From Mesorhizobium sp. NZP2077 (GTDB lineage: Bacteria > Pseudomonadota > Alphaproteobacteria > Rhizobiales > Rhizobiaceae), in contig NZ_CP051293.1 in assembly GCF_013170805.1 (NCBI RefSeq), forward strand, positions 4,718,001 to 4,782,000: 64,000 bases of DNA, given 5' to 3'. The notes beneath the pieces are model-generated. The model did not search any database. It saw only the letters and a program-made list of their open reading frames with translations, and was not told the origin of the DNA. Below, piece by piece: positions 1 to 64,000 of the stretch. Within the stretch, counting starts at the first letter, position 1, and every line of letters starts with the position of its first letter. The translations under genes and the position numbers were made by a program.

Positions 1-79
1 GTGCATCTCGACCGGAAATTCACCGGCCAGCATGAAACGCACGGCTCTACCAGGCCGAAAGGCCCAAAATCGTCAACCG

Positions 80-1258
80 CTACGCGGCTTCTTCTCTACC
101 CGCCTTTTCCCTGGCGGCTTGCCGTGCGGCAATGCCCGCCAGCGCCGTGCGGAACAACTCGATGTCCTCGGCACCCGTCGCCGAACCGATCGACACGCGC
201 AAGGCGCCGAGACTGTCGCCGTAGCCCATGGCCTTCAGCACATGGCTCGGTCCGACCTTGCCAGACGAACAGGCGGAGCCGGCCGAAAGCGCCACGCCGG
301 CTAGATCAAAGGCAATCTGCGCGGTTTCGGCTTTGACGCCCGCAATAGCGAAGAATGTCGTGTTGGCAAGCCTTGGCGCGCCGGTTCCAAAGATTTCCGC
401 CTCCGGCACCAGCATTTTCACGATGGCCTCGATCGCGTCGCGGCGCTCGCGCACCGCATCGATCGCCGGCAGTTCCGCCAGCGCCTCGCGTGCGGCGGCG
501 CCGAAACCGGCAATGGCGGCGAGATTTTCCGTGCCACCGCGATGGCCCTTTTCCTGGCCGCCGCCATTGATCAGAGGCTTCGGCATCATCAGGTCGGGCG
601 CGGCGACGATGGCGCCGACACCCTTGGGGCCACCGATCTTGTGCGAAGACAGAATCAAATAGTCGGCGTAACCCGCTGACATATCGATCGAAATGCGGCC
701 CCCGGCCTGAACCGCGTCGACGACAAGAATGCCGCCCGCGGCCTTGACGATCTCGGCGATCCGATCGATCGGCTGGATGACGCCGGTCTCGTTGTTGGCG
801 GCATGGATCGCCACCAGCGGCAGGCCATCGGCCTTGTCGTGACCGGCAAGCGCCGCCGCCAGAGCAGCAAGGTCGGCAATGCCATTGGCATCGACACCGA
901 TGCGCGTCACCTGCGCTGCCGGAAAGCGTCCGCCATTCAGCAGGCAGGGATGATCGGCCGCGCAGACGTAAAGCCGGCTCATGCGCACACCGCCGCGCCC
1001 CATCTGCCAGTCGGGTGAAAGCAGCGTCGACGCAGCCTCGGTCGCACCGGAGGTGAACACGACATGATCGGGCCTGGCATTCACCAGCGCCGCAACCTCG
1101 CGCCTTGCCGTCTCGATCAGGCGCCGCGCGGCGCGGCCTTCGGCATGGACCGACGACGGGTTGGCGGCCACATCAAGCGCCGCGACCATAGCCTCGCGTG
1201 CCGCTGGGAGCAGCGGCGCACTGGCATTATAGTCGAGATAGGCGCGTTTTGCGGCCAT
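80..1258 (-). CDS. Cysteine desulfurase (NifS/IscS-like, Suf-associated)
   Basis: This 392-residue PLP enzyme would take sulfur from L-cysteine and pass it as persulfide to Fe-S cluster assembly. The sequence shows His103 in an ADHPC context, Asp181 in DAVQAGG, the Schiff-base Lys207 in LILSSHKIGGPKG, and the catalytic Cys330 in SAGSACSSGKVGPSH, the short-loop group I pattern. An in-frame ATG at 1288 would add ten residues. I chose 1258 because MAAKRAYLDYNASAPL is the usual family N-terminus. In rhizobia this gene usually heads the sufBCD operon, which would lie left of the window. An Irr-type box sits about 130 bp upstream. The enzyme class is sure; the Suf assignment is inferred. Confidence 0.93.
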   Translation of the reverse strand: MAAKRAYLDYNASAPLLPAAREAMVAALDVAANPSSVHAEGRAARRLIETARREVAALVNARPDHVVFTSGATEAASTLLSPDWQMGRGGVRMSRLYVCAADHPCLLNGGRFPAAQVTRIGVDANGIADLAALAAALAGHDKADGLPLVAIHAANNETGVIQPIDRIAEIVKAAGGILVVDAVQAGGRISIDMSAGYADYLILSSHKIGGPKGVGAIVAAPDLMMPKPLINGGGQEKGHRGGTENLAAIAGFGAAAREALAELPAIDAVRERRDAIEAIVKMLVPEAEIFGTGAPRLANTTFFAIAGVKAETAQIAFDLAGVALSAGSACSSGKVGPSHVLKAMGYGDSLGALRVSIGSATGAEDIELFRTALAGIAARQAAREKAGREEAA

Positions 1259-1389
1259 TTTCGTCCAGTTGATCCCGTCAGACGCCATTCGGTTGTCGTA
1301 TGGCGTTATTTCCTTGAAATTCCAAGGCGAGCCGTCCTATTTACGCGGCTTGCGGCGCGGGTGGCCGGGCTCGACGTCAGGCCACTCAG

Positions 1390-1406
1390 TTTTGAATAGT
1401 TCTAAA
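1390..1406. promoter_or_regulatory. Irr/ICE-type iron-control box
   Basis: The sequence TTTTGAA-TAG-TTCTAAA is a 7-3-7 inverted repeat with one mismatch, close to the iron control element (TTTAGAA-N3-TTCTAAA) bound by rhizobial Irr. A further TTCTAAG half-site follows at about 1412-1418. It lies between the divergent cysteine desulfurase and alpha/beta hydrolase genes. Control of Fe-S assembly by Irr or RirA is known in rhizobia, so the likely target is the desulfurase/suf operon. The match is read by eye. Confidence 0.55.
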
Positions 1407-1496
1407 CTAGCTTCTAAGAAGACGCTCGCCCTGCGTCAAGGCCAGAGGACGACACGTTCCGGGCGCCGCGCATTCGTATAGTAAGTGGAGTATTTC

Positions 1497-2171
1497 ATGC
1501 CTGAGGTCATTTTCACCGGTCCGGCCGGTCGCCTGGAGGGACGGTACCAGCCTTCCAAGGAAAAGAGCGCGCCGATTGCCATCGTGTTGCATCCGCATCC
1601 GCAATTCGGCGGCACGATGAACAACAAGATCGTCTACGACCTCTTCTATATGTTCCAGAAGCGCGATTTCACCACGCTGCGCTTCAATTTCCGCGGCATC
1701 GGCCGCAGCCAGGGCGAATTCGACCACGGCACCGGCGAATTGTCGGATGCGGCGGCCGCCCTCGACTGGGTGCAGTCGCTGCATCCGGATTCCAAGAGCT
1801 GCTGGGTCGCCGGTTACTCCTTTGGCTCGTGGATCGGCATGCAGCTTTTGATGCGCCGGCCCGAGATCGAAGGCTTCATCTCGATCGCGCCGCAGCCCAA
1901 CACCTATGATTTCTCGTTCCTGGCGCCCTGCCCGTCATCAGGCCTGATCATCCATGGCGATGCCGACAAGGTGGCGCCGCCGAAGGATGTGCAAGGCCTG
2001 GTCGACAAGCTGCACACGCAGAAGGGCATCACCATCACGCAGAAGACCTTGCCCGGCGCCAACCACTTTTTCGCCAACGACGCCGATCTGCTGATCGAGG
2101 AGTGCTCCGACTATCTCGATCGCCGGCTGGCGGGCGAATTGTCCGATCCGCGGCCGAAGCGGTTGAGATAA
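1497..2171 (+). CDS. Alpha/beta hydrolase (dienelactone-hydrolase-like)
   Basis: This 224-residue cytoplasmic hydrolase has the nucleophile elbow GYSFGSW (Ser108), acidic residues at GDADK (Asp155/157) and a late histidine in GANHFF (His190), giving a plausible catalytic triad. LHPHPQFGGTMNN near residue 31 is typical of the widespread bacterial subfamily with an HPHP oxyanion region. A GTG at 1485 is in frame, but GGAG at 1487-1490 is ideally placed for the ATG at 1497, which decides the start. The substrate is unknown. It is followed after 22 bp by a PaiB-like gene, probably co-transcribed. Confidence 0.85.
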   Translation: MPEVIFTGPAGRLEGRYQPSKEKSAPIAIVLHPHPQFGGTMNNKIVYDLFYMFQKRDFTTLRFNFRGIGRSQGEFDHGTGELSDAAAALDWVQSLHPDSKSCWVAGYSFGSWIGMQLLMRRPEIEGFISIAPQPNTYDFSFLAPCPSSGLIIHGDADKVAPPKDVQGLVDKLHTQKGITITQKTLPGANHFFANDADLLIEECSDYLDRRLAGELSDPRPKRLR

Positions 2172-2193
2172 GCAGGGAAAGGCGCCAGCGCCG

Positions 2194-2844
2194 ATGTACG
2201 AGCCTCCCCATTTCCAGGAAACGCGGCCGGATGTCCTGCACGGACTGATCCGGTCGCATCCGCTCGGCATGCTGATCTCGAACGGCCCCGACGGGCCGGA
2301 AGCCAACGCCATCCCGTTCCTGCTCGACGCCCAGGCGTCGCCGAACGGCAGGCTGCGCGCGCACATGGCCAAGGCCAACCCGCAATGGAAGCTTATTGCG
2401 GAAAACCCGTCATCGCCCGTGCTTGTCGTCTTCCAGGGCGCCGACGCCTATGTGACGCCCTCCTGGTACGAGACCAAGCGTGAGACCGGCAAAGTGGTGC
2501 CGACCTGGAACTATGCCATCGTGCAGGTGCGCGGCACGGCAAAAGTGATCGACGACCAGGATTGGCTGGCGCAGCAGATCGCCGACCTGACCCTATCGCA
2601 GGAGGGCCCCCGCGAGGCCCCCTGGGCGGTGACCGACGCGCCGCCACCCTTCATCCAGTCACAGATCAAGGGCATCATCGGACTGGAGATTGAAATCAGC
2701 GAGATCCACGGCAAGTGGAAGGTCAGCCAGAACCGTCCCGTCGCCGATCGCGTTGGCGTCGCGCAAGGTCTTGAAAGCGAGACTGCCAATTCATCCGACA
2801 TGGTCCGCCTGGTGCGGTCCTATGGTGGCCTGGACAGCAATTAA
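2194..2844 (+). CDS. FMN-binding negative transcriptional regulator, PaiB family
   Basis: The 216-residue protein starts MYEPPHFQETRPDVLHGL and carries the split-barrel flavin-binding fold typical of PaiB (GMLISN near residue 25, then VPTWNYAIVQVRG near 105, with the conserved WNY). In Bacillus the founding member represses degradative-enzyme and sporulation genes together with the PaiA acetyltransferase; in proteobacteria the role is unclear and an FMN-dependent enzyme is possible. Its length matches the family. No PaiA partner is next to it. Confidence 0.88.
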   Translation: MYEPPHFQETRPDVLHGLIRSHPLGMLISNGPDGPEANAIPFLLDAQASPNGRLRAHMAKANPQWKLIAENPSSPVLVVFQGADAYVTPSWYETKRETGKVVPTWNYAIVQVRGTAKVIDDQDWLAQQIADLTLSQEGPREAPWAVTDAPPPFIQSQIKGIIGLEIEISEIHGKWKVSQNRPVADRVGVAQGLESETANSSDMVRLVRSYGGLDSN

Positions 2845-2855
2845 TCAGGCTCGAC

Positions 2856-3671
2856 CTATCTTTCCGGAGCAATCAGCCGGAACGATGCCTTGCGGACCGG
2901 CAAGCCTGACGGCGTCGGACGGAAGATGAAGCCGAGCCGGGCAAAGACCTGTCCGCAGGCGAGCGCGAAGGCGCAGCCGAGGCCGAAGCCGGCGACGGTG
3001 TCGCTCGGATAGTGCGCGCCGACGAAAACCCTGGTCGAGGCGAAATAGGCGGTGATCACCAAGGCGATATACCAACGCCTCGGGAACAAAAGCAGGAGAA
3101 CGCCGAAGATCGCCCCCATCGTCGTGGCATGGCCTGAGGGAAAACCGGCGAAGCGCGCGTCAAAGGCGAAGGGATGCAGGGCGAGCACGCCAAAATCCTG
3201 GAAGTAGAGCGGGCGGGCCCGGCCGATCGCATATTTCAGGACATTGACCAGCAAGCCTGACAGGCCGACGGCGCTCAGCACCAGAAAAGCCAGGCAAGTC
3301 CAGTTGTAGACCAGCATCAGCGATCGCCGTGAAAGGCTTCGCCAATCGGTCAGATTGGCCACGACGAGCCAAAGCGCTGATGGGATCAGGTACCAGCCAC
3401 CGAGAGCGAACTGGGTCAGGAATTCAGCGAATCTGGCCCCCGACCATTGGCCATGCAGCACGCCTGCCGGCGTATCCAGGCGGACGAACGCCGCCGCCGT
3501 CAACAACACCCAGACCAGCCCCCAAACCGGCCATGCGATGTTGGGGTAACGCGCCGGACGAACGGCAAAGCGCCGCCGTACGATCTGCAACGTCTCGCGA
3601 AAATTGTCGAAGGAACGGCGCCCAACCGCAAGCAGCGTGGCGAAAACGGAAGGGCGCGGTTTCACGAGCAT
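2856..3671 (-). CDS. PAP2-family membrane phosphatase (LpxE-like candidate)
   Basis: The 271-residue protein has five to six hydrophobic segments and the three lipid-phosphatase signatures: KYAIGRARP (K-x6-RP), FPSGHATTMG (PSGH), and TRVFVGAHYPSD (R-x5-H). It probably dephosphorylates a lipid phosphate on the periplasmic side of the inner membrane. It is the last gene of a minus-strand run with an ArnT-like transferase 45 bp upstream. That context suggests a lipid A 1-phosphatase such as LpxE, or an undecaprenyl-pyrophosphate phosphatase. Which lipid it uses cannot be told from sequence. Confidence 0.85.
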   Translation of the reverse strand: MLVKPRPSVFATLLAVGRRSFDNFRETLQIVRRRFAVRPARYPNIAWPVWGLVWVLLTAAAFVRLDTPAGVLHGQWSGARFAEFLTQFALGGWYLIPSALWLVVANLTDWRSLSRRSLMLVYNWTCLAFLVLSAVGLSGLLVNVLKYAIGRARPLYFQDFGVLALHPFAFDARFAGFPSGHATTMGAIFGVLLLLFPRRWYIALVITAYFASTRVFVGAHYPSDTVAGFGLGCAFALACGQVFARLGFIFRPTPSGLPVRKASFRLIAPER

Positions 3672-3716
3672 TGGGAATTCGACCCCATTGTTGCCGTCAT
3701 GTGCATCGGCGAGCCG

Positions 3717-5366
3717 TCATGGGGCTACACGATAGAGGCCGAGCGACAGTTTGTCTCCCGACGAATAGTTGAGGCCGTCGATCTCGGCGACACGGTTCGC
3801 CGACTTGCCGCGCACCGACAGCATGCCATTCATTTTCTGTTCATCCTCGATCGGCGCCAGCCCCAACGCGCAAACTGGATCGGCAAGCAGATGTTCCGCC
3901 ACGCCGCCGACATCGGTCAGAACCGTCTTGGTGCCGACCAGGAATACCAGGCTCGGTTCCTGATACCGCGCCGAGGCCAGCACCGTCGTGTCGCAAGGCT
4001 TGTTGGCAAGCACTGCCTGCTTGATCGCCGGGCTCAGCCAGATCGGCTTCAGCGACGGGGCGATGACGCCAAACAGCAAGGCATAGGTGATGCCGGCACA
4101 GGCAGCGGTGGCGCCGATGCGGGGCAGCGGCACCTGCAAGTGCCGGGAAAAAGCGAAATAGCCGGTGCCGAGCGCGGCGGCAGCCGCCGGAATGCTCCAC
4201 CAGGAGAAGGTGTGTGTGATGTAGATCGGCGCCCCGATACAGACCGCCGCGAGGCCGAGGCTGACCACGGCCAGACCGAAGGCAGTCGACCACCACAACC
4301 AGGTTTGCCAGCGCTTGAGCGGTGCATTGGCATCCTCCGTCTGCAACGTCAGCAGCCAGCCGATCAGCAGCGCCATACCGGGATAGGCCGGCAGGACATA
4401 ATGCGGCAGCTTGGTCGGGATCAGTTCGAACACCAGCCAGAACGGGATGTACCAGGCGAGGCAGAAGCGCAGCCTGACATCGTCGCGCAGGCGGTTGAGG
4501 GCCTGCAGGCCAGCGCCGACCGCGATCAGCCCGAACGGCCACATGAACAGCGAATAGGTCAGCATGTAGAAGCCGGGCGGCAGGCCGTGCGATTCCTCGC
4601 CCGACGCGACCTTGCCGAGCATGTCCTTGCCGACGGCTTGCTGCAGGAAAGCGCCATGGCTTTTCCAGGTGATAGCGGCAAGCCAGGGCAGCGCGATCAC
4701 CACGACAAGCAGGAGGCCACGTCCGACTCTGAGCTTCGACAGCCAGCGCCCATCGCGCTCGAAGGCGAACAGCGCCGCGATGGTCAGCGCTGACAAAAGC
4801 GGCGCGATCGGCCCCTTGATCAGGATGGCCGCCCCTTGCGCGATCCAGAAAATCCACCAGAGATGGCCGGCGACCGCCTTGTTGCGGCGCGATGCCAGAT
4901 AGATCTGCGCCAGCGCGCCTTGCGCCGCCACGCAGCAGGCCAGCAGCATCGCATCGGTCTTGGCGTCGCGGCCCTCGAAGGCCGTGGCGAAGATGGCGGC
5001 CATCACCAGGCCGGCGGCGATGCCGGCATTGGCGCCGAAAAGATTGGTCCCCGTCCAGGCGATCGCCAGCACCGCGATGGCGATGCCGAGCGCCGAAATC
5101 GTGCGGTAGACCCAGATGGGTGCTTCGGCGCCCTTGCCGCTCAGGGTCACGGCGGCGGATTGCAGCCAGTAGATACCGACCGGCTTCTGGTAGCGCGAGG
5201 CGTCCTGAAAGCGGATATCGACATAGTCGCCGCTTTCCGCCATCTGCTTGGTGGCCTGGACGAAGCGCGACTCGTCGCGGTCGATCGGCGGCAAGGATGC
5301 CAACCCCGAAAGCGTCATCACCAGGCTGAACAGGAAGAGAAGGATGTAGTTCCTGTTCAACGCCAT
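3717..5366 (-). CDS. ArnT-like polyprenyl-phosphate glycosyltransferase (GT83)
   Basis: A 549-residue integral membrane protein with about a dozen hydrophobic segments. The first periplasmic loop carries PIDRDESRFVQATKQMAESG, the acidic loop typical of ArnT/Rgt enzymes, followed by RYQKPVGIYWLQ. These enzymes move a sugar from a polyprenyl-phosphate carrier to lipid A or LPS core in the periplasm. AGAGAGG-like sequence before the ATG at 5366 favours it over an in-frame start at 5405, which would overlap the upstream gene. Genes for a carrier-loading GT2 and a LAB_N protein lie upstream and a PAP2 phosphatase downstream. RgtF, the lipid A 1-position GalA transferase described in Mesorhizobium loti, is a plausible identity, not proven here. 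Confidence 0.85.
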   Translation of the reverse strand: MALNRNYILLFLFSLVMTLSGLASLPPIDRDESRFVQATKQMAESGDYVDIRFQDASRYQKPVGIYWLQSAAVTLSGKGAEAPIWVYRTISALGIAIAVLAIAWTGTNLFGANAGIAAGLVMAAIFATAFEGRDAKTDAMLLACCVAAQGALAQIYLASRRNKAVAGHLWWIFWIAQGAAILIKGPIAPLLSALTIAALFAFERDGRWLSKLRVGRGLLLVVVIALPWLAAITWKSHGAFLQQAVGKDMLGKVASGEESHGLPPGFYMLTYSLFMWPFGLIAVGAGLQALNRLRDDVRLRFCLAWYIPFWLVFELIPTKLPHYVLPAYPGMALLIGWLLTLQTEDANAPLKRWQTWLWWSTAFGLAVVSLGLAAVCIGAPIYITHTFSWWSIPAAAAALGTGYFAFSRHLQVPLPRIGATAACAGITYALLFGVIAPSLKPIWLSPAIKQAVLANKPCDTTVLASARYQEPSLVFLVGTKTVLTDVGGVAEHLLADPVCALGLAPIEDEQKMNGMLSVRGKSANRVAEIDGLNYSSGDKLSLGLYRVAP

Positions 5367-5401
5367 TTTTGAACCTCTCTGATCATTTCTTGACGGGCCG
5401 C

Positions 5402-5737
5402 TCAATCGACCTTGGTCATCGCCGCCGCCTTGCGCTCATTGGCGATCAGCCAGAGATTTCTGACATAGATGAACATGCCCATGGCCTGGCCGGCGATGAA
5501 CACCGGATCCTGACGCACGATGGCATAGATCAGCAGCAGGCCGCCGCCGAACAGGGAAAAGAACCAGAAGGCGACGGGCACGACGCTGCGCTTGGCCTTT
5601 TCAGATGCCAGCCACTGCACGACGAAACGCATGGTGAAGAAGAATTGGGCGATGAACCCCAGCAGGATCCACGCGTCGAATTGCTTGACAAAAACCTGGT
5701 GAAGCCAGGTTCCCAATTCCTGAAGCACGTTAACCAC
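5402..5737 (-). CDS. Lipid A biosynthesis N-terminal (LAB_N) membrane protein
   Basis: This 111-residue protein has three membrane segments and reads as a stand-alone LAB_N domain: FFTMRFVVQWLASEKAKRSVVP, then WFFSLFGGGLLLIYAI and DPVFIAGQAMGMFIYVRNL. The fold is related to small multidrug-resistance-type transporters. Such proteins travel with ArnC/ArnT-type genes and may help flip the sugar-carrier lipid (inference). It overlaps the upstream GT2 gene by 8 bp, which suggests translational coupling. Confidence 0.88.
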   Translation of the reverse strand: MVNVLQELGTWLHQVFVKQFDAWILLGFIAQFFFTMRFVVQWLASEKAKRSVVPVAFWFFSLFGGGLLLIYAIVRQDPVFIAGQAMGMFIYVRNLWLIANERKAAAMTKVD

Positions 5738-6497
5738 GCTTGATTTCCTCTACTTTTGGCATTCTGCGGCGCCTGCGGCGCAGCCACCAGACACCGCAGA
5801 GATCGAGCGCGCCCTGCAGGCCGCGGTCGAAGATGCCGTAATTCGACTTGCCGTGGCGGCGCGAGCGGTCGACGACGTCGCAATGCACGACGCGATATCC
5901 TTCCTGAATGACCAGGGCCGGGACGAAACGATGCGTGCCGTCGAAGAACGGCAATTTGCGCAGGATATCGGTGTGGACGGCCTTCAGGCCGCAGCCGGTA
6001 TCGCGCGTCTCGTCATGCAGGATGGCGTTTCTCAGCCAGTTGGCAAAGCGCGAAGCGAGCTGCTTGACCTTGCTGTCGCGGCGCTTGAGGCGCTGCCCCT
6101 GGGCGGCGCCGAAATCGGGCCCGGCCTGCCGCAAGGCATCGACCAGGACCGGAATGTATTGCGGATCGTTCTGGCCATCACCGTCGATCGTGGCGACGAT
6201 GCCGCCGCGCGCAGCCCATGCGCCCGAACGCACGGAGAGGCTTTGGCCGGCTGACTTCTGGTGCCGCAATTCCCGCACCGGGAACGGACGAAGTGCTGTC
6301 TGCTCGGCCAGCACCGCAGCGGTCTCATCGGTCGAGCCGTCATTGACGATGATCAGTTCGAAGTCGCGCCCGGCCATCGCCGCCTCGATCTCGTCGATCA
6401 GCAGCGGCAGGTTTGCCGCCTCGTTCCTGCAAGGAATGACGATGGATATCAATGCGTCCGGCATGTCGCGTCGGGGCTCTGTCGTCGGATGGGGCAT
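5730..6497 (-). CDS. GT2 family glycosyltransferase (polyprenyl-phosphate sugar transferase type)
   Basis: A 255-residue cytoplasmic GT-A enzyme: ISIVIPCRNEAANLP at the N-terminus, ELIIVNDGSTDET, a DGDGQNDP metal-binding site, and DTGCGLKAV followed by RFVPALVIQEGY, as in DPM1/ArnC enzymes. Unlike ArnC it has no C-terminal pair of membrane helices. It probably loads a sugar from a nucleotide donor onto polyprenyl phosphate for the ArnT-like enzyme. The reading frame stays open far upstream through a 57-bp tandem repeat, but family homology starts at MPDALISIV. I chose ATG 6497; ATG 6464 is equally possible. Confidence 0.88.
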   Translation of the reverse strand: MPHPTTEPRRDMPDALISIVIPCRNEAANLPLLIDEIEAAMAGRDFELIIVNDGSTDETAAVLAEQTALRPFPVRELRHQKSAGQSLSVRSGAWAARGGIVATIDGDGQNDPQYIPVLVDALRQAGPDFGAAQGQRLKRRDSKVKQLASRFANWLRNAILHDETRDTGCGLKAVHTDILRKLPFFDGTHRFVPALVIQEGYRVVHCDVVDRSRRHGKSNYGIFDRGLQGALDLCGVWWLRRRRRRMPKVEEIKRG

Positions 6498-6889
6498 TAA
6501 ATGGATGCCGTGCGGTGCCGCTCGAGGTCGTGGGCTGCAAGAACCTTTGGCGCGGCGCCTCATTACGCCAGCCGAAACGATGAAGCAAGCATTGGTGCGG
6601 GACGGCTCGTCGCATCGTTTCAACAACGGGTGATCACCCTGATATCTTGTGACCCTTGGCGCATGGCAATCCATCGCAAAACCGGATTCCACTTTTGCTG
6701 ATCGCGAGTTGCTGATTGAAGCGCGATCCGCCGCAAAACCGGATTCCACTTTTGCTGATCGCGAGTTGCTGATTGAAGCGCGATTCGCCGCAAAACCGGA
6801 TTCCACTTTTGCTGATCGCGCTTGGATGCTAAACGCGCGCCTTCATATAGGCCGCATCAGACCGGCCGGACGTTTTCGGGAAACAAAAT
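6498..6889. other. Gene-free interval with tandem repeat and tyrS leader
   Basis: No credible gene is seen in these 392 bp. They hold the presumed promoters of the minus-strand lipid A operon and of plus-strand tyrS, and the 57-bp tandem repeat listed separately. The open frames crossing it on both strands are repeat artefacts: the 57-bp period is a multiple of three, so no stops arise. Confidence 0.7.
6675..6820. repeat. 57-bp direct tandem repeat, about 2.6 copies
   Basis: Units begin CGCAAAACCGGATTCCAC at 6675, 6732 and 6789, exactly 57 bp apart. The third unit breaks off after about 32 bp at GCTGATCGCG. The AAAACCGGATTCCACTTTT core resembles a motif abundant between genes in rhizobial genomes. 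The copies are almost identical, so the expansion is recent or kept uniform. Confidence 0.9.
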
Positions 6890-8143
6890 ATGCCTGGCTT
6901 CAAATCCGATTTCCTGCGCACGATGAGCGAGCGCGGCTTCATCCACCAGATTTCGGATGAGACCGGCCTCGACCAGCTTTTCGCCAAGGAAACGGTCACC
7001 GCCTATGTCGGCTATGACGCCACCGCCACCAGCCTGCATATCGGTAATTTGATCTCCGCGACCATGCTCTACTGGCTGCAGGAGACCGGACACCGGCCGA
7101 TCGCGCTGATGGGCGGCGGCACGTCGATGATCGGCGATCCGTCCTTCCGCGACGACCAGCGCAGCCTTTTGACGCCGGAAGCGATCGCCACCAACATCGA
7201 AGGCATCAAGCGCATCTTCGGCCGCATCCTGCGGTTCGGCGACGGCCCGAACGACGCCATCATGGTCAACAATGCCGACTGGTTGATGAAGCTCAACTAT
7301 GTCGAGTTCCTGCGCGACGTCGGCCGGCATTTTTCGGTCAATCGCATGCTGACCTTCGACAGTGTCAAATTGCGGCTCGACCGCGAGCAGTCGCTGTCGT
7401 TCCTCGAATTCAACTACATGATCCTGCAGGGCTACGATTTCGTCGAACTTGCCCGGCGCCAGAACTGCCGCCTGCAGATGGGCGGGTCGGACCAGTGGGG
7501 CAACATCATCAACGGCGTCGATCTCGGCCATCGCATGGGCACGCCGCAGCTTTACGCCCTGACCACACCGTTGCTCACGACATCCTCCGGCGCCAAGATG
7601 GGCAAGTCGGCAAAGGGTGCGGTCTGGCTCAACGGCGACCTCTTCTCGCCCTATGATTTCTGGCAGTACTGGCGCAACACCGAGGACGCAGATGTCGAGC
7701 GCTTCCTGAAGATATTCACCCGCCTGCCCCTCGATGAGATCGCGCGGCTGGCCGCACTCGGCGGCTCCGAGATCAACGAGGCCAAGAAGATCCTGGCCAC
7801 GGAGACGACGGCGATCGTCCACGGTCGAGACGCGGCAAACCAGGCCGAGGAAACCGCGCGAAAGACCTTCGAGGAAGGCGCGCTGGCCGAGACATTGCCG
7901 ACCGTCGAGGCCGACAAGGCCGCGCTGGAGGCCGGCGTCGGCATCCTGTCGCTGCTGGTCACGGCCGGGCTGGCATCGTCCAACGGCGAGGCGCGGCGGC
8001 ACATCCAGGGTGGTGCGGTGCGCATCAACGACCAGTCGGTCAGCGACGACCGCCGCATGGTCACGCTTCAGGATTTGAGTCCGGAAAACGTGGTGAAGCT
8101 TTCATTGGGCAAGAAAAAGCACGTCCTGGTGCGGCCGGCGTGA
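6890..8143 (+). CDS. tyrS: Tyrosyl-tRNA synthetase
   Basis: The 417-residue class I enzyme charges tRNA-Tyr. HIGH is represented by HIGN at residues 50-53 and KMSKS by KMGKS at 236-240. [12 protein letters not shown] and the tyrosine-pocket stretch [11 protein letters not shown] near 196 are typical. A C-terminal S4-like RNA-binding domain ([17 protein letters not shown]) lies near residues 350-385. Its length and domain order are normal for bacterial TyrRS. It ends 6 bp before the convergent AsmA-like gene, with no terminator visible between. Confidence 0.97.
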
Positions 8144-8149
8144 GGCCAT

Positions 8150-11100
8150 TCACCGGTACTCGAAGATCGACCTGAATATGCCCGGTGCGATCACCGAGAG
8201 CGGGTTGACGTCGAGCACCGGCTTGTTGGCATTGCCCCTGAGCCGGTAGGTGACGCCGATCAGGCCGCGGTCGCGGCCATTGCCGAGCAACGCGCCGACG
8301 ATGGGCAGTTCGCCGAAGATGCGGTTGAGGCCATAGACCGGCATGAAAGTGCCGGTCATGTCCATATTGTTGTTCTGGTCATAGAGGATGCCCTGGAACG
8401 TCGTGCCGATGCGCGGACCGCGCAGCACGCCATTGGTCAGCTTCAGGTAGCCGCTGCCTTTCTCGATCTCCGCATAGCCGCGCTCGAACTTCACCCGCGA
8501 CGTATCGAGATTGCCCTTGACCGCCTGGTTGAGGCTGCGGTTGTCGCCGGCCGGCGTGGTCGAGACGATGGAGGCGAGTTTCGGTTCGTTGACGATGAAG
8601 AAATTGCTGGTGTCGACCTTACCCTTCATCGGCCCGTCGCTGGTTCCTGACAAGGCTAGCGTGATCGCGCCGCCTTCCATGTGCTCGTAGACGTTCAGGA
8701 ACCTCAATATGGCGCCGGCGTCCGCGGACTGCACGTTAAGTGAGCGCTGGCCACCGCCGGTGGTGTTGCTGATGGTGATGGCCGCGCCCGAACTTGCCGT
8801 GGCGCTAACCTTCAGTCCGTTCACCCTGGAACCGGCAGCGCTGTAATCGAGCTTCAGGTTGGACAGTTGCTCGTCGTGGAAGCCGGTGAGCTGTTCGACA
8901 TCGGCGCTGACGGAAATATTGTCTGTTCCGGTCGTCTTGGTTGCGGTGTCCACATCGGATGTGAACTGCTTGATGAGCGAACGGGCGTCGAGCGCGTTGC
9001 CATTGATGTCGACCGCATAGCCCTTGCCCGACCGCTTCACCGAAATCGCGACATCGTCACCCCGGTTCAACGTGACCTTGCTGAACTTGGCCGACGACAG
9101 GGCGCCGTTGACCAGCACGATGCCGCCCTCGATGGAGAATGTCTTTCCGTCGAGGTTGAAATCGGACAGCGTCGTGGTGTCGCCGGCCTTGGTCATGACG
9201 AAGGTGACGTTGGCCGGAACCCCTGCCCCCTTGCTCCAACCAGCCCAGGGAATGTCCAGCCTGGCATTGGTCAGGTCGGCCGAGACGTTCTGATTGCCGC
9301 TGCCGCTCTTGTCGATCGCGACCTTCACCGTTCCGCCCAGCAGCGGCGTCAGGCCGGGCATGGCGGCGGCACGGATCTTGTCGTCGAGCACCAGCGCCAC
9401 CTTGCGGCTGCGCGGCGGCCCATCATCCGCCAGCGGCTCGACAAGATCGAGTTCGGCAGGAATGCCGTTCAGCGATGCCTTGGCGGAAATCAATGCCTTT
9501 TCGGGATCAACCGTGATCGAGCCGTCGGCATCGGTCACGGTCTGGCCATCGAACGGCTTGGCCAGCGAAAGGCCGGTGTAGTCGAGCGACACCAGCCAGT
9601 CGAGTTTCGAGGTGTCGACGCCGGACTGCAACGGAATGTCAGCCCGGACATGACCGGTAACGTTGCCGGACAGATCCTCCGGCAGGAAGCCGACATGGCG
9701 CATGGCATTGATCGGTTCGTAGGAGGCGAGTTCCGCAACAGCCGGCGCCTCCCCCTCGACGTCGATGTCGAGTGCGCCGATGACCGGCGGGCGGTTCGCC
9801 GCCTTGACCGCCAGCGTGCCGTTGCTGGCCGCCACGGTACGGCCGCTGGGCATGAAGACGGTGCCCGAGGAGAGCGAAACATCGACGTCATTGCCGTGGA
9901 AGGCGACGACGCCGACCGCGTCGCGTATCGGCGGAATGCGGCCGGCAGTGTCAAAACGCGCCCCTTCGATCTGGAAGCGGCCGAACACCTCGTCGGCCGC
10001 AAGCGGCACGCCGTTGCCGAGGCGATCGGACACGACCTGGAACTGAAGATTGCCATCGACGACGCGGCCGCCGAACAGGTTGTTCAGCACCCAGAGTCGC
10101 GCATTGCGCGCCGAAAACCACGGCCACAGCTGCTTGACGTACGAGACCGGCATGTCATGGACGTTGAGCGCCAGATTGATCCCAGGAGCCTTGCCGTCAA
10201 CGAACGTGACGGCCGCAGTGCCGAGCACCTCGCCGGGAGCGTCGGACCGAACCGCGATCTGCTCGACCACCAATTTGTGGCTCTTGATTTGATAGACACC
10301 GGCGATGCGCGCGAGGAAGGTCAGCGCGGGCTCGGGCGATTCCGATGGCGCCAGGGTCGAATCGTCGCTGGTCAGGTCGTAACGATAGGAGGGTTCTTCG
10401 CCTGCCGCCCCGGTCGCGGGCTTTGGCCCTATCGAGCCGCCGAAATTGAAAGAAGACCTGCCGGTTTTCAGCAACAGCTTGTCCACCTGGATCTTGTTGC
10501 TGCCATCGATAAGCGTGGCATCGACATCGACGTCGGCCGGGAGCAGCCCGCGAGGACCAAGATCGAGCACGGAACCTGTCGACGACAGGGCGGCCGTCAG
10601 CCGTGATGCCGTGGCGCCGGCTCCTTCCGATCCTGTCAGTTTCAGCGCGACGGCCCCCAGCTTCCCGGCGTCGGTCGTGGAGCTATCGGCAGCCGCCAGA
10701 TCGATGCTTGCATTCAGCGCCGTGACGCGGTGCGCCGCGATATCGCGGGTGGCGGAGGCGGCAACGCTGACCTTTCTGCCATCGACATCCGCCTCGGAGG
10801 AAAACGCCATGCCGCCTGGCCCCGACTGTGCGACGGTAGCGTCGGCGATCTTGAGCCGTTTGATCGCCCCGGTGTCGGGCAGCACGAATTCGACATTGCT
10901 GAGTTCGATCCGGCGCAGCGAATCTTCTCGCACGGCGTCCAGCGCGCGATGAATGTTGCCGAACACCGCGTCGGACAGTTTCTCCGGATCGACGAGGCCG
11001 TCCTCATTGCGCAATTGCGCCGTCCAGTCGCCGCCAGCGGGCATCGCCGCCACAACGATATGGGCATCCGAGATCCTGGCACTGGTCAGCCGCACCTCTC

Positions 11101-11530
11101 CCCAAAGCAGCGGTATCAGGCGCATGCCGAAGCGCACGCGGCCGGCATCGGCCATCGGCTTGTCATCAGATGTCTTCAGGCTGACATCACTCACCTGGAG
11201 CGCGACGAAGCTCGAACTGTCGAGCGTTATCCGCGCCGGCCCGACCGCGACATGGACGTCGACGCCGGCGAGTTTCTCGATTGCGGTTTCGGCTTCGGCC
11301 CGAAGCCGCTCGGAGCCGATCCCGGATGCCCCGACCAGATAGACAACGACCGCGGCCAGCAGGATGAACGCGACCATGCCGGCAAACACGCGCGAAAGCA
11401 TGCGAAAGCCGCGGCCGATCGACGCCTGACCGAGCGGTGGAACGCGGCACGCGGACGGCAACGTCCCCAGGTCGGTGATCTCGTCACGCCTGAACCGGAT
11501 CTTCTCGTGCTGCGGTTGCTCCTGATCCAC
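8150..11530 (-). CDS. AsmA-like/DUF3971 large envelope protein
   Basis: A protein of about 1126 residues with one N-terminal membrane anchor (MLSRVFAGMVAFILLAAVVVYLV region) and then a very long beta-rich periplasmic domain. The C-terminus (GVLRGPRIGTTFQGILYD, then IVGALLGNGRDRGLIGVTYRLRG) is that of AsmA-like/YhdP-type proteins. Members of this superfamily are thought to bridge the inner and outer membrane for phospholipid traffic. I chose the GTG at 11530 because GGAAG lies 5 bp upstream of it. A further GTG at 11581 has no ribosome binding site. The gene stands alone, divergent from the bcp gene. Confidence 0.8.
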   Translation of the reverse strand: MDQEQPQHEKIRFRRDEITDLGTLPSACRVPPLGQASIGRGFRMLSRVFAGMVAFILLAAVVVYLVGASGIGSERLRAEAETAIEKLAGVDVHVAVGPARITLDSSSFVALQVSDVSLKTSDDKPMADAGRVRFGMRLIPLLWGEVRLTSARISDAHIVVAAMPAGGDWTAQLRNEDGLVDPEKLSDAVFGNIHRALDAVREDSLRRIELSNVEFVLPDTGAIKRLKIADATVAQSGPGGMAFSSEADVDGRKVSVAASATRDIAAHRVTALNASIDLAAADSSTTDAGKLGAVALKLTGSEGAGATASRLTAALSSTGSVLDLGPRGLLPADVDVDATLIDGSNKIQVDKLLLKTGRSSFNFGGSIGPKPATGAAGEEPSYRYDLTSDDSTLAPSESPEPALTFLARIAGVYQIKSHKLVVEQIAVRSDAPGEVLGTAAVTFVDGKAPGINLALNVHDMPVSYVKQLWPWFSARNARLWVLNNLFGGRVVDGNLQFQVVSDRLGNGVPLAADEVFGRFQIEGARFDTAGRIPPIRDAVGVVAFHGNDVDVSLSSGTVFMPSGRTVAASNGTLAVKAANRPPVIGALDIDVEGEAPAVAELASYEPINAMRHVGFLPEDLSGNVTGHVRADIPLQSGVDTSKLDWLVSLDYTGLSLAKPFDGQTVTDADGSITVDPEKALISAKASLNGIPAELDLVEPLADDGPPRSRKVALVLDDKIRAAAMPGLTPLLGGTVKVAIDKSGSGNQNVSADLTNARLDIPWAGWSKGAGVPANVTFVMTKAGDTTTLSDFNLDGKTFSIEGGIVLVNGALSSAKFSKVTLNRGDDVAISVKRSGKGYAVDINGNALDARSLIKQFTSDVDTATKTTGTDNISVSADVEQLTGFHDEQLSNLKLDYSAAGSRVNGLKVSATASSGAAITISNTTGGGQRSLNVQSADAGAILRFLNVYEHMEGGAITLALSGTSDGPMKGKVDTSNFFIVNEPKLASIVSTTPAGDNRSLNQAVKGNLDTSRVKFERGYAEIEKGSGYLKLTNGVLRGPRIGTTFQGILYDQNNNMDMTGTFMPVYGLNRIFGELPIVGALLGNGRDRGLIGVTYRLRGNANKPVLDVNPLSVIAPGIFRSIFEYR

Positions 11531-11626
11531 GCAATCTTCCGTTGTACAAAATTCGCTCGTGGACGAATCCCCGGTCGACACTATATCGGTGTGGCTTCGC
11601 GCGTAACCTCAAACAAGGGCATCGAT

Positions 11627-12094
11627 ATGGCTGACCTCGACGTGGGCGATCTCGCACCGCAGTTCGACCTGCCCCGGGATGGGGGTGGGTCTCTAAGCCT
11701 TTCGTCCTCGTCCGGCAAACCCGTCGTCCTCTACTTCTATCCGCAGGACGACACGACGAGCTGTACGCAAGAGGCAATCAGCTTTTCACAGCTGAAACCC
11801 GAATTCGAGAAGGCCGGCGCCGTCGTGATCGGTCTGTCACCCGACAACGTCAAGAAGCACGACAAGTTCAAATCGAAATACAGCCTCACCATCGACCTCG
11901 CCGCCGACGAGGAGCGCAAGGTGATCGAGGCCTACCATCTGTGGGTCGAGAAATCGATGTATGGCCGCAAATACATGGGCGTCGAGCGGGCGACATTCCT
12001 GATCGGCCGTGACGGGCGGATCGCCAGGATTTGGCGCAAGGTCCGGGTCAAGGGCCATGCGGAAGAGGTCCTGGAGGCCGTTCGCGCGCTTTAA
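11627..12094 (+). CDS. bcp: Peroxiredoxin, Bcp/PrxQ type
   Basis: The 155-residue thiol peroxidase reduces peroxides in the cytoplasm using thioredoxin or another thiol. The peroxidatic Cys46 sits in YPQDDTTSCTQEA, with Thr43 in the expected position. Position 51, where many Bcp proteins have the resolving Cys, is Ile, and no other Cys is present, so this is a 1-Cys member. The C-terminal half (KYMGVERATFLIGRDGRI) is typical. It starts at ATG 11627; a longer frame upstream is antisense to the AsmA-like gene and not coding. Confidence 0.92.
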   Translation: MADLDVGDLAPQFDLPRDGGGSLSLSSSSGKPVVLYFYPQDDTTSCTQEAISFSQLKPEFEKAGAVVIGLSPDNVKKHDKFKSKYSLTIDLAADEERKVIEAYHLWVEKSMYGRKYMGVERATFLIGRDGRIARIWRKVRVKGHAEEVLEAVRAL

Positions 12095-12118
12095 GCGCGA
12101 AGACCCACACGAACCGTC

Positions 12119-13267
12119 CTACTCGTCGGGTGCTTCTGCCTTCGGCTTCGGTGGCCGCCGCGCTCGCCAGGACTTCGCAACATGGCTCACCCGATCGGCC
12201 AGCGCGGCAAGATGACCGCGCAGGCCACGCGCGCCGATCATCGACGACAGCGTGACGGATTGTGTGGCGAAGCGCCGCTTGAAATCCTCGCCGCCGCAGA
12301 GAAAATCGACTTTGGCCAGGCCACGGTCGAGCGACCACTGGATATAGTCCATCATCAGCACCATACCCGGCGAGGCGCGCTCGTATTCGGGATCATAGGT
12401 GGTGATGAAAGCCATCATCGTGCCGTGCTGCTCGAAATTGATCGAGACCGCGACGATCGTGTCGTCAAGTTCCAGCACGAAGATGCGCAACAGCCCGAGT
12501 TCTGCCAGCACCGAAATAAGCGCGGCGAGAACCGGCGAGTCCTTGTCGAACAGGTCCGAAACGCGGCCATGCCTGACGAGCCAGATGCGCTTTAGCGCCG
12601 CGACCCGTGCGAGCACCGGCTCGCGCGGCTCGTCCGCATCGAGCAAGCGGAAACGCAATGTGCCGCCTTCCTCCATGAACTTGCGGCCACGACGGTAGTT
12701 CTGCCGTGCCTTCTTGGACAGCGTCTCGAACCACTCCGCCCCGCTTTGCCAGGGACCCGCGACACGGTAGCTGATTTCAGTGCGGTGGTTGGGCCGAAGC
12801 GCCGTGCCATGGCGCGAGGCCGGGTCCAGAAGGGCATGAACACCGGCATCCGGCAGCAGACGGTTGAGATAGATGAGGTCGAAGCCGCCCTGATCAAAAA
12901 TGTACTGCCAGAGGCGGGAGATCGCCAGCGGATCGCTGTCGGGGGCAACCAGCGCATCGCCATAGTCGCTGTGATCCTTCGCCGCCCATTCGAGTATGCG
13001 GATGCCGGAGCGCTTGAAGGTAGCGAGCGCGATCACGCCCTCGAGCCTGTCGCCATTCCAGGCAAGCCCGATCCTGAGCGTTCGCCGCTGCTGATGCGGG
13101 GTGGTGAGCCACCAGGCCGCGGTCCAGGCGGGGTGCTGGAAGACAAGCCCGCCGGCTCGCTGCCAGAGCGTGCACCATGCTGGTGCGATCTCGGCCAGGC
13201 GGGCCGCCGATGTCACGACTTCGAAGGTGCGTGTGCGTGGGATGGCGAGCACGAAGGGAGCGTTCAT
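12119..13267 (-). CDS. GNAT-fold N-acyltransferase, BioF2-like/CelD (Acetyltransf_6)
   Basis: A 382-residue soluble protein with tandem GNAT-like halves. The recognisable core is WFETLSKKARQNYRRGRKF near 190-210, followed by ALKRIWLVRHG and YDPEYERASPGMVLMMDYI near 320. Relatives include CelD of cellulose synthesis and FemAB-like aminoacyltransferases, so it probably acylates an amine on a cell-surface precursor or lipid. Its ATG overlaps the stop of the upstream sterol-desaturase-like gene by 4 bp, so the two are coupled. The substrate is unknown. A relative lies at the right edge of the window. Confidence 0.8.
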   Translation of the reverse strand: MNAPFVLAIPRTRTFEVVTSAARLAEIAPAWCTLWQRAGGLVFQHPAWTAAWWLTTPHQQRRTLRIGLAWNGDRLEGVIALATFKRSGIRILEWAAKDHSDYGDALVAPDSDPLAISRLWQYIFDQGGFDLIYLNRLLPDAGVHALLDPASRHGTALRPNHRTEISYRVAGPWQSGAEWFETLSKKARQNYRRGRKFMEEGGTLRFRLLDADEPREPVLARVAALKRIWLVRHGRVSDLFDKDSPVLAALISVLAELGLLRIFVLELDDTIVAVSINFEQHGTMMAFITTYDPEYERASPGMVLMMDYIQWSLDRGLAKVDFLCGGEDFKRRFATQSVTLSSMIGARGLRGHLAALADRVSHVAKSWRARRPPKPKAEAPDE

Positions 13268-14271
13268 GGCCGTGTCCCTTCCGATGATCGCGAGACCCTT
13301 GGCTTTCCAGGCCGTATGCGCTTGGCAATGTGCCCCCACATCCGCTTCAGCGGCATGACATAGAGGCCGGCCAGCGACTGGTAGTCGCGCACGTCGCGGT
13401 CGACCAACCCGAACTTGAAGTCCTCTCCGGGCTTCGGCACACACAATGTTCCAAAGAGCCGGTCCCAGAACGAGAACAGCAGGCCGAAATTCTTGTCGTA
13501 GTGGCGTGGATCGGTGCTGTGATGCAGCTGGTGCCAATGAGGACACAGGATCAAATTGTTGAGCAGGCCGAACGAGATCTTGAAATGCGTGTGCCTGACG
13601 AAATCCATCATCAGGATGTTGCGCATGACGTAGACGTTGACGCCAAAGACGGTCAGTTCGACGAGGTTCAGCGAAATCAGCGACCAGACGCCGAAGCAGA
13701 AGCCGACGATGACGCCGTCCCAGGCTCGATTCATCAGTTCGTCGAGCGGATGGACCCGGTCCTTGGTGATCCCGACCATCACCTCGGCCGAGTGATGCAC
13801 CTTGTGCAATTCCCAAAGCACGGGATAGCGATGCTGGGCAACGTGATAGAGATAATAGGAAATGTCGTAGGCCAGCAGCATGGTGATGGTGAAGATCAGC
13901 ACCGTCAGCGGCCCTGCCGGTCCCTCGATCAGCGGCGGCTGGAACTGGAACAGTGTCGAAAACAGCCAATTGGTGCCGTAGCCCACCGCCGACACGAAGA
14001 CAATTCCGGCGGGCAGCATGAGGAAGGGCATCAGCGCCTTCTTCGTCACCCAGAACATCAGGTCGGCCTTCGCCGAGGGATGCGTGATGACCTCGTGCGG
14101 AATGACGAACTCGAAAAATTCCTTCCAGCTCTTCTCTTCGACCGTGCGCCAATAGGCCACGAGCGCGCTGACAAAGGCAGTCAGCAGCAAGAGCCCGGTC
14201 GCCAGAAGACTGGTGCCCGACAGCTTGTCGAGGACCTTGCCAACCAGATCGCTCAGCATTCCTGCTGCCAT
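13264..14271 (-). CDS. Sterol desaturase/fatty acid hydroxylase superfamily protein
   Basis: A 335-residue membrane protein with about five hydrophobic stretches and the histidine clusters of di-iron hydroxylases: HVAQHRYPVLWELHKVHHS and HWHQLHHSTDPRHYDKNFG. It probably hydroxylates or desaturates a lipid at the inner membrane. I prefer ATG 14271 (MAAGMLSD), with GGTGGG upstream, over an in-frame GTG at 14292. Coupling to a BioF2-like acyltransferase suggests a joint role in an acylated lipid. OlsE-type ornithine-lipid hydroxylases belong to the same superfamily, but nothing here proves that function. Confidence 0.87.
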   Translation of the reverse strand: MAAGMLSDLVGKVLDKLSGTSLLATGLLLLTAFVSALVAYWRTVEEKSWKEFFEFVIPHEVITHPSAKADLMFWVTKKALMPFLMLPAGIVFVSAVGYGTNWLFSTLFQFQPPLIEGPAGPLTVLIFTITMLLAYDISYYLYHVAQHRYPVLWELHKVHHSAEVMVGITKDRVHPLDELMNRAWDGVIVGFCFGVWSLISLNLVELTVFGVNVYVMRNILMMDFVRHTHFKISFGLLNNLILCPHWHQLHHSTDPRHYDKNFGLLFSFWDRLFGTLCVPKPGEDFKFGLVDRDVRDYQSLAGLYVMPLKRMWGHIAKRIRPGKPRVSRSSEGTRP

Positions 14272-14566
14272 GATGAATCCCACCCCAGGCACGCTTTTAA
14301 TCGAAAACCGTCAATTAAAAGCAATTGAAGACAGTTAAGGAACCCTAGACCTTGAGCCGCGAGCGACAGGACGTTCTGCGGGCAGCAACTTGGTGCCCAT
14401 CGCCAATGACGTGGCGGCACGATCGATGCCGCCGATGGCCGTTTTCATGCAACCTCTTGCCCGCGCCACGTGCATTCGGTGCCGCGCAATCGATCCGGCA
14501 AGCCTTTGTTAACCCTAATAATGTGTAATCAAGCAGTCGTGGTGTCGTAAACGAAAGCTTGGTCCC

Positions 14567-15871
14567 GTGAACGCAACCGGTCAGTCCGCAGTCTTCGGCA
14601 GGCGCAAGGAGCCCCACACCGTCATCATCGCCCGCGGTAACGAGATCAGGCATTTCACGATCCGGCCATGGCTCGCGGCATTCATCGGTTCAGCACTCGC
14701 CGCCATTGCCATCGGTTACCTCATGGCCACGTCCTATCTCGTTTTGCGCGACGACCTGATCGGCGCCACCACCGCGCGGCAGGCGCGGATGCAGCAGGCC
14801 TACGAAGACCGCATTTCGGCACTTCGTGCCCAGGTAGACCGCATCACCAGCCGCCAGCTGCTCGACCAGCAATTGATGGAAACCAAGGTCAGCGAACTGC
14901 TTGAACGCCAGACACAACTCAGCCAGCGTCACGGCCGTCTCGGCCCGTTGCTCGAGCGCGCCGAGAATGACGTCGGAACGACTCCCACCGAAGATCCGGC
15001 AGCGGCTGCCAAGCCGAACAAGCACGCCGAGGTGACCGGCAGCATCAGCCAGCCGGCGCAGAACTACGCGGTCGCCAGCCTGAGCGCCGACCTTGGCGCC
15101 GCCGATACCAGGCCATTTTCCCTATGGTCAACGCGCACCGATCCGCTGCCCAGCGATTCCGCTGCCGATCGCGCCGACAGGCTGTTCGTGTCGATCAACC
15201 AGTCGCTGAAATCCATCGAGAACGAACAGCTCACCCGCATCAGCACGTTGGCGGACAATGCCTATAAGAGCGCCGACGCTATCACCCAGGCGCTCCAGGC
15301 CGCGGGCCTGCCGGTCGACAGCGATTTCGGCAAGAACGAAAGCGATGTCGGCGGCCCGCTGATCCCGCTCGACAGCTCGATGATGTTCGACAGCAAGGTC
15401 AAGGAACTGGACGAGGCGCTGGATACGCTTGACCATCTCAAGAAAGAAGCCCGCCAGTTGCCGCTCGCCAACCCGGCTCCCGGCCACTCCGTCACCAGCC
15501 CGTTCGGTGTGCGCACCGATCCCATCCTCGGCACCGCGGCACTGCATTCGGGCATGGACTTCAGGGCGCCTATCGGCATGGACGCAAAGGTCACGGCGCC
15601 CGGCGTTGTCACCAAGGCTGGCTGGAATGGCGGCTATGGCCGCATGGTGGAGGTTGACCACGGCAATGGTTTTGCAACCCGCTACGGACATTTGAGTGAG
15701 ATCGACGTGACCGTGGGCGAGAAGCTGGGTGCGGGCGCCGTCATCGGCAAGACCGGCAGCAGCGGCCGCTCGACCGGCCCGCATCTGCATTATGAGGTGC
15801 GCCACAATGGCGAAGCGATCGACCCCCTGCGCTTCCTCACCGTCGGCAAGAAGGTCGCCCAGTATCTCTGA
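14567..15871 (+). CDS. M23 family metallopeptidase (peptidoglycan endopeptidase)
   Basis: A 434-residue inner-membrane-anchored protein: a cytoplasmic start, one membrane helix near residues 33-55, a coiled coil at about 65-135, a linker, and a C-terminal LytM domain. Zinc ligands are visible as His327 and Asp331 in LHSGMDFRAP and in the HLH of GPHLHYEVRHNG (406-408), so it looks catalytically competent, unlike EnvC/NlpD activators. It would cut peptide crosslinks in peptidoglycan. It starts with GTG. It is monocistronic, with about 295 bp of non-coding DNA upstream. Confidence 0.9.
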   Translation: MNATGQSAVFGRRKEPHTVIIARGNEIRHFTIRPWLAAFIGSALAAIAIGYLMATSYLVLRDDLIGATTARQARMQQAYEDRISALRAQVDRITSRQLLDQQLMETKVSELLERQTQLSQRHGRLGPLLERAENDVGTTPTEDPAAAAKPNKHAEVTGSISQPAQNYAVASLSADLGAADTRPFSLWSTRTDPLPSDSAADRADRLFVSINQSLKSIENEQLTRISTLADNAYKSADAITQALQAAGLPVDSDFGKNESDVGGPLIPLDSSMMFDSKVKELDEALDTLDHLKKEARQLPLANPAPGHSVTSPFGVRTDPILGTAALHSGMDFRAPIGMDAKVTAPGVVTKAGWNGGYGRMVEVDHGNGFATRYGHLSEIDVTVGEKLGAGAVIGKTGSSGRSTGPHLHYEVRHNGEAIDPLRFLTVGKKVAQYL

Positions 15872-15932
15872 GGCGCGCAGGCACTGACGGTTGACCGCCG
15901 GACAGTTTCCGGCGTTGATCGTCCTGCGCCCG

Positions 15933-17171
15933 TCAGTCGGTATTTTCCGGTTGCGCCGATAGAAATCTGGTCGCCGCAGCAACCAGCGTGGCCGCACCGA
16001 CTTTCAAGGCCGCCTCATCGACACGAAACCTGGGATGGTGGAGCGGAAAGACCGATCCGACCGCCTCGTTGCGGATTCCGAGCCGAAAATAGACCGACGG
16101 ACGCTTCTCGCTGAAGTAGCCAAAGTCGTCCGCGATCGTCCATCCGGGCGTGTTGAGAACATTGTCGGCGCCGATACAGGCCCTGCCGCTGGCGGCAATG
16201 AGCTCGGCCATCTCGCCGTCGTTGACGACCCCCGGTTCACCCTTGTGGATGGCGATATCCACACGGGCGCCGTGGCTTGCCGCCATGCCTTCCAGGATTT
16301 CGCGAACGCGGCGCCAGGCCCGCTCGCGGGTCGCGTCGCTGCCGCTGCGGATGGTGCCTTTCAAGGCGACCTTGCCGGCGATGACATTGTAGGCGTTGCC
16401 ACCATTGATGCCGGTGACTGAAATGACCAAGGGGTCGTAAGGGTCGATCTCGCGCGAGACGATCTTCTGCAGTTCGCCGACCATGGAGCAGGCCACGGCA
16501 ATCGCATCGACACCCTCATAGGGTTTTGCCGCGTGCGCGGCTTCGCCGATGACGATTGCATCGAACGTATCGCACGCCAGCGTGTAGGGGCCCGAACGGA
16601 CCGCGATCTTGCCGGATGGCGTATAGGGATCGACGTGAAGGCAGATCGCGGCGTCGATATCGTCGAGCAGCCCCTCTTCCACCACACGTTTGCCGCCCGA
16701 TGGCGAATCCTCCTCGGCCGGCTGGAAGATGAGGCGAACGGTTCCGCCAAAATCGGCCCTTGATCGATGGAGATGCGCGGCGACCGCGAAGCCCATCGAT
16801 GCGTGGGCGTCGTGACCGCACGCATGCATCACGCCGGGATTGGTCGACGCATAGTCGACACCGGACTCTTCCTCGATCGGCAAGGCATCGATGTCGGCCC
16901 GAATGGCAATCTTTCGGTTCGACGGCTTGCCGGTGCCGACAATATCGACGGCCAGGCCAAAACCCGCGACGTCGCGAATGTCCGATATCCCCTCGCCGGT
17001 CAGCATCTGCCTGAGATAATTCTGCGTGTTGGCTTCGCGGTTCGACAGTTCCGGATTGCGGTGCAAATGGCGGCGGATCTCGATCATCCGGTCGAGGATG
17101 CCGGCGTCGATATCGACTGCACCGGTACCTTTAGCGCCAGCTGCCATGGCCGAAGCCTCAAGATTTGACAT
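15933..17171 (-). CDS. M20 family amidohydrolase (DoeB2-like candidate)
   Basis: A 412-residue metal-dependent amidohydrolase of the hippurate hydrolase type. HACGHDAHASMG (Cys118, His120) and the catalytic region FQPAEEDSPSGG (Glu153/154) are intact, and the lid domain lies in the middle. Its start overlaps the end of the upstream M24 gene by 14 bp. Because that partner looks like ectoine hydrolase, this gene may deacetylate N-acetyl-diaminobutyrate, the job given to DoeB2 proteins. Other N-acyl amino acids remain possible. Confidence 0.82.
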   Translation of the reverse strand: MSNLEASAMAAGAKGTGAVDIDAGILDRMIEIRRHLHRNPELSNREANTQNYLRQMLTGEGISDIRDVAGFGLAVDIVGTGKPSNRKIAIRADIDALPIEEESGVDYASTNPGVMHACGHDAHASMGFAVAAHLHRSRADFGGTVRLIFQPAEEDSPSGGKRVVEEGLLDDIDAAICLHVDPYTPSGKIAVRSGPYTLACDTFDAIVIGEAAHAAKPYEGVDAIAVACSMVGELQKIVSREIDPYDPLVISVTGINGGNAYNVIAGKVALKGTIRSGSDATRERAWRRVREILEGMAASHGARVDIAIHKGEPGVVNDGEMAELIAASGRACIGADNVLNTPGWTIADDFGYFSEKRPSVYFRLGIRNEAVGSVFPLHHPRFRVDEAALKVGAATLVAAATRFLSAQPENTD

Positions 17172-18342
17172 GGATCTCTCGCGGGAACTTGGTCAGCGTC
17201 TCATGGCCGGTTTCGGTCACCAGAATGGTCTCGCTGATCTCGATGCCCCAGCCGTCCATCCACATGCCGAGGATGGAATGAACGACATTGCCTGACTGAA
17301 GCGCCGTCTTGTCGCCGGGCCGCAGGCTGATCGTGTGTTCGCCCCAATCCGGCGGATAGGCGACGCCGATGGAATAGCCGATGCGCGATTCTTTCTTCAG
17401 TCCGTAGCGCTGAATGACCTTGCGCCATGCGCCCTCGACCGCTTCGGCAGTCGTTCCCGGCCTCACCGCATCGAGCACCGCGTCCATGCCCTCGATCACT
17501 GCCTTTGCCGTGTCCGCGACACGCGTCGGCGTCTTGCCGAGCTGCATCGTTCTTGCCAGTCCGGCGGCATAGCGGCGGCAGACGCCGGCGAGTTCCAGCG
17601 CAATCGTCTCGTCGTCTCCGAACCGACGGTCGCTCCACATGATGTGCGGGGCCGAGGCATTCTCACCGCCGAGGATCGTCGGAGGAAGAGCCGTGATGTC
17701 ACCGGCGAAGTCCGGGCTGCCGGCGATCTGCGCCGCCTGGATGGTGGCGATGGCATCGCATTCGCGCACACCGGGCGCGATCACCTCGAAGGCCCGCGTA
17801 ACAGCGGCCTCGGCCAAGGTCGACGCCTTGCGCAAATAGGCGATCTCGGGCGCGGATTTGACCGCACGGATCCAGTTCACCAGGAGATCGGCATCGTGCC
17901 ATTTCGCATTGGGAAGTCCGGCGACAAGCCGGGCATGCGCTTTCGGCGAGAAATAATAGGCTTCGAGCTCGATGCCGATATGTCTGGTACCCCAGCCCTT
18001 GGCGACGATCCAGCTGGCGATCCAGTCCATGGGGTGACGATCGGCCCGCTGAACATGATCCTCCGGAAAGCCAACCACGTTTTCTGGCTCCATCCAAGCC
18101 GTCAGCAGACCGCCAGCCGCATCCATAGCGCGCCCGATCCAGACCGGCTCGATCTCCTCTATGGGCACCAACACCACCTGCGGTGTGTAGAACGACCAAC
18201 CATCATAGCCGGTGGTGTAATGCTGGTTGGCAACGTCGTTGACGATAAGGAGCTCGAGACCGCGCTTCGCCATCTCGGCGCGGATTTTTCGAAGCCGCTG
18301 CTGGTATTCGTCGCGGGCAAACGGCAGTTCGATCATCTCCAC
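17158..18342 (-). CDS. M24 family hydrolase, ectoine hydrolase (DoeA/EutD)-like
   Basis: A 394-residue creatinase-fold protein. NQHYTTGYDGWSFYTPQ at about residues 40-56 is characteristic of the ectoine hydrolase branch. In the pita-bread domain the usual metal-binding Asp pair is replaced (LELAGVCRRYAAG), while HSILGMW and the GIEISETILVTE region remain, as in non-metal creatinase-like members. It would open the ectoine ring to N-acetyl-diaminobutyrate. It is followed directly by an M20 amidohydrolase. No ehu transporter or eutABC genes are nearby, so the ectoine role is inference from similarity. Confidence 0.8.
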   Translation of the reverse strand: MEMIELPFARDEYQQRLRKIRAEMAKRGLELLIVNDVANQHYTTGYDGWSFYTPQVVLVPIEEIEPVWIGRAMDAAGGLLTAWMEPENVVGFPEDHVQRADRHPMDWIASWIVAKGWGTRHIGIELEAYYFSPKAHARLVAGLPNAKWHDADLLVNWIRAVKSAPEIAYLRKASTLAEAAVTRAFEVIAPGVRECDAIATIQAAQIAGSPDFAGDITALPPTILGGENASAPHIMWSDRRFGDDETIALELAGVCRRYAAGLARTMQLGKTPTRVADTAKAVIEGMDAVLDAVRPGTTAEAVEGAWRKVIQRYGLKKESRIGYSIGVAYPPDWGEHTISLRPGDKTALQSGNVVHSILGMWMDGWGIEISETILVTETGHETLTKFPREIHVKS

Positions 18343-18555
18343 TCCATGCTGTGGTCAACGGTTGCGAGGCTCGCTCACCATTGAAGCGGTTTCGCCATGG
18401 CGGCAATCAGCCAAGCTCGACACGTGAACAGGGCCTAGGTCGGATGCGACTTGCGGCTCTCCCGGGATCGGGACGCGGCTTTCGTTTTATTTTTGAATTC
18501 CATTTGACTGAATAAATCTTTGATGCGAACCTGATGTCAACTGGGGGCGCAAGGT

Positions 18556-19722
18556 ATGGCGTTACGGGGCACCAATCAGGAATTCGGGCGGCCGTACAAC
18601 CGGCGCATCGTGCTTGAGTCCATCCGCCTGCACGGACCGATCGCCCGCGGCGAGATCGCCAGCCGCGTCGGCCTCACTGTCCAGACCGTATCGACGATCG
18701 TCCGCGAGTTGGAGGAGCAGGGCTACATCCTCTCCGTGCGTGAAGAGCCCAAGGGGCGCGGCCTGCCACCAGCGACGCTGCGCATCAATCCCGAGGGCGG
18801 TTATGCCGTCGGCATCCACATCACTCCGCTCGGCATCAATGCCGCCCTGATCAATCTGAGCGGCGATGTGATCGAGAGCACTTACCGCGAGGCGCCGAAC
18901 GCGACACCAGACCATGCCTTCGACCTGATCGGCGGAATGGTGATTGAATTGACCGGATTGCGGGCCGGCGGGCGGGTTCTCGGGGTTGGCCTCGCCCTGC
19001 CCGGACCATTCGGTGTCGAATCCATGAGTTTTGTCGGCCCGACCACCATGACCGGCTGGAAGGATGTGGCGCTGCGCGAGCGGCTGGCCGCCTCAACCGG
19101 ACTGCCGGCCTTCTTCGAAAACGACATGGCGGCTGCGGCCATGGGCGAGCGTCTCTACGGCCTCGGAGTGCAGTTTTCCGAATACTACTACCTCTATTTC
19201 GGCGTGGGCCTTGGTGGCGTCATGGTTCATGACGGCAGCGTGTTTCGCGGCGCATGGGGAAATGCCGGCGAGGTCGGGCATATCCCTGTCGTTCCCGGCG
19301 GTCAGCCTTGTCCGTGCGGCAACAGCGGCTGTCTCGAACGATACCTTTCGCTCGAGGCGCTCCGGCGCTGGAATGGCACAGAGGCCGATTGGGTCGCGGA
19401 AGTCGCGCCGATCTTTCACAATGCCATCGCCATCATCGAAAACCTGTTCGACCCCGAAACGATCATCCTCGGCGGGCTGGCGTCCACCGATCTGCTCGAA
19501 AGGCTGGCCGCGTCGACTGACGGCCTGCACAACTCCGTCTCGGCGCGCAAGGACCGGGTGACGCCGCGGGTCATGGTCGCGCGCGGCGGGCAGCATTCCG
19601 TGCTGCGCGGCGCCGCCGCGCTTGCGGTTTCCGGAGTGCTGTCACCGCGCTTCGGCCAGATGTTCGCCGCCGAACGCGAACGCGGCCGCGATCTTCTGAC
19701 AGCCAAGGAGATTGCGGCATGA
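18556..19722 (+). CDS. ROK family transcriptional regulator
   Basis: The 388-residue protein has an N-terminal winged helix (IARGEIASRVGLTVQTVSTI near 32-51) and a ROK sugar-kinase-like domain with the zinc motif GQPCPCGNSGCLERY near 252-266. The protein is XylR/NagC-like and should repress the adjacent transporter until a sugar is bound. Its stop overlaps the ATG of the ABC ATPase gene by 4 bp, so regulator and transporter are in one operon. The effector is unknown. Confidence 0.9.
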   Translation: MALRGTNQEFGRPYNRRIVLESIRLHGPIARGEIASRVGLTVQTVSTIVRELEEQGYILSVREEPKGRGLPPATLRINPEGGYAVGIHITPLGINAALINLSGDVIESTYREAPNATPDHAFDLIGGMVIELTGLRAGGRVLGVGLALPGPFGVESMSFVGPTTMTGWKDVALRERLAASTGLPAFFENDMAAAAMGERLYGLGVQFSEYYYLYFGVGLGGVMVHDGSVFRGAWGNAGEVGHIPVVPGGQPCPCGNSGCLERYLSLEALRRWNGTEADWVAEVAPIFHNAIAIIENLFDPETIILGGLASTDLLERLAASTDGLHNSVSARKDRVTPRVMVARGGQHSVLRGAAALAVSGVLSPRFGQMFAAERERGRDLLTAKEIAA

Positions 19723-20483
19723 GCGAACCGCTGCTGGTGCTCGACAACGTCACCAAGAACTATGGCGCCATCGAAGCGCTGAAGGGGATCAGCTTTTCGA
19801 TCGGCAAAGGGGAGGTGGTGGCGTTGCTCGGCGACAACGGCGCCGGCAAATCGACGCTGGTCAAGATCATATCGGGCGGACTGGAGCCGACCTCGGGCCG
19901 CATGCTGTTCGAAGGCAAGGAGTTTCTGGCGAGATCGCCTGCCGAGGCCAAGGCGGCGGGCATCGAAACCGTCTACCAGGACCTGTCGCTGTGCACCAAT
20001 GTCGACGTGGTGGCGAATTTCTTCATGGGCCGCGAGATCACCAGGAAGGTGCTTGGCGTTCCAGTGCTCGACGAGCGCGCTATGGAGGCCGTCGTCGAAA
20101 AGGCGCTGGCCAGCGCCGGCACCCGCATTCCGTCGCTGCGCACCAATGTCGAGCACCTCTCGGGCGGCCAGCGGCAGGCCATCGAGCTCAACCGTTTCGT
20201 GCATTGGGGCGGTAAGCTGGTGCTGCTCGACGAGCCGTTCGCCGCCCTTGGCGTCGAGCAGACGCGGCGCGGTCTCGACATGATCCGCCAGGTAGCGAGC
20301 CAGGGCATCGGCGTCGTCATCATCACCCACATCATGCAGCAGGCTTTTCAGGTCGCCGACCGGATCGTGGTGATCCGCCAAGGCGTCGTGGCGGGCGATG
20401 TCGCACGCAACAAAACAAGTCCCGATGCGGTGATCAACATGATCACCGGGGAGACGCTTGCCGGTGCCGGACCGGCGGGCTGA
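19719..20483 (+). CDS. Sugar ABC transporter ATP-binding protein (single-domain, RbsA/FrcA type)
   Basis: 254 residues with Walker A GDNGAGKST (38-46), signature LSGGQRQAIEL, Walker B KLVLLDEPFAALG and the switch His in IITHIM. Only one ATPase domain is present, about half the length of RbsA, as in the rhizobial FrcA branch. It works with the binding protein and permease encoded next. The order regulator, ATPase, binding protein, permease, dehydrogenase forms one plus-strand operon. Confidence 0.92.
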   Translation: MSEPLLVLDNVTKNYGAIEALKGISFSIGKGEVVALLGDNGAGKSTLVKIISGGLEPTSGRMLFEGKEFLARSPAEAKAAGIETVYQDLSLCTNVDVVANFFMGREITRKVLGVPVLDERAMEAVVEKALASAGTRIPSLRTNVEHLSGGQRQAIELNRFVHWGGKLVLLDEPFAALGVEQTRRGLDMIRQVASQGIGVVIITHIMQQAFQVADRIVVIRQGVVAGDVARNKTSPDAVINMITGETLAGAGPAG

Positions 20484-20523
20484 GGGACAAAAGAGGGGTC
20501 CGGCTTAACAGGGAGCCAACGAC

Positions 20524-21564
20524 ATGAAGCGAATACTTCTTGCTGTCTTCGGTATCCTGGCACTGGCCTTTGCCACGCTCACGCCGGCATTCGCGCAGTC
20601 CAAGGGTATCGTCTATTATTTGGTGCCGACACTGCTCGACGAGTTCCAGACCGGCTCGGTAAGCGCGCTGGAGCTGTTCCTGAAGCAGACCGGCTATGAA
20701 ATGAAGACGCTGAACGCCGACAACAAGACCGACGCCCAGCAATCGCAGATGAACGACGTCATCGCCCTCAAACCGGCAGCTATCATCCTCGCTGCCGTCG
20801 ACTTCAACGCGCTGAAACCGTCGATCGAAGCGGCGCGTGCCGCCGGCATTCCAGTGGTCGAATTCGACCGCCAGATCACCGCGACTCCTTCCGATTTCAC
20901 TTCGGTCGCCGGAACGGTCGAGATCGGCTATGTCGCCGCCGACCAGGCCGAAAAGCTGCTGAAGGCCAAGAACGGCTCGGTGAAGGGCAAGGTGCTGCAA
21001 GTGCTCGGCGATCCCGGCGATCCCTACACGCTCGACATCCAGAAGGGTTTTGAGGAGAAGATGAAGGCGTTTCCGGACGTCAAGATCATCTCGCTTCCGG
21101 CCATGCAGTGGGAAGCCAGCAACGCCGGCACCATCGTTGCCGACCAGATGCTGGCCAACCCCGACATCGACCTGATCTTCAGCCATGCCGCTCACCTCTC
21201 GGTCGCCGCCGTCGCCTCGCTCGAGGCTGCCGGCAAGAAGCCGGGCGACGTCATGCTGATGAGCTCGAACGGCGCTCCGGTCGGCCTCGACCTGATCCGC
21301 AAGGGCTGGCTCAACGTCGAAGTCGAACAGCCGCTCTATGCGCAGGCCGCGGCCGTCGCCATGTTCATGGACAAGGTCGTCAAGAAGCAGGAAATCAAGC
21401 CTGGCGAATATGACGTGCTTGGTTTGAAATCGACCGTGACCAAGGAAGCCTGGGGCCCGAACATCAAGATCCCAGGTGCTGCCATCACCAAGGAAAACGT
21501 CGACAACCCGGCCTTCTGGGGCAACCAGAAGCCGCCGACGGACACCGTCACGTCGGTCGAATAG
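20524..21564 (+). CDS. Sugar ABC transporter substrate-binding protein (RbsB type)
   Basis: The 346-residue periplasmic protein has a Sec signal peptide (positive start, hydrophobic core, TPAFA cleavage after residue 24) and a periplasmic-binding-protein 4 fold ([18 protein letters not shown], then [13 protein letters not shown]). It captures a sugar for the transporter, and a strong hairpin directly after the gene probably protects its part of the message. The ligand cannot be assigned. CUT2-family ligands include ribose, fructose, xylose and polyols. Confidence 0.92.
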
Positions 21565-21581
21565 GCACGTCGCCTGAGACG

Positions 21582-21604
21582 CTCCGGGCCCTCTCGGCCC
21601 GGAG
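21582..21604 (+). other. Intercistronic hairpin after the binding-protein gene
   Basis: CTCCGGGCC-CTCTC-GGCCCGGAG is a perfect 9-bp stem with no T-run, so it is unlikely to stop transcription alone. Hairpins here commonly stabilise the upstream part of ABC messages and raise binding-protein output over permease. Confidence 0.65.
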
Positions 21605-21649
21605 CCGATCCTCCAATTCCAATCCGCGCATGACTTCGAAAATCAAAAG

Positions 21650-22678
21650 ATGATTTCGGATATGCGCCAGCCGGATCAGCCCATGAACCCTCGCACCCGC
21701 CATGCCCTGGAGTTCGTCCTCGACAACCTCGTCTGGTTCATGCTGCTGTTCGTGCTGGTGGTCTTCTCCATCTTCGTCCCGAACTATTTCCAGCTCGGCA
21801 TCTTCGCCAACATCATCGAGGCCTCGAGCGTGCTCGGCGTAATGTCGATCGGCCTGGCGCTGGTCATCATCGCCGGCCACATGGACCTGTCGGTCGAATC
21901 GGTTGCGGCGCTCAGCGCCATGGCGGTCGGCATCCTGTTCTGCTCGTCGGGCATCGGCATGGGTGTCCAGTTGCATCCGGAATGGCTGATGGTGCCGGTG
22001 TCGCTGCTGCTGGCGCTGGCCGTGGGCGGCCTGATCGGCGCCTTCAACGGCTACCTGGTGGTCAAGGTCAAGATGAGCGCCTTCATCATCACGCTGGCCT
22101 CCTACATCTGGGTGCGCGGCCTGGTGCTGGTGATTTCGGGCGGCCGATCGGCGCAGGATCTGGCACCTGCCATCCGCTGGTTCGGCATACAGCGGCTGAT
22201 CGGCCTGCCGCTCACTGCCTGGATCGCCATCGCCTGTTTCATCGTCTTCTCGCTGATCATGGCCAAGACGCCGTTTGGCCGCCACCTCGTGATGATCGGC
22301 GGCAACGAGACGGCGACCTTCCGTGCCGGCATCCGGGTGAACCGCAACCTCATCATTGCCTTCGTGCTGGCCGGCGCCATCGCAGGCCTCGCCGGCTGGC
22401 TGCTGGCGATCCGCACCTCCGGCGCCACCGCCAATCTCGGCGTCGGCCTGCTGTTCAACGCCTTTGCCGCGGTCGTCATCGGCGGCGTCAGCCTGAAGGG
22501 CGGCGTCGGTACGCTGCCCGGCGTCTATGCCGGTGTGCTGCTGCTCTCGGCCATCAACACGGCAATCAATCTGATGGGGCTGCCGGCCAACTTCACCCAG
22601 GTCATCCATGGCCTGCTGGTGCTGGCCGCCGTGCTGCTCGACGCCTTCAAGCAAACCATTCGCCAAAGACTCGCATGA
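21650..22678 (+). CDS. Sugar ABC transporter permease (RbsC type)
   Basis: A 342-residue inner-membrane protein with eight to ten helices, showing the BPD_transp_2 landmarks: GLALVIIAGHMDLSVES near residue 67, then MIGGNETATFRAGI and VVIGGVSLKGGVGT. It forms the channel of the CUT2 transporter. The start is uncertain: ATG 21650 lacks a clear ribosome binding site, and in-frame ATGs follow at 21662 and 21683. The stop codon lies in a small tandem duplication. Confidence 0.9.
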   Translation: MISDMRQPDQPMNPRTRHALEFVLDNLVWFMLLFVLVVFSIFVPNYFQLGIFANIIEASSVLGVMSIGLALVIIAGHMDLSVESVAALSAMAVGILFCSSGIGMGVQLHPEWLMVPVSLLLALAVGGLIGAFNGYLVVKVKMSAFIITLASYIWVRGLVLVISGGRSAQDLAPAIRWFGIQRLIGLPLTAWIAIACFIVFSLIMAKTPFGRHLVMIGGNETATFRAGIRVNRNLIIAFVLAGAIAGLAGWLLAIRTSGATANLGVGLLFNAFAAVVIGGVSLKGGVGTLPGVYAGVLLLSAINTAINLMGLPANFTQVIHGLLVLAAVLLDAFKQTIRQRLA

Positions 22679-22700
22679 CAGGACGACTCGCATGACAGGA
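22668..22700 (+). repeat. 17-bp tandem duplication at permease/SDR junction
   Basis: GACTCGCATGACAGGA occurs at 22668-22683 and again at 22685-22700. The first copy carries the permease stop (GCATGA); the second is a spacer just before the SDR ribosome binding site. A slippage event appears to have widened the gap between the two genes. Confidence 0.85.
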
Positions 22701-22708
22701 AGGCGGGC

Positions 22709-23479
22709 ATGACCGGACGACTGGACGACAAGGTGGCGCTGATCATCGGCAGCGCGCGCGGCATCGGCAAGGGCATTGCACTGCGCTTCGCCGAAGAAGG
22801 CGCAAGGCTGGTGCTCGCCGACACCGAGGTCGAGGCCGGGCAAGCGACCGCCTACGAACTTGGCGCCGCTTTCATCCGCACCGATATCTCGCAAATGCGC
22901 GACGCCGAGGCCGCGGTGGCATTGGCGCTGAAGCATCACGGCCGGCTCGACATCATCGTGCAGAATGCCGGCATCTATCCCTGGCAGTTGATCGAGAACA
23001 CCAGCGTCGATGATTGGGACCGCGTCATGGCCGTCAATCTGCGCGGCACCTTCAATGCTACCCGCGCCGCACTGGTGCCGATGAAGGCGCAACGCTACGG
23101 ACGCATGCTGTTCACCTCCTCCATCACCGGCCCGCATGTCACCAGTCCCGGCCACGGCCATTACGCGGCGACCAAGGCAGGCATCAACGGCTTCATCCGT
23201 TCGGCGGCTCTCGAATTCTCCGGTTACGGCATCACCGTCAACGGTGTCGAGCCCGGCAACATCCTGACCGAAGCGATCCAGCAGCATCGTGGCGCCGCCT
23301 ATATCAAGAACATGGAGGATTCCATCCCGCTCGGCCGGCTCGGCAGCCCACGCGACGTCGCCAATGCCTTCCTGTTCCTCGCCTCGGACGATGCCAGCTA
23401 CATCACCGGCACGACCATTGTCGTCGACGGCGGGCAATTGCTGCCCGAGGGCAAGGATTTCCGGATGATACCGCCGTGA
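22709..23479 (+). CDS. SDR family oxidoreductase (sugar/polyol dehydrogenase)
   Basis: 256 residues with the classical short-chain dehydrogenase features: the cofactor motif GSARGIGKG (14-22), NAG at 86-88, Ser138 in FTSSITG, and Tyr152/Lys156 in HYAATKAG. The Asp in VLADTE near residue 38 points to NAD. Its position as last gene of a sugar-ABC operon suggests it oxidises the imported sugar or polyol. GGAAGG just upstream supports ATG 22709. FabG-like annotation would be misleading here. Confidence 0.88.
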   Translation: MTGRLDDKVALIIGSARGIGKGIALRFAEEGARLVLADTEVEAGQATAYELGAAFIRTDISQMRDAEAAVALALKHHGRLDIIVQNAGIYPWQLIENTSVDDWDRVMAVNLRGTFNATRAALVPMKAQRYGRMLFTSSITGPHVTSPGHGHYAATKAGINGFIRSAALEFSGYGITVNGVEPGNILTEAIQQHRGAAYIKNMEDSIPLGRLGSPRDVANAFLFLASDDASYITGTTIVVDGGQLLPEGKDFRMIPP

Positions 23480-23642
23480 TCTTTACATCGACGGCATTGG
23501 ATCGGCCGCCTCCTGACCAGAGGCAATAAGGACAAGCCGTCGCTCGGCGCACCAGTTGGCAAGTATTCCCTCATAAGTTGCATGGAACGCATCCGCACCT
23601 CAAGGGTTGTCTATCAGTGCTAGTCAACCGAGGGGTTTCCGA

Positions 23643-23864
23643 ATGGTCGACGACATCAGAACAAGCCATATCTACCAGCGGGCTCATGCTTTGGCGGAAG
23701 GTGGCGTCCACAACTCTCCAGCCGGGATTGTTGCCGCGTTGCTGGCCGAGGGTTACCCGGAAGCAGCTGAGCTGTTGAACACCAAAAACATCCATGCCGA
23801 TCTGCTTAGGGTTTGTGATGCGGCTGGACCGCCGGCCGGACCCTGTCTCGACCTTTGCCATTGA
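23643..23864 (+). CDS. Small hypothetical protein (73 aa)
   Basis: The frame MVDDIRTSHIYQRAHALAEG has a GAGGGG ribosome binding site about 8 bp before ATG 23643 and G+C-rich third positions. It is predicted soluble, mostly helical, with Cys only near the C-terminus (GPCLDLCH). I recognise no family. It could be a small lineage-specific protein or chance. Confidence 0.45.
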   Translation: MVDDIRTSHIYQRAHALAEGGVHNSPAGIVAALLAEGYPEAAELLNTKNIHADLLRVCDAAGPPAGPCLDLCH

Positions 23865-23947
23865 CGCTCATTTGGCGGCATCGGCGAATTTCGGCATTTT
23901 TTGACCGACCAAACGCGCCTCACGGCTGACTGCCGCCGACGCCTTGA

Positions 23948-24769
23948 TCAGCCGGAATTTTTGTACAACAGCAATTCAGGCCGGTATTCGAAATGCATGG
24001 TGTCACAGTGATACCAGCGGCCGCCCCAGATGAAGCCGTTTTTCTCGAACAGTTCGACGATCGAGAGCGGAATGCGATTCTTGAAGGGAATGTGTGCCTT
24101 GGGGTTGGCTTTGTTTCTGTTGTTGTACCAATAGTCGGAGCAGCCGACATTGATGTCGAAGGCTGCCCCGAAAGAGTGGACACTCAACCGGTCTGTGCCG
24201 GCGATCGGCCGCCAGACAAAACCGCCTCCAGGCTTCAGTCCGTAGCGGCTCAAATCCGGCGGCATCGCCTCCAGGGCGTCAGAGACCTTGCCCAGCCGGT
24301 CGTTGATGCCGAAAACCCTAGTGACCTGCACGGTTTTCTTGCCGAGTTTCGGCAGCCATTTAACGTTGGCGATGTGCCTGCCCACCTCTGCGGCGCTTTT
24401 CCCGTAGAGCTTCTCGAAGAAGGCCTCGTTGCGGATACGGCCCGGATCGAAATCCTCCGCCGGGACCAGCGCGCCCTCGGCTGCCGTCGGATAAGCGTAG
24501 CGAAACATGTCTTCGATGTCGGGGCTCTCCAGCAGCGCGTCGGCGTCGCGCGTCTTGCCGTCGTCCCACACCATCGTGGTGCCGTCGGTCCAGGTCAGGA
24601 TATTGCCGGAGATTGTGAAAAGGCCGGGATAAGACTTGAGCAGGGCCGCCTTGGCCACCGGCTGGTCTACACCGTCGCCGGCACCTGCCGCGTGCGCCAA
24701 GCGCCCCTGGCCAGAGATCGCCAGCATGATCGTCACCAACAGCAGCATGCGTCCCGGGCTGCTAACCAT
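23948..24769 (-). CDS. M15 family metallopeptidase (peptidoglycan carboxypeptidase)
   Basis: A 273-residue exported protein. A signal peptide (MLLLVTIMLAISGQGRLAHA) precedes a region of about 130 residues of unknown fold, and the C-terminal VanY/M15 domain has HSFGAAFDIN (His198, Asp205) and WYHCDTMHFEYRP (His259), giving the zinc site. It probably trims peptidoglycan peptides in the periplasm. AGGAG 8 bp upstream selects ATG 24769 over an in-frame 24799. It stands alone beside the tRNA-Val gene. Confidence 0.87.
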   Translation of the reverse strand: MVSSPGRMLLLVTIMLAISGQGRLAHAAGAGDGVDQPVAKAALLKSYPGLFTISGNILTWTDGTTMVWDDGKTRDADALLESPDIEDMFRYAYPTAAEGALVPAEDFDPGRIRNEAFFEKLYGKSAAEVGRHIANVKWLPKLGKKTVQVTRVFGINDRLGKVSDALEAMPPDLSRYGLKPGGGFVWRPIAGTDRLSVHSFGAAFDINVGCSDYWYNNRNKANPKAHIPFKNRIPLSIVELFEKNGFIWGGRWYHCDTMHFEYRPELLLYKNSG

Positions 24770-24847
24770 TGTCCTGTCTCCTGCAAGGGCCAACGGCAAC
24801 AGTACGCCTCGTCATTGACGCGGCGATAGCCTGATCATGTGAATGAA

Positions 24848-24923
<76 letters not shown>

Positions 24924-25140
24924 GCTCCGGCGCGGACCTTTAAGCGGTCGAGACCGGCTTCGCAAGGCCAAATGAACAGGCGACGCCGTGTTCGCGGGCC
25001 GGATTTGTCAACAAAACGCCGGCTGTCAAAAAACCTTCTCCAGTTTGCTGTTATGATGGTTTGGTACGCTTGACACCCGGTGGCGAACCCCTTATCCAGC
25101 GCCCCAACGACGAACACGGCTGACACGTGCTCGTCAATGC

Positions 25141-25217
25141 GCGGGTGTAGCTCAGTTGGTTAGAGTGCCGGCCTGTCACGCCGGAGGTCGCGGGTTCGAG
25201 CCCCGTCACTCGCGCCA
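25141..25217 (+). tRNA. tRNA-Asp (anticodon GTC)
   Basis: The cloverleaf starts GCGGGTGTAGCTCAGTTGG, has anticodon loop CTGTCAC between CCGGC and GCCGG, T-loop GGTTCGAGCC, and ends CACTCGC-G-CCA with CCA encoded. It diverges from the tRNA-Val gene 217 bp away. A CAAGGG/CCCTTG hairpin follows at 25225-25243 and may aid 3' end formation. Confidence 0.97.
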
Positions 25218-25604
25218 TTTCTCTCAAGGGTTTCAAGCCCTTGGCACAAGGGAAATGTCGACATGAATTGTCAAAGTCCCCTTTCAGAAATGAAGTGTCG
25301 AGGTGCTTTTGCGCCTTATCGGCGGCTTGGTATCCTGGCAGACGGTGATCATTCCGTGCCAATCGCAAGGGGCCGACTGTCCTCACGGCCGCCTTCAAAA
25401 AAACCGTCATGCATGCGTGGCGGTGTGGCAAACGGGATGCCGCTCCAATAGGCTGAAAGGCAAATCCTGAACCGACTCAGCCTGGGTTGAGCCGCGTTTG
25501 ATCTTGCGAATTGCGCTTGCGGATTTGCCCACAAAGCGCTCGATTCATTTCGCAGGTAGCGGAGCTGCACCAGTATGCTGCCGAAACGGTATGGAGGACT
25601 TATA
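25218..25604. other. Gene-free interval after tRNA-Asp; possible IS-end debris
   Basis: No gene is convincing in these 387 bp. At about 25252-25305 two related units appear, ATGTCGACATGAATTGTC and AAATGAAGTGTCGAGG, flanking a CCCCTTT block. Repeats of this kind recall the multiple terminal repeats of IS21-type elements, but no transposase is present. The right part holds the presumed promoter of the Cys-rich protein. Confidence 0.35.
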
Positions 25605-26120
25605 GTGTCAATCGCACCAAACATTCCTTTACGCACGATATTCACGCTCGTTTACCTGGGTGCCGTAACGACGGTGGCCACCGCCCTTTTCCCGGCGACC
25701 GCGTCGGCCGAACGGCTGCAACTGTGCGCGCGTGAGGGCGGCATCTGTCGGCTGCGGTTTCCCGCCGAGGTGGTCTACGGCGCCCGGGGCCGCACAACCT
25801 CGCGCTATTTCGAGCGAAACGCCGTACCCTGCACAAATCGCGTTTTTGGCGACCCCGCACCGAACAAGCCAAAGTCGTGTTTCATCGTCCTGCGCGACCG
25901 GGACCAGTCGGATGACAATTACGACGAGCCGCGCCGCGAGAGGTGGGCGGCCTGTGCCGACGAAGGCGAATACTGCGACTTCGATGGCCGCAAGGTGGTG
26001 AGGTACGGGGCGCGCGGCCAGTTCACCCAGGACGTGTTCCGCAATGGCGTCCAATGCGACAACGATACATTCGGCGATCCCGCGCCTGGTCAACAAAAAC
26101 GCTGCTACATCAAGCAGTAA
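25605..26120 (+). CDS. Secreted protein with two Cys-rich repeat domains
   Basis: 171 residues: a signal peptide with cleavage near ATASA (residue 35), then two copies of a domain of about 50 residues with the pattern C-x5-C, VxYGARG, C, FGDPAP, C. Copy 1 starts at CAREGGIC (41) and copy 2 at CADEGEYC. The even cysteine count suggests disulfides, and similar FGDP/YGA modules occur in secreted carbohydrate-active proteins, so binding of glycans is a guess. GGAGG 7 bp before GTG 25605 selects this start over ATG 25575. It is monocistronic. Confidence 0.8.
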   Translation: MSIAPNIPLRTIFTLVYLGAVTTVATALFPATASAERLQLCAREGGICRLRFPAEVVYGARGRTTSRYFERNAVPCTNRVFGDPAPNKPKSCFIVLRDRDQSDDNYDEPRRERWAACADEGEYCDFDGRKVVRYGARGQFTQDVFRNGVQCDNDTFGDPAPGQQKRCYIKQ

Positions 26121-26143
26121 GGCCATCGCCTGCGGGACATCTA

Positions 26144-26245
26144 AAAGCGCGTCGCGTTGAAGCGGATTCATGCGACGCGCTTTGGGTCCTTGTTTTGATG
26201 CATGCCGTTCTGCCAAACCGAGGTCAATTTTGGGCGAGATGCAGT
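26144..26245. repeat. Rhizobial intergenic palindromic element
   Basis: AAAGCGCGTCGCG at 26144 pairs with TGCGACGCGCTTT ending 26183 (12 of 13 positions), with a 14-base loop. It is followed by a tail (TTGTTTTGATGCATGCCGTT, then ACCGAGG, then GGGCGAGATGCA) that I recognise as recurring between genes in Mesorhizobium-type genomes. It lies between convergent genes and may double as a terminator. Confidence 0.65.
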
Positions 26246-26294
26246 AGGGCCGGAGCAGACTGATGGCTCGGTTGGCCCGCGAGCCTCAATTATC

Positions 26295-27224
26295 TCAGCC
26301 CTTCGCCAGCAGTGCTTCGACTTCCTGCAATGTCGGCATCGACGGTGCCGTGCCGGGGCGCGTCACCGAAATGCCGGCAACGGCGCAGGCGAAGCGTACA
26401 GCCTGCAGCGGCTCCACGCCGCGCGACAGCGCTGCGGCGAAGCCGCCATTGAAAGCATCCCCCGCACCGGTGGTCTCGACGACCGGCCCGGCGCTGATGG
26501 CGGGGATATGCTCGGAGCGGTCCTTCGTGTGCAGCAACGCGCCCTTGTCGCCGAGCGTGACGATGACCGTGCCGACGCCCTTTTCGAGCAGCTTGCCGGC
26601 GGCGGCGCGAGCGTCATCGACCGAGGAGACTTTCATCCCGGTCAATTCCTCGGCCTCGGTCTCGTTCGGCGTGAGATAGTCGCAGAGCGTGTAGATGCGG
26701 TCGGGAAGCTTTGCCGCGGGAGCGGGGTTGAGGATGGTGGTCACCCCTGCTCCGCGCGCGATCTCCAGCGCCCGCATCGCGGCATCGATCGGCTGTTCGA
26801 GCTGCGTGACAAAAACGCCGGCGCCACGGATCAGATCGGCGTTGGCCTCGATATCGGCCGGCGAGATCAGCATGGCCGCACCGGGACTGACGATGATGGC
26901 GTTGTTGCCGCTGCCCTCCTCGACGAAGATGTAGGCCGCACCCGTATAGCTGTCAGGCGTGTCGATGACGGCGCTCTTCACACCGGCATCCTGCCAGGTC
27001 CGCTTGGCCATGTCGGCGAAGGCATCGACGCCAAGCCGGGTCAGGAAGGTGGTGTCGGCGCCGAGCTTGCCGGCGGCAACGGCCTGGTTCGACCCTTTGC
27101 CGCCCGGACCCAGCTTGAACGAATTGCCGAGGATCGTCTCGCCCATGCGCGGTTGGCGATCGGCGCGATAGGCGGTGTCGGCGACAAAGACGCCCAATAC
27201 GATGACAGGCTTGCTGGTGGCCAT
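26295..27224 (-). CDS. rbsK: Ribokinase-type PfkB sugar kinase
   Basis: 309 residues with both PfkB signatures: GPGGKGSNQAVAAGKLGAD near 38-56 and TTGAGDAFNGGFAAA near 250, where the Asp of GAGD is the catalytic base. It phosphorylates a sugar, ribose by closest family resemblance, in the cytoplasm. ATG 27224 lies 4 bp after the stop of the mutarotase gene, so the two are co-translated. The surrounding transporter and isomerase genes leave the true substrate open. Confidence 0.88.
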   Translation of the reverse strand: MATSKPVIVLGVFVADTAYRADRQPRMGETILGNSFKLGPGGKGSNQAVAAGKLGADTTFLTRLGVDAFADMAKRTWQDAGVKSAVIDTPDSYTGAAYIFVEEGSGNNAIIVSPGAAMLISPADIEANADLIRGAGVFVTQLEQPIDAAMRALEIARGAGVTTILNPAPAAKLPDRIYTLCDYLTPNETEAEELTGMKVSSVDDARAAAGKLLEKGVGTVIVTLGDKGALLHTKDRSEHIPAISAGPVVETTGAGDAFNGGFAAALSRGVEPLQAVRFACAVAGISVTRPGTAPSMPTLQEVEALLAKG

Positions 27225-27228
27225 GCTG

Positions 27229-27681
27229 CTACTCCGCATCCGGCGGCACGACGCCCTTGCGGAAGGCGAAGCAGCCATAGAAGCGGCGTTCACCGGTCTG
27301 GATGACGCAATAGGCCTGCTTGGCGCGCTCGTAGAAGGCGTAGCGCTCGACGGAAATCATCGGCCAGGCCTTGCCTTCGGCCTTGTCGATCTCCTTTTGC
27401 ACTTCCTTCTGCACCGGCGGAATCTCGTCCGGCTTGCCGACGATTTCCATGCGCGCCGCGGAATCGTCGACGAACGTATCCAGCGGATAAAGCGATAGCA
27501 CCGCCTTCACCACTTGCGCCGCCGACGCGTCGATGCGCAGCAGCTTGCCGTGCACGGTCCGCTTCGCCACCGAATCCGACGGGAAATTGGTGTCGGCGAT
27601 GATCAGGTCATCGCCATGGCCCATCGCCCGCAATGCCTGCAGCACGTCGGCATTGAGCAGCGGATTTATGCCTTTGAGCAT
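27229..27681 (-). CDS. RbsD/FucU family sugar mutarotase
   Basis: The 150-residue protein interconverts anomers or ring forms of a sugar. The N-terminus MLKGINPLLNADVLQALRAM and HGDDLIIADTNFPS are family hallmarks; the C-terminus has RYAFYERAKQAYCVIQTGE and ends RRFYGCFAFRKGVV. These features are nearer FucU (L-fucose mutarotase) than RbsD. It lies between the MalK-like ATPase gene (57 bp upstream) and the ribokinase gene. Confidence 0.9.
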   Translation of the reverse strand: MLKGINPLLNADVLQALRAMGHGDDLIIADTNFPSDSVAKRTVHGKLLRIDASAAQVVKAVLSLYPLDTFVDDSAARMEIVGKPDEIPPVQKEVQKEIDKAEGKAWPMISVERYAFYERAKQAYCVIQTGERRFYGCFAFRKGVVPPDAE

Positions 27682-27738
27682 GATAGTCCTCGTGAAGTCC
27701 GTTTGAGATCAGAGACGTTGAGATCAGAGACGCCGAGA

Positions 27739-28797
27739 TTAGAGACGCTTGCCGGTCTCGGCGTCGAAAAGATGGATCTGGTCGAGCCTCGGCTTCAGGG
27801 TCAGCGTGTCGCCGGGCTTGAAGTCGTGGCGTTCACGGAACAGTGCCACCATCTCGCCCTCGCCGAAGCGCAGGAACACCAGCGTTTCCGAGCCGGTCGG
27901 CTCGACCACCGAAATCTTCGCCGCCACACCATCGGGATAGATCTCCAGATGTTCCGGGCGCACGCCATAGACGACGGCCTGCCCGTCCTGCGCGGCGCTG
28001 TTCGGGGCAATCGGGAACAGCGTGCCAGCAATCTCGACGCCCAACCTGTCGCCCTTGCGCATGACCCCCTTGAGCAGGTTCATCGAAGGCGAACCGATGA
28101 AGCCGGCGACGAACAAATTGGCTGGCCGGTCGAACAGTTCCAAAGGCGCGCCGACCTGCTCGATGCGGCCGTCGCGCATGACGACGATCTTGTCGGCCAT
28201 GGTCATCGCCTCGATCTGGTCGTGGGTGACGTAGATCGTGGTGGTCTTCAGGCGCTGGTGCAGTTCCTTGATCTCAGTGCGCATCTGCACGCGCAGCTTG
28301 GCGTCGAGATTGCTGAGTGGCTCGTCGAACAGGAACACCTGTGGATTGCGCACGATGGCGCGCCCCATCGCCACGCGCTGGCGCTGGCCGCCGGAGAGTT
28401 GCCGGGGATAGCGCTTCAGATAGGGATTGAGGTCGAGGATGTCGGCGGCGCGCTTGACCCGCTCGGCGACCTCGGCCGGATCGGTTTTGCGCAGCTTGAG
28501 GGCAAAGGCCATGTTCTGCTCCACCGTCTTGTGCGGGTAGAGCGCGTAGTTCTGGAATACCATGGCGATGTCGCGCTTGGCCGGCGGCAGATGATTGACG
28601 ACGCGGTCGCCGATGGCGATCGTGCCGCCGGAAACGGTCTCCAGCCCGGCCACCATTCTGAGCAGCGTGGACTTGCCGCAACCCGAGGGGCCAACCAGCA
28701 CCACGAACTGTCCGTCGGCGATGTCGACGCTGACCTCATGTAGAACCTTGACGGTTCCAAACGCCTTGGCCACCTTGCTGATTGCGACTTGAGCCAT
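27739..28797 (-). CDS. CUT1 sugar ABC transporter ATP-binding protein (UgpC/MalK-like)
   Basis: 352 residues: a nucleotide-binding domain with Walker A GPSGCGKSTLL, signature LSGGQRQRVAMGRA, Walker B VFLFDEPLSNLD and switch VTHDQIEA, then a MalK-type OB-fold tail from about residue 240. It powers import through the permeases encoded divergently from 30.8 kb. ATG 28797 begins the normal family N-terminus (MAQVAISKVAKAFG); an upstream in-frame start lacks support. Confidence 0.93.
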   Translation of the reverse strand: MAQVAISKVAKAFGTVKVLHEVSVDIADGQFVVLVGPSGCGKSTLLRMVAGLETVSGGTIAIGDRVVNHLPPAKRDIAMVFQNYALYPHKTVEQNMAFALKLRKTDPAEVAERVKRAADILDLNPYLKRYPRQLSGGQRQRVAMGRAIVRNPQVFLFDEPLSNLDAKLRVQMRTEIKELHQRLKTTTIYVTHDQIEAMTMADKIVVMRDGRIEQVGAPLELFDRPANLFVAGFIGSPSMNLLKGVMRKGDRLGVEIAGTLFPIAPNSAAQDGQAVVYGVRPEHLEIYPDGVAAKISVVEPTGSETLVFLRFGEGEMVALFRERHDFKPGDTLTLKPRLDQIHLFDAETGKRL

Positions 28798-29073
28798 CGT
28801 CCTCCCTCTCGTTGCGGTGAAGCTAGCCAACGCCAACGGCAAGGGCAAGTCGGTCTCTTATAGATAAAAATCCATTCTCGTTGACACGGCATCCCGTTGT
28901 GCGAATAGTGATAGTTGCCAATCCGAACGCCGGACCTTTCACCCGGAAAGCGGAACTCCAGGCGACGCAGGGTGGGGTCCCACGTCCCCGTTTTATCGAG
29001 GAGAACCGCCAACGTCTCGGCGTCCGAAATATTGGCATATCAATTCACGGCTTTGTTCTGGGAGGAATGGTAG

Positions 29074-30741
29074 ATGAGAGTCGGTCTTTACGAGAAAATG
29101 GTCGGCGCGGGAGCCACCCGGCGCGACATATTGAAGGGTGCGGCCAGCATGGCCGCCATCGCCGCCGCATCCGGCGCCGGGCTTGGCGCGTTCACGCGTC
29201 CGGCCTCCGCCGCCAGCGAGCTGCGCACGAAAATCCTGCAGATCCCCGGTGTCGGCAAGGGTCAGCCAACCGACGCCGACTTCCAGAAGGTCGGTGAGCT
29301 TTGCCTTGAGGCAACCAAGGCCAACGTCAAGGAAGGCGAATTCGCCGGCGTTGAGCTGACCTTCATGGGTCTCAACAACCAGAACCTGCACAACGTGCTG
29401 TTCCGCGGCTTCCTGAAGCCGTGGGAAGCCTATACCGGCGCCAAGATCAGTTGGATCGACCTGGCGCAGGCCGACTACAACGCCCGCCTGCAACAGTCGA
29501 TCGCCACCGGCACCGTCGACTTCGACATCATCGAGATGGGCGCGCCGTTCGAAGGCGATGTCTGCGGCAAGGGCCTGACGTCAGAGATGCCCGACTGGGT
29601 CAAGAAGCAGATCGATTTCGACGACCTGGTCAATTATCTGAAGCCGCCGGTCGGTACCTGGGACGGCAAGCAGTATCGTGTGACCATCGATGGCGACACA
29701 CACAATTTCAACTACCGCACCGACGTGTTTGCCGATGCCGACCTTGCCAAGCAGTGGAAGGACGGTGGCGGGGCCGGCGAATGGGGCGTGCCGAAGACCT
29801 GGCAGCAGGTGCAGGCCGTCACCAAGTTCCTCAAGGGCAAGAAATTCAAGGGCCAGGACGTCTATGGCTATCTTGACGCGCCCAAGCCCTGGGGCGGGTT
29901 CGGCTTCTACTTCCTCGGCAGCCGCGCCACGGCCTACGCCAAGCACCCCGACGACAAAGCCTGGCTGTTCGACGCCGATACGATGAAGCCGCGCATCAAC
30001 AATCCGGCCTGGGTGCGCGCCATCCAGGACGTGATCGACGCGCTGCCCTCCGAACCGGCTGACCAGATCAACGCCGATCCGAACACCACCGGCTTCCAGC
30101 AGTTCCTGGCTGGCACCGGTTCGATGATCCCCTGGTGGGGCGACATCGGCTCCAACGTCAAGACCAACGATTCCTCGGTCATCGGCGACGTCACCGGCTT
30201 CTCGATCCTGCCGGGTTCGGACGATGTCTACAATTCCAAGACAGGCGCCTGGGAGAAGCTCGCCAGCGGGCCGAACTATTCGCCGAACTGCGCCTATCTC
30301 GGCTGGGGCGTCTATGTCATGGCCCGCGTCGACGCCGACGAGAAGAAGAAGAAGGCGGCATGGTCCGCCGCCGCCCATCTCGGCGGCAAGGACCTGTCGA
30401 TCTGGACGGCGATGTATCCGTCCGGCTTCCAGCCCTACCGCAACTCCCACTTCGATATTCCGGAATGGGTGGCGGCCGGCTACGACGAGGCCTTCATCAC
30501 TTCCTACCTCAAGTCGGAAGGCGATTCCTACAACCATCCGAACGCGGCGATCGAGCCACGCATCCCCGGCATCTTCCAGTACTATTCCGCCGCCGAGGAT
30601 ATTCTGGCCAACACCTTCGCCGGCAAGATGAAGGCACAGGAAGGCGCCGATGCCATCGCCGCCGCCTGGGAAAAGCTCACCGACCAGATCGGCCGCGAAA
30701 AACAAGTCAAGCTCTACAAGGCCTCGCTCGGCCTGGCCTGA
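29074..30741 (+). CDS. ABC transporter extracellular solute-binding protein, Tat-exported
   Basis: The 555-residue family 1 binding protein is larger than MalE. A twin-arginine motif TRRDILKGA (Arg16-Arg17) and a hydrophobic stretch ending PASA near 46 predict folded export by Tat. YRTDVFADADLAKQWKDGGG and the MIPWWGDIGSN region are typical of the PotD/UgpB-like superfamily. GGAGG 8 bp upstream fixes ATG 29074. It heads a plus-strand operon with two permeases and a small membrane protein, and its ATPase is encoded divergently. Confidence 0.9.
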   Translation: MRVGLYEKMVGAGATRRDILKGAASMAAIAAASGAGLGAFTRPASAASELRTKILQIPGVGKGQPTDADFQKVGELCLEATKANVKEGEFAGVELTFMGLNNQNLHNVLFRGFLKPWEAYTGAKISWIDLAQADYNARLQQSIATGTVDFDIIEMGAPFEGDVCGKGLTSEMPDWVKKQIDFDDLVNYLKPPVGTWDGKQYRVTIDGDTHNFNYRTDVFADADLAKQWKDGGGAGEWGVPKTWQQVQAVTKFLKGKKFKGQDVYGYLDAPKPWGGFGFYFLGSRATAYAKHPDDKAWLFDADTMKPRINNPAWVRAIQDVIDALPSEPADQINADPNTTGFQQFLAGTGSMIPWWGDIGSNVKTNDSSVIGDVTGFSILPGSDDVYNSKTGAWEKLASGPNYSPNCAYLGWGVYVMARVDADEKKKKAAWSAAAHLGGKDLSIWTAMYPSGFQPYRNSHFDIPEWVAAGYDEAFITSYLKSEGDSYNHPNAAIEPRIPGIFQYYSAAEDILANTFAGKMKAQEGADAIAAAWEKLTDQIGREKQVKLYKASLGLA

Positions 30742-30756
30742 TCGTAGCGTGAACCT

Positions 30757-30786
30757 GGGGTCCGGCGACGAGAGCCGCCGCACCCC
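30757..30786 (+). other. Intercistronic hairpin after binding-protein gene
   Basis: GGGGT-CC-GGCG pairs with CGCC-GC-ACCCC across an 8-base loop, giving an interrupted stem with no T-run. Like the hairpin at 21582 it follows a binding-protein gene and probably limits 3' decay of that message. Confidence 0.5.
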
Positions 30787-30840
30787 GTCCTGACCGGCGT
30801 GGCCGGTCGCGAAGTGCCTTTTGCAAAACGGACGAGACGC

Positions 30841-31962
30841 GTGGCTGACCAGACTTTGCCCACCAATGATTGGCCGGCAAACGCCGTCCCATCCGACCTC
30901 ATCCCGCCAGGCCGCAAACGCCTCGGCTGGGCGCTGATGGCGGCTGCAACGCTCGGCCTGCTGGCAACGATCCTTGTTCAGATCCTTTGCAAGAGCGAAG
31001 TCGACACGATCGGCTTCGAGACCTGGCGTCCCGTCGTCTATGCCTATGTGCTGTGGGGCGTGGCGATCGGCATCGGCCAGGTGCTGACGCGTGGCGAGGA
31101 CGGCCAGCGCGCGCTGTTCCTGCTGCCGGCGCTGCTCTTCACGATCGCCATGGTGATCTTCCCGACGCTGTTCGGTTTCTACATCGCGCTGACCGACTGG
31201 AACCTTTCCTCCTTCAGCGGCCGCAGGTTCAACGGGCTCGACAATTTCTGGCAGATGCTGGCCGATCCCTACTATCGCAATGCGCTGTTCAACATGGTTC
31301 TCTACGTGCTCGCCGTGCTGGTCGAGTATGTCATCGCCTTCGGCCTGGCGCTGCTGCTCAACGCGCAGATCCGGGCGCGAAAGTTCTTCCGCGTCGTCTT
31401 CCTGATGCCGCTGATGCTGTCGCCCGTGGCGGTGTCGTGGATGGTCGGCAAGTCGCTGATGGAATATCGCTTCGGACCGGCAGCCACACTGGCGCGCCAT
31501 CTCGGCTGGGAAAACCCGGCGTTCTTCTCGGATCCGATCATCGCCCGCATCTCGATCATGGTGCTGGATGCCTGGACCTTCATCCCGTTCATGATGATCA
31601 TGCTGCTCGCCGGCCTGCAGGCGATGTCACGCGAGATCCTCGAAGCGGCACGGGTCGACGGCGCCAATGCGTGGCAAACCTTCTGGCAGGTCACCTTCCC
31701 GCTGATGCTGCCGGTGTCGGTGACGGCGGTCATCCTGCGCATCATCTTCAAGCTGAAGCTGGCCGACATCATCATCACGGTGACATCAGGCGGGCCTGGC
31801 GGCGCCACCGATTCCGTCTCCAGTTTCATCTACCGCGAATATCGCGACCGCTCGAATGTCGGTTACGGCACCATGCTGGCGATGGCCTATCTGGTCATCA
31901 TCGTCGTGTTCGTGACCTGGCTCTTGAAATTCGCCAACCGCTTCGTGCGCAACGTCAACTGA
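30841..31962 (+). CDS. Sugar ABC transporter permease (MalF type)
   Basis: 373 residues, about eight membrane helices. The first pair (WALMAAATLGLLATILVQIL and YAYVLWGVAIGIGQVL) precedes the standard six-helix core. The ATPase-contact EAA loop reads ILEAARVDGANAWQTFWQVT. It pairs with the MalG-type permease encoded 11 bp downstream. The start is uncertain: GTG 30841 follows GGACGAG; GTG 30799 is also in frame. Confidence 0.88.
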   Translation: MADQTLPTNDWPANAVPSDLIPPGRKRLGWALMAAATLGLLATILVQILCKSEVDTIGFETWRPVVYAYVLWGVAIGIGQVLTRGEDGQRALFLLPALLFTIAMVIFPTLFGFYIALTDWNLSSFSGRRFNGLDNFWQMLADPYYRNALFNMVLYVLAVLVEYVIAFGLALLLNAQIRARKFFRVVFLMPLMLSPVAVSWMVGKSLMEYRFGPAATLARHLGWENPAFFSDPIIARISIMVLDAWTFIPFMMIMLLAGLQAMSREILEAARVDGANAWQTFWQVTFPLMLPVSVTAVILRIIFKLKLADIIITVTSGGPGGATDSVSSFIYREYRDRSNVGYGTMLAMAYLVIIVVFVTWLLKFANRFVRNVN

Positions 31963-31973
31963 GCGGTGGGATC

Positions 31974-32891
31974 ATGAGCGTTCAAACCACCGAATACACC
32001 GTCTCCGAAATCCGCTCGCCGGCGAGCTTCATCACCAGCCGTATCTTCATCTACGGCGCGCTTGTCTTCTGGGCCTTCATCTGCCTGTTCCCGATCTACT
32101 GGACGATAACGACCTCGTTCAAGTCGGCGGTCGACGTCACGCAGGGCCATCTCATCCCCTTCATCGACTTCCAGCCGGATTGGAAGGGCTGGCGTTCGCT
32201 CGGCCTCTCGCCGGACTCGATCTTCCAGACCTCCACGGTGCGTGACGAGTTCTTCAAGCGCTTCATGAATTCGGTCATCACCTCGGTTGGGGCGTCGAGC
32301 CTCGCCATCGTCATCGGCAGCCTCGCCGCCTACGGCCTCACGCGCTACCGCTATCACTTCGCCTGGTTCAAGAACGAGGATATCTCGTTCTTCTTCCTGT
32401 CGCAGTTGATCCTGCCGCCCGTGGTGCTGGCATTGCCCTTCCTGGTGCTTTACCGGGAGGTTGGACTGCTCGACACGCGCATCGGGCTGATCCTGCTCTA
32501 TACGCTGATGGTGCTGCCGATCGTCATCTGGATCATGCGCGACCAGTTCAACTCGATCCCCGTAGAGCTTGAGGAAGCAGCCCTCGTCGATGGGCTGTCG
32601 ATCTGGGGCGCGTTTTTCCGCATCGTGATGCCGATCGCGCTGCCGGGCATGGTCGCGGCCTTCATCCTCGCGATGGTGCTGTGCTGGAACGAGTATTTCT
32701 TCGCCGCGCTTCTGACCTCGACCGACGCCAAGACCATTCCCGTCATGGTAGCGAGCCAGACCGGCTCACAAGGCATCAACTGGTGGTCGATGGCAGCGCT
32801 TGCCACGGCCGCGATCGCGCCGCTGGCCGTTATTGGCATCGCGCTGGAACGCTATCTCATCATGGGCATGACCGCGGGAGCCGTGAAGTAG
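31974..32891 (+). CDS. Sugar ABC transporter permease (MalG type)
   Basis: 305 residues with six helices and the EAA loop LEEAALVDGLSIWGAFFRIV. WAFICLFPIYWTITTSFKS at the N-terminus is typical of the second CUT1 permease. It forms the channel with the MalF-type partner. The next gene starts 2 bp after its stop, so the small membrane protein is part of the same operon. Confidence 0.92.
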   Translation: MSVQTTEYTVSEIRSPASFITSRIFIYGALVFWAFICLFPIYWTITTSFKSAVDVTQGHLIPFIDFQPDWKGWRSLGLSPDSIFQTSTVRDEFFKRFMNSVITSVGASSLAIVIGSLAAYGLTRYRYHFAWFKNEDISFFFLSQLILPPVVLALPFLVLYREVGLLDTRIGLILLYTLMVLPIVIWIMRDQFNSIPVELEEAALVDGLSIWGAFFRIVMPIALPGMVAAFILAMVLCWNEYFFAALLTSTDAKTIPVMVASQTGSQGINWWSMAALATAAIAPLAVIGIALERYLIMGMTAGAVK

Positions 32892-32893
32892 TC

Positions 32894-33208
32894 ATGGCCG
32901 GCCCATATTGGTTCGCACGCAATATCCGGGTCGGTTATGTCGGACGCGACCGCTACGGCAAGGGCGTCATGCCCATCGCCTGGCAGGGGCGCGCCGTCGT
33001 TGCCGGTTTCGTCGTGGCCATGCTGTTTGGCGGGGTGATCATGCTGCTGATCGGCTTGTACACACGGTTTTTTGCACTCGGCATAGCGATCTACGTCACC
33101 CTGGCCTTTGGCGGCGCCGGCACCTTCCTCTGGGCCGTGGTCACCAAAAGCGATCCGGACAAATCGATCGCCGAGTACCGGGCGGAGCGGCAGAAAAACC
33201 GGGCTTAA
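32894..33208 (+). CDS. Small two-helix membrane protein of a sugar ABC operon
   Basis: The 104-residue protein has a basic N-terminus (WFARNIRVGYVGRDRYGKG), two membrane helices (VVAGFVVAMLFGGVIMLLIG and FALGIAIYVTLAFGGAG) and a charged tail. I know no function. Its tight spacing to the permease gene suggests an accessory of the transporter. It ends overlapping the convergent creatininase-family gene by 4 bp. Confidence 0.75.
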   Translation: MAGPYWFARNIRVGYVGRDRYGKGVMPIAWQGRAVVAGFVVAMLFGGVIMLLIGLYTRFFALGIAIYVTLAFGGAGTFLWAVVTKSDPDKSIAEYRAERQKNRA

Positions 33209-33948
33209 GCCTTCAGGATAGCGCGCAGGTGGTCCAGGATCATGGCGACGCCCTTTTTACCGAGTTCCGCCGAGGCATCCTTGGCATCAGCCGTGTACCA
33301 GCCTGTGTTGTCGGCGAAGCGGGCGGCATCGACGGCCTCCGGACATAGCGCCAGCATCAGCGACGTCTCGCCGATGCCGGCATGGTCGAACGGATACTTG
33401 CCGTTCATGGCGGCGGGCATCAGCGGATGCACCTGCACCCAGTTGAAGAAATTTTCCCCCGCGGCATGTCCGGCATAATAGTTGGCCATCGTCTCAGAGC
33501 CCCACCAGCCCTCGCCGCGCTGCTTCTCGAGGAAACGGAAGATCGCCTGCCTGCCGGCGGTCTTGAAGGCGAGGTCGGTCGGCATGCCGGCGGCGAAGTT
33601 TTCCGTCTGGTGATGGATGATGGCGTGGATGTTGCGGAAGCCGACGCGCAACAGGCTGTAGAACAGCTCCTCGCCGAACGGCGCCAACTGATTGCCGCCG
33701 ACCTGCACCGAGCCTGTGCCTTCAGGCGCCGCCACCGCGTAGCTCGCCGCACCGTAGTGGAAGGATGGCAGGATGACGACGTCCCTCTCCTTCTCGAACA
33801 GTTCCAGCGTCTTGATGACGGCCAGCGTGTCCATGCCGACGGCCATGTGCTCGCCATGGTATTCGAGCACGCCGAGCGGCAGGGCGACCGGCCAGTTCTC
33901 GGTGATCGCCTTGCGGATCTGGTGCGGCAGCATCAGCTCATAGCGCAT
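33205..33948 (-). CDS. Creatininase family protein
   Basis: 247 residues of the creatininase/ArfB/MftE amidohydrolase fold. The first metal motif is clear (PLGVLEYHGEHMAVGMDT, with Glu, His and Asp ligands), and HYGAASYA follows. The second motif, usually NGHGGN or GHYEN, reads IHHQTEN here, so one metal ligand may be changed. GIGETSLMLALCPEAVD is conserved in the family. It follows the SIS gene after 3 bp. A role in opening a ring or amide of the imported sugar derivative is a guess. Confidence 0.82.
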   Translation of the reverse strand: MRYELMLPHQIRKAITENWPVALPLGVLEYHGEHMAVGMDTLAVIKTLELFEKERDVVILPSFHYGAASYAVAAPEGTGSVQVGGNQLAPFGEELFYSLLRVGFRNIHAIIHHQTENFAAGMPTDLAFKTAGRQAIFRFLEKQRGEGWWGSETMANYYAGHAAGENFFNWVQVHPLMPAAMNGKYPFDHAGIGETSLMLALCPEAVDAARFADNTGWYTADAKDASAELGKKGVAMILDHLRAILKA

Positions 33949-33951
33949 GGT

Positions 33952-34518
33952 CTATTCCATGTTGGTGTGGCGGGCGCGCATGGCTTCGGGCGAGGCACCG
34001 GTCAGCGATTTGACCTTCAACACCATCACCTCGAACAGCAGGAACAGCGCGCCTTCGAACACCGAGCCCATCGGCAGCACCGAAGTCTTTTGCGGCCCCT
34101 GGTCATTGGCCATGGTCTGCGCCGGGATGAGCAGCGTGAAATCGGCCAGTTTTGCCGCACTACCTTCGGCCTGAGCGGTCAGTAACAGATTGGTCGCGCC
34201 GGCTTCGCGCGCGATGCGCATCAAGGTGAGCACCGTCGAAGTTTCTCCCGGTCCGGAACTGGCCAGGAAGACGTCGCCTGGGCCCAGCGGCGGCGTGGCC
34301 ATGTCGCCGACCACCGAGACCGGCAGGCCGAGATGATAGAGCCGCATGGCGAAACCCTTGACCTGCAAGGCCTCGCGGCCGCAGCCATAGACGACGATCT
34401 GCCCGGCATCGGCCAGCAGCTTGCAGGCGGCGTCGATGCGGTCCTCATCCACCCGCGCCAGCACGGCGCCGAGTTCGCTGAGCGCGGTCTTGAACAGATT
34501 TTCGCTTCGGTCGCTCAC
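33952..34518 (-). CDS. SIS-domain sugar isomerase-like protein
   Basis: 188 residues with one SIS domain: QIVVYGCGREALQVKGFAMR near 40-59, VFLASSGPGETSTVL near 83-97, and a conserved C-terminal FEGALFLLFEVMV. Similarity is to 6-phospho-3-hexuloisomerase (HxlB) and related phosphosugar isomerases. It starts with GTG and is coupled to the creatininase-family gene. Next to a PfkB kinase and a mutarotase it may isomerise the phosphorylated sugar. Confidence 0.82.
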   Translation of the reverse strand: MSDRSENLFKTALSELGAVLARVDEDRIDAACKLLADAGQIVVYGCGREALQVKGFAMRLYHLGLPVSVVGDMATPPLGPGDVFLASSGPGETSTVLTLMRIAREAGATNLLLTAQAEGSAAKLADFTLLIPAQTMANDQGPQKTSVLPMGSVFEGALFLLFEVMVLKVKSLTGASPEAMRARHTNME

Positions 34519-34697
34519 GGCAAAAACATCCTCGAAATCGTCCTGGGATTTTCCACGAACGGCTTGATTTCGTTCATGCTAGCAACCGCGAAAATGCGTG
34601 TCCAACACTGCGCGGCGCTTTTGCTTGATCACAGGCATGATAGTGTCATGTCAGACAAATCAGCTCAGACAGATTAACCCCGGGAAACCTGCAGGAC

Positions 34698-35720
34698 ATG
34701 AAGACACGGCATTTCGACCGCATCGGCAATGGCGGCATCACCTTTACGGAACTCGGCTTCGGCACGGCGCCGCTCGGCAATCTCTACCGCGCCGTTTCGG
34801 ACGCGGATGCCAATGCCACGCTCGATGCCGCCTGGACGACCGGCTGCCGCTACTACGACACCGCGCCGCTCTATGGGCTCGGCCTGTCGGAAACACGCCT
34901 CAACCCGTTCCTGCGCGGCAAGAAGCGCGACGACTATGTGCTGTCGAGCAAGGTCGGCCGCCTGATGCGCGCCTGCCCGCCGGAGCAGCGCACGGGCATC
35001 GGCAAGTTCTTCGACACGCCGTCGCGTAGGGAAGTCTACGACTACAGCTATGACGGCCTGATGCGTTCCTTCGAAGCCTCGCTCGAGCGACTCGGAGTCG
35101 ACCGGATCGACATCCTGTTCGTGCACGATGTCGACATCTTCACCCACGGCAGCAAGCAGGCGTCAGACCAGCGCATCGAGGAATTCATGCGCTCGGGCTA
35201 TTACGGGTTGCTGTCGCTGCGCGACCAGGGCGTCATCAAGGCGTTCGGCGGCGGCATCAACGAATGGCAGGTTGCCCAGACGCTGGCCGAGCGCGGCGAT
35301 TTCGACCTGTTCCTGCTTGCCGGGCGCTACACGCTGCTCGAACAGGAGGCACTGACATCGTTCCTGCCGCTCTGCCAGAAGCGCGGCATCGGCATCGTGC
35401 TGGGCGGCCCCTACAATTCCGGCATCCTGGCGACGGGACCGAAGCCCGGTGCCTACTACAACTATTCCGAGGCGCCGCAGGACGTGCTGGACCGCGTGGC
35501 ACGCATCGAGGCGGTCTGCACCCGCCACAGCGTGCGCCTGATCGAGGCTGCGTTGCAGTTCCCGCTGCAGCATCCTTCGGTGGTATCGGTGATCCCTGGC
35601 GGCCAACGACCGGCGGAGGTCGAAAGCAACCGGGCGCTGCTCGACGCGAAACTGCCGGCAGCCCTTTGGGCCGATCTCAAGAAGGAAGGCTTGATGCGCG
35701 CGGATGCGCCGACCGCATAG
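34698..35720 (+). CDS. Aldo/keto reductase, D-threo-aldose/L-fucose dehydrogenase type
   Basis: A 340-residue TIM-barrel oxidoreductase. The catalytic Asp and Tyr lie in YYDTAPLYGLG, Lys in LSSKVGRLMR and His in LFVHDVD, giving a complete tetrad. GFGTAPLGNLYR and SVIPGGQRPAEVESN match the subgroup that oxidises L-fucose or D-arabinose to the lactone. The neighbouring FucU-type mutarotase supports a deoxy- or threo-aldose substrate. It is followed by a strong terminator. Confidence 0.87.
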   Translation: MKTRHFDRIGNGGITFTELGFGTAPLGNLYRAVSDADANATLDAAWTTGCRYYDTAPLYGLGLSETRLNPFLRGKKRDDYVLSSKVGRLMRACPPEQRTGIGKFFDTPSRREVYDYSYDGLMRSFEASLERLGVDRIDILFVHDVDIFTHGSKQASDQRIEEFMRSGYYGLLSLRDQGVIKAFGGGINEWQVAQTLAERGDFDLFLLAGRYTLLEQEALTSFLPLCQKRGIGIVLGGPYNSGILATGPKPGAYYNYSEAPQDVLDRVARIEAVCTRHSVRLIEAALQFPLQHPSVVSVIPGGQRPAEVESNRALLDAKLPAALWADLKKEGLMRADAPTA

Positions 35721-35758
35721 CGCGGCTACCATTCGCGTCGGCGTCGAGCCAATAAATG

Positions 35759-35782
35759 AAAAGCCGGGCGAGCCCGGCTTTT
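35759..35782. terminator. Bidirectional terminator between AKR and HU genes
   Basis: AAAAGCCGGGC-GA-GCCCGGCTTTT is a perfect palindrome with A and T runs at both ends, placed between the convergent aldo/keto reductase and HU genes, so it can serve both strands. Confidence 0.92.
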
Positions 35783-35807
35783 CTGTCTCTGAAAAAGAAA
35801 AACGCGC

Positions 35808-36080
35808 TTAGTTGACTGCGTCCTTGAGGCCCTTGCCGGCCGAAAACTTCGGCACGGTGCGTGCCGGGATCTGCACTTCGGCCCCGGTCTGCGGGTTGCG
35901 ACCGGTCGAGGCCGCACGCTTTGACACGGTGAAATTGCCAAAGCCGACAAGCCGGACATCGCCGCCCTTCTTCAGTTCGCCGGTGATCACGGAAAATACC
36001 GCATCGACCGCCGACTGCGCGTCACCCTTCGAAATGCTCGCGGCGTCGGCGACAGCGGACACCAGTTCGTTCTTGTTCAT
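35808..36080 (-). CDS. hupB: HU family DNA-binding protein
   Basis: The 90-residue histone-like protein: MNKNELVSAVADAASISKGD, the GFGNFTVSKRAA core and the DNA-clasping arm GRNPQTGAEVQIPARTVPKF. It bends DNA and compacts the nucleoid. ATG 36080 gives the canonical length. Its position after lon is conserved in alphaproteobacteria. It has its own terminator. Confidence 0.97.
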   Translation of the reverse strand: MNKNELVSAVADAASISKGDAQSAVDAVFSVITGELKKGGDVRLVGFGNFTVSKRAASTGRNPQTGAEVQIPARTVPKFSAGKGLKDAVN

Positions 36081-36190
36081 AAAAATTCCCTTCCATGAGA
36101 ACACCGGAACTAACGACTCATCCGGCAGGAAACGGACTTTAGAAAGAAGCGTTCCCGCAACCAAGTCGAAAAGGCAGGAAAAAACCGGAA

Positions 36191-36247
36191 AAAGCCCGGA
36201 AATCCGGGGTTTTTCACATGAAAAAGCCGGGCGCGAGGCCCGGCTTT
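36191..36247 (-). terminator. Lon transcription terminator region
   Basis: On the minus strand after lon, AAAGCCGGGC (36223-36232) pairs with GCCCGGCTTT (36238-36247) and the arm is followed by a T-run. A second hairpin with one mismatch lies beyond it at 36191-36214. The stem matches the AKR/HU terminator stem. Confidence 0.85.
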
Positions 36248-36276
36248 CTGTTTGTGCAGTGCAACCTTAGAAAAAA

Positions 36277-38688
<2,412 letters not shown>

Positions 38689-38910
38689 TGTCCAACCTTT
38701 CATGTCGCGGCCACCATCAGGCCAACCGCGAATCTTATATTAACGACCGGGGATCGTTCCGCCTACCACCGTTTGTGACGGGAGTTTTACAGCACAGAAT
38801 TCGGCACCTCGGCCTTCCAGTGTTAGGTGGATGCACGCGGGGCAAAGATCAAGAGTTAACATCGCCTGCAAATCCACTCCATCGACGAGGTCGGGTGCCC
38901 CTCACAGCAA

Positions 38911-38933
38911 AACGGCGCCGCAACGGCGCCGTT
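38911..38933 (-). terminator. clpX terminator
   Basis: AACGGCGCCG-CAA-CGGCGCCGTT forms a 10-bp stem followed, on the minus strand, by a short T-run, 29 bp past the clpX stop. Confidence 0.85.
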
Positions 38934-38961
38934 CCACAAAAATATGGGGTCAGTTGCCATG

Positions 38962-40236
38962 TCAGGCGCTGACATTGCCCTTCTTTTCCTTCTGTTCGGA
39001 GTAGATGTAGAGCGGCCGGGCACTGCCGGTCACCACTTCCTCCGAAATCACCACTTCGCGCACGCCTTCGAGCGCGGGCAGTTCGAACATGGTGTCGAGC
39101 AGGATCGCTTCCATGATCGAACGCAGGCCGCGGGCCCCGGTCTTGCGTTCGATGGCGCGCTTGGCGATCGCCGACAGCGCATTCTCGTGGAAGGTCAGGT
39201 CGACATTCTCCATCTCGAACAGCCGCTGATACTGCTTGACCAGCGCGTTCTTCGGCTCGGTCAGGATCTGGATTAGCGCCGGCTCGTCGAGGTCCTCAAG
39301 CGTCGCCAGCACCGGCAGACGGCCGACGAACTCGGGGATGAGGCCGAATTTCAGCAGATCCTCGGGCTCGACCAGGCGGAAAACATCGCCAGTGCGACGA
39401 TCCTCCGGCGAAGCGACGATGGCGCCGAAGCCGATCGAGGTCTTTCTACCGCGATCCGAGATGATCTTGTCCAGCCCAGCGAAAGCGCCGCCGCAGATGA
39501 ACAGGATGTTGGCGGTGTCGACCTGCAGGAATTCCTGCTGCGGATGTTTCCTGCCGCCCTGCGGCGGAACGGAGGCGACGGTGCCTTCCATGATCTTCAG
39601 CAGTGCCTGCTGCACGCCCTCGCCCGACACGTCGCGGGTGATCGAGGGATTGTCGGACTTGCGCGAAATCTTGTCGATCTCGTCGATGTAGACGATGCCG
39701 CGCTGGGCGCGTTCGACATTGTAGTCGGCCGACTGCAGCAGCTTCAGGATGATGTTCTCGACGTCCTCGCCGACATAGCCGGCTTCGGTCAGCGTCGTTG
39801 CGTCAGCCATGGTGAAGGGCACGTCGATGATGCGGGCCAGCGTCTGCGCAAGCAGCGTCTTGCCGCAACCGGTCGGGCCGATCAAAAGGATGTTGGACTT
39901 GGCCAACTCGACATCGTTGTTCTTGCCGGCATGCGCCAGGCGCTTGTAGTGGTTGTGGACCGCCACCGACAGCACGCGCTTGGCGTAGGGCTGGCCGATG
40001 ACATAGTCGTCGAGAACCTTGAGGATCTCCTGCGGTGTCGGCACGCCCTCGCGCGACTTCACCATCGAGGTCTTGTTCTCCTCGCGGATGATGTCCATGC
40101 AGAGTTCGACGCATTCGTCGCAGATGAAGACCGTCGGACCGGCGATCAGCTTGCGCACCTCATGCTGGCTTTTGCCGCAAAACGAGCAATAAAGCGTGTT
40201 CTTCGAGTCACCGCTGTTGTTGCCGACCTTGCTCAT
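38962..40236 (-). CDS. clpX: ClpX, ATPase subunit of ClpXP protease
   Basis: The 424-residue AAA+ unfoldase begins with a zinc-binding domain (Cys17, Cys20, Cys39, Cys42), then Walker [13 protein letters not shown], Walker [11 protein letters not shown], the RKH loop region and the IGF-containing segment that docks on ClpP. It recognises and unfolds tagged substrates. clpP lies upstream on the same strand across a 295-bp gap, and lon downstream. Confidence 0.98.
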
Positions 40237-40531
40237 TTTCCTGTCCTTTCATCGCCGCCCGCCGATGGTCTGGCTGAAAGGGCGCATATTCTATCTATCG
40301 CGGGAATCCGCCGCCGCCAGTGTCCCGGCTCCCGCAACGTATTCCGTACGAAACACAAATCAGAAAACGTGGCAATGATTCGCAGCAACCCTACACAAAG
40401 CTAAGCCGTCGAAAATCAACATAGCCTTAACGTAGGCAATCTCGACCGTCGAGGGAACAGCCAATTGTGGCCGAAATGCCGCAAGACGCGCCAAAAGCGC
40501 GTGATGGTGCCATCCAACTGCCACCCAGCCC

Positions 40532-41161
40532 TTATGCCACAGCGCCTTCCGCCGGCTCGCGCGACGAAATGACCTTGTCGATGAGGCCGAAATCCTTGGC
40601 TTCGTCGGCGGTCATGAAATGGTCGCGGTCGAGCGTGCGTTCAATCTCCTCGTAGGTCTTGCCGGTGTGCTTGACATAGACCTCGTTGAGACGGCGCTTC
40701 AGCTTGACGATATCCATGGCGTGGCGCTCGATGTCGGAGGCCTGGCCCTGGAAGCCGCCCGACGGCTGGTGGACCATGATGCGGGCGTTCGGCGTGGCGA
40801 AGCGCATGTCCTTATGGCCGGCGGTCAGCAGCAGCGAGCCCATCGAGGCCGCCTGGCCGATGCAGAGCGTCGACACGGCCGGCTTGATGAACTGCATGGT
40901 GTCGTAGATCGCCATGCCCGAGGTGACGACGCCACCCGGCGAATTGATGTAGAGGTTGATTTCCTTCTTCGGATTCTCGGCTTCGAGGAACAAAAGCTGC
41001 GCGCAGACCAGCGTCGCCATGCCGTCCTCGACCGGACCGGTGATGAAAATGATGCGCTCCTTGAGGAGGCGCGAGAAAATGTCGTAGGCCCGCTCGCCGC
41101 GATTGGTCTGTTCGACCACCATCGGAACGAGGTTCATGTAGGTTTCGACGGGGTTCTTCAT
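40532..41161 (-). CDS. clpP: ClpP, proteolytic subunit
   Basis: The 209-residue serine peptidase forms the ClpXP/ClpAP chamber. The triad is visible as Ser106 (GQAASMGS), His131 (MVHQPSG) and Asp180 (TLDRDHFM). The first 15 or so residues form the usual propeptide region. It is the first gene of the clpP-clpX-lon block. Confidence 0.98.
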
Positions 41162-41494
41162 CAGATATCTCTTATCTCGCGGTGGGATTCCGGCGCCGCC
41201 GGCAGATCGGGCAGAATCGGGACTGGATCGTTGTTCCGTAGATAGGATGCCGGCTCATCCTTGTGCAAGGCCGACCCGTCCTAGCCATCTGGGTAAGTCG
41301 AATCAAGCTTTACGGCCAAGGATTCACGTCGCCGGACGCCTGCGCCGGTCTGCGGCAGCAGGTACCGATCCGCAGCGTAGCAGTTTCTTAACCGCGTCAC
41401 TTAACGAAATGCGCCGAAACCGCTTTTCTCCGGGGCCGCTTCCCCTACAATTCAACGTTGAACTTGTGCCTGCAGTTCAAACAGGGGGAGTGTC
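41162..41494. other. Gene-free interval between clpP and secreted repeat protein
   Basis: This 333-bp divergent promoter region carries no plausible gene, RNA or repeat that I can see. GGGGGAG just before 41495 is the ribosome binding site of the right-hand gene. Confidence 0.6.
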
Positions 41495-42085
41495 ATGTTC
41501 AGGAGAAGCGCATCCTTCGCCATTGCCGGGCTGACCATGCTCGGCACGATTTCACAGTCGGCGGCCGGCGGACGCGCCGTGGAATGCTACGAACCGGTCC
41601 GAACGCCGGCCGTTTACGACACGGTCTATGAGGATGTGATGGTCAGCCCACCCGGCCAGCAGGTCGACTACACCCCACCCATCTACGGCACGCGCGAACG
41701 CGTGGTGATGACCGTTCCGGCACAGGTGAGCTACGAGGTCGTGCCCGCCATCACCCGCACCGTCTACCACACGGTTCAAGTCGACGACGGCGGCTACTCC
41801 TGGGAGTGGCGCGTCATCCATGGCCGCCGGGTGCTGTGCAAGACTTGGCACAAGGCCCGTTATGAACGCGTCGCCGAGACGGTGGTGATCCAGCCGGCGC
41901 GGACGAGACGTGTCGTCATTCCGGCGCAATACGACCGGATTGCCGAGGAAGTGCTGATACAGCCGGAACAAAGGCGTATTATCGATGTCCCTGCCTCCTA
42001 CCAGACCGTCGCGCGGCGCGTGGTGGTCAGGGAAGGCTCGTCAGGCTGGCGGCGCGTGCATATTCCCAGGCATTGCCAGGATTAA
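41495..42085 (+). CDS. Secreted Val/Tyr-rich repeat protein of unknown function
   Basis: The 196-residue protein has a signal peptide (MFRRSASFAIAGLTMLGTIS, cleavage near SAAGG) and repeated units of the form VxVPAxYxxVxxxVxV: PAQVSYEVVPAI, VVIPAQYDRIAEEVLIQP, IDVPASYQTVARRVVV. A central WEWRVIHGRRVLCKTW interrupts them. Such P-A-x-Y repeats occur in surface proteins of rhizobia, where they are thought to form extended beta structures. No function is assigned. Confidence 0.78.
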   Translation: MFRRSASFAIAGLTMLGTISQSAAGGRAVECYEPVRTPAVYDTVYEDVMVSPPGQQVDYTPPIYGTRERVVMTVPAQVSYEVVPAITRTVYHTVQVDDGGYSWEWRVIHGRRVLCKTWHKARYERVAETVVIQPARTRRVVIPAQYDRIAEEVLIQPEQRRIIDVPASYQTVARRVVVREGSSGWRRVHIPRHCQD

Positions 42086-42103
42086 TCCAGGTTCGGCGGA
42101 CGC

Positions 42104-43207
42104 TCAGGCCACCTCTGCCCGCAACCATCGCTTCAGGCCAGCGACATCGCCATCACCGACGGCCGCAGCAACGCGCCTGCCGACCGCAGCGCCGAATTTG
42201 TAGCCGTGGCCGGAGCAGGCCGAGACGATCAGGCACTTGCCCTTCTCGTGCGCCATGAATTTCTCGTCGGCGGTGAAGGTGTAGGCGCAGGTGACCACTT
42301 CGGTCACCTCATACTCCTCGATGCGGGCGATCGGCGGCGAAAACAGGTTGCGGATCGCCTCGCCCTCGCCCGATACCGGGTCGCGGTTCCAATCGGCGTC
42401 GCTGGTCGGTACCCTGTGCAAACCTGACCCGAATTTCATGCCGGCGCCGCCGGAGGGCGGGATCACGTAGCCGTCGACAGCACCGCCGACATCGAGGACG
42501 ACGGGTGCCGCCTCCCAGGCCGCCTTCAAGTCGGCCGGCGGTTCGACATAGGCAAGCGCGGTCCGATAGGTCTTCAGCTCACCGTCCAGTTCCGGAAACA
42601 GTTTCAGCACCCAGGCGCCGGCAGCGATGACGATGCGATCGGCCTGCATGGTTTCACCACTGTCGAGCACAATATGGCCGGCCTCGGCATCGACCTCCGT
42701 CACCTTACTGTGCTCGTAGACGTTAGCGCCTTTGGCGCGCAGCCACTTTGCGAGGCCGGAGGCGATCTTGCGGCAATGCAGCGCGCCGCCTTCGGTCGAA
42801 AAATAGGCATAGCGGAACGACCCGGCTTGCAAAAACGGCCAGCGCTTCACGGCTGCGTCCGGTTCCAGCAATTCAAAAGGGAAATTCCCCTCTTCCAGAC
42901 CCACGCGGTACTCTGCTGCCTCGTCGCCCGGCTCACGCGAAATGCAGACGAACCCGCGCGCATCGAGGTGGCTTTCGCCGAGATCGGCCCACATCTCGTC
43001 CCAGGCCTGATAGGCCTCGGTGATCAGCCGGCCATACCCGCTTCCGGCGCGATAGGCGCGGCGGATGACGCGATGGTGGTCGCCCGACGCCGCCAGCGGA
43101 TTGGGAATCGGCCCCTGTTCGACGATCGAGACTTTGTGGCCCGCCTTGACCAGCGACCATGCCGTGGAGAGACCGGCAATACCCGCGCCGACAACGATCA
43201 CATTCAT
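42104..43207 (-). CDS. FAD-dependent oxidoreductase, monomeric sarcosine oxidase-like
   Basis: 367 residues with the N-terminal dinucleotide motif GAGIAGLSTAWSL (7-19), HHRVIRRAY near 49, and the C-terminal CAYTFTADEKF (Cys307) plus SACSGHGYKFG. A cysteine at this place carries covalent FAD in monomeric sarcosine and N-methyltryptophan oxidases, so an oxidase of N-methyl or secondary amino acids is likely. It diverges from a cytochrome P450 gene 102 bp away. Confidence 0.87.
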   Translation of the reverse strand: MNVIVVGAGIAGLSTAWSLVKAGHKVSIVEQGPIPNPLAASGDHHRVIRRAYRAGSGYGRLITEAYQAWDEMWADLGESHLDARGFVCISREPGDEAAEYRVGLEEGNFPFELLEPDAAVKRWPFLQAGSFRYAYFSTEGGALHCRKIASGLAKWLRAKGANVYEHSKVTEVDAEAGHIVLDSGETMQADRIVIAAGAWVLKLFPELDGELKTYRTALAYVEPPADLKAAWEAAPVVLDVGGAVDGYVIPPSGGAGMKFGSGLHRVPTSDADWNRDPVSGEGEAIRNLFSPPIARIEEYEVTEVVTCAYTFTADEKFMAHEKGKCLIVSACSGHGYKFGAAVGRRVAAAVGDGDVAGLKRWLRAEVA

Positions 43208-43309
43208 CCGCTTAGACCTTCCGCAGCCGCACCCGTTGCTCAACTCGTGGGTACCGCGCGCCAACATACGGTCTGGAAACGGGCTGGCAAGCCGCGCTAT
43301 GGGTCTGGC

Positions 43310-44560
43310 ATGACCAAATTGACACTCCCTTACATCGCCTTTGATCCAGCCACCCGCCAGCTGCGGCTCGACCCGCACGAGCCTGCATTCTTCCTCAACC
43401 CGTACAAGGCTTATGCGTTCCTGCATGGCATCTCGAACGCGTTTTACTGGGAGGAATTCGGCTTCTGGTGCTTTGGCGGCTTCGACGATGTCAACCGGCT
43501 GCTGCGCGACCGCCGCTTCGGCCGCCAGAACCCGGCCGGCATTCCCGACAGTCGCGGCATCGGTCGGGACCGAAGCCATCTCAAGGCGTTCGACGGCATC
43601 GAAGCCAATTCCATGCTCGAGCTGGAACCACCGGTGCACACGCGGCTGAGGACACTGGTCAACCGTGCCTTCGTCTCGCGCCAGGTCGAACGACTGCGGC
43701 CGCGTGTCGAAGTGCTCGCCAACGAGTTGATCGACCGCTTTGATCCGACCGGCCCCGTCGACCTTTTGCCCGCCTTCGCGGCGCCCTTGCCGATCACCAT
43801 CATCGCCGAAATGCTTGGCGTGCCGGTCGAGATGGGGCCGCAACTGCTCGACTGGTCACATCAGATGGTCGCCATGTACATCCATGGCCGCACGCGTGAA
43901 ACCGAAGAGACGGCCAATCGCGCCGCGAGCGAATTTGCCGATTTCCTGCGTGGCTACGTCACCGAGCGCCGCAACAACCCCGGCGACGACCTGCTGTCGC
44001 TGCTGATTTCGGCGCAGGAGGACGGCCAGAAACTGTCCGAGGATGAGATGGTGTCCTCGGCCATCCTGCTGCTCAATGCCGGCCATGAAGCGACCGTACA
44101 CCAGACCGGCAACGCGGTGCGCTCGATCCTGGCGCAAGACGGCGATCCGCGACGCTTCTTCACCTCGGCGGAAGCGACCGCGGCAACGGTCGAGGAATGC
44201 CTGCGCTTCGACGCGCCGCTGCACATGTTCACCCGCTACGCCTACCAGGAGATCGAAATTGCGCCCGGCACCGTCGTGCAGCCGGGCCAGACGATCGGGC
44301 TTTTGCTCGGCATGGCCAATCATGATCCGCGCGCCTTTGCCGAACCGCAGGCCTTCCGGCCGGATCGGATCGACCAGAAGAACGTGTCCTTCGGTGCCGG
44401 CATCCATTTCTGCATCGGCGCGCCGCTTGCGCGGCTCGAACTGCAGGTGTCTCTGAAGACTTTGTTCGAACGGCACCCGCAACTGCATCTTGCCGAACAG
44501 CCCCGCTTCCGCGACACTTACCACTTCCATGGGCTGGAAACGCTCGCCGTCGGCTTCTGA
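43310..44560 (+). CDS. Cytochrome P450 (bacterial class I)
   Basis: 416 residues. The haem-thiolate Cys368 lies in FGAGIHFCIGAPLARLE; the I-helix oxygen-activating motif is AGHEAT; ExxR is EECLRF; ELEPPVHTRLRTLVNRAF is the typical helix-C region of soluble CYP105/CYP107-like enzymes. It hydroxylates an unknown small molecule and needs a ferredoxin partner not encoded nearby. Confidence 0.93.
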   Translation: MTKLTLPYIAFDPATRQLRLDPHEPAFFLNPYKAYAFLHGISNAFYWEEFGFWCFGGFDDVNRLLRDRRFGRQNPAGIPDSRGIGRDRSHLKAFDGIEANSMLELEPPVHTRLRTLVNRAFVSRQVERLRPRVEVLANELIDRFDPTGPVDLLPAFAAPLPITIIAEMLGVPVEMGPQLLDWSHQMVAMYIHGRTRETEETANRAASEFADFLRGYVTERRNNPGDDLLSLLISAQEDGQKLSEDEMVSSAILLLNAGHEATVHQTGNAVRSILAQDGDPRRFFTSAEATAATVEECLRFDAPLHMFTRYAYQEIEIAPGTVVQPGQTIGLLLGMANHDPRAFAEPQAFRPDRIDQKNVSFGAGIHFCIGAPLARLELQVSLKTLFERHPQLHLAEQPRFRDTYHFHGLETLAVGF

Positions 44561-44585
44561 ACGACCGCGGGCCCGGGGCTACGCG

Positions 44586-45653
44586 ATGAAACTGTTTTCG
44601 AGACCGGCGACGGCGTTCGCGTTGGCACTTTTATGCGCCTGCCTTGGGGCGGCGCGTGCCCAGCAACAGCCCGAAAACATCCCGCGGGAAAACAGCGATG
44701 CCGTCGCCAGGGCCATGGCTGCCCGCCTGCTCGAACGCCAGACCGGCGCGGCTGTGCCGGCGGACAGGTTTTGGGCGTATGAGGCCGACTTCAACCTCGA
44801 CGGCCTGTCGGAAATCTACGCCTTCGTCGCGGATCCCGCCTGCGACGGCATGAAATGCGGGCTTTTCCTGTTCGTGCTGGAGGGCGAAAGCTACCGTGAG
44901 GTTCTCGGTGACATTCCGGGTGCGAGGCTGACGCCTCCAGACAAGGTCGCGCTTGGTGCTTTCAAGCGCAATGGCTTTTTCGACCTGCAACTCGACCAAA
45001 GGCTGTTCGGCTGGACGGGCGACCACTACGCGGATGTATCGACCTTCCCCGCCACGTCGCTCGACGGAGCTGTCTTCATCGCGGCCTGCCAAAAAAGCAA
45101 GTCCAGCGAACAGCCCGAAGCCGGCGAGGCCGAACGGATTGCCGGCGAATGCCAATGCCAGCTCAACCGGCTTCAGGCGCTCGGCTTCGCGCAAGCCGAG
45201 CTTGACCAATATGCCGCCTCTCTGGGCGAAAATTTTGAGTATTCCGGCGGCGGCAAGGAAAAGGCCTGGCAGGCCACGACGGCGCAGGCAAGCGATGTCG
45301 CAACCGGTTGCGACGTCGTCAGCGGCAAGAGCCAGTGGCAACCGGCTTACTTCAACCATGGCGACCAGCCGCAGCAGAGGCTCGATTTCGACGGCTTCAT
45401 CGCCGCCTGCCCGACCCAGGATTTCATCCTGACCAACCACAAGGTCGGCTCGCCGGACCGCGCTCTCAGCCTTTGCGGCTGTCTCGCCCGGGAAATGCCG
45501 TCCCAAGGTGTCACCCAGGAAGGACTGGACCTGTTGACGCGATACTATCGCGATGAGATATCCGATGTGGATGTGGAGGCGCAGGACGCCGACGTCCTGG
45601 CCTTCCACGACAAGGCGTCGGAAGCGTGCCTCAGCCAGTTTCCGGCGAAGTGA
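44586..45653 (+). CDS. Secreted Cys-rich protein of unknown function
   Basis: 355 residues with a signal peptide (ATAFALALLCACLGAARA, then QQQ). An N-terminal region of about 130 residues has a DFNLDGLSEIYAF segment resembling FG-GAP-like or calcium loops. The C-terminal half has repeated C-x-C pairs (CQCQLNRLQALG, LCGCLAREM) in helical repeats. I do not recognise the family. It starts 25 bp after the P450 gene and may be co-transcribed. Confidence 0.75.
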   Translation: MKLFSRPATAFALALLCACLGAARAQQQPENIPRENSDAVARAMAARLLERQTGAAVPADRFWAYEADFNLDGLSEIYAFVADPACDGMKCGLFLFVLEGESYREVLGDIPGARLTPPDKVALGAFKRNGFFDLQLDQRLFGWTGDHYADVSTFPATSLDGAVFIAACQKSKSSEQPEAGEAERIAGECQCQLNRLQALGFAQAELDQYAASLGENFEYSGGGKEKAWQATTAQASDVATGCDVVSGKSQWQPAYFNHGDQPQQRLDFDGFIAACPTQDFILTNHKVGSPDRALSLCGCLAREMPSQGVTQEGLDLLTRYYRDEISDVDVEAQDADVLAFHDKASEACLSQFPAK

Positions 45654-45998
45654 TCACAGCTTGATTACATACTCCTTGCGAGTCGTTTCAAGCACTTCCC
45701 AGCTGCCCTTGAAGCCCGGCCTCAGCACGAAACTGTCGCCGGACTTGACGGTGCGCGCTTGCCCACCGTCCTCCGCGATCACCGAAACGCCGGACAGGAT
45801 ATGGCAGAACTCCCATTCGTCGTAGACGATGCGCCACTTGCCGGGAGTCGATTCCCAGATGCCGGCATAAAGGCCGCCGTCCCGCTCCTCGACATTCCAG
45901 GTGCGGAATTTCGGATCGCCCGTGATCAGGCGATCCGGCGCCGGCGCGCCAGATTCCGGTTCGACGGCTTTGGTATCGACTGCAAGAAACGCGGTCAT
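45654..45998 (-). CDS. Cupin domain protein (DUF861 type)
   Basis: A 114-residue single cupin: GIWESTPGKWRIVYDEWEFC, then HILSGVSVIAEDGG, then SFVLRPGFKGSWEVLET. The family includes ureidoglycine aminohydrolase-like barrels, and the function here is unknown. It begins 7 bp after the metY stop, so it is the last gene of that run. ATG 45998 is preferred to a TTG at 46004. Confidence 0.85.
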   Translation of the reverse strand: MTAFLAVDTKAVEPESGAPAPDRLITGDPKFRTWNVEERDGGLYAGIWESTPGKWRIVYDEWEFCHILSGVSVIAEDGGQARTVKSGDSFVLRPGFKGSWEVLETTRKEYVIKL

Positions 45999-46004
45999 CA
46001 GCAA

Positions 46005-47285
46005 TCACACCTTGGCGAGCGCCTGTTCGAGGTCTGCGACGATGTCGTTGACATCCTCGATGCCGATGGAAAGCCGCACGGTGTCCGGTCCTGCACCAGC
46101 CTTGACCTTCTGCTCGTCGGACAGCTGGCGATGCGTGGTCGAGGCGGGGTGAATGACCAGCGATTTGGTGTCACCGACATTGGCCAGATGCGAGAACAGT
46201 TCCAGTGCCTCGACGAACTTGACGCCGGCGTCATAGCCGCCCTTGAGGGCGAAGGTGAACACGGCGCCGGCGCCAAGTGGCGAGTACTTCTTCTGCAGCG
46301 CATTGTTCTTGTCGCTTGGCAGGCCAGGATAGTTCACCGAGGACACCTTGGGATGGTTGGACAACCAGGCGGCAACCGTCACGGCGTTGTCGCAGTGACG
46401 CTGCATGCGCAGCGGCAAGGTTTCGAGGCCAGTCAGGATGAGGAAGGCGTTGAAGGGCGAGATCGCCGGGCCAAGATCGCGCAGGCCGAGCACGCGCGCG
46501 GCAATGGCGAAAGCGAAATTACCGAAGGTTTCGTGAAGCACCAAGCCGCCATATTCGGGGCGCGGTTCCGACAGCATCGGGTATTTGCCCGATTTCGACC
46601 AGTCGAAGGTGCCGCCATCAACGATGGCACCACCGATCGAATTGCCGTGACCGCCGATGAATTTGGTCAGCGAATGGACGACGATATCGGCGCCGTGCTC
46701 GATCGGCCGAATCAAATAGGGCGAGGCCAGCGTGTTGTCGACGATCAGCGGCAATCCGTGCTTACGCGCGATGTCGGCGATCTTTTCGATATCGACAAAG
46801 GTGCCGCCCGGATTGGCCAGGCTCTCGATGAAGATCGCCTTGGTCTTGTCATCGATCTGGTTCTCGAAGGTCGAGATGTCGTTGGTGTCAGCCCAGCGCA
46901 CCTCCCAGCCATAATTCTTGAAGGCGTGGCCGAACTGGTTGATCGAGCCGCCATAGAGCTTGTTGGCGGCGACGAAATTGTCGCCCGGCTGCATCAGATT
47001 GTGGAACACGATCACCTGCGCGGCGTGGCCGGATGCGACTGCAAGGGCAGCCGTGCCGCCTTCGAGAGCCGCAACGCGCTCTTCGAGCACCGCCTGGGTC
47101 GGGTTCATGATACGGGTGTAGATGTTGCCGAACGCCTTCAGCCCGAACAGCGAGGCGGCGTGATCGGCATCGTCAAAGACGAAGGAGGTCGTCTGATAGA
47201 TCGGCGTGGCGCGCGCGCCGGTGGCCGGGTCGGGCTTGGCGCCGGCATGGACGGCGAGCGTGTTGAAACCGGGCGAACGGGTCAC
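46005..47285 (-). CDS. metY: O-acetylhomoserine sulfhydrylase (MetY type)
   Basis: This 426-residue PLP enzyme of the Cys/Met metabolism family makes homocysteine (or methionine) from O-acetylhomoserine and sulfide or methanethiol. Lys208 in VHSLTKFIGGHGN holds PLP; YTRIMNPTQAVLEERVAALEGG is the family N-terminal signature. GGGAGG 6 bp before GTG 47285 fixes the start, rather than a longer frame to 47324. CoA-binding protein and cupin genes flank it in the same direction. Confidence 0.93.
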   Translation of the reverse strand: MTRSPGFNTLAVHAGAKPDPATGARATPIYQTTSFVFDDADHAASLFGLKAFGNIYTRIMNPTQAVLEERVAALEGGTAALAVASGHAAQVIVFHNLMQPGDNFVAANKLYGGSINQFGHAFKNYGWEVRWADTNDISTFENQIDDKTKAIFIESLANPGGTFVDIEKIADIARKHGLPLIVDNTLASPYLIRPIEHGADIVVHSLTKFIGGHGNSIGGAIVDGGTFDWSKSGKYPMLSEPRPEYGGLVLHETFGNFAFAIAARVLGLRDLGPAISPFNAFLILTGLETLPLRMQRHCDNAVTVAAWLSNHPKVSSVNYPGLPSDKNNALQKKYSPLGAGAVFTFALKGGYDAGVKFVEALELFSHLANVGDTKSLVIHPASTTHRQLSDEQKVKAGAGPDTVRLSIGIEDVNDIVADLEQALAKV

Positions 47286-47412
47286 TGAAACCTCCCTTTG
47301 AACCTTCTCGAATTGGCCGGGCATTCTTGGCCAAGGCCGCGCATGAATGTAAAGAAGAAAATACCTTTCGGCGCCAATCCTTCGCTCTCACCGCAGGATA
47401 ATGCGGCATTTA

Positions 47413-47427
47413 GCAGAATAATTTTGC
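47413..47427. promoter_or_regulatory. AT-rich palindrome before metY (possible Lrp/AsnC site)
   Basis: GCAGAATAATTTTGC is a 15-bp near-perfect inverted repeat in otherwise G+C-rich DNA, 128 bp upstream of metY and just past the CoA-binding gene. Spacing and composition fit Lrp/AsnC-type operators. No SAM-II riboswitch is apparent in the leader. Confidence 0.35.
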
Positions 47428-47442
47428 GCCTTTGCGTCTTGG

Positions 47443-47964
47443 CTATTTCTGCCGCACGCCAAAACTCTGAAAACCCTGGCGCATCAGCGGCTTCTTTGAC
47501 GACAGGACGCCGGAATTGACACCGGTCCAGCCGATCTCGCCGGACAGTTTGCCATATTCGATCTTTGGGCAGCGGTTCATCACCACCTTGATGCCGGCTG
47601 CCTCGGCACGCGCGGCCGCGTCGTCATGGCGCACGCCAAGCTGCATCCAGATGACTTTCGGCAAGGGATCGAGCCGTAACACCTCGTCGACAACGCCGGG
47701 CACTGCCGTCGCGGCGCGAAAAATGTCCACCATATCGATCGGCCCGGGAACATCGGCGAGGCTGGCATAGGTCATCTGGCCGAGGATTTCCTTGCCGGCC
47801 TGGCCAGGATTGATCGGAACCACGGAAAAGCCCTTGGCCAAAAGATATTTCAATACGAAATAGCTTGGCCTGACGTCATTGGCGGACGCACCGACCATGG
47901 CGATGGTCTTCACCGAATTGAGGATGCCGCCGATGTAGGTGTTGTCGTAACTATCGTGGTTCAT
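47443..47964 (-). CDS. CoA-binding protein, YccU family
   Basis: The 173-residue Rossmann-fold protein binds CoA in relatives (IAMVGASANDVRPSYFVLKY, PINPG, then MQLGVRHDDAAARAEAAG). The family has no fixed enzymatic role, and association with metY is common in alphaproteobacteria. It overlaps the upstream AAA ATPase gene by 4 bp. C-terminal MNRCPKIEYGKL is the usual conserved Cys region. Confidence 0.9.
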   Translation of the reverse strand: MNHDSYDNTYIGGILNSVKTIAMVGASANDVRPSYFVLKYLLAKGFSVVPINPGQAGKEILGQMTYASLADVPGPIDMVDIFRAATAVPGVVDEVLRLDPLPKVIWMQLGVRHDDAAARAEAAGIKVVMNRCPKIEYGKLSGEIGWTGVNSGVLSSKKPLMRQGFQSFGVRQK

Positions 47965-48746
47965 GCCTCGTCCTCATACAACGCCTCGGCGAGAAAACCA
48001 TCCGGGTCATTGCTGAAATCGCGCAACATGCGGAAGTGGTCGGTATCACGAAAGTCCGCGGGATCGAGCCCGAACCGGCTGATCCGGAACAGCCGCGCGC
48101 CGGGACAAGCCATCAACAGCGGCGAGTGCGTCGCCATGATCACTTGCGCGGTGCCCGACTGGTCCATGCGCCGCAGCATCTTCAGCAGTTCGATCTGGCG
48201 CGACGGCGACAGCGTGCTCTCGGGCTCGTCGAGGATGTAGATGCCTTGCCGGCGGCAGCGTTCCTCGAAAAAGCGAATAAACCCCTCGCCATGCGACCAG
48301 GACAGGAAGTCCGGCGGCGGTGGCTTGAAGGGATCTTCCAGCGCTGCCTGGTCGAGGTAGCGGGCAACGGAATAGAAAGATTCGGCACGAAAGAACCAGC
48401 CGGCAGTGACTTTTGGCAGCCAGCGGCCCCTAAACGCGTTCGCCAGTACGGCGCCGCTCTTGTCGATGGCGATGGAATGGTCGACCGGGCGGTAGCCTTT
48501 GCCGCCGCCGGCCTCGTCATAGCCGGCCAGCGCGCCAATCGCCTCGATAAGCGTGGATTTACCGGTGCCGTTTTCGCCGACGATGATGGTGATCGGCGTG
48601 GTGAATTCGAGTTCGAATTCGCGGCCGCGAAACAGCGGCGGCAGGTTCCAGGGGTATTTTTCCCAGTCCGACACCCGCTCCGGATCGAGCAGGATACGCT
48701 TGAGATAGGGCGCCTTGAGCCGTGTCAGCTGCTTGCGGTAGGCCAT
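47961..48746 (-). CDS. Stand-alone AAA family ATPase (AAA_21, RecF/ABC-like)
   Basis: 261 residues: Walker A VGENGTGKSTL (56-66), signature-like region SWSHGEGFIRFFEE, Walker B GIYILDEPESTLSPSRQIEL and the ATHSPLLMA switch. It lacks the coiled coil of SMC proteins and any nuclease domain. Function unknown; such ATPases are related to OLD and RecF. It starts at ATG 48746, sharing one base with the stop of the VOC gene, and overlaps the CoA-binding gene at its end. Confidence 0.88.
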   Translation of the reverse strand: MAYRKQLTRLKAPYLKRILLDPERVSDWEKYPWNLPPLFRGREFELEFTTPITIIVGENGTGKSTLIEAIGALAGYDEAGGGKGYRPVDHSIAIDKSGAVLANAFRGRWLPKVTAGWFFRAESFYSVARYLDQAALEDPFKPPPPDFLSWSHGEGFIRFFEERCRRQGIYILDEPESTLSPSRQIELLKMLRRMDQSGTAQVIMATHSPLLMACPGARLFRISRFGLDPADFRDTDHFRMLRDFSNDPDGFLAEALYEDEA

Positions 48747-49168
48747 CACCCAGGCAGCGAAATCGTGCCGTCTTCCGCGATCGGAAAGGCCGGATTGTGC
48801 GCCACTTCCCAGACATGGCCGTCGGCGTCGGCGAAATAGCCATACCAGCCGCCCCAGAAGGCGCGACCGGCCGGCTTGACGATGCGGCCGCCGGCCTTTT
48901 CCGCCATGGCGAGCACCTCATCGACTTCGGCGTCGGAGCGGGTGTTGTAGGCGAGATAGACGGCGGACGGCGCCTTGGCGAAGGCGAGCCCCGCATCCTC
49001 CTCGGCGCTGGCGCGCGGAAACAGGCCAAGAATGGCACCGCCCATCTGGAAGAAAGCGACACCGTCGGTGATGCCGGCATGGCGTTTCAGGCCCATCGCT
49101 TCGTAGAAGCGCACAGCACGGTCAAGATCGTCCGTCGCGATCGTGATGATGGAGATGCGCGGTTCCAC
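48746..49168 (-). CDS. VOC family protein (glyoxalase-like)
   Basis: 140 residues with paired beta-alpha-beta-beta-beta units: ISIITIATDDLDRAVRFYEAM at the N-terminus and GYFADADGHVWEVAHNP at the C-terminus, where Glu is a probable metal ligand. The substrate is unknown. It begins 2 bp after the enoyl-CoA hydratase gene. Confidence 0.88.
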   Translation of the reverse strand: MEPRISIITIATDDLDRAVRFYEAMGLKRHAGITDGVAFFQMGGAILGLFPRASAEEDAGLAFAKAPSAVYLAYNTRSDAEVDEVLAMAEKAGGRIVKPAGRAFWGGWYGYFADADGHVWEVAHNPAFPIAEDGTISLPG

Positions 49169-49170
49169 GA

Positions 49171-49992
49171 TTACTCGTCAGTCCATTCCGGCTTGCGCTT
49201 GCCGATGAAGGCGCCGATGCCCTCATCCGCATCGCGCGCCAGCATGTTCTCGACCATGATGCGGCCGGTATAGGCATAGGCATCCGCCAGCCCCATTTCG
49301 GCCTGCGCGTAAAATGCTTCCTTGCCGGTCTTGACCACCAAGGATGATTTGGAAGCAATGGTTTGCGCGTATTTGGTGACGATCTGATTCAGGTATTCGC
49401 GCGGCACGACACGGTTGACCAGGCCGAAGTCCTTGGCGGTTGCCGCATCGATCGTCTCGCCGGTCAGGAGCATCTCCATCGCCTGCTTGCGCGAGACGTT
49501 GCGCGACAGCGCCACCATTGGCGTCGAGCAGAACAGGCCGATATTGACGCCCGGCGTACAGAAGGTCGCCTCATGCGAAGCGATCGCCAGGTCGCAACTC
49601 GCGACCAATTGCAGCCCGGCGGCAGTCGCCAGGCCGTCGACTTCGGCAATCACCGGCAATGGATAGCGCACGATCGCCTGCATCAGCGCGGCGCAAGCGG
49701 CAAAAGTCTCTTCGAAGAAGGCCTTGCCGCGATCGGCATCGGCACGCCGCGCGGTCATCTCCTTGAGATCATGGCCGGCGCAGAACACTTTTCCCGCCGC
49801 CGACAGCACGATCACTCGAACAGCCTTGTCGGCCTTGGCGCGTTCTAGTTCCGCCGTCAGAGCCGCCATCACCGCCAACGACAAAGCGTTGGCGGGTGGA
49901 TTGGCGATCGTCAGGCGCAGCACGCCCTTGCCCAGTTGTGCGACAACCGGACCTTCAACTGCAGCAGGCTTGATGGCAAGGATTTCGGCCAT
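49171..49992 (-). CDS. Enoyl-CoA hydratase/isomerase family protein
   Basis: 273 residues of the crotonase fold. The first oxyanion-hole segment is VFCAGHDLKEMTARR, the second LQLVASCDLAIASHEATFCTPGVNIGLFC. The usual catalytic Glu of the second loop is not obvious, as in the ECHDC3-like branch. It probably acts on an unsaturated acyl-CoA. ATG 49992 has GGAG upstream; an in-frame GTG at 50007 was rejected. It is the first gene of the six-gene run to the cupin. Confidence 0.87.
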   Translation of the reverse strand: MAEILAIKPAAVEGPVVAQLGKGVLRLTIANPPANALSLAVMAALTAELERAKADKAVRVIVLSAAGKVFCAGHDLKEMTARRADADRGKAFFEETFAACAALMQAIVRYPLPVIAEVDGLATAAGLQLVASCDLAIASHEATFCTPGVNIGLFCSTPMVALSRNVSRKQAMEMLLTGETIDAATAKDFGLVNRVVPREYLNQIVTKYAQTIASKSSLVVKTGKEAFYAQAEMGLADAYAYTGRIMVENMLARDADEGIGAFIGKRKPEWTDE

Positions 49993-50147
49993 GGCTAAGG
50001 TCTCCACGATTCCGCACGGGCTGGCAGACTATCTAATATCGGATCGGGTTTCATCCAACACCCATCGCTTGCGCCAGGAGGATTGAAGGTGTTGCCAGAA
50101 ACACTCCGCTGCGCTCATACAGGCCGGGAGCAAAACGAGAGACCGAC

Positions 50148-50597
50148 ATGCCCGCGCAGACCAACCTCAAGCCGGTGCTGACGGCAGCGCAAGTCAATGC
50201 CCTGATGGCGACTGTGTTTCCGCAACTCAACGAGAGTTCCGCTGCCTATGAGGCGATCGACGTGTTTTCCGGGGGCTGCATCGTACGGCTCAATGCCGAT
50301 AAGCGGCATCTGCGTCCCGGCGGAACGGTGTCGGGCCCAGCCCTGTTCACGCTGGCCGACATTGGCGGCTATGTCTGCGTGCTCAGCCATGCCGGCCCTG
50401 ATGCGCTTTCGGTCACCACCAACCTCAATATCAACTTCGTCCGCAAGGCCGAGGCCGGCCCGATCGACGGCCATTGCAGCATCCTGAAGCTGGGAAAGAG
50501 CCTGATGGTGTTCGACATCGACATCGTCGCCGGCCCGGACGGGCACACGATCGCGCATGCGACAGGCACCTATTCGATCCCGCCGAAGCGGCCATAA
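50148..50597 (+). CDS. PaaI-type hotdog thioesterase
   Basis: The 149-residue single hotdog domain: LRPGGTVSGPALFTLADIGGYV with the catalytic Asp region, then TTNLNINFVRKAEAGPI and IAHATGTYSIP. It hydrolyses acyl-CoA thioesters, possibly those handled by the divergent enoyl-CoA hydratase. GAGAG lies upstream of ATG 50148. Confidence 0.88.
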   Translation: MPAQTNLKPVLTAAQVNALMATVFPQLNESSAAYEAIDVFSGGCIVRLNADKRHLRPGGTVSGPALFTLADIGGYVCVLSHAGPDALSVTTNLNINFVRKAEAGPIDGHCSILKLGKSLMVFDIDIVAGPDGHTIAHATGTYSIPPKRP

Positions 50598-50644
50598 CGA
50601 TTGGACTTCTGGGCAATGTGTATTTATATGCGCATGGGTGATTT

Positions 50645-50832
50645 TTGGTCGAACGTGACAGCCGCAAGATCGTAAAGCGCCTCAAGGAGGACGGTTTGAG
50701 CTGATTTCCGTGCGTGGCTCGCACCATAAATTTCGCAAGGGCGAGATCGTGTTGATCGTTCCATATCCCGAGAAGGATTTGCCAACCGGTACTGCTCGCG
50801 CGATCGCCACGCAGGCTGGCTGGATCAGATAG
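50645..50832 (+). pseudogene. hicA: hicA toxin gene, frameshifted
   Basis: The first part reads VERDSRKIVKRLKEDG in one frame and meets TGA at 50701-50703. Moving one base restores ELISVRGSHHKFRKGEIVL, then VPYPEKDLPTG and ATQAGWIR up to TAG at 50832. That is the whole HicA double-stranded-RNA-binding-like mRNA interferase, including the catalytic His in RGSHHKF. One base is missing near 50695 (GGTTTGAG). The start is probably TTG 50645. Either the toxin is dead or the base call is wrong. hicB follows 23 bp later. Confidence 0.85.
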
Positions 50833-50855
50833 GCTGACGCGTCCTGGAGATCATA

Positions 50856-51254
50856 ATGAAGAACTATTTCGCCTTGGTCGACAAAGATCCCGACAGCGCG
50901 TTCGGTATCCGCTTTCCCGACATTCCGGGCTGCTTTTCGGCTGCGGACGTTGCGGAAGACATCGTACCCAACGCAGTTGAAGCTTTGCAATTGTGGGCGG
51001 AGGACATGCCCGTTCCAGAACCGTCCAGCCACGAAGCGATCGTCGCCCTCCCCGACATACGCAACGCGCTTGCCGAAGGCGGCTATCTGGTCTCGGTGCC
51101 GCTCATCGACAATGACAGCGCCGTGGTCAGGGCGAACGTAACTTTCGAGCGCGGCGTTTTGCGGGCGATCGACGCCGCGGCACGCGAGCGTGGTATTACG
51201 CGATCGGCGTTCCTTTCGAGCGCTGCTCGCAGGGAAATCGAAGCAAAGCATTGA
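50856..51254 (+). CDS. hicB: HicB family antitoxin
   Basis: 132 residues: the N-terminal partial RNase H fold (YFALVDKDPDSAFGIRFPDI, PGCFSAADVAEDI) that covers HicA, and a C-terminal ribbon-helix-helix-like segment (TFERGVLRAIDAAARERG) for operator binding. GGAG 7 bp upstream supports ATG 50856. It is intact although its toxin gene carries a frameshift. Confidence 0.92.
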   Translation: MKNYFALVDKDPDSAFGIRFPDIPGCFSAADVAEDIVPNAVEALQLWAEDMPVPEPSSHEAIVALPDIRNALAEGGYLVSVPLIDNDSAVVRANVTFERGVLRAIDAAARERGITRSAFLSSAARREIEAKH

Positions 51255-51357
51255 GATTGTCCGGGAGCCGGCCACAGATCGATGTGGTAAAATAATACCT
51301 TTTGCACAAGTGTCTGTTTTTGTTGAATTTTTCTTGATGGCAGCCCTTTCAATCGCC

Positions 51358-51389
51358 TTGACGCGGTCACTCCCCTCGCCTATAAGCCC
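51358..51389 (+). promoter_or_regulatory. rplM-rpsI promoter
   Basis: TTGACG and TATAAG are separated by exactly 17 bp (near 51359-51387), a strong housekeeping-sigma promoter for the ribosomal protein operon, with the start of transcription expected near 51394. Confidence 0.7.
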
Positions 51390-51399
51390 TCACGAAGCA

Positions 51400-51418
51400 G
51401 CGGCCCGCAACGGCCGCC
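51400..51418 (+). other. Leader hairpin at the 5' end of the rplM transcript
   Basis: GCGGCC-CGCAAC-GGCCGC followed by CGTTTTG lies just after the predicted transcription start, about 80 bp before rplM. It could act as a leader element for L13/S9 feedback or as an attenuator; shape and T-run are seen, function is inferred. Confidence 0.45.
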
Positions 51419-51499
51419 GTTTTGTAATTGGCGCCTCATCGCCAATCCAAGCAACAAGAAACGCCTTCGCTTTGAAGGTCAGAACCGAGAGCAGAAAAC

Positions 51500-51964
51500 A
51501 TGACAACCTTTTCGCAGAAGCCTGCGGATGTGGTGAAGAAGTGGATCCTGATCGACGCCGAAGGTCTCGTCGTTGGTCGTCTCGCCACTGTCATCGCCAA
51601 TCATCTTCGCGGCAAGCACAAGCCGACCTTCACCCCGCATGTCGACGACGGCGACAACGTCATCGTCATCAATGCCGACAAGGTGGTGTTCACCGGCAAG
51701 AAGTTCACCGACAAGGTCTATTACTGGCACACCGGCCACCCCGGTGGCATCAAGGAGCGCACCGCGCGCCAGCTGCTCGAGGGCCGTTTCCCCGAGCGTG
51801 TCGTCGAGAAGGCCGTTGAGCGCATGGTCCCGCGTGGTCCGCTCGGCCGTCGCCAGATGAAGAACCTGCGTGTCTATGCAGGCGCCGAGCATCCGCATGT
51901 CGCCCAGCAGCCAGAAGTCCTCGACGTGGCCAAGCTGAATTCCAAGAACAAGAAGGTCGCATAA
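51500..51964 (+). CDS. rplM: 50S ribosomal protein L13
   Basis: 154 residues: [41 protein letters not shown] and the [20 protein letters not shown] signature. It binds 23S rRNA early in 50S assembly. The gene is followed 1 bp later by rpsI, the universal pair. Confidence 0.98.
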
Positions 51965-51965
51965 G

Positions 51966-52448
51966 ATGGCTGAGCTTTCCTCGCTCGCAGAACTGGGCGC
52001 CGCCACCGGCAACACCAATACCCAGCCGGCAGCCCCCGTCCACGTCCAGAAGCTCGACAAGTCGGGCCGCGCCTATGCCACCGGCAAGCGCAAGAACGCC
52101 ATTGCGCGCGTCTGGGTGAAGCCGGGTTCCGGCAAGATCGTCGTCAACGACAAGGAATTCGCGACCTATTTCGCGCGTCCGGTCCTGCAGATGATCCTCA
52201 ACCAGCCGATCATCGCCTCCAACCGTGCCGGCCAGTACGACATCGTCGCCACCGTCGTCGGCGGCGGCCTTTCCGGCCAGGCCGGTGCGGTTCGTCACGG
52301 CATCTCCAAGGCGCTGACCTACTACGAGCCGGCGCTGCGCGCCGTGCTCAAGAAGGGCGGCTTCCTGACCCGCGACAGCCGCGTCGTCGAGCGCAAGAAG
52401 TACGGCAAGGCGAAGGCCCGCCGTTCCTTCCAGTTTTCCAAGCGCTAA
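51966..52448 (+). CDS. rpsI: 30S ribosomal protein S9
   Basis: The 160-residue protein has an alphaproteobacterial N-terminal extension of about 35 residues, then [18 protein letters not shown] and the basic tail [16 protein letters not shown] that reaches the P-site tRNA. The last 94 bp are repeated imperfectly at 53971-54063. Confidence 0.98.
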
Positions 52449-52604
52449 AGAGCGCTTGGGGCCAAGTTCTCGAAGCGCCAAACGCTTCGCAGTTTCGGAC
52501 AATCGAAAAGGCCGCCTCCGGGCGGCCTTTTTACATGGCGCATCCCTATCCGGCGGAATGATCTGCGTCGCGGATGAACAGGAATGCGCAGACTGCCGCG
52601 AACG
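52355..52604 (+). repeat. Direct repeat copy 1 (rpsI 3' end, terminator, MFS 3' end)
   Basis: About 250 bp from GGGCGGCTTCCTGACC through the rpsI stop, the terminator and the last codons of an MFS gene. The same order recurs at 53971-54219, with scattered differences and a one-base indel. Copy 1 keeps intact rpsI but a broken MFS end. Confidence 0.92.
52506..52532 (+). terminator. rpsI terminator
   Basis: AAAAGGCCGCC-TCCG-GGCGGCCTTTTT, a strong stem with flanking A and T runs 58 bp after rpsI. Confidence 0.92.
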
Positions 52605-52654
52605 GCACGACAAACGCCTGCCCGGCCCAGTCGATCGGCGGCTTCCCGGCAATT
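52546..52654 (-). pseudogene. Remnant of an MFS transporter gene (duplicate of 54164-55549)
   Basis: The minus strand encodes GKPPIDWAGQAFVVP joined directly to FAAVCAFLFIRDADHSAG. In the intact gene these two segments are separated by about 684 bp (54220-54903), so the copy has an internal, in-frame deletion. Homology to the intact gene stops near 52654 and the 5' part is lost. Confidence 0.85.
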
Positions 52655-52876
52655 CGCGCCGCCTCATGCCCCCTCCCCAATAGCGTATGACAACACTGTA
52701 ACCGTCCGGGCGCGGCATTCCATAGATGCAAGCCGTGTTGCGCATCCGGAAAATGTCAGGCTCAGCAAATTTGCTGCGGCCTGTCGCGCGCGGCGGCGGC
52801 ACCATGCTACGAAACAGGGACCGGCCTTTTCGGTCCAAAGGACATTTGGATAGGTAATTCTTAGGGGAGATCTCAG
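52655..52876. other. Spacer before methyltransferase
   Basis: Nothing recognisable beyond the end of the MFS remnant. GGGGAG 8 bp before 52877 is the ribosome binding site of the methyltransferase gene. Confidence 0.5.
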
Positions 52877-53665
52877 ATGTCGTCACCCGAACCGATCAAA
52901 TTCACCGACGGCGCGGCTTACGAGCGCTTCATGGCTCCCTGGAGCCGATCCGCCGGGGCTTTGTTCCTCGACTGGCTGGCGCCGGACTCCGGACGGGCCT
53001 GGGTTGATGTCGGTGCCGGCAACGGCGCGTTCACTGAGCTCATTCTAGCGAAGTCCGCCCCTTCGTCCGTTTGCGCGATCGATCCCTCCGACGCGCAGAT
53101 TGCGACTGCTCGGCAAAAAATCTCGGCAAAGCAGGTCGAGCTGTCGATTGGCGATGCGATGGCCCTTCCCTACGAAGCCAACCGCTTCGACGTCGCGGTG
53201 ATGGCGCTGGTGCTGTTCTTCGTCCCCGACCCGCGCAAGGGCGCCTCGGAAATGCTCCGCGTCACCAAGCCCGGCGGCATTGTCGCGTCCTACACCTGGG
53301 ACGTCATGCGCGGCGGCACCCCTACGCAGCATTTGTGGGAGGAGATGGACGCGATGGGCAAACCGGCCGCACGTCCGCCGAGCGCTGAGGTCTCGCGTTT
53401 CGCGGCGCTGAAGGCGCTTTGGGCGGAGCTCGGCATCCGCGATGTCGAGACGCGCGAGCTTGTCGTCGAACGCACCTTCGCTGACTTCGACGATTATTGG
53501 CTATCCATGGTCGTGAGCAGCCCGAGCGGAATCGTCGGGAAGCTGTCGGATGCGGAGAGCGCGGAGCTGAAACGCCGGCTAAAGGACAGACTGCCGGCAA
53601 GCGCCACGGGAGCGATCACGGTTCACGCCTGGTCGACGGCGATCAAGGGGCGAAAGGCCGCTTAA
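52877..53665 (+). CDS. Class I SAM-dependent methyltransferase (UbiE-like)
   Basis: 262 residues with motif I WVDVGAGNGAFTEL (near 40-53), the acidic CAIDPSDAQI of motif II, MALVLFFVPDP and MLRVTKPGGIV of motifs IV-V. It methylates an unknown small molecule. It sits between two direct repeats, so it belongs to an inserted or duplicated segment. Confidence 0.88.
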   Translation: MSSPEPIKFTDGAAYERFMAPWSRSAGALFLDWLAPDSGRAWVDVGAGNGAFTELILAKSAPSSVCAIDPSDAQIATARQKISAKQVELSIGDAMALPYEANRFDVAVMALVLFFVPDPRKGASEMLRVTKPGGIVASYTWDVMRGGTPTQHLWEEMDAMGKPAARPPSAEVSRFAALKALWAELGIRDVETRELVVERTFADFDDYWLSMVVSSPSGIVGKLSDAESAELKRRLKDRLPASATGAITVHAWSTAIKGRKAA

Positions 53666-53678
53666 TGCGTGCGGCGCC

Positions 53679-53970
53679 TTACGTCGCCGCTTTCTTCCTC
53701 GCCTTCGGCTTGGCCGGCTTCGGTGCAACCGGCGCTTCCGGCGTGCCCTCGATCGAGGACAGGCGGCCGGACGTGAACGTGTAGATGCCCGCACGCGGGC
53801 CGGTCGTCCAGGTGACCACAGCGACGCGCCGACCGGCACCGTCACTGGAGAGATTGACGTTCGAGGGCGCGCCGATGCCGCGCACCACGTCGCATTCGGT
53901 GTGGCCGAGCGCGACCGTGCGGTCCATGGCCGCGGGCGCCGTCGTTGATGCATCGGCATCAGTCGGCCCG
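53679..53970 (-). pseudogene. 5'-truncated gene for a small conserved exported protein
   Basis: The minus strand ends with a convincing C-terminus: [53 protein letters not shown] and a Lys/Pro/Ala tail. The expected start with a signal peptide is missing: going upstream the frame runs at about 53971 into antisense rpsI repeat sequence (apparent start 54023). The gene was beheaded at the duplication junction. Its function is unknown. Confidence 0.65.
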
Positions 53971-54219
53971 GGGCGGCTTCCTGACCGCGACAGCCGCGTC
54001 GTCGAGCGCAAGAAGTACGGCAAGGCGAAAGCCCGCCGTTCGTTCCAGTTCTGGAAGCGCTAAGAAGCGCTTGGGGCCAAGCTCTCGAAGCGCCAAGCGC
54101 TCCGGAGTTTTCGACAATCGAAAAGGCCGCCTGCGGGCGGCCTTTTCGTATGGCGCATCCCTATCAGGCGGAATGGTCGGCGTCGCGGATGAACAGGAAG
54201 GCGCAGACTGCCGCGAACG
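53971..54219 (+). repeat. Direct repeat copy 2 (rpsI 3' fragment, terminator, MFS 3' end)
   Basis: It starts with GGGCGGCTTCCTGACC as copy 1 does, preserves the S9 tail [19 protein letters not shown] with Ser to Trp near the end (FQFWKR), the terminator, and merges into the intact MFS gene. One C is missing relative to rpsI near 53985. Confidence 0.92.
54121..54146. terminator. Duplicated terminator before the MFS gene end
   Basis: AAAAGGCCGCC-TGCG-GGCGGCCTTTT is symmetrical and can stop the minus-strand MFS transcript, 17 bp after its stop codon. Confidence 0.88.
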
Positions 54220-55549
54220 CCGCCGCGAGCGCGGAGGCGAGGAAAGCAATCTGCATGCCCTGGATCGTGCCCAGCGACAAAGCGGAGCCGAACAGCGCGA
54301 CGCCGATCGCTCCGCCCGACTGGCGCACTGTATTGAGCACGCCCGAGGCTGTTCCCGACATCGCCGTCGGCACGGACGACAACAGCGCCGTGGTCATGGC
54401 GGGCACGGCGAGACCGATGCCGATCGGCAGGAACAGCAGCCGCCACAGCAGCGACAGGTAGGACGTATCGGCCTGGATCAGCGCCATCAGGCCGAAACCG
54501 ACCGCACCAAGAAGCAGGCCGATCGCCATCGGCAAGCGTGAGCCATAGGTTGCTGCGATGCGTCCGGCGGCGACATTCGACACCGTGACCGCCGCCATGA
54601 AGGGCAGGAAGGCGAGCCCGGTCATTTCAGGCGAAAAATGCCCTTCCTTCTGGAAGTAGAGGCTGAGCATGAAGATCGTGCCGTAGAGCGTCAGGTTGAC
54701 CGCCAATCCGACGAGGCTCGTCACCGCCGGGATGCGGCTGGCAAACAGCTTTAGCGGAAACATTGGCGCCTTGCTCCGGCTCTCGACCAACAGGAACAGG
54801 CTTCCAGCCACCACCGCCAGGATCAATCCGCCAATGACCGGCAAGGAAATCCAGCCCGACGATCCGGTTTCGATGAAGGCGCCGGTCAGCGAAAACAGCG
54901 TCAGCACGACAAGCCCCTGCCCGGCCCAGTCGATCGGCGGCTTCTCGGCTTTGGGAGGCGTTTCCTCCAGGAACCGGTAGGCCATCCAGATGGCGAGAGC
55001 GCCGATGGGCAGGTTGACCAGAAAAATGCTGGCCCAGCCGAGCGACGCGACCATGAAGCCGCCAAGCACCGGCCCGGCCGACAGCGCGATGCCGCCCGCC
55101 GCCGTCCACAAGCCGACGGCGCGCGCCCGGCGTGGCTTGTCGGACGCATGGGCGCGGTTGAGCAGCGCCAGCGAACACGGCATCAGCAAGGCCGCGCCCG
55201 CGCCTTGCACGGCGCGCGCCGCAATCAGCACCCAAGGGCTCTGCGCCAGGCCGCAGACCAGCGACGCAATGCTGAACAATGCCATGCCGCCGACGAACAC
55301 ACGGCGGGCGCCGATCCTGTCGCCGAGCGCGCCGCCGGCGAGCAGCAGCGAGGCGAAGGCCAGCGTGTAGGCATCGACGACCCATTGCAGGCCGCCTATG
55401 CCCATCGACAGCGCCGCGCCGATCCTGTTCAGCGCGACATTGACGATGGAGACATCGAGTTGCACCACCACGAAACCAAGACTGGTCGCGGCGACGGTGG
55501 CGGCATAGGCGGCGCGGGGCTTGAAAACCATGGTGTCGGGCATGCCCAT
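54164..55549 (-). CDS. MFS drug efflux transporter, DHA2 (EmrB/QacA) type
   Basis: A 461-residue protein with 13-14 membrane helices. Motif C-type and D1-type elements are visible: LDVSIVNVALNRIGAAL, QWVVDAYTLAFASLLL, GDRIGARRVFVGG. It exports drugs or other hydrophobic compounds by proton antiport. Two ATGs (55549, 55543) are possible starts, neither with a good ribosome binding site. Its 3' end belongs to direct repeat copy 2. Confidence 0.9.
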   Translation of the reverse strand: MGMPDTMVFKPRAAYAATVAATSLGFVVVQLDVSIVNVALNRIGAALSMGIGGLQWVVDAYTLAFASLLLAGGALGDRIGARRVFVGGMALFSIASLVCGLAQSPWVLIAARAVQGAGAALLMPCSLALLNRAHASDKPRRARAVGLWTAAGGIALSAGPVLGGFMVASLGWASIFLVNLPIGALAIWMAYRFLEETPPKAEKPPIDWAGQGLVVLTLFSLTGAFIETGSSGWISLPVIGGLILAVVAGSLFLLVESRSKAPMFPLKLFASRIPAVTSLVGLAVNLTLYGTIFMLSLYFQKEGHFSPEMTGLAFLPFMAAVTVSNVAAGRIAATYGSRLPMAIGLLLGAVGFGLMALIQADTSYLSLLWRLLFLPIGIGLAVPAMTTALLSSVPTAMSGTASGVLNTVRQSGGAIGVALFGSALSLGTIQGMQIAFLASALAAAFAAVCAFLFIRDADHSA

Positions 55550-55631
55550 GGTTAACGGTTTGTCACTGACACCGTTCCGTCAGGAGAGGCCAGCCTGCGA
55601 CAACTAAGCCGGGACGCCGATCCCGGGCAAA

Positions 55632-56690
55632 TCAATTGATGCTGGCGGTCGCGGCGGGCTCAACGCGTTCGCTCGTCTCGGCATAAGGCACGCGATAGCC
55701 GTTCGCTGCCAGCCAGTCGATGGCCGCCTTCGGTTCGTCGGTCTGGATGATGGTGGCGCCACGATCGACCCAGAAACCCCAGGCTTCGCGCGGCAGGCTG
55801 GCCTGCACCGCCAGCTCGTCGCCGCGACCGCCGGCCAGAAAACCGCCCGGCTTGTTGACGATGGCGTAGGTGTCGGCCCAGATGTGCCAGTTGCCCCGCA
55901 CCGCCGCCGCGCGCATGCGCGTGCTGAACAGCGGTCCGCCGGTTGCGGTCAGCGTCTCGGCGCCCGCCCGCCAGTTGATCAGTTCGATGGCGCGCGGCGC
56001 AAAAGGGTGGTCGACCGTCTCGGCGAAACCGGCATCATGCACCGCGTCGTCGGCGATGATCGGCATGAACTGGAAGCCGCCGCCGATGGCAGCCATGGCC
56101 GATTTGACCGTGGTGATCCGGTTCTGGTTCCAGAGGTTCTCCTTGACGATGACCTGGTCGGCCATGCCGAGATCGCGCGCCACGGCGATCATGCCCGGGA
56201 GGTCGCCGACTTCGAGCTTGTTGTCGAGATTGATGAGGATCCGGTCCCTGGTCGCCAGCAACATCTCGCGCAGCGTCGAGACCCTCTCGTCGGTGACGGC
56301 GTGCGTGCCCTCGACCACCAGCCTGCAGGCCTTCAGTTCAGCCAGCGTATACTTCACCACCTCGCCCTTGCAGGTCGTGGTGCGGTCGAGCCAGCTGTCA
56401 TGCATGACGACGAATTCATTGTCCTTCGAGCGCCTGATGTCGACCTCGACGATCTCGGCGCCCATGGCGATCGAGCCTTCGACGGCGGCAAGCGAGTTTT
56501 CCGCATAGAGCGTCTTGCCGGCCTGCATGCTGCCGGCCCGGTGCGCGGCCACCATGACATGGTCGCGCCATTGATTGGCATGCTCGAAGCGGTCGAGGAT
56601 CTGCCTGGCGTGGCTTTCGCCGGCCAGGGCCTGACCCGAGACAGCCGCAAGGGCCGTGGAAAACAGAAGGCTCAGCCAGACGGTCCGCAT
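55632..56690 (-). CDS. Glycerophosphodiester phosphodiesterase family protein, exported
   Basis: 352 residues with a signal peptide (LSLLFSTALAAVSGQALA) and a GDPD TIM barrel: VAAHRAGSMQAGKTLYAEN with catalytic His and Glu, EIVEVDIRRSKDNEFVVMHD and LDRTTTCKGEV. It hydrolyses glycerophosphodiesters in the periplasm. The C-terminal IIQTDEPKAAIDWLAANGY is typical. AGGAG 9 bp upstream supports the ATG. Confidence 0.9.
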   Translation of the reverse strand: MRTVWLSLLFSTALAAVSGQALAGESHARQILDRFEHANQWRDHVMVAAHRAGSMQAGKTLYAENSLAAVEGSIAMGAEIVEVDIRRSKDNEFVVMHDSWLDRTTTCKGEVVKYTLAELKACRLVVEGTHAVTDERVSTLREMLLATRDRILINLDNKLEVGDLPGMIAVARDLGMADQVIVKENLWNQNRITTVKSAMAAIGGGFQFMPIIADDAVHDAGFAETVDHPFAPRAIELINWRAGAETLTATGGPLFSTRMRAAAVRGNWHIWADTYAIVNKPGGFLAGGRGDELAVQASLPREAWGFWVDRGATIIQTDEPKAAIDWLAANGYRVPYAETSERVEPAATASIN

Positions 56691-56786
56691 CGAGAATCGC
56701 TCCTTGCCGGATCGAAGCCGGGATAGGCGATGCCCGTGACAGGGAGGTGAACGAAGCCGGCTAGCGGCTTTCGCGAAAAGTGCCCT

Positions 56787-57995
56787 TCAGATGCGCTTGG
56801 AAAGCCTGCGGAACCACGCCATGGCAGGCATTTCGACCAGGCGCCAGGTGATCCAGGACGCGGCAATGGTGGCGACGAGCATGACCACAATCGCCACGGT
56901 CCCGGCCCAGCCGGCGCCGAAGCCGGTCACCGGCTGGCCGCGCAGCACGATGTCGCCGACAAGGCCGAGGCCGAGCTTGCGCTCGACGAGCCCGGCAACG
57001 TTGATCAGGCGCGCCTGGACGAAGCTGTGGACCATGTAGATCGAATAGGACAGCGCGCCAAGCGTCAGCATGAACGGCGTCCGCAGCAAGGCACTGATCC
57101 AGCCGCCCTCGTGAGCGAAGAGAAACAGCGCCAGCACAAACACAAGGGGTGCCGCGATGCCGAAATCATTGCTGCCAGCCACTGAGACAAAAAGTACGAT
57201 CACCGCCACCATGACAATTTCGGCAAGGGTCCAGCTCAGCCGTGGGCCGTTCCTGGCGAGGAGGTGTCGCGCGCCTGCAATGGAATCATGCTGAAACCAG
57301 GCCAGCAGGGCGCCGAGCGAAAAGCCGTAGAGGCAGCGGATGAAGCCGAAATCGTAGGACACATCCATATGATGCGTGGAGAAGCCGAGCAGGAACAGCG
57401 GCGCGGTGACGGCTGCGGCAACGAACCAAACCCAGGCGCGCGCGCCGGCGATGAAGACCACGCCCGCGAACAGGAGATAGGCGAAGAACTCCGCCGAAAT
57501 GCTCCAGCTCGGCGCATTCCAGGTCAGATGATCCTCGAAACCCATCCCTTGCAGCAGAAGCAGGTTGGCGAGCAGACTCTTCAGATCGAAACCGCCGGTG
57601 AAGGGGGCAGCGCCGGTGCCGTGCAGTTGCGGCAGCATCAGGCGCAGCAGTTCGAAACCCGCAAAGGCGGCGAGCATGAAGAGATGCAGCGGATAGATGC
57701 GGCCGAAACGCACCAGGGCGAAGCGGGCGACCTGGTCAGGCTGGTTCAGCCTGTCGCCGTAGCTGCTGGCGATGACAAAGCCGGAAAGGACGAAGAAGAA
57801 GTCGACGAAAAGGTAGGACGAACCGACGAATCTGCTCTGCGAAATCGGGGAAGCGGTCGGGAAATGGAACAGCGCCACCAGCAGGGCGCAGATGCCGCGC
57901 CACGAATCAAGAACCTGGAAGCGCTCGCCTGCTATCGTGCCGGCATGGGTCGACACCATGGCATCGGACGGACTAAGAAACGCGGCCTGCGTCAT
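56787..57995 (-). CDS. Acyltransferase 3 family membrane protein (OafA/NodX-like)
   Basis: A 402-residue protein of about ten helices. Family signatures are LDSWRGICALLVALFHF near residue 29, YLFVDFFFVLSGFVIASSYG, and SWSISAEFFAYLLF. It transfers acetyl or other acyl groups to surface polysaccharide or lipid. I chose ATG 57995, since the longer frame upstream overlaps the agmatinase gene antisense. Its acceptor is unknown. Confidence 0.87.
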   Translation of the reverse strand: MTQAAFLSPSDAMVSTHAGTIAGERFQVLDSWRGICALLVALFHFPTASPISQSRFVGSSYLFVDFFFVLSGFVIASSYGDRLNQPDQVARFALVRFGRIYPLHLFMLAAFAGFELLRLMLPQLHGTGAAPFTGGFDLKSLLANLLLLQGMGFEDHLTWNAPSWSISAEFFAYLLFAGVVFIAGARAWVWFVAAAVTAPLFLLGFSTHHMDVSYDFGFIRCLYGFSLGALLAWFQHDSIAGARHLLARNGPRLSWTLAEIVMVAVIVLFVSVAGSNDFGIAAPLVFVLALFLFAHEGGWISALLRTPFMLTLGALSYSIYMVHSFVQARLINVAGLVERKLGLGLVGDIVLRGQPVTGFGAGWAGTVAIVVMLVATIAASWITWRLVEMPAMAWFRRLSKRI

Positions 57996-58118
57996 GATGA
58001 TACAAATCCTGTCTTGCCGTGGCACCCGGGCGGCGCGATTTCGTCTCGCCAAGCTGTGACTGGCATCTTCCGTGCCGGTTCTGTAGTTGTTGCACCCCGA
58101 TGAAAACGAGGACCAGTA

Positions 58119-59126
58119 ATGGCGACCAAGAACATCGACCATGCCTTCACCGCCCGCTCCAAAACGGGCGGTGCCCTTGAGCCGACCTATTCCGGCGCGC
58201 TGTCGTTCATGCGGCGCAAATACACCAAGGACGTGAAGGGCGCCGATGCGGTGGTGTGGGGCATTCCTTTCGACGCCGCCGTCACCAACCGGCCCGGCGC
58301 CCGTTTCGGGCCGCAGGCTATACGCCGCGCCTCGGCGATCCTCGACAATGACCCGCAATACCCGTTCTCGCGCGATCTGTTCGAACATCTCGCCGTGGTC
58401 GACTATGGCGATTGCCTGCTGGATTCGGGCAATCATCAGAAGACGCCCGGCACGATCGAGCGCGAAGCGGCCAAGATCCTGAAGTCAGGCGCTTTCCTTT
58501 TGACGCTCGGCGGCGATCATTTTGTCACCTGGCCGCTGCTCAAGGCGCATGCCGCCATCCATGGGCCGCTCGCTTTGGTGCAGTTCGACGCGCATCAGGA
58601 CACGTGGGAAGATGACGGCAAGCGCATCGACCACGGATCCTTCGTCGGTCGCGCGGTCAAGGAAGGCATCATCGATCCCGATCGGTCGATCCAGATCGGC
58701 ATCCGGACGCACGCGCCCGACACGTTCGGCATCAAGATCCTCTACGGCCACGAAATCGAGGAGATGCGCGCGTCCGACATCGCTTATGCCATCGTCGACC
58801 GCACCGGCGGCAAGAAGACGTACCTGACCTTCGACATCGACTGCCTCGACCCGGCCTATGCACCGGGAACCGGTACGCCGGTGGCCGGAGGACCGTCGTC
58901 GGCGAAGATCCTGTCGACGCTGCGGCAGCTCAACCAGATCGATATTGTCGGCGCCGATGTCGTGGAGGTTGCGCCGGCCTATGATCACGCCGATATAACG
59001 GCGATCGCCGGCTCGATGGTGGCCATGCAGTATCTCGGCCTGCTGGCGGAGCGAAAGGCACGGCAGGTAGAGATGAACAACGGCAACAACAATGGTGCCG
59101 CGATGAATCACGGTCACGGCATATAG
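58119..59126 (+). CDS. speB: Agmatinase (ureohydrolase family)
   Basis: 335 residues with the three manganese motifs: LGGDHFVTW, LVQFDAHQDTWED and LTFDIDCLDPAYAPGTGTP. It splits agmatine to putrescine and urea; guanidinobutyrate or related guanidines are possible substrates since family members differ. A His/Asn-rich tail (NNGNNNGAAMNHGHGI) is unusual and might bind metal. argC follows after 30 bp. Confidence 0.9.
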   Translation: MATKNIDHAFTARSKTGGALEPTYSGALSFMRRKYTKDVKGADAVVWGIPFDAAVTNRPGARFGPQAIRRASAILDNDPQYPFSRDLFEHLAVVDYGDCLLDSGNHQKTPGTIEREAAKILKSGAFLLTLGGDHFVTWPLLKAHAAIHGPLALVQFDAHQDTWEDDGKRIDHGSFVGRAVKEGIIDPDRSIQIGIRTHAPDTFGIKILYGHEIEEMRASDIAYAIVDRTGGKKTYLTFDIDCLDPAYAPGTGTPVAGGPSSAKILSTLRQLNQIDIVGADVVEVAPAYDHADITAIAGSMVAMQYLGLLAERKARQVEMNNGNNNGAAMNHGHGI

Positions 59127-59156
59127 TGTTGAAATATCAGGGAATTTGATCAGGTC

Positions 59157-60083
59157 ATGAAACCGAAAATCTTCATCGACGGCGAGCACGGCACCACCGG
59201 CCTGCAAATCCGGGCGCTGCTTGCCGAGCGTGGCGACCTGGAGATCATTTCCATTCCCACCGAGCGCCGCAAGGAAACGGCGGCGCGCGCCGAATTCCTC
59301 AATGCCGCCGATGTCGCGATCCTGTGCCTGCCGGACGATGCGGCGAAGGAGAGTGTTTCGCTGATCGCCAACGACACCACCAAGGTCATCGATGCATCGA
59401 CCGCGCATCGCGTCGCCGAAGGCTGGGCCTATGGCTTCGCCGAAATGGACAAGGATCAGGCGAAGACCATCGCCTCGGCCAAGCGCATCGCCAATCCCGG
59501 CTGCTGGCCGCAAGGACCGATCGCAACGCTGCGGCCGCTGGTCACCGCCGGGCTGTTGCCTGCCGATTTCCCGATCACCGTCAACGGTATTTCGGGCTAT
59601 TCGGGCGGCGGACGCCCGATGATCGAGGATTATGTCGCCAAGGGCGAGGACGCCTCGGAGTTCCTGCCCTATGGCCTCACCCTGCAGCACAAGCATGTGC
59701 CGGAGCTGCGGGCCTATGCGAAGCTGTCGCATGATCCGATCATGCAGCCTGCGGTCGGCAATTTCGCGCAAGGGATGATCACCGTGGTGCCGCTGCAGCT
59801 TGGCAGCCTCGACCATGTGCCGACGGGTGCGGAGCTTCATGCCGCCATTGCCGACCATTTCGCCGCCATCAAGGGCGGCGTGGTCGAGGTGGCGCCCTAT
59901 GCGCATCTGGAGCGCATGCCGGACATCGATCCCGAGATCTACAACGGCACCAACCGCATGAAGGTCTATGTCTTTGCCAACGACAAACGCGCGCAAGCGC
60001 TGCTGCTGGCAGTCTACGACAATCTCGGCAAGGGTGCCTCCGGCGCCGCCGTCCAGAACATGGACCTGATGCTCGGGCTCTGA
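59157..60083 (+). CDS. argC: N-acetyl-gamma-glutamyl-phosphate reductase, type 2
   Basis: 308 residues, the shorter ArgC2 type. The Rossmann start FIDGEHGTTGLQIRALL and the catalytic Cys116 in IANPGCWPQGPIATLRPL are clear. It reduces N-acetylglutamyl phosphate to the semialdehyde for arginine synthesis. Pairing with agmatinase joins arginine and polyamine metabolism. Its TGA overlaps the ATG of a small kinase-like remnant. Confidence 0.95.
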   Translation: MKPKIFIDGEHGTTGLQIRALLAERGDLEIISIPTERRKETAARAEFLNAADVAILCLPDDAAKESVSLIANDTTKVIDASTAHRVAEGWAYGFAEMDKDQAKTIASAKRIANPGCWPQGPIATLRPLVTAGLLPADFPITVNGISGYSGGGRPMIEDYVAKGEDASEFLPYGLTLQHKHVPELRAYAKLSHDPIMQPAVGNFAQGMITVVPLQLGSLDHVPTGAELHAAIADHFAAIKGGVVEVAPYAHLERMPDIDPEIYNGTNRMKVYVFANDKRAQALLLAVYDNLGKGASGAAVQNMDLMLGL

Positions 60084-60207
60084 TGGACGCCCCAGCCTTC
60101 CCAGCGCGCTGGAAGATCAGCGCGCCCGAACTGATTGCCGAGACGTTTTCGAGCCGCATCTACTGTCGATCGCCGAGACTATCCGGGCGGTGTGGGCGAG
60201 TTTCTGA
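60083..60207 (+). pseudogene. Internally deleted remnant, possibly phosphotransferase-like
   Basis: From ATG 60083 the frame reads MDAPAFPARWKISAPELIAE and TFSSRIY, which resembles the N-terminus of aminoglycoside-phosphotransferase-like kinases, then degenerates. In another frame LSIAETIRAVWASF ends at TGA 60205-60207, like a C-terminus of the same family. The middle of the gene is absent. The identification is from memory of the family and tentative. Confidence 0.35.
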
Positions 60208-60285
60208 TCAAGCGAGGGTGTTGGTAAACACTTATTAACCATGTTGGACTACTGAGATGTCCTGGCTCCTACTCAAGGATTCGTC

Positions 60286-60609
60286 ATGGTCAGCGCGATC
60301 TCGGGCTCCTCCCAGGCAACCCAGTATTCCTCGTCCAGTTCCTCGAGCAATGCAGACCAGGAGGCCGCTCTCCAAAAGCAGATCCAGGACCTGCAGGATC
60401 AGGCCAAGGCGATCAAGGATCAGGTTCAGGCCGCGCAATTGCAGCAGGATATCGCCGTGGCCCAGGCCAGGCTCGATGCACTCCGGGCCGCCGACGCCGC
60501 CAAGGCAGCCAAAGCCGATCAGGGCCAATCCGCACCATCCGCCGCTGCATTGCGCCAGGCTGAATTCGACGGCCAGAAAACCACGCAGTCCAACGAATTC
60601 TGGATGTGA
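60286..60609 (+). CDS. Small coiled-coil protein (FlxA-like)
   Basis: 107 residues: a Ser-rich start (SSQATQYSSSSSSSN), then a heptad-bearing helix from about 25 to 70 (QKQIQDLQDQAKAIKDQVQ), an Ala/Lys-rich stretch and a conserved-looking FDGQKTTQSNEFWM end. No signal peptide. FlxA-like proteins share this layout; function unknown. Confidence 0.65.
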   Translation: MVSAISGSSQATQYSSSSSSSNADQEAALQKQIQDLQDQAKAIKDQVQAAQLQQDIAVAQARLDALRAADAAKAAKADQGQSAPSAAALRQAEFDGQKTTQSNEFWM

Positions 60610-60628
60610 CCAGCCGACCGGCTCGGTA

Positions 60629-61720
60629 TCAGCTCCTGACCGAGATCTGGTGCGGCAGGGGGTAAGCGCCCTTAGTGCCGCGCCAATGCGCGGCGGCGAA
60701 GCCCAGCACGATCAGTGCAAACCCCTGATGGGTGAGCGCCATATGCAGGGGCACATGCATCAGCAGCGTGCCGATGCCGATCGAGGCCTGCACCAGCACC
60801 AGCACAAACAGCAATGTCGCGCGGCGGGCATGGGTTGAGCCTGGCAGCCGCCGACGCGTGGCGATCATGTGCCAGAGCGCGACTGCGAAGACCGTATAGG
60901 CGCCGAGCCGGTGGACGAACTGCACCGTCTTCGGGCTCTCGAAGAAATTGCGCCATGCCGGCTCGAGGATCAGCAGATCGCCGGGGATGATCTTGCCGTC
61001 CATCAGCGGCCAGGTGTTGTAGCTCAGACCGGCATCAAGCCCGGCGACCAGCCCGCCGAGATAGATCTGGATCAGTGCCAGTAGCACGATTAAGCCGGCC
61101 ATACGCTGTGTCGAACGATCGGCGGCCGGCTCGGAATGCGGCGCCAGCCCACGGGCGACGACCATGGTGGCGGTGAAGATCAGCGCCGCCAGCGTCAAAT
61201 GCGTCGCCAGCCGGTACTGGCTGACGGAGACCCGGTCGACCAGGCCGGAGGCCACCATCCACCAGCCGATGGCGCCCTGCAGGCCACCGAGAAGCAGAAT
61301 GCCGACCAGCTTTGGTCCAAGGCCGCGCTCGATGCGGCGCGTTACCCAGAAGACCAGCAGCGGCAAGGCGAAAACCAGGCCGACGCTGCGCGCCAGCAGA
61401 CGGTGCGCCCATTCCCACCAGAAGATCGACTTGAACGCCTCGATGCTCATGCCCTTGTTGAGCTCGGTGTATTGCGGGATCTGCTGGTAGCGCTGGAATT
61501 CCTCTTGCCACTCGGCATCGTTCAGCGGCGGAATGACGCCATGGATCGGCTGCCATTCGGTGATGGAAAGACCGGACTCGGTAAGCCGCGTGGCGCCACC
61601 GACCAGCACCAGCGCAAACAGCACCAGAAGCACGACATAGAGCCAGCCGCGCACGAGTGCGCGGTTGTGCAGGTCGCGGTCGCGGGCGACGTATGGCGCG
61701 GCGGCTGATATGGCAGCCAT
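60629..61720 (-). CDS. ctaA: Heme A synthase (COX15/CtaA type 2)
   Basis: A 363-residue inner-membrane protein with eight helices, converting heme O to heme A for cytochrome oxidase. [18 protein letters not shown] after helix 1, [19 protein letters not shown], and the second-half histidines [10 protein letters not shown] and ALTHQGFAL are the haem ligands and neighbours. ATG 61720 is chosen over 61762 for its GGGAC-type site upstream. Confidence 0.95.
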
Positions 61721-61872
61721 GATCTTGTCCCGTCCGGTTGAGGTGGCGGATTGGTGAACCATCGCACCGGTGCTGGCAAGACCGTGCAGCGCGGCACGCC
61801 GTCGCGCCTGATGTCGCGGGTTGCACGTGTCTTGTGTTCGGCCTAAGCGATAGCCATCAACGAGGCCGAGCC

Positions 61873-62088
61873 ATGCCCATTCGCCTGAAAAAGCTGATCG
61901 GAATGTTCCTGCTGGTGGCACTGGTCATCATCTATGCGCTGGTCGCATCGATCTTCGCGGTGGCGCGGCTGTCGGAGTCAGGCGCGCTGGTGCAATTCCT
62001 GTTCTTCCTGTTCAGCGGCCTGCTCTGGGTGCTGCCGGCGATGGGCATCATCAAATGGCTGATGCTGGAGCCGCGGGTGAAGCGCTAA
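61873..62088 (+). CDS. DUF2842 small membrane protein
   Basis: 71 residues, two helices ([20 protein letters not shown] and [20 protein letters not shown]) and a short basic C-terminus. Conserved in alphaproteobacteria next to ctaA; function unknown. Starting at ATG 61873 gives the family length. Confidence 0.85.
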
Positions 62089-62106
62089 GCTCCGTCGGGC
62101 AACTCG

Positions 62107-63165
62107 TCAGATGGTGACCACCATCTTGCCGGCATTGGCGAGCGGCGTCGTCACACCGGACAGCATGGTGCGGATATGGGCGAGGTTCTGGTAGCGGCCA
62201 TTGATAGAAATGCGCGGCAAGGCCTGCAGGAAGCCGGCATGTTCGGCGCGCAGCACGCCATGGCGGGTCGTCACGGCGGAGGCATAGCCGGCATCACGGA
62301 CAAAGCCGACTTCGCGGCAGCCGACAGCGCTGGCATAGCCATAGGGATAGGCGAAATGGCGCGGCTCCCTGCCAAGCTCGGCACGCAACATGTCCCTTAC
62401 AGCGCCGATCTCGTGGCGCGCATCGGCCTCGGAAAGCCGCTTCAGATTGCTGTGGTTGATCGTATGGGCGCCGATGGTCACCAGCGGATGAGCGGCAACA
62501 CTGCGGATCTCATCCCAGTTCATCAGTGTCCGCAGCCGCGAGGCGTCCGCGTCGACGCCGTTTGAGGCGGCCAGATCGCGTAGTACGGTCCGCAAATCTT
62601 CCTCGCGAACCTCCGTTGTGAGGTAGGCGTGCAGCCGGGCTATCGCCTGATTTTTCCTGGCGGGGGTCGCGCAATCGATCGCGGTTGGACCGTTCGAGGT
62701 TGCCAGGGTCAGGCGATTGGAGGCATTGACGATGTCCTCGGCCACATCCCACCACAGATCGGCGGTGCCATCGATCAGGCCGGGCGCGACATAGATGGTG
62801 ATCGGCGCGCCGTGCTTTTCCAGCACCGGCAGGGCCTCGGTCATGTTGTCACGATAGGCATCGTCGGCGGTGATGGTGGCGAAGCGGCCGCCCTTGCCGC
62901 CTGCCTTGATGCGCTCCACGGCCTCGTCCATCGACACGAAGGCATAGCCGTCCGCCTTCATGTCGGCGAGCACCGCGTCGAGGAAACTGGGCGCGATGTT
63001 CAGATGACGGTTGACGCTGTTCGGCTTTTCCGGTGTCGCCGTCACGCGGTGCAGCATCAGGATGGCGCCGATGCCGCCGACAAACGGCCTGGCGAGCGGT
63101 GCGAGGCCGGTATAGCGGGCGAAATTGAGCGCCAGTTTCCGGATTGCCTCCCCACCGTCGATCAT
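62107..63165 (-). CDS. Polysaccharide deacetylase family protein
   Basis: 352 residues with a NodB-homology domain: ATITADDAYRDNMTEAL (motif 1, usually TFDDG), IGAHTINHSNLKRLSE (motif 2, metal His pair) and FAYPYG (motif 3). A Pro-less N-terminal stretch without signal peptide suggests a cytoplasmic enzyme. It deacetylates an amino sugar or related substrate. It diverges from a BioF2-like gene, a pairing seen in surface-polysaccharide loci. Confidence 0.88.
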   Translation of the reverse strand: MIDGGEAIRKLALNFARYTGLAPLARPFVGGIGAILMLHRVTATPEKPNSVNRHLNIAPSFLDAVLADMKADGYAFVSMDEAVERIKAGGKGGRFATITADDAYRDNMTEALPVLEKHGAPITIYVAPGLIDGTADLWWDVAEDIVNASNRLTLATSNGPTAIDCATPARKNQAIARLHAYLTTEVREEDLRTVLRDLAASNGVDADASRLRTLMNWDEIRSVAAHPLVTIGAHTINHSNLKRLSEADARHEIGAVRDMLRAELGREPRHFAYPYGYASAVGCREVGFVRDAGYASAVTTRHGVLRAEHAGFLQALPRISINGRYQNLAHIRTMLSGVTTPLANAGKMVVTI

Positions 63166-63256
63166 TCATTCACCTTTTGCGCCTAGGCTGATCCAAGCAC
63201 GGAACACGCCTGAGCGCTCCCCCAAATCGGGATCAATACGCCTTAAGGATTGAGGT

Positions 63257-64000
63257 ATGGTTGACGCAATGGCGTCATTTGACGGCAATCGGCTCGCGGC
63301 CACCGAGGCTTCGCCGCGTGCCCTGCCGAAGGATGCAGCGCAGCTGTCGGTTTCCGTTGCCGCGGCCGAAGGGCTCAAGGCCTATGCAGGGTTTTGCAGC
63401 TCCGCGCTCTATGCGCCGGCTCAGGGCGCGATATGGAGCCTGAACTGGGCCGCGCAACTCAAACCCGATCTGCTCGTCGCAACGCTCTCTCTCGAAGGCA
63501 AGCCGGTCTTCGCGTTGGCGCTGGAGGTCGTAAGCCAGGGGCCGTTCCGGATTGCCCGTTTCATGGGCGGCCGCCACGCCAACGGCAATTTCGCAGCGGC
63601 CGACCCGCAATGGCTGGCCAGGCCTGACATCACGGCCATCCGCTCGATGTTTGCCGCCATCGCCAGAGTCCGCCCCGACATCGATCTCATCGCATTGGAA
63701 CGATTGCTGCCCGATCTCGACGGCATCGCCAATCCGCTCGCATCGCTTGACCATTTCGCCAGTCCCAATCTTTCGCTGGCCGTCGACCTTGCGGGTGGCT
63801 TCGATGCGCTGCTGCTGCGCGCCAGCGGCAAGCGCAAACGCAAGAAGCATCGTTCGCAGACGAGGAAATTCGAGGCAGTCGGCAGCCATCGGCGCATCGA
63901 GGCACGCACACCGGACGAGGTGGACAGGTTGCTCGACGCCTTCTTCGAGATGAAGGAGCAGCGCTTTCGCAAGATGGGCATTGCCAATGTCTTCGGCGAC
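63257..64000 (+). CDS. BioF2-like/CelD GNAT-fold acyltransferase, cut by window edge
   Basis: The frame from ATG 63257 (AAGGA 7 bp upstream) stays open for 248 codons to the window end. WSLNWAAQLKPDLLVATL, LERLLPDLDG and the basic KRKRKKHRSQTRKFEAVG followed by LDAFFEMKEQRFRKMG match the same family as the gene at 12119-13267. About 130-150 C-terminal residues are probably missing. It likely acylates a cell-surface precursor; the acceptor is unknown. Confidence 0.85.
   Translation, partial: MVDAMASFDGNRLAATEASPRALPKDAAQLSVSVAAAEGLKAYAGFCSSALYAPAQGAIWSLNWAAQLKPDLLVATLSLEGKPVFALALEVVSQGPFRIARFMGGRHANGNFAAADPQWLARPDITAIRSMFAAIARVRPDIDLIALERLLPDLDGIANPLASLDHFASPNLSLAVDLAGGFDALLLRASGKRKRKKHRSQTRKFEAVGSHRRIEARTPDEVDRLLDAFFEMKEQRFRKMGIANVFGD

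What the first reader, a model, noticed from the sequence alone, without database searches (positions are those of the whole stretch)
26295..35720. Nine-gene sugar locus that fits no named pathway
A FucU-type mutarotase, PfkB kinase, CUT1 transporter with a large Tat-exported binding protein, extra two-helix protein, creatininase-family protein, SIS isomerase and fucose-dehydrogenase-like AKR lie together in four coupled blocks. A phosphorylating branch (kinase plus SIS) and an oxidising branch (AKR) coexist, and the creatininase-family step is unexplained; it could open a lactone or amide of an amino- or deoxy-sugar. This is the strongest candidate for an undescribed system here.
Basis: inference. 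Interest (0 to 1): 0.7.

Follow-up and report, generated by a model that had tools for sequence, protein, structure and literature searches.

The report
Uncharacterised rhizobial sugar-uptake gene cluster
A soil bacterium related to Mesorhizobium carries a conserved set of genes that probably imports and breaks down a still unidentified sugar; the parts are familiar, but their combination matches no pathway that I could find described.

Summary
Ten genes (not nine) at 26295-35720 form a sugar locus in four transcription blocks: ribokinase-like PfkB and FucU mutarotase with a UgpC-type ATPase; Tat-type binding protein, two CUT1 permeases and a two-helix protein; SIS and creatininase-family proteins; one aldo-keto reductase. 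It is a selected unit: SIS and AKR genes flank the creatininase gene in 21 of 21 genus loci read, and dN/dS is 0.04-0.18 for nine genes. In 199 family genomes sampled, the creatininase gene was seen only where the binding protein is (9 of 9, against 31 of 190 others). The two-helix gene is a lineage-specific extra (5 of 20 assessable genus loci). Outside the genus the locus often adds an FGGY kinase, an M42 peptidase and a BtpA/SgcQ protein. Most likely it imports a rare reducing sugar, mutarotates it, phosphorylates it (PfkB) and isomerises it (SIS), with a C1-oxidising side branch (AKR). Substrate and creatininase step are unproven. The SIS protein belongs to a distinct clade (Glu for Ser; Pro for Ser in the presumed phosphate loop) and is not a standard 6-phospho-3-hexuloisomerase. 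Ten paper searches (capped listings) showed no description. New variant of a known kind.

The parts
26295..27224 (-). PfkB kinase, ribokinase-like (309 aa)
   Evidence: TIGR02152 ribokinase 316.7 bits, cut-off 299.65; closest solved structures are ribokinases; Val where the four solved ribokinases printed have Asn; V in 39 and A in 5 of 44 locus relatives, Asn in none
27229..27681 (-). FucU/RbsD-family sugar mutarotase (150 aa)
   Evidence: PF05025; L-fucose mutarotase model 88.6 bits, under its cut-off of 141; closest structure 2ob5 (Atu2016, E 1.9e-62)
27739..28797 (-). CUT1 ABC transporter ATPase, UgpC type (352 aa)
   Evidence: NF008653 508 bits, cut-off 432
29074..30741 (+). Solute-binding protein with twin-arginine-like signal (555 aa)
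   Evidence: TRRDILK motif in the sequence; no Pfam family over cut-off itself, but a 68% identical relative in L042 hits SBP_bac_1 over cut-off; weak profile match to sorbitol-binding 4rya (E 0.0013)
30799..31962 (+). ABC permease 1 (387 aa, GTG start)
   Evidence: PF00528
31974..32891 (+). ABC permease 2 (305 aa)
   Evidence: PF00528; start by inspection
32894..33208 (+). Small two-helix membrane protein (104 aa), lineage-specific extra
   Evidence: No Pfam or NCBIfam family over cut-off; similar protein in 5 of 20 assessable genus loci, window included; 1 of 38 family loci, the window itself
33205..33948 (-). Creatininase-family protein (247 aa)
   Evidence: PF02633 92 bits; TIGR04448 64.9 bits, cut-off 235; model matches creatininases, E 1.5e-11; invariant E29, D40, H112, H113, E116 in 27 sequences
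33952..34518 (-). SIS-domain protein, 6-phospho-3-hexuloisomerase-like (188 aa, GTG start)
   Evidence: TIGR03127 152 bits, cut-off 160; GRE and SGPGET motifs, Glu155 and His184 kept
34698..35720 (+). Aldo-keto reductase (340 aa), closest solved relatives are L-galactose dehydrogenases
   Evidence: PF00248; 9w6y E 2.5e-30

Best explanation
A catabolic locus for a rare reducing sugar. The binding protein and CUT1 transporter bring the sugar in; the FucU-type mutarotase speeds interconversion of its ring or anomeric forms; the ribokinase-like PfkB kinase phosphorylates it; the SIS protein isomerises the sugar or sugar phosphate so that it can enter central metabolism. The aldo-keto reductase oxidises C1 of the same or a related sugar to a lactone, a side or overflow branch, and the creatininase-family protein, probably a metalloenzyme, acts on a product of that branch or on a conjugated form of the sugar. 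Shown here: gene identities, linkage, co-occurrence, selection, and a separate SIS-kinase-mutarotase cluster in another genome. Inferred: every reaction, their order, and the sugar. Leading substrate guesses are sugars with the D-arabinose/L-fucose arrangement (mutarotase and AKR) or the D-ribose/D-allose arrangement (kinase; neighbouring allose-like transporter in relatives).
For: Family assignments. A kinase and a mutarotase gene lie in the stretch of 32 of 38 binding-protein loci read in the family. In one genome (G193) SIS, RbsK and FucU genes sit together, away from the CUT1 locus, beside what looks like a CUT2-type importer (L108; importer by resemblance only), which suggests that the three act in sequence. 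Creatininase gene only in sampled genomes with the binding protein, 9 of 9 against 31 of 190 (not corrected for relatedness). dN/dS 0.038-0.184 for nine genes in two comparisons. In A. vitis and R. leguminosarum plasmids the same transporter, FucU and RbsK run on into a TIM-barrel isomerase-like gene, a CUT2 transporter, an RpiR regulator and a second ribokinase; the own genome has a TIM-RpiR-kinase set at another place.
Against: 13 of 38 family loci have none of SIS, creatininase, FGGY, M42, BtpA or AKR in the stretch read (some stretches are cut by contig ends), so these add-on steps are not needed for the core. SIS occurs in 14 of 31 SIS-bearing family genomes without the binding protein and sits in rhamnose-like and polyol-like loci, so it may serve several sugars. 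The presumed SIS phosphate loop is altered, against a plain sugar-phosphate isomerase. No L-fuconolactonase over the curated cut-off was found in the genome to follow the AKR (three weaker matches). No regulator gene lies in the locus and no inducer is known to me.
Confidence: 0.5

Rival explanations
1. D-arabinose-type pathway: FucU mutarotates D-arabinose (same arrangement as L-fucose at the compared carbons), PfkB makes D-arabinose 5-phosphate, SIS converts it to D-ribulose 5-phosphate, AKR oxidises D-arabinose or L-fucose at C1.
For: FucU closer to the L-fucose mutarotase model than to RbsD, both under cut-off; AKR nearest to L-galactose dehydrogenases; SIS weakly similar to arabinose-5-phosphate isomerase 2xhz (E 0.00046); a housekeeping isomerase would suffice if the kinase made ribose 5-phosphate (inference).
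Against: SIS is far closer to 6-phospho-3-hexuloisomerase than to arabinose-5-phosphate isomerase; its presumed phosphate loop is altered; kinase activity on D-arabinose untested.
Confidence: 0.2
2. Ribose- or allose-type pathway: the sugar has the D-ribose arrangement (D-allose, D-allulose or a ribose derivative); PfkB phosphorylates it and SIS, using the 2,3-enediol chemistry of its relatives (recalled), shifts the carbonyl or epimerises C3 towards fructose 6-phosphate.
For: Kinase over the ribokinase cut-off; the CUT2 binding protein next to the A. vitis locus has D-allose-binding proteins at ranks 4 and 5 of its PDB matches, ranks 1-3 having unspecific names, with RpiR regulator and second ribokinase nearby; SIS closest to 6-phospho-3-hexuloisomerases.
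Against: Kinase has Val or Ala where E. coli ribokinase has Asn; the allose-like transporter is a neighbour in relatives, not part of this locus, and is not beside the own-genome TIM-RpiR set; AKR has no role.
Confidence: 0.15
3. Two sugars share one importer: FucU and PfkB handle one, AKR (with creatininase as lactonase) the other by C1 oxidation.
For: Both branches present; one Rhodobacteraceae locus (L038) has an L-fuconolactonase-like and a galactarate-dehydratase-like gene near the AKR, both under their cut-offs; 13 of 38 loci do without the add-on enzymes.
Against: Creatininase, SIS and AKR genes stay together in 21 of 21 genus loci, permease 2 beside them in 19; no L-fuconolactonase over cut-off in the own genome.
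Confidence: 0.15

Closest known systems
D-ribose utilisation (rbs) of enteric bacteria (recalled)
   Same: Mutarotase of the RbsD/FucU family plus a ribokinase-family kinase behind an ABC importer
   Different: CUT1 not CUT2 importer, FucU-like not RbsD, kinase motif differs, plus SIS, creatininase and AKR genes
L-fucose / D-arabinose oxidation with a sugar 1-dehydrogenase and lactonase (recalled)
   Same: FucU-type mutarotase and an AKR near L-galactose dehydrogenases
   Different: No lactonase, dehydratase or hydrolase of that route among the ten genes; a kinase is present
6-phospho-3-hexuloisomerase (HxlB) of the RuMP pathway
   Same: SIS family, kept Glu and His near the C-terminus
   Different: Under the family cut-off; Ser to Glu and Ser to Pro in two loops; no 3-hexulose-6-phosphate synthase among the ten genes
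Creatininase and IolN (3-dehydro-scyllo-inosose hydrolase)
   Same: Creatininase fold and several shared acidic and histidine residues
   Different: Far under both cut-offs; motif HHQ[TS]E where creatininase has NGHYEN
E. coli sgc operon (recalled; SgcQ is BtpA family, SgcX is M42 family)
   Same: BtpA/SgcQ and M42 genes also occur in the wider form of this locus in relatives
   Different: PTS import and no mutarotase or ribokinase there (recalled); the window locus lacks both genes

Membership tests
CUT1 ABC sugar importer | UgpC/MalK-type ATPase, two PF00528 permeases, extracellular binding protein | tested here: met
   ATPase 508 bits over cut-off 432, both permeases PF00528; binding protein without own Pfam hit but a 68% identical relative is SBP_bac_1
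Ribokinase | TIGR02152 over curated cut-off | tested here: met
   316.7 against 299.65; the other ribokinase model, PRK11142, is not reached, 282.2 against 341
D-ribose rbs pathway | RbsD pyranase and CUT2 transporter with the kinase | tested here: not met
   RbsD model 35.4 bits against cut-off 93; transporter is CUT1
L-fucose mutarotase | NF011949 over cut-off | tested here: not met
   88.6 against 141 bits; PF05025 met
6-phospho-3-hexuloisomerase HxlB | TIGR03127 over cut-off and SGSGET-type loop | tested here: not met
   152 against 160 bits; SGPGET and GRE motifs
Creatininase (enzyme) | TIGR04448 over cut-off | tested here: not met
   64.9 against 235 bits; superfamily PF02633 met
IolN 3-dehydro-scyllo-inosose hydrolase | NF041098 over cut-off | tested here: not met
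   36.3 against 245 bits
L-fucose oxidative pathway | L-fuconolactonase encoded with the dehydrogenase | tested here: not met
   None among the ten genes; best own-genome match 149.8 bits against cut-off 400
Sugar 1-dehydrogenase of the AKR family | Enzyme activity on L-fucose, D-arabinose or L-galactose | not testable with these tools
   Only sequence similarity

The most novel reading that the evidence does not exclude
The SIS protein belongs to an unrecognised clade (GRE and GPGE motifs) that has given up the usual phosphate-binding loop and isomerises free, unphosphorylated sugars ahead of a sugar kinase, and the creatininase-family protein beside it is a second new sugar-processing metalloenzyme. 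To my knowledge (recalled) a SIS-fold isomerase for free sugars would be a new kind of activity for that fold.
Probability: 0.15. Interest if true: 0.65.

Novelty: new variant of a known kind. Interest (0 to 1): 0.4.

Why it matters
It gives a concrete, conserved set of genes whose substrate can be found with ordinary growth and enzyme tests, puts a genomic context on two poorly assigned protein groups (the HHQ[TS]E creatininase-family clade and the GRE/GPGE SIS clade), and links them, in relatives, to BtpA/SgcQ and M42 genes that also lack an assigned role here.

Tried and rejected
Two-helix protein as a core transporter subunit: rejected, because a similar protein (58% identity or more over 99 residues or more) is in only 5 of 20 assessable genus loci (L014 is cut at a contig end; L009 and L010 show only weak pieces; L020 has no permease 2 within its stretch) and in 1 of 38 family loci, the window. 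Creatininase and SIS as alternatives for one step: rejected, since both, either or neither occur. A replacement gene between permease 2 and the next enzyme gene: I looked at open frames in 14 loci, of which nine lack both SIS and creatininase; L082 holds two frames of 368 and 210 residues there, the rest nothing convincing; none was searched against families. FGGY kinase moved elsewhere in the own genome: best match only 29% identical. Own-genome BtpA as part of the system: it is 32% identical to the R. laguerreae one and lies downstream of importer genes that look CUT2-like. Structure model of the binding protein: mean pLDDT 43.9, not used. Structure model of the creatininase-family protein: fold confirmed, but confidence around the HHQTE loop is low (mean 62 for residues 111-120), so metal ligands are not settled. 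That the Asn of ribokinase contacts ribose is recalled, not from a call.

Paper searches (search listings only); some listings were cut (20 of 218, 15 of 227, 12 of 20). None of the listed titles is about this locus. Of PMC5587712 I saw one passage, a proteomics table row for a Brucella fucU. Most subscription papers are not in that library.
Full report
WHAT IS THERE. The window lies in a 7.7 Mb genome; the best-listed protein relatives are mostly from Mesorhizobium (best 120 of each). After two tRNA genes (24848-25217) and before an HU-like and a Lon-like gene (by resemblance of the open frames, not searched) lie ten genes at 26295-35720. Block 1 (-): UgpC-type ATPase, FucU-family mutarotase, ribokinase-like PfkB. 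Block 2 (+): Tat-type binding protein, two CUT1 permeases, a small two-helix protein. Block 3 (-): SIS protein, creatininase-family protein. Block 4 (+): aldo-keto reductase. Coordinates and family scores. Promoter and terminator patterns were near the shuffled expectation (3 against 1.9, 9 against 7.0) and say nothing.

IS IT A UNIT. In the genus sample, 31 of 36 other genomes have the creatininase ortholog (E at most 1e-146), 5 do not. I read 21 short loci: the 20 best, the own one included, and G015. SIS and AKR are in 21 of 21 and permease 2 in 19 of 21; one of the two misses is cut at a contig end. The remaining genus hits were not read, except G003 (L036), which has the same set without the two-helix gene. 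dN/dS against two relatives (L034, L035) is 0.038-0.184 for nine genes; the two-helix gene gives 0.28 against L035 and an unreliable 1.17 on a 29% identical match in L034. In 199 genomes sampled from the family, the binding protein is found in 40 (E at most 1e-60), SIS in 31 and creatininase in 9 (E at most 1e-20). All 9 creatininase genomes have the binding protein, against 31 of the other 190 (Fisher 2.4e-7); SIS genomes 17 of 31 (2.2e-6). These P values ignore kinship. A class sample of 289 gave the creatininase only in the own genome (E at most 1e-15). A scan of named genomes with the 53% identical creatininase of G222 as the query gave nine loci: the query's own contig (a Rhizobiaceae assembly) and eight Rhodobacteraceae or unplaced Pseudomonadota assemblies, with the same locus, some cut short by contig ends.

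THE WIDER LOCUS. I read 38 of the 41 binding-protein places, the window included (G015, G191 and G245 were not fetched at length; several stretches are cut by contig ends, and genes were called by identity thresholds set in the script). 32 of 38 have both an RbsK and a FucU-type gene. Add-on genes: AKR 17, FGGY kinase 16, M42 peptidase 15, BtpA/SgcQ 14, SIS 12, creatininase 6, two-helix 1; 13 of 38 have none of the six enzymes. The eight Rhodobacteraceae or Pseudomonadota loci, fetched because they have the creatininase, have FGGY and M42 in 8 of 8, BtpA and AKR in 7 of 8, SIS in 1 of 8. Family names of the extra genes. The own genome has no close FGGY ortholog (29% at best). So the Mesorhizobium form is either a reduced or an unextended form; the direction is not shown. 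In A. vitis and R. leguminosarum plasmids the importer, two FucU genes and RbsK continue into a TIM-barrel isomerase-like gene, a CUT2 importer, an RpiR regulator and a second ribokinase; the CUT2 binding protein of A. vitis has D-allose-binding proteins at ranks 4 and 5 of its PDB matches, ranks 1-3 having unspecific names. The own genome has a TIM-RpiR-kinase set (84, 78 and 65% identical) at 1.34 Mb.

THE SIS PROTEIN. It scores 152 bits against the 160 cut-off for 6-phospho-3-hexuloisomerase. I aligned 47 sequences, the window's included: 35 counted as in-locus (L034 repeats the genome of L009, L035 that of L016, and L033 has another transporter) and 12 from other loci; the split SIS of L081 and other short matches were dropped. 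Glu stands where solved relatives have Ser in the GRS motif in 47 of 47, Pro stands for the middle Ser of SGSGET in 46 of 47, the first Ser and the last Thr of that loop are lost in 5 of 35 and 12 of 12; Glu155 and His184 are kept in 47 of 47. That this loop binds phosphate in SIS proteins is recalled. Elsewhere the clade sits with an FGGY kinase and a class II aldolase (L114 by Pfam, L113 FGGY by resemblance), with rhamnose-like genes (L107: class II aldolase/dehydrogenase fusion and FGGY_C_2 kinase by Pfam, the rhamnose isomerase by resemblance; L110 by resemblance), with polyol-type dehydrogenases or sugar importers (L116-L118) and with RbsK-FucU (L108). In its own locus the loop keeps Ser and Thr in 30 of 35, so loss of phosphate binding is less likely there than in the other members; this counts against the novel reading for this very protein.

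THE CREATININASE-FAMILY PROTEIN. Fold confirmed by model (TM about 0.65) and sequence, but far under the cut-offs for creatininase and IolN. E29 and D40 are invariant and H31 nearly so in 27 sequences (one Asn); the third stretch is HHQ[TS]E, invariant at H112, H113, Q114 and E116. The two printed phmmer alignments with creatininases place this stretch differently by one residue, so which residues replace the creatininase ligands (roles recalled) is not settled. It is probably a metalloenzyme with an altered site; its reaction is unknown.

HOW IT MOST LIKELY WORKS. See best explanation. The argument for mutarotase, kinase and SIS in one line is their separate cluster in L108. The argument for a sugar other than ribose is that ribose 5-phosphate needs no special isomerase (inference) and that the kinase has Val or Ala in place of an Asn of solved ribokinases in 44 of 44 relatives, of which two rows, L028 and L037, are one contig (the role of the Asn is recalled). 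Whether the sugar has the D-arabinose/L-fucose or the D-ribose/D-allose arrangement cannot be decided from sequence; I give each its own rival entry.

WHAT IS KNOWN. Ten paper searches (listings only, some cut) showed no paper that describes this locus. The crystal structure 2ob5 of Atu2016, the closest solved relative of the mutarotase, carries only a 'hypothetical protein' name. Verdict: a real, conserved, uncharacterised sugar locus built from known parts; new variant of a known kind; interest 0.4.

Noticed in passing
L126 (own genome C1 1328001-1348000), 7519-10314: Own-genome set of TIM-barrel isomerase-like, RpiR regulator and second ribokinase genes, 84, 78 and 65% identical to the A. 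vitis genes that there follow the CUT1 locus; no transporter of that kind beside them here.
   Followed up: partly
L127 (own genome C1 5285001-5305000), 3696-10187: A distant BtpA/SgcQ-family gene downstream of genes that look like a CUT2-type importer in the own genome.
   Followed up: no
L055, L056, L057, L058, L059: A recurring set of BtpA/SgcQ, FGGY kinase, SDR, DeoR regulator and CUT1 importer in Shinella, Labrenzia, Thermus, Rhizobium and Salipiger plasmids; its role is not known to me.
   Followed up: no
L107 9.9-16.7 kb and L110 5.7-11 kb: Same SIS clade placed directly after a rhamnose-isomerase-like gene (by resemblance) and an aldolase/dehydrogenase fusion gene, suggesting a role in deoxy-sugar use.
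   Followed up: partly
   Followed up: partly
L081, about 13.4-13.9 kb: The SIS gene beside this binding-protein locus matches in two pieces, so it may be broken; not looked into.
   Followed up: no
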